A DNA stretch of 10,651 nt from NCBI GenBank assembly GCA_027618625.1, contig JAQCER010000049.1, forward strand, positions 1-10,651. Direction: 5' to 3'. Below are positions 1 through 10,651 of the stretch, one piece after another (position 1 is the first letter of the stretch; each line of letters begins with the position of its first letter). Made by a program: the position numbers and the translations under genes. The stretch is from Verrucomicrobiota bacterium (GTDB lineage Bacteria; Verrucomicrobiota; Verrucomicrobiia; Verrucomicrobiales; DEV007). The notes beneath the pieces are model-generated. The model was given only the letters and a program-made list of their open reading frames with translations. It was not told the DNA's origin and searched no databases.

Positions 1-1
1 T

Positions 2-1393
2 TCTGTGGGCATCGCGAGCGCTGGTGGCGCTGGCAAATATGCTGCCGAGTGGCTGGAAGGTGGCGAGTCGCCGATGGATCTCTGGTCGGTGGATATCAAG
101 AGGTTTTTGCCCATCCACAATGATCGCGCCTACCTGATGGAACGTGTAGGTGAAGTGTTAGGATTGCACTACCAGATGGCCTGGCCAAATCGTGAATTCA
201 CGACCGCCCGCGGACTGCGCCGCACGCCGCTCTATGATCGATTGGCAGCGCTGAACGCCTGCTTCGGCCAGTCGATGGGTTGGGAACGTGCCAACTGGTT
301 CGCCCCAGAAGACGTCTTGCCTGAGGCGGAGTATTCGTTTGAGCGCCAGAACTGGGCTCCTTACGTTGCTGAAGAAGTGCGCAATTGCCGGGAGAATGTC
401 TCCGTTCTTGATCAGTCGACGTTTTCGAAGTTTCTCCTGCGTGGCAAGGGCGCTTGCGAAATTCTACAGCACCTCTGCGCCAACAATGTCGACGTTCCAG
501 TCGGCAAGGTGGTTTACACTGGAATGCTCAATGGTAGAGGTACCTACGAGACCGATTTGACGGTTGTTCGCAACGATCCAGATGAGTTTTACATCATCAC
601 TTCGACGACTCAGTCTGTCCGGGACGCCGACTGGATCAGGCGACACATACCAGAGAACAGTGATGCCAAGTTGATCGATGTGACGTCCGGGATGGGAGTC
701 ATCAGTGTGATGGGCCCAAACTCGCCAGCTGTGTTGTCGGCGGTGACAGATAAGGATCTTTCAGAATCGGCGTTCCCGCCCGGGACGGCTAAGGAAATCA
801 CGGTCGATGGACACTACACCAAAGCGCTGCGTGTTAGCTACGTGGGAGAGTGCGGCTGGGAACTGCACACGCCGTTCCAGACTACTCGGGAGGTGTATGA
901 TTCGATCGTCACTGCGGGCAGGCCGTTCGACATCGGTCATGCGGGTGTCTACGCGATCAATGCCATGCGACTGGAAAAAGGCTTTCGCGCCTGGGGGCAC
1001 GACATCTCTCCTGATGACACTCCACTGGAAGCCGGCCTGAGTTTTGCTGTTGACTGGGACAAGGCGTTTCTCGGCAAGGAGAGCCTCTTGCGACAAAAGG
1101 AACAGGGTATCCGTCGGCGTCTGGTATCCCTGGTGCTGAAGGATTCAAGCGTCCCCTTATGGGGAAATGAGCCGGTCTTTCGCGATGGCAAACTCATCAG
1201 CTACACCACTTCCGCTGCATTCGGACCAACCTTGGGCCGCGCAGTCGGCATGGCCTACGTCAAGAACAATGACGGCTCGCCGGTTGTGCTCTCGGAACTT
1301 CGAAAAAGCCACTACGAAATCGCCAGCAATGGGCAGCGGCATAAGGCAATGCTCCACGTCGGAGCCCCATACAAAGGCGGTGGCAGTCAGTGA
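2..1393 (+). CDS. Dimethylglycine/sarcosine dehydrogenase-like protein, C-terminal part (5' truncated by window edge)
   Basis: This is the C-terminal 460 or so residues of a flavoprotein that oxidatively demethylates N-methylated glycines, passing the one-carbon unit to tetrahydrofolate. The frame is open to the window edge and begins inside a conserved region (S-V-G-I-A-S-A-G-G-A-G), so the GTG at position 5 is an internal Val, not a start. Counting that Val as residue 1, residues 1-55 are the end of the FAD/DAO domain (DLWSVDIKRF). Residues 56-110 resemble the linker domain FAO_M. Residues about 113-360 are the GcvT folate domain, with YTGMLNGRG at 171-179, the Asp expected to contact folate at 184 (YETDLTV), YVGECGWELH and RLEKGFRAWGHDISPDDTP. 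Residues about 365-455 are the GcvT C-terminal barrel. The RLEKGFRAWG block fits dimethylglycine/sarcosine dehydrogenases better than plain GcvT. The exact substrate cannot be told from this half. The gene ends 10 bp from the 3' end of the convergent glycosyltransferase gene. Confidence 0.9.
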   Translation, partial: SVGIASAGGAGKYAAEWLEGGESPMDLWSVDIKRFLPIHNDRAYLMERVGEVLGLHYQMAWPNREFTTARGLRRTPLYDRLAALNACFGQSMGWERANWFAPEDVLPEAEYSFERQNWAPYVAEEVRNCRENVSVLDQSTFSKFLLRGKGACEILQHLCANNVDVPVGKVVYTGMLNGRGTYETDLTVVRNDPDEFYIITSTTQSVRDADWIRRHIPENSDAKLIDVTSGMGVISVMGPNSPAVLSAVTDKDLSESAFPPGTAKEITVDGHYTKALRVSYVGECGWELHTPFQTTREVYDSIVTAGRPFDIGHAGVYAINAMRLEKGFRAWGHDISPDDTPLEAGLSFAVDWDKAFLGKESLLRQKEQGIRRRLVSLVLKDSSVPLWGNEPVFRDGKLISYTTSAAFGPTLGRAVGMAYVKNNDGSPVVLSELRKSHYEIASNGQRHKAMLHVGAPYKGGGSQ

Positions 1394-1403
1394 CGCGATG
1401 AAG

Positions 1404-2555
1404 TTAAGCTGGAGTCGGACGTTTCAGTTCTTCGAATAGCACTTCCCACTTTGTCACGTGGGCGTGCCAGGTCAATGGCAGCATGCGGTTCCTCGCAGCC
1501 TCGGCGATTTGCGCTCGCGTAATGGGGGCAAGTGAAGACGCCACCTCAAGGTGGTGCCTGAGCTCGTCCGAGGCGGTAGGAGCTTTCAGAAGGAAGCCGT
1601 TCCTGCCGTGATCGATGAACTCAGCAGCGCCATCGGCCGCAGAAACGATGGACGGAGTTCCGCTGCTCATCGCCTGCAGGACTGTATTCGCACAGGCGTC
1701 ATAAAGCGTCGGATGCACAAAGACATCGCAGGCCCGATAGAGCGCTGGCAGATCGGATCGCTCGCCAAGAAACTTCAATCGCGGGAGCAGCCCTGGGATC
1801 GCCTGAGCCATTTGCCGGTGCCGTGCATCCAGCGCTTTTCCCGCAATCCACACGTCCAGATCGGCGAGGCTGGCCGATGAGCTGAGGGCATTGAGAATGG
1901 TACCGAGTCCCTTTCTCCGGTGCGAGGAAGAGACGAATAGAGCAATTTTCCGATCTGTGGGCATCCCAAGTTCGTGACGCAGGATTTGACGCTGAGATTC
2001 AGATTCAGCTGGAAAGAATTGGGTAGTGTTCACTGCCGTGTGAATGACGGAGCATTTCGCTGGATCAATCCCATAGGTTTGCTGCAGTTCATCCCTTACC
2101 TTGGATGCATTGACGACAAAGTGGCGCGTTTTGCCGGAGTTGTAGAGTTGCCACTCCAGCGAGAGCTCCAGTCGATTCTTGAGCCCGAGGCGTTTCGATG
2201 CCGGCAGCAGACGTGAATAAATCGCATGACAGCCACCACCAGCGCGGTGCATGTCCTGAGAAATCGTTCGGCCAAAACCGACTGTGAGATCGACGGAAGA
2301 TCTGAATCTTTCATCATTGCGACAGAAACTCTCGGATCGCCAGGCGAAGTCCCATAGGCGCAGCATTGAGGATAGCGGTGGGCGTTTAAGCATGTGCAGT
2401 CGGATTCCCGATTCCGCTCGGGTGATCGCATCAGTCTTTGCGGTTACCACATCGAGTTGATGCCCGCTGTCGACCAGAGTTCGCGAAAGTCCGAGGAGGT
2501 ACTTCTCAAGCCCCCCACTGTCTACAAACTGATGATAGATCAGCCCCAGTCTCAC
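1404..2555 (-). CDS. GT4 family glycosyltransferase, WaaG-like
   Basis: A 383-residue GT-B retaining glycosyltransferase that probably adds a sugar from a nucleotide-sugar donor to LPS core or exopolysaccharide at the cytoplasmic face of the inner membrane. The N-terminal domain opens with the acceptor-side glycine loop (DSGGLEK, residues 12-18) and carries RAGGGCHAIY at 104-113, typical of WaaG-like enzymes. The C-terminal donor domain holds SSSHRRKGL (209-217), FLGERSDLPALYRACDVFVHP (starting at 262) and the usual nucleotide-sugar site at 286-294. In that site the common E-x7-E is D286-x7-Q294, so the second acidic residue is replaced by Gln. The start is a GTG at 2555; no ATG gives the same N-terminus. 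It lies 86 bp downstream of sufU on the same strand and may share its transcript. The donor and acceptor cannot be told from sequence. Confidence 0.88.
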   Translation of the reverse strand: MRLGLIYHQFVDSGGLEKYLLGLSRTLVDSGHQLDVVTAKTDAITRAESGIRLHMLKRPPLSSMLRLWDFAWRSESFCRNDERFRSSVDLTVGFGRTISQDMHRAGGGCHAIYSRLLPASKRLGLKNRLELSLEWQLYNSGKTRHFVVNASKVRDELQQTYGIDPAKCSVIHTAVNTTQFFPAESESQRQILRHELGMPTDRKIALFVSSSHRRKGLGTILNALSSSASLADLDVWIAGKALDARHRQMAQAIPGLLPRLKFLGERSDLPALYRACDVFVHPTLYDACANTVLQAMSSGTPSIVSAADGAAEFIDHGRNGFLLKAPTASDELRHHLEVASSLAPITRAQIAEAARNRMLPLTWHAHVTKWEVLFEELKRPTPA

Positions 2556-2641
2556 AGTCTCACTCGCAGGAGATGATTGCTTGGGAGTGTATCATTGCCT
2601 TGCCCTCGGAGACCAGAGAAGGAACTGGTGCCGAGCCCAAT

Positions 2642-3097
2642 CTAGTCGTCAATCGCATCACTTCCTTTTTCGATTGCAGCTCGGAGGGCATGCCAACTGA
2701 GAGTGGCGCACTTGATTCGGGCCGGGAACTTTCGAACGCCTGCAAGTGCGGCGAGATCCCCCTCAACCGCCAGGTCCATCTCAGGGTCATCTGGCTGAGA
2801 AAGCATTGCGATCACGTCACTAATTCTCTGGCTGATCTCGGAGATCGTGCGCCCTTGAACCTGAGTCGTCATGATTGACGCGGATGCTCTTGAAATCGCA
2901 CAGCCCTCACCAACAAAGGTGACACGCTCAATCCGCCCAGCCCCATCTGCTCTCGCGTATACAGTGATGCGATCGCCACACAACGGATTGAAACCCTCGG
3001 CTTTGTAATTGCTCGGCTCCAATACTTCTTCGTTTCTCGGTCGCCTATTGTGACCGAGAATGATTTCCTGGTAAAGGTCGGACAGGTCCACGCTCAT
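2642..3097 (-). CDS. sufU: SufU-type Fe-S cluster assembly / sulfur-transfer protein
   Basis: A 151-residue protein of the SufU/NifU-N family, which takes sulfur from the cysteine desulfurase SufS and passes it to the SufBCD scaffold in the cytosol. The metal/sulfur ligands are all present: C40 and D42 in NPLCGD, C66 in GEGCAISRASAS, and C130 in RIKCATLSWHAL. The spacing closely matches Bacillus SufU (C41, D43, C66, C128), and the extra segment between the second and third Cys separates SufU from IscU. The N-terminus DLYQEIILGHNRRPRN is the standard family start. For this reason I chose the ATG at 3097 over an upstream start at 3211, which would add 38 residues with no family resemblance. A weak TAGGG lies about 10 bases upstream. 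No sufS, sufB, sufC or sufD is in the window, so the gene stands apart from its partners. Confidence 0.9.
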   Translation of the reverse strand: MSVDLSDLYQEIILGHNRRPRNEEVLEPSNYKAEGFNPLCGDRITVYARADGAGRIERVTFVGEGCAISRASASIMTTQVQGRTISEISQRISDVIAMLSQPDDPEMDLAVEGDLAALAGVRKFPARIKCATLSWHALRAAIEKGSDAIDD

Positions 3098-3237
3098 TGA
3101 TGCTGACCCTAGCGCCAAATTTCTAGTCCGTCCAAGGGTTCTGCAAAGGATAGACCGAGTCGTGGACAGACTGGAATCATTCCGAATCCAATATCCAATA
3201 TCACTTGGCACCCAAAAGAGTGATGGCTGAAGACCAA

Positions 3238-3271
3238 AAGCCCCGCTGATGAGAATTCACCAGCGGGGCTT
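3238..3271 (-). terminator. Intrinsic terminator after the wzc-wza pair
   Basis: A near-perfect GC-rich inverted repeat: AAGCCCCGCTG at 3238-3248 pairs with CAGCGGGGCTT at 3261-3271, and the loop can pair further (TGA/TCA). Read on the minus strand the stem is followed by TTTTGG, a short U tract. It lies 33 bp after the stop of the Wza-type gene and before sufU, so it should end the exopolysaccharide transcript. On the plus strand it is followed by TGAAAGAG and would not terminate. Confidence 0.8.
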
Positions 3272-3303
3272 GAAAGAGATTCAGACTCTGTCTGGTAAAC
3301 TAA

Positions 3304-3933
3304 CTACTTATCCTTAAATATTCTGGGCAATGCACTGCGTTGCGAAACAATAATCTTGTCTCCCGGGCGCAGCTTGACATCGAGAGCGGGATTGCTGGAA
3401 ATCGCCTTCATGTTATGCTTCGTGGTATTGCTCCCCCGCATAAGCTTTACGGCTCTCACGTCGGCATAGTCGGTGAATCCTCCTCGGGCAGAAATTGCGG
3501 CCAGCAAGGTCAAGTCTGGACGATAGGGTACATCTCCAGTTCCATTCACTTCGCCAGAAACCGATACGAAGCGCAGGGAGGTAGTCCCCCCGTCGACGTT
3601 AATCGTGATCCTCGGCGAAGTAAATATTTGGGCACTGACGTAAGCCGCTTCTACCGTCTTCGCCAGCATCGAGGGCCGCAGCCCTTTCGCCTGGATTTCA
3701 GATTTGATGTGAGTGAGACGAATCTTCCCTTCGCCATCCACAGTGTATAGACCAGTTATTTCGAGCTGGTCTTTCGGTGGCACTCCGCTGATCCTCAATT
3801 GAATCTGATCACCTGGACGAAGAATTTCCTCCTGGGTCTGAGTTTGGGCCTCGGTCTGAGCAGAGAGAGTTCCGTATCCGAATACGCAAACAACTGCCAC
3901 CAGCATCGCACTCGCTATTGCGTTACTTTTCAT
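3304..3933 (-). CDS. Short Wza-type polysaccharide export (OPX) protein with SLBB domain
   Basis: A 209-residue exported protein of the Poly_export/SLBB family, the periplasmic/outer-membrane part of exopolysaccharide or capsule secretion. An N-terminal signal peptide ends near residue 25 (GTLSA|QTEAQ). The Cys at 16 lies in the hydrophobic core without a good lipobox, so I do not call it a lipoprotein, unlike classical Wza. The Poly_export domain runs from about 37 (LRPGDQIQLRISG) to about 108. One SLBB-like domain follows (about 113-185), ending RPGDKIIVSQ. The protein stops there: it has no further SLBB domain and no C-terminal amphipathic helix of the kind that forms the outer-membrane ring in E. 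coli Wza (roughly 380 residues). I chose the ATG at 3933 because it gives a compact signal peptide; a GTG at 3948 would add five residues. Neither has a clear Shine-Dalgarno sequence. It follows the Wzc gene by 54 bp and is probably cotranscribed with it. Confidence 0.88.
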   Translation of the reverse strand: MKSNAIASAMLVAVVCVFGYGTLSAQTEAQTQTQEEILRPGDQIQLRISGVPPKDQLEITGLYTVDGEGKIRLTHIKSEIQAKGLRPSMLAKTVEAAYVSAQIFTSPRITINVDGGTTSLRFVSVSGEVNGTGDVPYRPDLTLLAAISARGGFTDYADVRAVKLMRGSNTTKHNMKAISSNPALDVKLRPGDKIIVSQRSALPRIFKDK

Positions 3934-3987
3934 GTGTGATTTTGTCACGGTTCTGTTTAAAAGTTAGTGCCCGAACGCCAGACCGTC

Positions 3988-6234
3988 TTAATACTCGTCA
4001 TCATCGTAAGCGCTAGCGCCAGCGCTTGGTCCACGATTTTCAGGTTTCCCACTCGATTTGCTCGGTGTGTCTACTTCATGATCGGGATAGTCCACCATGT
4101 CTTCATCATCGATCATGGCTTCAGTTGGACGAGCTTTAGCTCGAGGCTCACTCTGAGTTGGTGAGTAATAGGTGTAGTAGCTTGTGTAGTATTGGTACTG
4201 GCTGTCACTCCTGACATCCACGTTGTTCAAGACAACTCCCAGAAGGTGACCACCAACGTTTTCGATAGCCTGCTTCACCCTGATCAGCATCCCACGTGGC
4301 AGCTTTCGGTGTTGAATGACGATCATGGTAAGGTCCACCTCACTTGCAAGGACAGATGCATCACTCACACCTAGAATTGGCGGAGAGTCAATCAACACCA
4401 AGTCAAAGCGATTTTTCACATCGGCAATCAGCTCCGACATCCGACGGGAGTTCAAAATTCCAGCCGCATCAGCCGGGAGAATACCACTGGGCATGAAATA
4501 AAGGTTATCGATCGGCGTCTGCAGGATCACGTCCTCAAGCATGAGGTCCGTGGTCAGGTAATTGGTCAAGCCTACTGAGTTGTTGATATCAAAGAACGTG
4601 TGCAGCTTCGGACGTCGCAAGTCACCGTCGATCATCAGCGTATTGTAACCGCCTTGGGCACAAATGTATGCCAAGTTGACTAGCGTCGTCGATTTACCCT
4701 CGCCTGCGCCACCACTGACAATTGTAATCGCGTTTGCATCAGCGCTCTTTCGATTGAATTCGATATTCGTCCGCAGAATTCGGTATGCCTCAGCATCTGG
4801 ACTCAATCCACTTTGCTTATGCAAAACACCTACGTCCTTTGGAATCACGGCAAGAACTGGCACTCCCAAGTAACGCTCTACGTCCTCAAGAGTCTTCACA
4901 CTCGTATCCAAGTATTCTAGGAAGAAAGCGAGACCGATACCGAAAACGATCCCCACCACGGCTCCAAGAGCCAATTGAAGAGGGACACGCGGTTTTGCAG
5001 GGACCTCATTCGGTTCAGCATTTTCGTGAATTTCGATAGGATTCTTCGGAAGCGAAAGATCGACCTTCTCCTTGAGAAGAGCCTGACGCATGTCGGTCAG
5101 GATTTGATTCTGGGTCTCATGATTACGCTTTGCCTCAACGTATGTCGTGTAGCTCTTCCTCTCGAGCATCGATTCGTCTTTCTTTTCCTCTCCGATACCT
5201 TCCAGGCTCTTTAGGCTCAGTAATGCGATCTCGAGACGAGTTCCCAAAGACTCTTTGACTGATTTTACGCCATTCTCAAGGATCCGATCCACCTCGGCCA
5301 ATTGGGAGTTTAACGATTGTATATCCGGGTGTTGAGGTCCCAATCCAGTCTTTAACAGCGCCTCCAATTGCACCTTCAGTTTTTGCCGCTCTGGGAAAAA
5401 GGTTGAGATCGTTGAGTCCATCACATTGAGAGCGACTGCCCCTTCAATCAATTTCTCCCCTTCGAGACCGGTAAGTGTCTGAATATGGGTTTTGATCGTC
5501 GATATTTCCTGCTCTGCTTGAAGGCTGTTCATCTTGCTTGCCATAACGATCTGCTTCGAGCCGGTGTCCGTCGTGTCCCCTACCCCGGCCCATGCAGGCA
5601 TTCCTCCTGTTCCAAGATCGACAATGTTGAACTTCTCCATCAATTCGACCATCGCCTGCCTTGCATCCTCAACCTTCTGTTCCTGAAGAGTCTCCTGAGC
5701 ATTCAGCATGTCCAGAGCCTGGTTACTGCGGGAAGTCTCGATTTCGGTTCGTCGGTTTTTGTATGCTTGGCCAATAGCGTTAGCCAGATCTGCCGCCTCC
5801 TGCGGGTCTGTGTGGAAGATTTCGATATCAATCAGGTCAGTCCCCCGCACCTCTTCAGTGCTTAACTTATCCAGCAACAATCCGTAAGCATCACCGCGAG
5901 TTTTGGCGTCTTCCCACTTCTTCACCAACTGCATTTCGTCAATCACATCATAAAGAGTCTCCTTACTGGTGATAATCTGGAACTGCGTCTGGATAAACGC
6001 TGGCGTGATCATCGTTCTCGCGGAATTCTCGCGGAATACTTCATATTCCTGAGACACTGGCTGAATCTGTAGACGCACGCGTCCCAGATACTCTCTAGGC
6101 ATGATGTAGGTAATCACGGCAGCCGTCATGAATACTAAGAAAAACGCCAAGAGAATAACGCCGTATCGATTCCTGATTACTTGCCAGTAATCAAGTGCGT
6201 GAAGTTTGACCTCGCTATTGTTTGTATCGTCCAT
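3988..6234 (-). CDS. Wzc-type polysaccharide co-polymerase fused to BY-kinase
   Basis: A 748-residue inner-membrane protein that couples control of chain length and export to its own tyrosine phosphorylation. The Wzz domain starts at about 10, with a first membrane segment at 25-44. A long periplasmic coiled-coil region spans roughly 145-395. A second membrane segment lies at 418-438, followed by the cytoplasmic kinase. The kinase has EAYRILRTNIEF (482-493), Walker A GGAGEGKST (508-516), Walker A' LMIDGDLRR (533-541) and Walker B LVLIDSPP (612-619). A tyrosine cluster follows at 680-690, with seven Tyr in eleven residues, the expected autophosphorylation site. Unusually, a further 58-residue acidic, Pro/Ser-rich tail follows and ends DDDEY. 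The ATG at 6234 has no obvious Shine-Dalgarno sequence. The Wza-type gene is next, 54 bp downstream. An intrinsic terminator separates it from the beta-barrel gene upstream, so it needs its own promoter or readthrough; I saw no convincing -35/-10 pair. Confidence 0.93.
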   Translation of the reverse strand: MDDTNNSEVKLHALDYWQVIRNRYGVILLAFFLVFMTAAVITYIMPREYLGRVRLQIQPVSQEYEVFRENSARTMITPAFIQTQFQIITSKETLYDVIDEMQLVKKWEDAKTRGDAYGLLLDKLSTEEVRGTDLIDIEIFHTDPQEAADLANAIGQAYKNRRTEIETSRSNQALDMLNAQETLQEQKVEDARQAMVELMEKFNIVDLGTGGMPAWAGVGDTTDTGSKQIVMASKMNSLQAEQEISTIKTHIQTLTGLEGEKLIEGAVALNVMDSTISTFFPERQKLKVQLEALLKTGLGPQHPDIQSLNSQLAEVDRILENGVKSVKESLGTRLEIALLSLKSLEGIGEEKKDESMLERKSYTTYVEAKRNHETQNQILTDMRQALLKEKVDLSLPKNPIEIHENAEPNEVPAKPRVPLQLALGAVVGIVFGIGLAFFLEYLDTSVKTLEDVERYLGVPVLAVIPKDVGVLHKQSGLSPDAEAYRILRTNIEFNRKSADANAITIVSGGAGEGKSTTLVNLAYICAQGGYNTLMIDGDLRRPKLHTFFDINNSVGLTNYLTTDLMLEDVILQTPIDNLYFMPSGILPADAAGILNSRRMSELIADVKNRFDLVLIDSPPILGVSDASVLASEVDLTMIVIQHRKLPRGMLIRVKQAIENVGGHLLGVVLNNVDVRSDSQYQYYTSYYTYYSPTQSEPRAKARPTEAMIDDEDMVDYPDHEVDTPSKSSGKPENRGPSAGASAYDDDEY

Positions 6235-6269
6235 GGTTAGTTAATAGATATTACTGATCTTTGGCTACG

Positions 6270-6313
6270 CAAGGAAAAAAGAAGCTCCCGCCGTGTATGA
6301 ACACAGCGGGAGC
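6270..6313 (-). terminator. Strong intrinsic terminator after the beta-barrel gene
   Basis: An inverted repeat pairs GCTCCCGC at 6284-6291 with GCGGGAGC at 6306-6313, extended inward by GTGT/ACAC around an ATGA loop with a one-base bulge. On the minus strand it is followed directly by TTCTTTTTTCC, a good U tract. It sits 27 bp after the stop of the beta-barrel gene and 49 bp before the Wzc start, so it splits what would otherwise be one polysaccharide export operon. Confidence 0.88.
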
Positions 6314-6340
6314 AATCCGTTCAAAGATTTACTGAATTTT

Positions 6341-7537
6341 TTAGAAAGTGGCGCTCACTCCGAGTGAGACACGGCTACGATCATAATCAGAGAACTCAGC
6401 ATCAGATGAGAGATTGGTGTAAGTGTAGCTGGAATTCAAAACCACATTTTGGAGAATCTGGTAGTCGAGTCCGATAGTCAGATTAACAAGATCGTCTTCA
6501 CGATCGCCGAGGGATGAGAATCCATCGGTAAATGTTTGATGAAGGTAATGGACTCCAGCATTACCGGAGAGGTATGGGCCGAATTTTTGGGTAACAGTTA
6601 AACCAGTCCGGTAGGAAAGGCGCTCCTGGTGGGTTCCTGCATTCGTGGGATCATACCCGTAGCGGTTATACCAACGCAAGGTTGTCTCTTCAGCCAATCG
6701 GTAGTTCAATGCACCCTCAAAGTAAGGATTTGTGGTATCGCCCCCTGAATCAAATTCAGTGAACTCAGCACCACCAGCAATGCTGGCAGTCAACTGACGG
6801 GAGAATGCGTGATTAGCACCCACCAATGCATAGTGTGATTTGTAATCGTTCCGACCACTATCATACTCGGTCGCGCCAAATCGATACTCTGCCGTCAAAG
6901 CCGTCAACCTTGAGACAAGGTATTTGAGCTGCTGAGAAACCAGATGGCTCACCCTATCGTCGGCATTCTCGCCATCATAGGATACTGCGCTGAAAGTGTA
7001 GTTCGTCACAGAAGTGATCGAAGGCGAGATCATGTAGGCTGCCGAGAAGTTGGCATAGCCGAAGGTATATTGATCTTGAACTCGTGAACTGGTCTGGCCG
7101 ATTGCAAAGTCAGGCTGGAACTCATAGGCAAACCAACCATTGAAGCCAAGCTGTAGCCTGCGGGAAGCAGAATGAGTCACGTTCAAGGTTGCCCTGAAAT
7201 TTTGGAACCAGTCATCCTGGCCCGGCTGCGTGTCAAAATGGTAGAAACCAGAATACTGGCCTCCTACTTTTACCTTGGTCACGGGGGAACCTGAAGCGTA
7301 GGCAACAACCACTCCTCCCTGCCAGAACCCTGTATCCGCTTCATCGAAGCCGTCAGGAGCCTGGTTTGAGTTGGAATCGTATCCCACTGCTGTTGCAAGC
7401 GTAACAGTGAACGGCAGGTTAGCTTCGAAGTCGTTATCGGCTCCGATGCTAAGCAACCCTTGGGCTCGGGCTCCGCCCAAACCGGCTACGGATGCCGCCA
7501 CTAGAATTATAGCAGAAAAACTTCGCTTTGTGATCAT
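6341..7537 (-). CDS. Outer-membrane beta-barrel protein, probable polysaccharide-export porin (BBP2-like)
   Basis: A 398-residue protein with a signal peptide of about 26 residues (MITKRSFSAIILV... ending GGARA|Q). The rest alternates aromatic and small polar residues in amphipathic beta-strands separated by Gly/Asp/Asn-rich turns. It ends SLGVSATF, and a terminal Phe is the usual BAM recognition signal. Length and pattern match the BBP2-like (PF10082) porins often found next to Wzc/Wza genes, where they are thought to give the polymer its outer-membrane channel. I chose the ATG at 7537; a TTG at 7549 would add four residues, and AAAAGGA lies between the two but very close to the ATG. The gene is followed by a strong terminator and precedes the Wzc gene. 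The family call rests on reading the strand pattern and context, so it is less certain than the barrel call itself. No substrate-specific motif is visible. Confidence 0.8.
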   Translation of the reverse strand: MITKRSFSAIILVAASVAGLGGARAQGLLSIGADNDFEANLPFTVTLATAVGYDSNSNQAPDGFDEADTGFWQGGVVVAYASGSPVTKVKVGGQYSGFYHFDTQPGQDDWFQNFRATLNVTHSASRRLQLGFNGWFAYEFQPDFAIGQTSSRVQDQYTFGYANFSAAYMISPSITSVTNYTFSAVSYDGENADDRVSHLVSQQLKYLVSRLTALTAEYRFGATEYDSGRNDYKSHYALVGANHAFSRQLTASIAGGAEFTEFDSGGDTTNPYFEGALNYRLAEETTLRWYNRYGYDPTNAGTHQERLSYRTGLTVTQKFGPYLSGNAGVHYLHQTFTDGFSSLGDREDDLVNLTIGLDYQILQNVVLNSSYTYTNLSSDAEFSDYDRSRVSLGVSATF

Positions 7538-7609
7538 GATCCTTTTCAATTCAATTGTAGGCTAGTGTTAAAATGTGTTGTCGGTTTGGTCTTCCTACAA
7601 AAAGCCCAT

Positions 7610-7639
7610 ATATAACCAGAGTCAGGCCGGGATAATCAA
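7610..7639 (-). promoter_or_regulatory. Possible sigma-70-type promoter for the beta-barrel gene
   Basis: On the minus strand TTGATT (7634-7639) and TTATAT (7610-7615) are separated by 18 bp, followed by a leader of roughly 65 bases before the ATG at 7537. Both boxes match the consensus only partly and the surroundings are AT-rich, so this is a candidate only. The spacer contains a GC-rich stretch. Confidence 0.3.
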
Positions 7640-7679
7640 ACTTTTTCGGTTGGACTTCAAGAGATTTCTTCAAGATCGG

Positions 7680-7706
7680 AAAAAAAACCTGATTTTTGTC
7701 GAAAAT
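7680..7706 (-). terminator. Weak AT-rich terminator candidate after the frameshifted gene
   Basis: On the minus strand ATTTT/AAAAT (7702-7706 with 7692-7696) can form a short AT stem, followed by CAGG and a run of eight T (7680-7687). The U tract is good but the stem is weak. It lies 17 bp after the stop of the secreted-protein gene. Confidence 0.3.
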
Positions 7707-7723
7707 TGAGGTGAAATTTACTG

Positions 7724-8475
7724 TTAATCCTTCTTCGGAGTTGGGTCGCTCGGCGTAATTGGCACGAATATCACTTTACCGCCTGACGAACCCGACTCCT
7801 TGTCTTTTCGCTTAATGAGAGTGACAACTTCTTCACGATCAAAGCCTTTTGGATAATAACCGTAGATTTTCTTGAATTCCCTAGCCAAGGACTTCGGAAT
7901 GTCGAAATCCCGCGTCGTTGCAACAAACCCACCGCCTGGGGACGGTGCGAGCAGATAAATTCCTCGAACATCCAAAGGAGCCCGCCCGAAGTCGAATCCC
8001 CCATCATCGACGGCCTCGGCAGACGGAATCGAATCTTTACCGTAGCGGTTTTTGCCCGAATAGACGGCCTTTCCGCCCTCATCCGACGAAGGGGTTGCAC
8101 CATCACTGAGCGCCCGCTTCAATGCAGAACGGATCTGGGAAGCAGAATCCGGCGCAACTGAGATGGCACATTCGGCAACCGTTGGAGCCATGCTTTCTGA
8201 GGCAATCACCGCAGCAAAAACTATCTCACCCACGAGCTTTTCGTTCGCCTTGGACGCCACGATCGCAGCTTTCACCACTTCACACGCGCACTTTTCGTGG
8301 TTCGCCATAGAGTCCTCTACGATCATCAGCACCTTTTCCGGTGCTGCCTCTACCTGCTTGGTGACAGAATCGGCGATCGTTTCGCAATCCGCAGCAATCC
8401 GCAGCAATCCGCAGCAATCGCAGCGTTTGCGGCAAAGACGGTGGCGACCACTCCCAATGTTTGTAACAATTTCAT
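7724..8475 (-). pseudogene. Secreted protein of unknown function, frame broken by a 10-bp tandem repeat
   Basis: An ATG at 8475 begins a textbook signal peptide (MKLLQTLGVVATVFAANA then AIAAD), but this frame ends after 41 codons. The main body, 220 residues beginning CETIADSVTK, is in another frame and runs to the stop at 7724. The break lies in a 10-bp repeat at 8384-8419; removing exactly two units joins AIAAD to CETIADS in one frame and gives 243 residues. The body has an alanine-rich helical half with Cys in EKCACEVVKA and AECAISVA and apparent repeats of about 35 residues. A linker rich in Ser, Gly and Asp follows, then a half with APLDVRGIYLLAPSPGG and FKKIYGYYPKGF, and a Pro/Lys end. 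The long body is still open and looks protein-like, so the change is recent, reversible, or an assembly error. In its own frame only TTG-type starts exist (e.g. 8407), and these lack the signal peptide. I do not recognise the family. Position suggests a link to the polysaccharide export genes downstream. Confidence 0.7.
8384..8419. repeat. 10-bp tandem repeat (3.6 copies) inside a coding region
   Basis: The plus-strand unit GCAGCAATCC repeats with perfect period 10 over 36 bases; a degenerate further half-copy follows (GCAGCG). On the coding (minus) strand the unit is GGATTGCTGC. Since 10 is not a multiple of 3, each unit gained or lost changes the reading frame of the secreted-protein gene it lies in. 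The repeat falls exactly at the end of the signal peptide. Confidence 0.95.
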
Positions 8476-8501
8476 AATGAGCGTTCTAATGATTACCAAC
8501 G

Positions 8502-8535
8502 GCACCCTGTTCCAAGATTTGGCGGAACGGGGTGC
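8502..8535 (-). other. Long hairpin in the leader of the frameshifted gene
   Basis: GCACCCTGTTCC (8502-8513) pairs with GGAACGGGGTGC (8524-8535): twelve pairs including one G-T, with a ten-base loop. No U tract follows on the minus strand (GCCGTTGGT), so it is a poor intrinsic terminator for trpB. It ends 26 bases before the ATG at 8475 and would sit in the mRNA leader, where it could stabilise the message or affect translation. Its role is unknown. Confidence 0.6.
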
Positions 8536-8575
8536 TAGCCTAATTAGCAGACCTTGATAATATGCCATTGAGAAT

Positions 8576-8603
8576 ATCTTACGGCAAGAGTTTTTTATGA
8601 CAA
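8576..8603 (-). promoter_or_regulatory. Possible sigma-70-type promoter for the frameshifted secreted-protein gene
   Basis: On the minus strand TTGTCA (8598-8603, five of six consensus bases) and TAAGAT (8576-8581, four of six) are 16 bp apart. They lie between the trpB stop and the leader hairpin, giving a leader of about 95 bases. The match is moderate and untested. Confidence 0.35.
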
Positions 8604-8610
8604 TTCAGGT

Positions 8611-9882
8611 TTATTTTAATAATTCCTGCCCAAGCTCACTCTTCAACTTCGCCTGATTCTCTAAAATGTACTTAGCCGCCTGCTCCACGTCTTTATCGCC
8701 ACGGCCCGAGCAGTTGACGATAATGATTTCGTCCCTCCCCATTTTCGGTGCCTGCTTAAGGACGTAGGCGATGGCGTGGGAAGTTTCGAGAGCTGGGATA
8801 ATCCCTTCGATGCGCGAGAGTTCCTGAAACCCATCAAGTGCTTCATTATCAGTCGCATAGTCGTAGTCGATACGGCCTTGTTCCCTGTAAAACGCGTGCT
8901 CCGGTCCTACCGCTGCATAGTCTAATCCTGCGCTCACCGAGTGCGTCAGTTCGATCTGCCCATCGGCATCGGCCAATAGAAACGTCTTTGTCCCCTGTAG
9001 AACCCCCAGCTTGCCCCCTTGGAATCTCGCCGCATGGCGCCCCTGCACGATTCCGTCTCCGCCGGCCTCTACGCCGACCATTTTGACGCTTTCATCCCGC
9101 AAAAACGGGTGAAACAGGCCAATCGCGTTGCTTCCTCCACCGACGCAAGCCACCAGCAGATCCGGTAGCCGCTCTTCGCGCTCAAGAATCTGTCGCCGTG
9201 CCTCGACACCAATTACCCGGTGAAAATCCCTGACAATCATCGGAAAAGGATGAGAACCCAGGGCCGAACCCAAAATATAATGGGTGTCACGGACGTTGGT
9301 GACCCAGTCCCGCATGGCTTCATTTACCGCCTCCTTGAGCGTGGCCTGCCCTGCGGTCACTGGCCGCACTTCGGCCCCCAGAAAGCGCATCCGGGCGACA
9401 TTCAACGCCTGGCGCTTCATGTCCACTGCCCCCATATAAATGACGCAGTCAAAGCCAAATCGGGCCGCAACCGTGGCCGTGGCGACACCGTGCTGGCCCG
9501 CACCTGTTTCGGCGATGATCCGCTTTTTGCCCAAACGCTTGGCCAGGAGAATTTGCCCCAGCGCGTTGTTAATTTTGTGGGCACCCGTGTGCAGCAGATC
9601 TTCTCGTTTCAGATAAATGCGCGCACCACCCAGCTTCTCCGTAAGCCGCTCGGCAAGGTAGAGCGGCGTTTCGCGCCCACAGTATTCACGAAGCAATCGC
9701 GCCAATTCACCCTGAAATTGCTGGTCCACACGCGCCTTCTGATACTCCAGATCCAGCTCGGTCAGCGCCGCCATCAACGTCTCCGGAACAAACATTCCAC
9801 CGAATTGCCCAAAATGCCCGTGAGCATCTGGCAAGATTTGCGGATCCGGCGTCGAGGTAGTGGAAGAAATGGTTTGAGACAT
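8611..9882 (-). CDS. trpB: Tryptophan synthase beta subunit
   Basis: A 423-residue PLP enzyme that joins indole and serine to make tryptophan, normally as an alpha2-beta2 complex with TrpA. The N-terminus has the family start [15 protein letters not shown] (22-36). The PLP lysine is K103 in [13 protein letters not shown], and the catalytic glutamate is E125 in AETGAGQHG. The phosphate loop is GGGSNAIG (248-255), and CSGRGDKD (391-398) holds the residue that contacts the pyridine nitrogen. These features mark the usual TrpA-partnered TrpB1 form. It is slightly longer than E. coli TrpB (397), with about ten extra residues at the front (Ser/Thr-rich) and a Lys-rich tail. The ATG at 9882 has no Shine-Dalgarno sequence. 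No trpA follows: the next gene downstream is the unrelated secreted protein. It is divergent from the GT4 gene at 10001. Confidence 0.97.
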
Positions 9883-9887
9883 GGTTC

Positions 9888-9916
9888 AATATGTGCGCGC
9901 AGCAGGGGCTCTGCAA
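9888..9916 (-). promoter_or_regulatory. Possible promoter giving a leaderless trpB mRNA
   Basis: On the minus strand TTGCAG (9911-9916) and CATATT (9888-9893) are 17 bp apart, each matching four of six consensus bases. The -10 box ends five bases before the trpB ATG, so transcription would begin at or next to the start codon. That would agree with the missing Shine-Dalgarno sequence. Low confidence. Confidence 0.3.
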
Positions 9917-9957
9917 TCGGCGAATCGGATCCGAATCGACAATTCGCGACGGAATCG
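9914..9957. promoter_or_regulatory. Cluster of AATCG motifs between divergent trpB and GT4 genes
   Basis: AATCG occurs four times on the plus strand in 44 bases (at 9915, 9923, 9934 and 9953). Two copies form CGAATCG direct repeats at 9921-9927 and 9932-9938, exactly 11 bp apart, about one helical turn. Between and overlapping them is the perfect 10-bp palindrome TCGGATCCGA (9925-9934). The layout suits a regulator-binding site in a divergent promoter region, but no known operator is recognised. Confidence 0.3.
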
Positions 9958-10000
9958 CTTAGGCCCCAACCTTACCTTGTGCTATTCCCTGAAACCGGAG

Positions 10001-10651
10001 ATGCCCACCCCTCTTCAGCCTTTCCATCTTGCCTATGTGTTCGAGCGTTTCCCCTCGTTCACGCAGACGTTCTGTGCCCGGGAAATTCTCGAACTCGAAC
10101 GTCTCGGCCTGAGACCACTGATTTTCTCAATCCACGACACGCGTGAAGAGAACATCAGGCACTTCCCCGAAAAATTGTTCGATCGTGTCCACGTCCTGCC
10201 GCCTCCGGAAAAGCTGGTGGAGATCGTCAAAACGCGCAAAGGCCGAAACGAATTCCCTCAAGGTGTCGTCCTAACATTGCGCCATTGGGGCGATCGCCCG
10301 GATAAACTGCGCGTCTACGAAGCAGCCTATATCGGCAGTGAAATGCAACGTCAAGGGGTGCGCCACGCTCATTCCCACTTCGCTGGAATCGGCGCGCGCG
10401 CCTGCTGGTGGATGCGGGCGTTCTATGGCCATACTTTCAGCTTCACCGGCCACGCGAACGACATCTTTTGCGATCCAGATAGTAATGATCTGATCACCCT
10501 TGACCGCCTCATTGAAGCCGCGACGCTCGTCATCTCGGTCAGCGACTACAGCGTCAAGCGCCTGGGTGAAAAGTATCCGGCCTCCGCTGCAAAAATTCAT
10601 CGCGTTTACAACGGTCTCGATCTCCAGCCGTTTGAGAAGGTGATCGGAGCG
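10001..10651 (+). CDS. GT4 family glycosyltransferase, exopolysaccharide type (3' truncated by window edge)
   Basis: The first 217 codons of a GT-B glycosyltransferase, open to the window end. The N-terminal domain begins HLAYVFERFPSFTQTFCARE (9-28), the form seen in colanic-acid/exopolysaccharide enzymes such as WcaL/AmsK, where FPSxTQTF marks the acceptor side. Further on are HAHSHFA (122-128), SFTGHANDIF (147-156), a linker ISVSDYSVKRLGE (178-190) and RVYNGLDL (201-208), which opens the donor domain. The nucleotide-sugar site lies beyond the window. I chose the ATG at 10001 because family similarity begins right after it. GGAG abuts this ATG without a spacer, so initiation is not Shine-Dalgarno-led. 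The frame is also open upstream to trpB, with an ATG at 9881 overlapping the trpB start, but that stretch has no recognisable protein. It is transcribed away from trpB and is the likely first gene of a rightward cluster. Confidence 0.85.
   Translation, partial: MPTPLQPFHLAYVFERFPSFTQTFCAREILELERLGLRPLIFSIHDTREENIRHFPEKLFDRVHVLPPPEKLVEIVKTRKGRNEFPQGVVLTLRHWGDRPDKLRVYEAAYIGSEMQRQGVRHAHSHFAGIGARACWWMRAFYGHTFSFTGHANDIFCDPDSNDLITLDRLIEAATLVISVSDYSVKRLGEKYPASAAKIHRVYNGLDLQPFEKVIGA

Follow-up and report, generated by a model that had tools for sequence, protein, structure and literature searches.

Gene content of the locus

The window analysed here (10,651 bp of a draft verrucomicrobial genome) carries on its minus strand a gene for a putative secreted protein whose reading frame is broken by a short tandem repeat. 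The start of this gene (8350..8475) reads, from the ATG at 8475, MKLLQTLGVVATVFAANAAIAADCCGLLRIAKRSPILSPSR and reaches a stop at 8350 after 41 residues; its N-terminus looks by eye like a signal peptide and resembles those of P0001, P0002 and P0004. The body of the protein (7724..8383) lies in a shifted minus-strand frame, which includes DCCGLLRIAADCETIADSVTKQVEAAPEK, is open down to 7727 and is intact from ETIADS to the stop. Its identity is 89% to the copy of G001, a genome of the same genus, and 87% to locus L031 (tblastn). Between the two parts there is a perfect tandem run of period 10, with the unit GATTGCTGCG on the minus strand, that spans 36 bp (8384..8419, 3.6 copies) and is the longest perfect run of the window among the periods scanned (4 to 39); TRF delimits the same array as 8384..8424, with 4.2 copies and 3% indels. 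The unit is not a multiple of three, it is repeated inside the coding sequence and the array stands two units above the in-frame form. The residues AIAAD join CETIADS in frame after the loss of 20 bp or the gain of 10 bp and, judging from a reading of the frames against the in-frame homologues, copy-number change alone decides whether the product is intact or truncated. The first-pass annotation of this DNA, whose range of 8384 to 8475 comprised the repeat and the signal peptide, had already placed the array between a signal peptide and an intact body in another frame, and had calculated that two units out or one unit in would restore the frame. The run and both frames were confirmed, and the arithmetic holds on the minus-strand frames. 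The repeat motif occurs at one place only in the genome, where no second copy of the array was found, and the assembly contains a single allele.

The genes that follow on the same strand encode a BBP2_2 outer-membrane beta-barrel (6341..7549, Pfam PF10082), a Wzc-like polysaccharide co-polymerase/tyrosine autokinase (3988..6234, TIGR01007 above its cut-off) and a Wza-like polysaccharide export protein (3304..3948, Poly_export and SLBB). The upstream neighbour, as in L031, is an intact trpB (8611..9882, minus strand), which flanks the locus and falls outside its function. The complete order trpB, secreted gene, barrel, wzc and wza is the same in L031 (JAGROY010000197.1). Of 29 homologous loci, 20 have the barrel gene downstream of the secreted gene and in the same orientation (tblastn, flanks of at most 1.5 kb). 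A Wzc match was obtained in 22 of the 29 genomes searched, 17 of these 22 hold both Wzc and the secreted gene, and in 14 of them the two are on the same contig, a few kb apart. Given this shared gene order and the linkage to the barrel and Wzc, the secreted gene heads a conserved exopolysaccharide-export locus, and a role of its product in export is suggested by this neighbourhood only. A scan for promoters and terminators around the gene was uninformative (2 sites each vs averages of 1.1 and 1.4 in shuffled sequence). Besides the array, the window has a single perfect tandem run with at least 12 matches, an 11-bp direct duplication within wzc (6015..6037, 2.1 copies), which leaves the wzc frame intact.

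A search with the body retrieved 22 proteins, including the window's own P0003. The nearest homologues are 80-89% identical, and lengths range from 201 to 268 residues except in P0003 (183 residues) and P0020 (130 residues). The homologues have signal-like N-termini and conserved cysteines, and most of those aligned share the motif PLDVRGIYLLAPSPGG. A match to the secreted gene was present in 55 of 95 genomes, a set that comprised the window's own; G001 is matched at four places, spread over three contigs. With regard to known domains, Pfam returned only DUF7136 for the body, below its cut-off, NCBIfam gave no match for P0001, and no relative was found when solved structures were compared with the profile of the family alignment. 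On the basis of these comparisons, the gene is real and conserved, and it is a member of a predicted verrucomicrobial secreted family. This family (window 7724..8475, P0001-P0022), recognizable by its motif and cysteines, is uncharacterised. One of its members, P0011, is family-like up to PLDVRGI and continues with unrelated residues, a switch that may correspond to a second, C-terminal frame break or to a sequencing error in another genome.

The array in the relatives and the state of the gene

The first-pass annotation had suggested looking for the repeat in homologues, and it is absent from all those compared. The same-genus DNA of L031/G001, to which the base-by-base comparison was confined, is exactly 20 bp shorter inside the gene, at the position of the repeat, and contains no array of 10-bp units. 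The 20 homologues whose N-terminus is present (P0001, P0002, P0004-P0019, P0021 and P0022; P0003 and P0020 lack it and were left unaligned) show no ten-residue insertion at the array site, in a list of predicted proteins that favours unbroken copies and from which broken ones would tend to be missing. These N-termini consist of a signal-like segment followed by D/E/N-Cys; just before the site, the alignment has two extra residues in P0008-P0010 and one in P0012 and P0021. Finally, no perfect period-10 run of at least two copies was detected in the scanned part (locus positions 900-2400) of the 29 homologous loci L002-L030. Since the same-genus DNA is 20 bp shorter and the 20 N-termini have no insertion, the window carries two extra units, and an ancestral, shared repeat can be rejected for the relatives examined (same-genus DNA, 20 N-termini and 29 loci). 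The two-unit gain would thus be a lineage-specific expansion, and the gene is predicted to be OFF as assembled. A DNA match over the whole stretch was restricted to the window's own genome and G001 among 37 genomes, with short pieces in G003 and G011.

The body has no further stop or frameshift. Its comparison with L031 (dN = 0.072, dS = 2.07) resembles those of the barrel, wzc and wza, while dS was not computable for trpB; the body's dS is saturated, so that the age of the expansion cannot be set from it. Unique substitutions were also counted. When P0002 is used as outgroup, the window has 6 vs 10 in P0001 and 7 vs 13 in P0004; when P0005 is used, the window has 3 vs 11 in P0001, 6 vs 14 in P0004 and 9 vs 7 in P0002. 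The body therefore shows no clear sign of relaxed constraint and no clear excess of window-only substitutions. An old pseudogene is unsupported, as there is neither a further disabling change nor clear relaxation. A body without decay implies that the expansion is recent, revertible or not real, that is, an effect of assembly or strain mixture.

Tandem runs across genomes

The window's own assembly is made up of 941 contigs and is 70.84% complete, the window being contig C33. Perfect tandem runs (period 2-30, at least 12 matched bases) were collected from its 81 largest contigs (849,411 bp, window included), which gave 62 runs. At least 15 matches are reached by 40 of these and at least 20 by 19, so that the window's array is no rarity within its genome. 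One order-3 Markov null of equal length (849 kb) produced 0 runs with at least 12 matches, and a chance match due to base composition was therefore rejected. The sampled part of G001 has 11 runs in 494,358 bp. Small samples from other family members gave 8 runs in 100,000 bp (G003), 1 in 83,311 bp (G005), 4 in 56,216 bp (G008) and 5 in 24,250 bp (G011). The densities of G003 and G008 are like that of the window's genome and that of G011, a small sample, is higher; the tandem load is thus not peculiar to the window's species. Loss of mismatch repair was considered as a cause of this load, because MutS_I (PF01624) has 0 matches in the window's genome vs 1 each in G001, G003 and G065. Nevertheless, the genome is only 70.84% complete, which leaves this contrast with little weight, and G003 has a similar tandem density despite its MutS_I.

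The placement of the runs was studied with a crude codon-usage gene map, and the counts are given without a significance test. Inside genes, 24 runs have a period that is a multiple of three vs a single one that does not, namely the 11-bp, 2.1-copy run in wzc. Intergenic runs number 11 with such a period and 19 without. At gene edges there is 1 run of the first kind and 6 of the second, which include the window's own, assigned there because the program took a TTG in the array as the start. Eight runs with at least 20 matches have periods that are not multiples of three. The window's is the only one seen splitting a recognised gene, and the seven others lie between or beside genes according to the codon-usage map, Pfam and the translations, the case of L086 being unclear, which led us to discard a family of switches in this genome. 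The overall pattern looks like general slippage and purging with one exception, rather than a set of switches, and the exception may be either a newly arisen null allele or a switch that is tolerated and useful.

Origin of the frame break

The best reading of the locus, probable in our view although by no means secure, is a recent null allele born by slippage and potentially reversible. What the DNA shows directly is the break in frame, the intact body and a length that differs by exactly two units from that of the same-genus relative; slippage is most simply the cause of the break. The seed would have been provided by the in-frame minus-strand codons GCG ATT GCT GCG GAT TGC, which encode A-I-A-A-D-C and hold GATTGC twice, 10 bp apart (GATTGC TGCG GATTGC, 1.6 units); in L031 this seed is present only imperfectly. 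Slipped-strand expansion would then have brought it from 1.6 to 3.6 units (+20 bp), in a genome that seems to gain short tandem duplications easily, and at the junction between the signal peptide and the mature part of a conserved secreted gene in a verrucomicrobial exopolysaccharide-export locus. The event would be recent and cells such as those assembled would make no secreted product. The perfect 36-bp array can slip again, which makes reversion plausible. This reading is based on one allele in one draft genome, and the intact body, which counts against it, is equally expected of a switching gene. If the frame break is a plain slippage mutation, it shows a tandem-rich genome making reversible-looking null alleles, and is a warning that not every repeat of this sort should be taken for a contingency locus.

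The first-pass annotation had interpreted the array as a phase-variable contingency locus, and part of this view stands: the gene is conserved, it belongs to an exopolysaccharide-export locus and it is out of frame by exactly two units. In a true phase-variable locus, the array would gain and lose units by slipped-strand mispairing and would cycle the protein between in-frame (1.6 and 4.6 units) and out-of-frame (2.6 and 3.6 units) states; a fraction of the population would then export the protein and may alter its polysaccharide surface. The arithmetic agrees with this, as the unit of 10 equals 1 modulo 3 and either 1.6 or 4.6 units would give an open frame, and so do the constraint on the body, the conserved export context and the tract-length frame variation that the excerpt of PMC13055324 describes for a Wzc-like exopolysaccharide gene of Akkermansia, in the same phylum. 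Moreover, the only gene-splitting run among the eight long runs mentioned above (L086 again being unclear) would be unusual under purging alone. Yet, the array is absent from the homologues examined, the assembly has no second allele and there are only 3.6 units vs more than 30 for the Haemophilus gene cited in the excerpt of PMC3711429. The lack of the array in relatives, the single occurrence of the motif in the genome and the location of most non-multiple-of-three runs outside genes speak against a maintained trait, and we consider true phase variation rather unlikely.

An artefact seems less likely still. The gene could be in frame in reality, the assembler having miscounted the units, or the consensus could mix strains, as may be expected in an assembly so fragmented and incomplete; the intact body, the full open frames of the neighbouring genes and the twenty other homologues in frame would fit this explanation. 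Nevertheless, the array, at 36 bp, fits within ordinary short reads and should normally be spanned by assemblers, and the assembly contains many clean runs of similar size, distributed by period as in real DNA under selection. It is also highly improbable that the broken gene still yields its protein, either because ribosomes shift frame in the repeat or because translation re-initiates at an internal start codon. The downstream frame is open and has internal start codons, and the 183-residue P0003 call begins inside the body. Yet, the array has no classical slippery heptamer by eye, an internally started product would lack the signal peptide and its first cysteine, and the homologues that have an N-terminus need no frameshift. 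The recent slippage-born null allele is consequently preferred here.

Comparison with known systems

The closest parallel comes from Akkermansia muciniphila, whose Wzc-like Amuc_1413 has frameshifts in a tract of nine G for which phase variation was proposed; the excerpt of PMC13055324 reports tracts of 8G or 10G in 4 of 100 deposited genomes and a frameshift in 87-91% of reads, and describes Amuc_1412, the neighbouring locus number, as porin-like. Both cases belong to the same phylum and involve a polysaccharide-export locus with a beta-barrel gene, in which a tract near the 5' end shifts the frame. Unlike the homopolymer of 8-10 G in a Wzc-like gene, the window has a 10-bp unit, in a different gene and with one allele. 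The secreted gene had no match in 11 genomes of genus g19, which we guess to be Akkermansia-like. Another similar system is icaC of Staphylococcus aureus, where a tetranucleotide repeat acts as a reversible switch (excerpt of PMC4117637): it is also a short tandem repeat in a polysaccharide gene, in which unit changes that are not multiples of three shift the frame. In contrast with the single allele and 10-bp unit studied here, the excerpt presents a 4-bp unit, several isolates and experimental demonstration of both reversibility and RecA independence. More generally, surface and polysaccharide genes are the usual targets of phase variation according to the excerpt of PMC3711429, where the GeneTack phase-variation clusters need at least five frameshifted members. 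One frameshifted gene with no frameshifted homologues is comparable to the singleton or pseudogene class of that study; the tandem repeat at the site differs from this class and corresponds to what the excerpt asks of phase-variation clusters. In a limited collection of papers, judged by title and the start of the abstract, none was found on the secreted gene or its array.

The poly-G tract of the Akkermansia Wzc-like gene and the 10-bp minisatellite described here in the gene that opens the locus could, somewhat speculatively, mean that slippage-driven frame switching repeatedly affects exopolysaccharide-export loci of Verrucomicrobiota (secreted Cys protein, BBP2 barrel, Wzc and Wza), a proposal to which we give only a small chance. 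If it were true, Verrucomicrobiota known only from metagenomes would also diversify their surface by frame switching. Similarly, if the window's array does switch, repeat-driven phase variation would reach into a verrucomicrobial lineage represented here by draft genomes only, and into a second gene of a polysaccharide-export locus, beside the one implicated in Akkermansia.

Other tandem runs in the genome

The runs of the window's genome mostly have periods 6-9 (39 of 62 in 849 kb), and their density is about three times that of the sampled part of G001. The longest are a 15-bp unit with 4.5 copies (L048) and a 12-bp unit with 4.1 copies (L074), the latter being equalled in length by the 23-bp doublet of L086. 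A heptamer array of 5.7 copies (L040, 3724-3763) is located at the upstream end of a small ORF that has a weak, below-cut-off match to the ABM domain and is adjoined by an ADP-ribosylglycohydrolase gene; this array could affect how the small ORF is expressed or where it starts.
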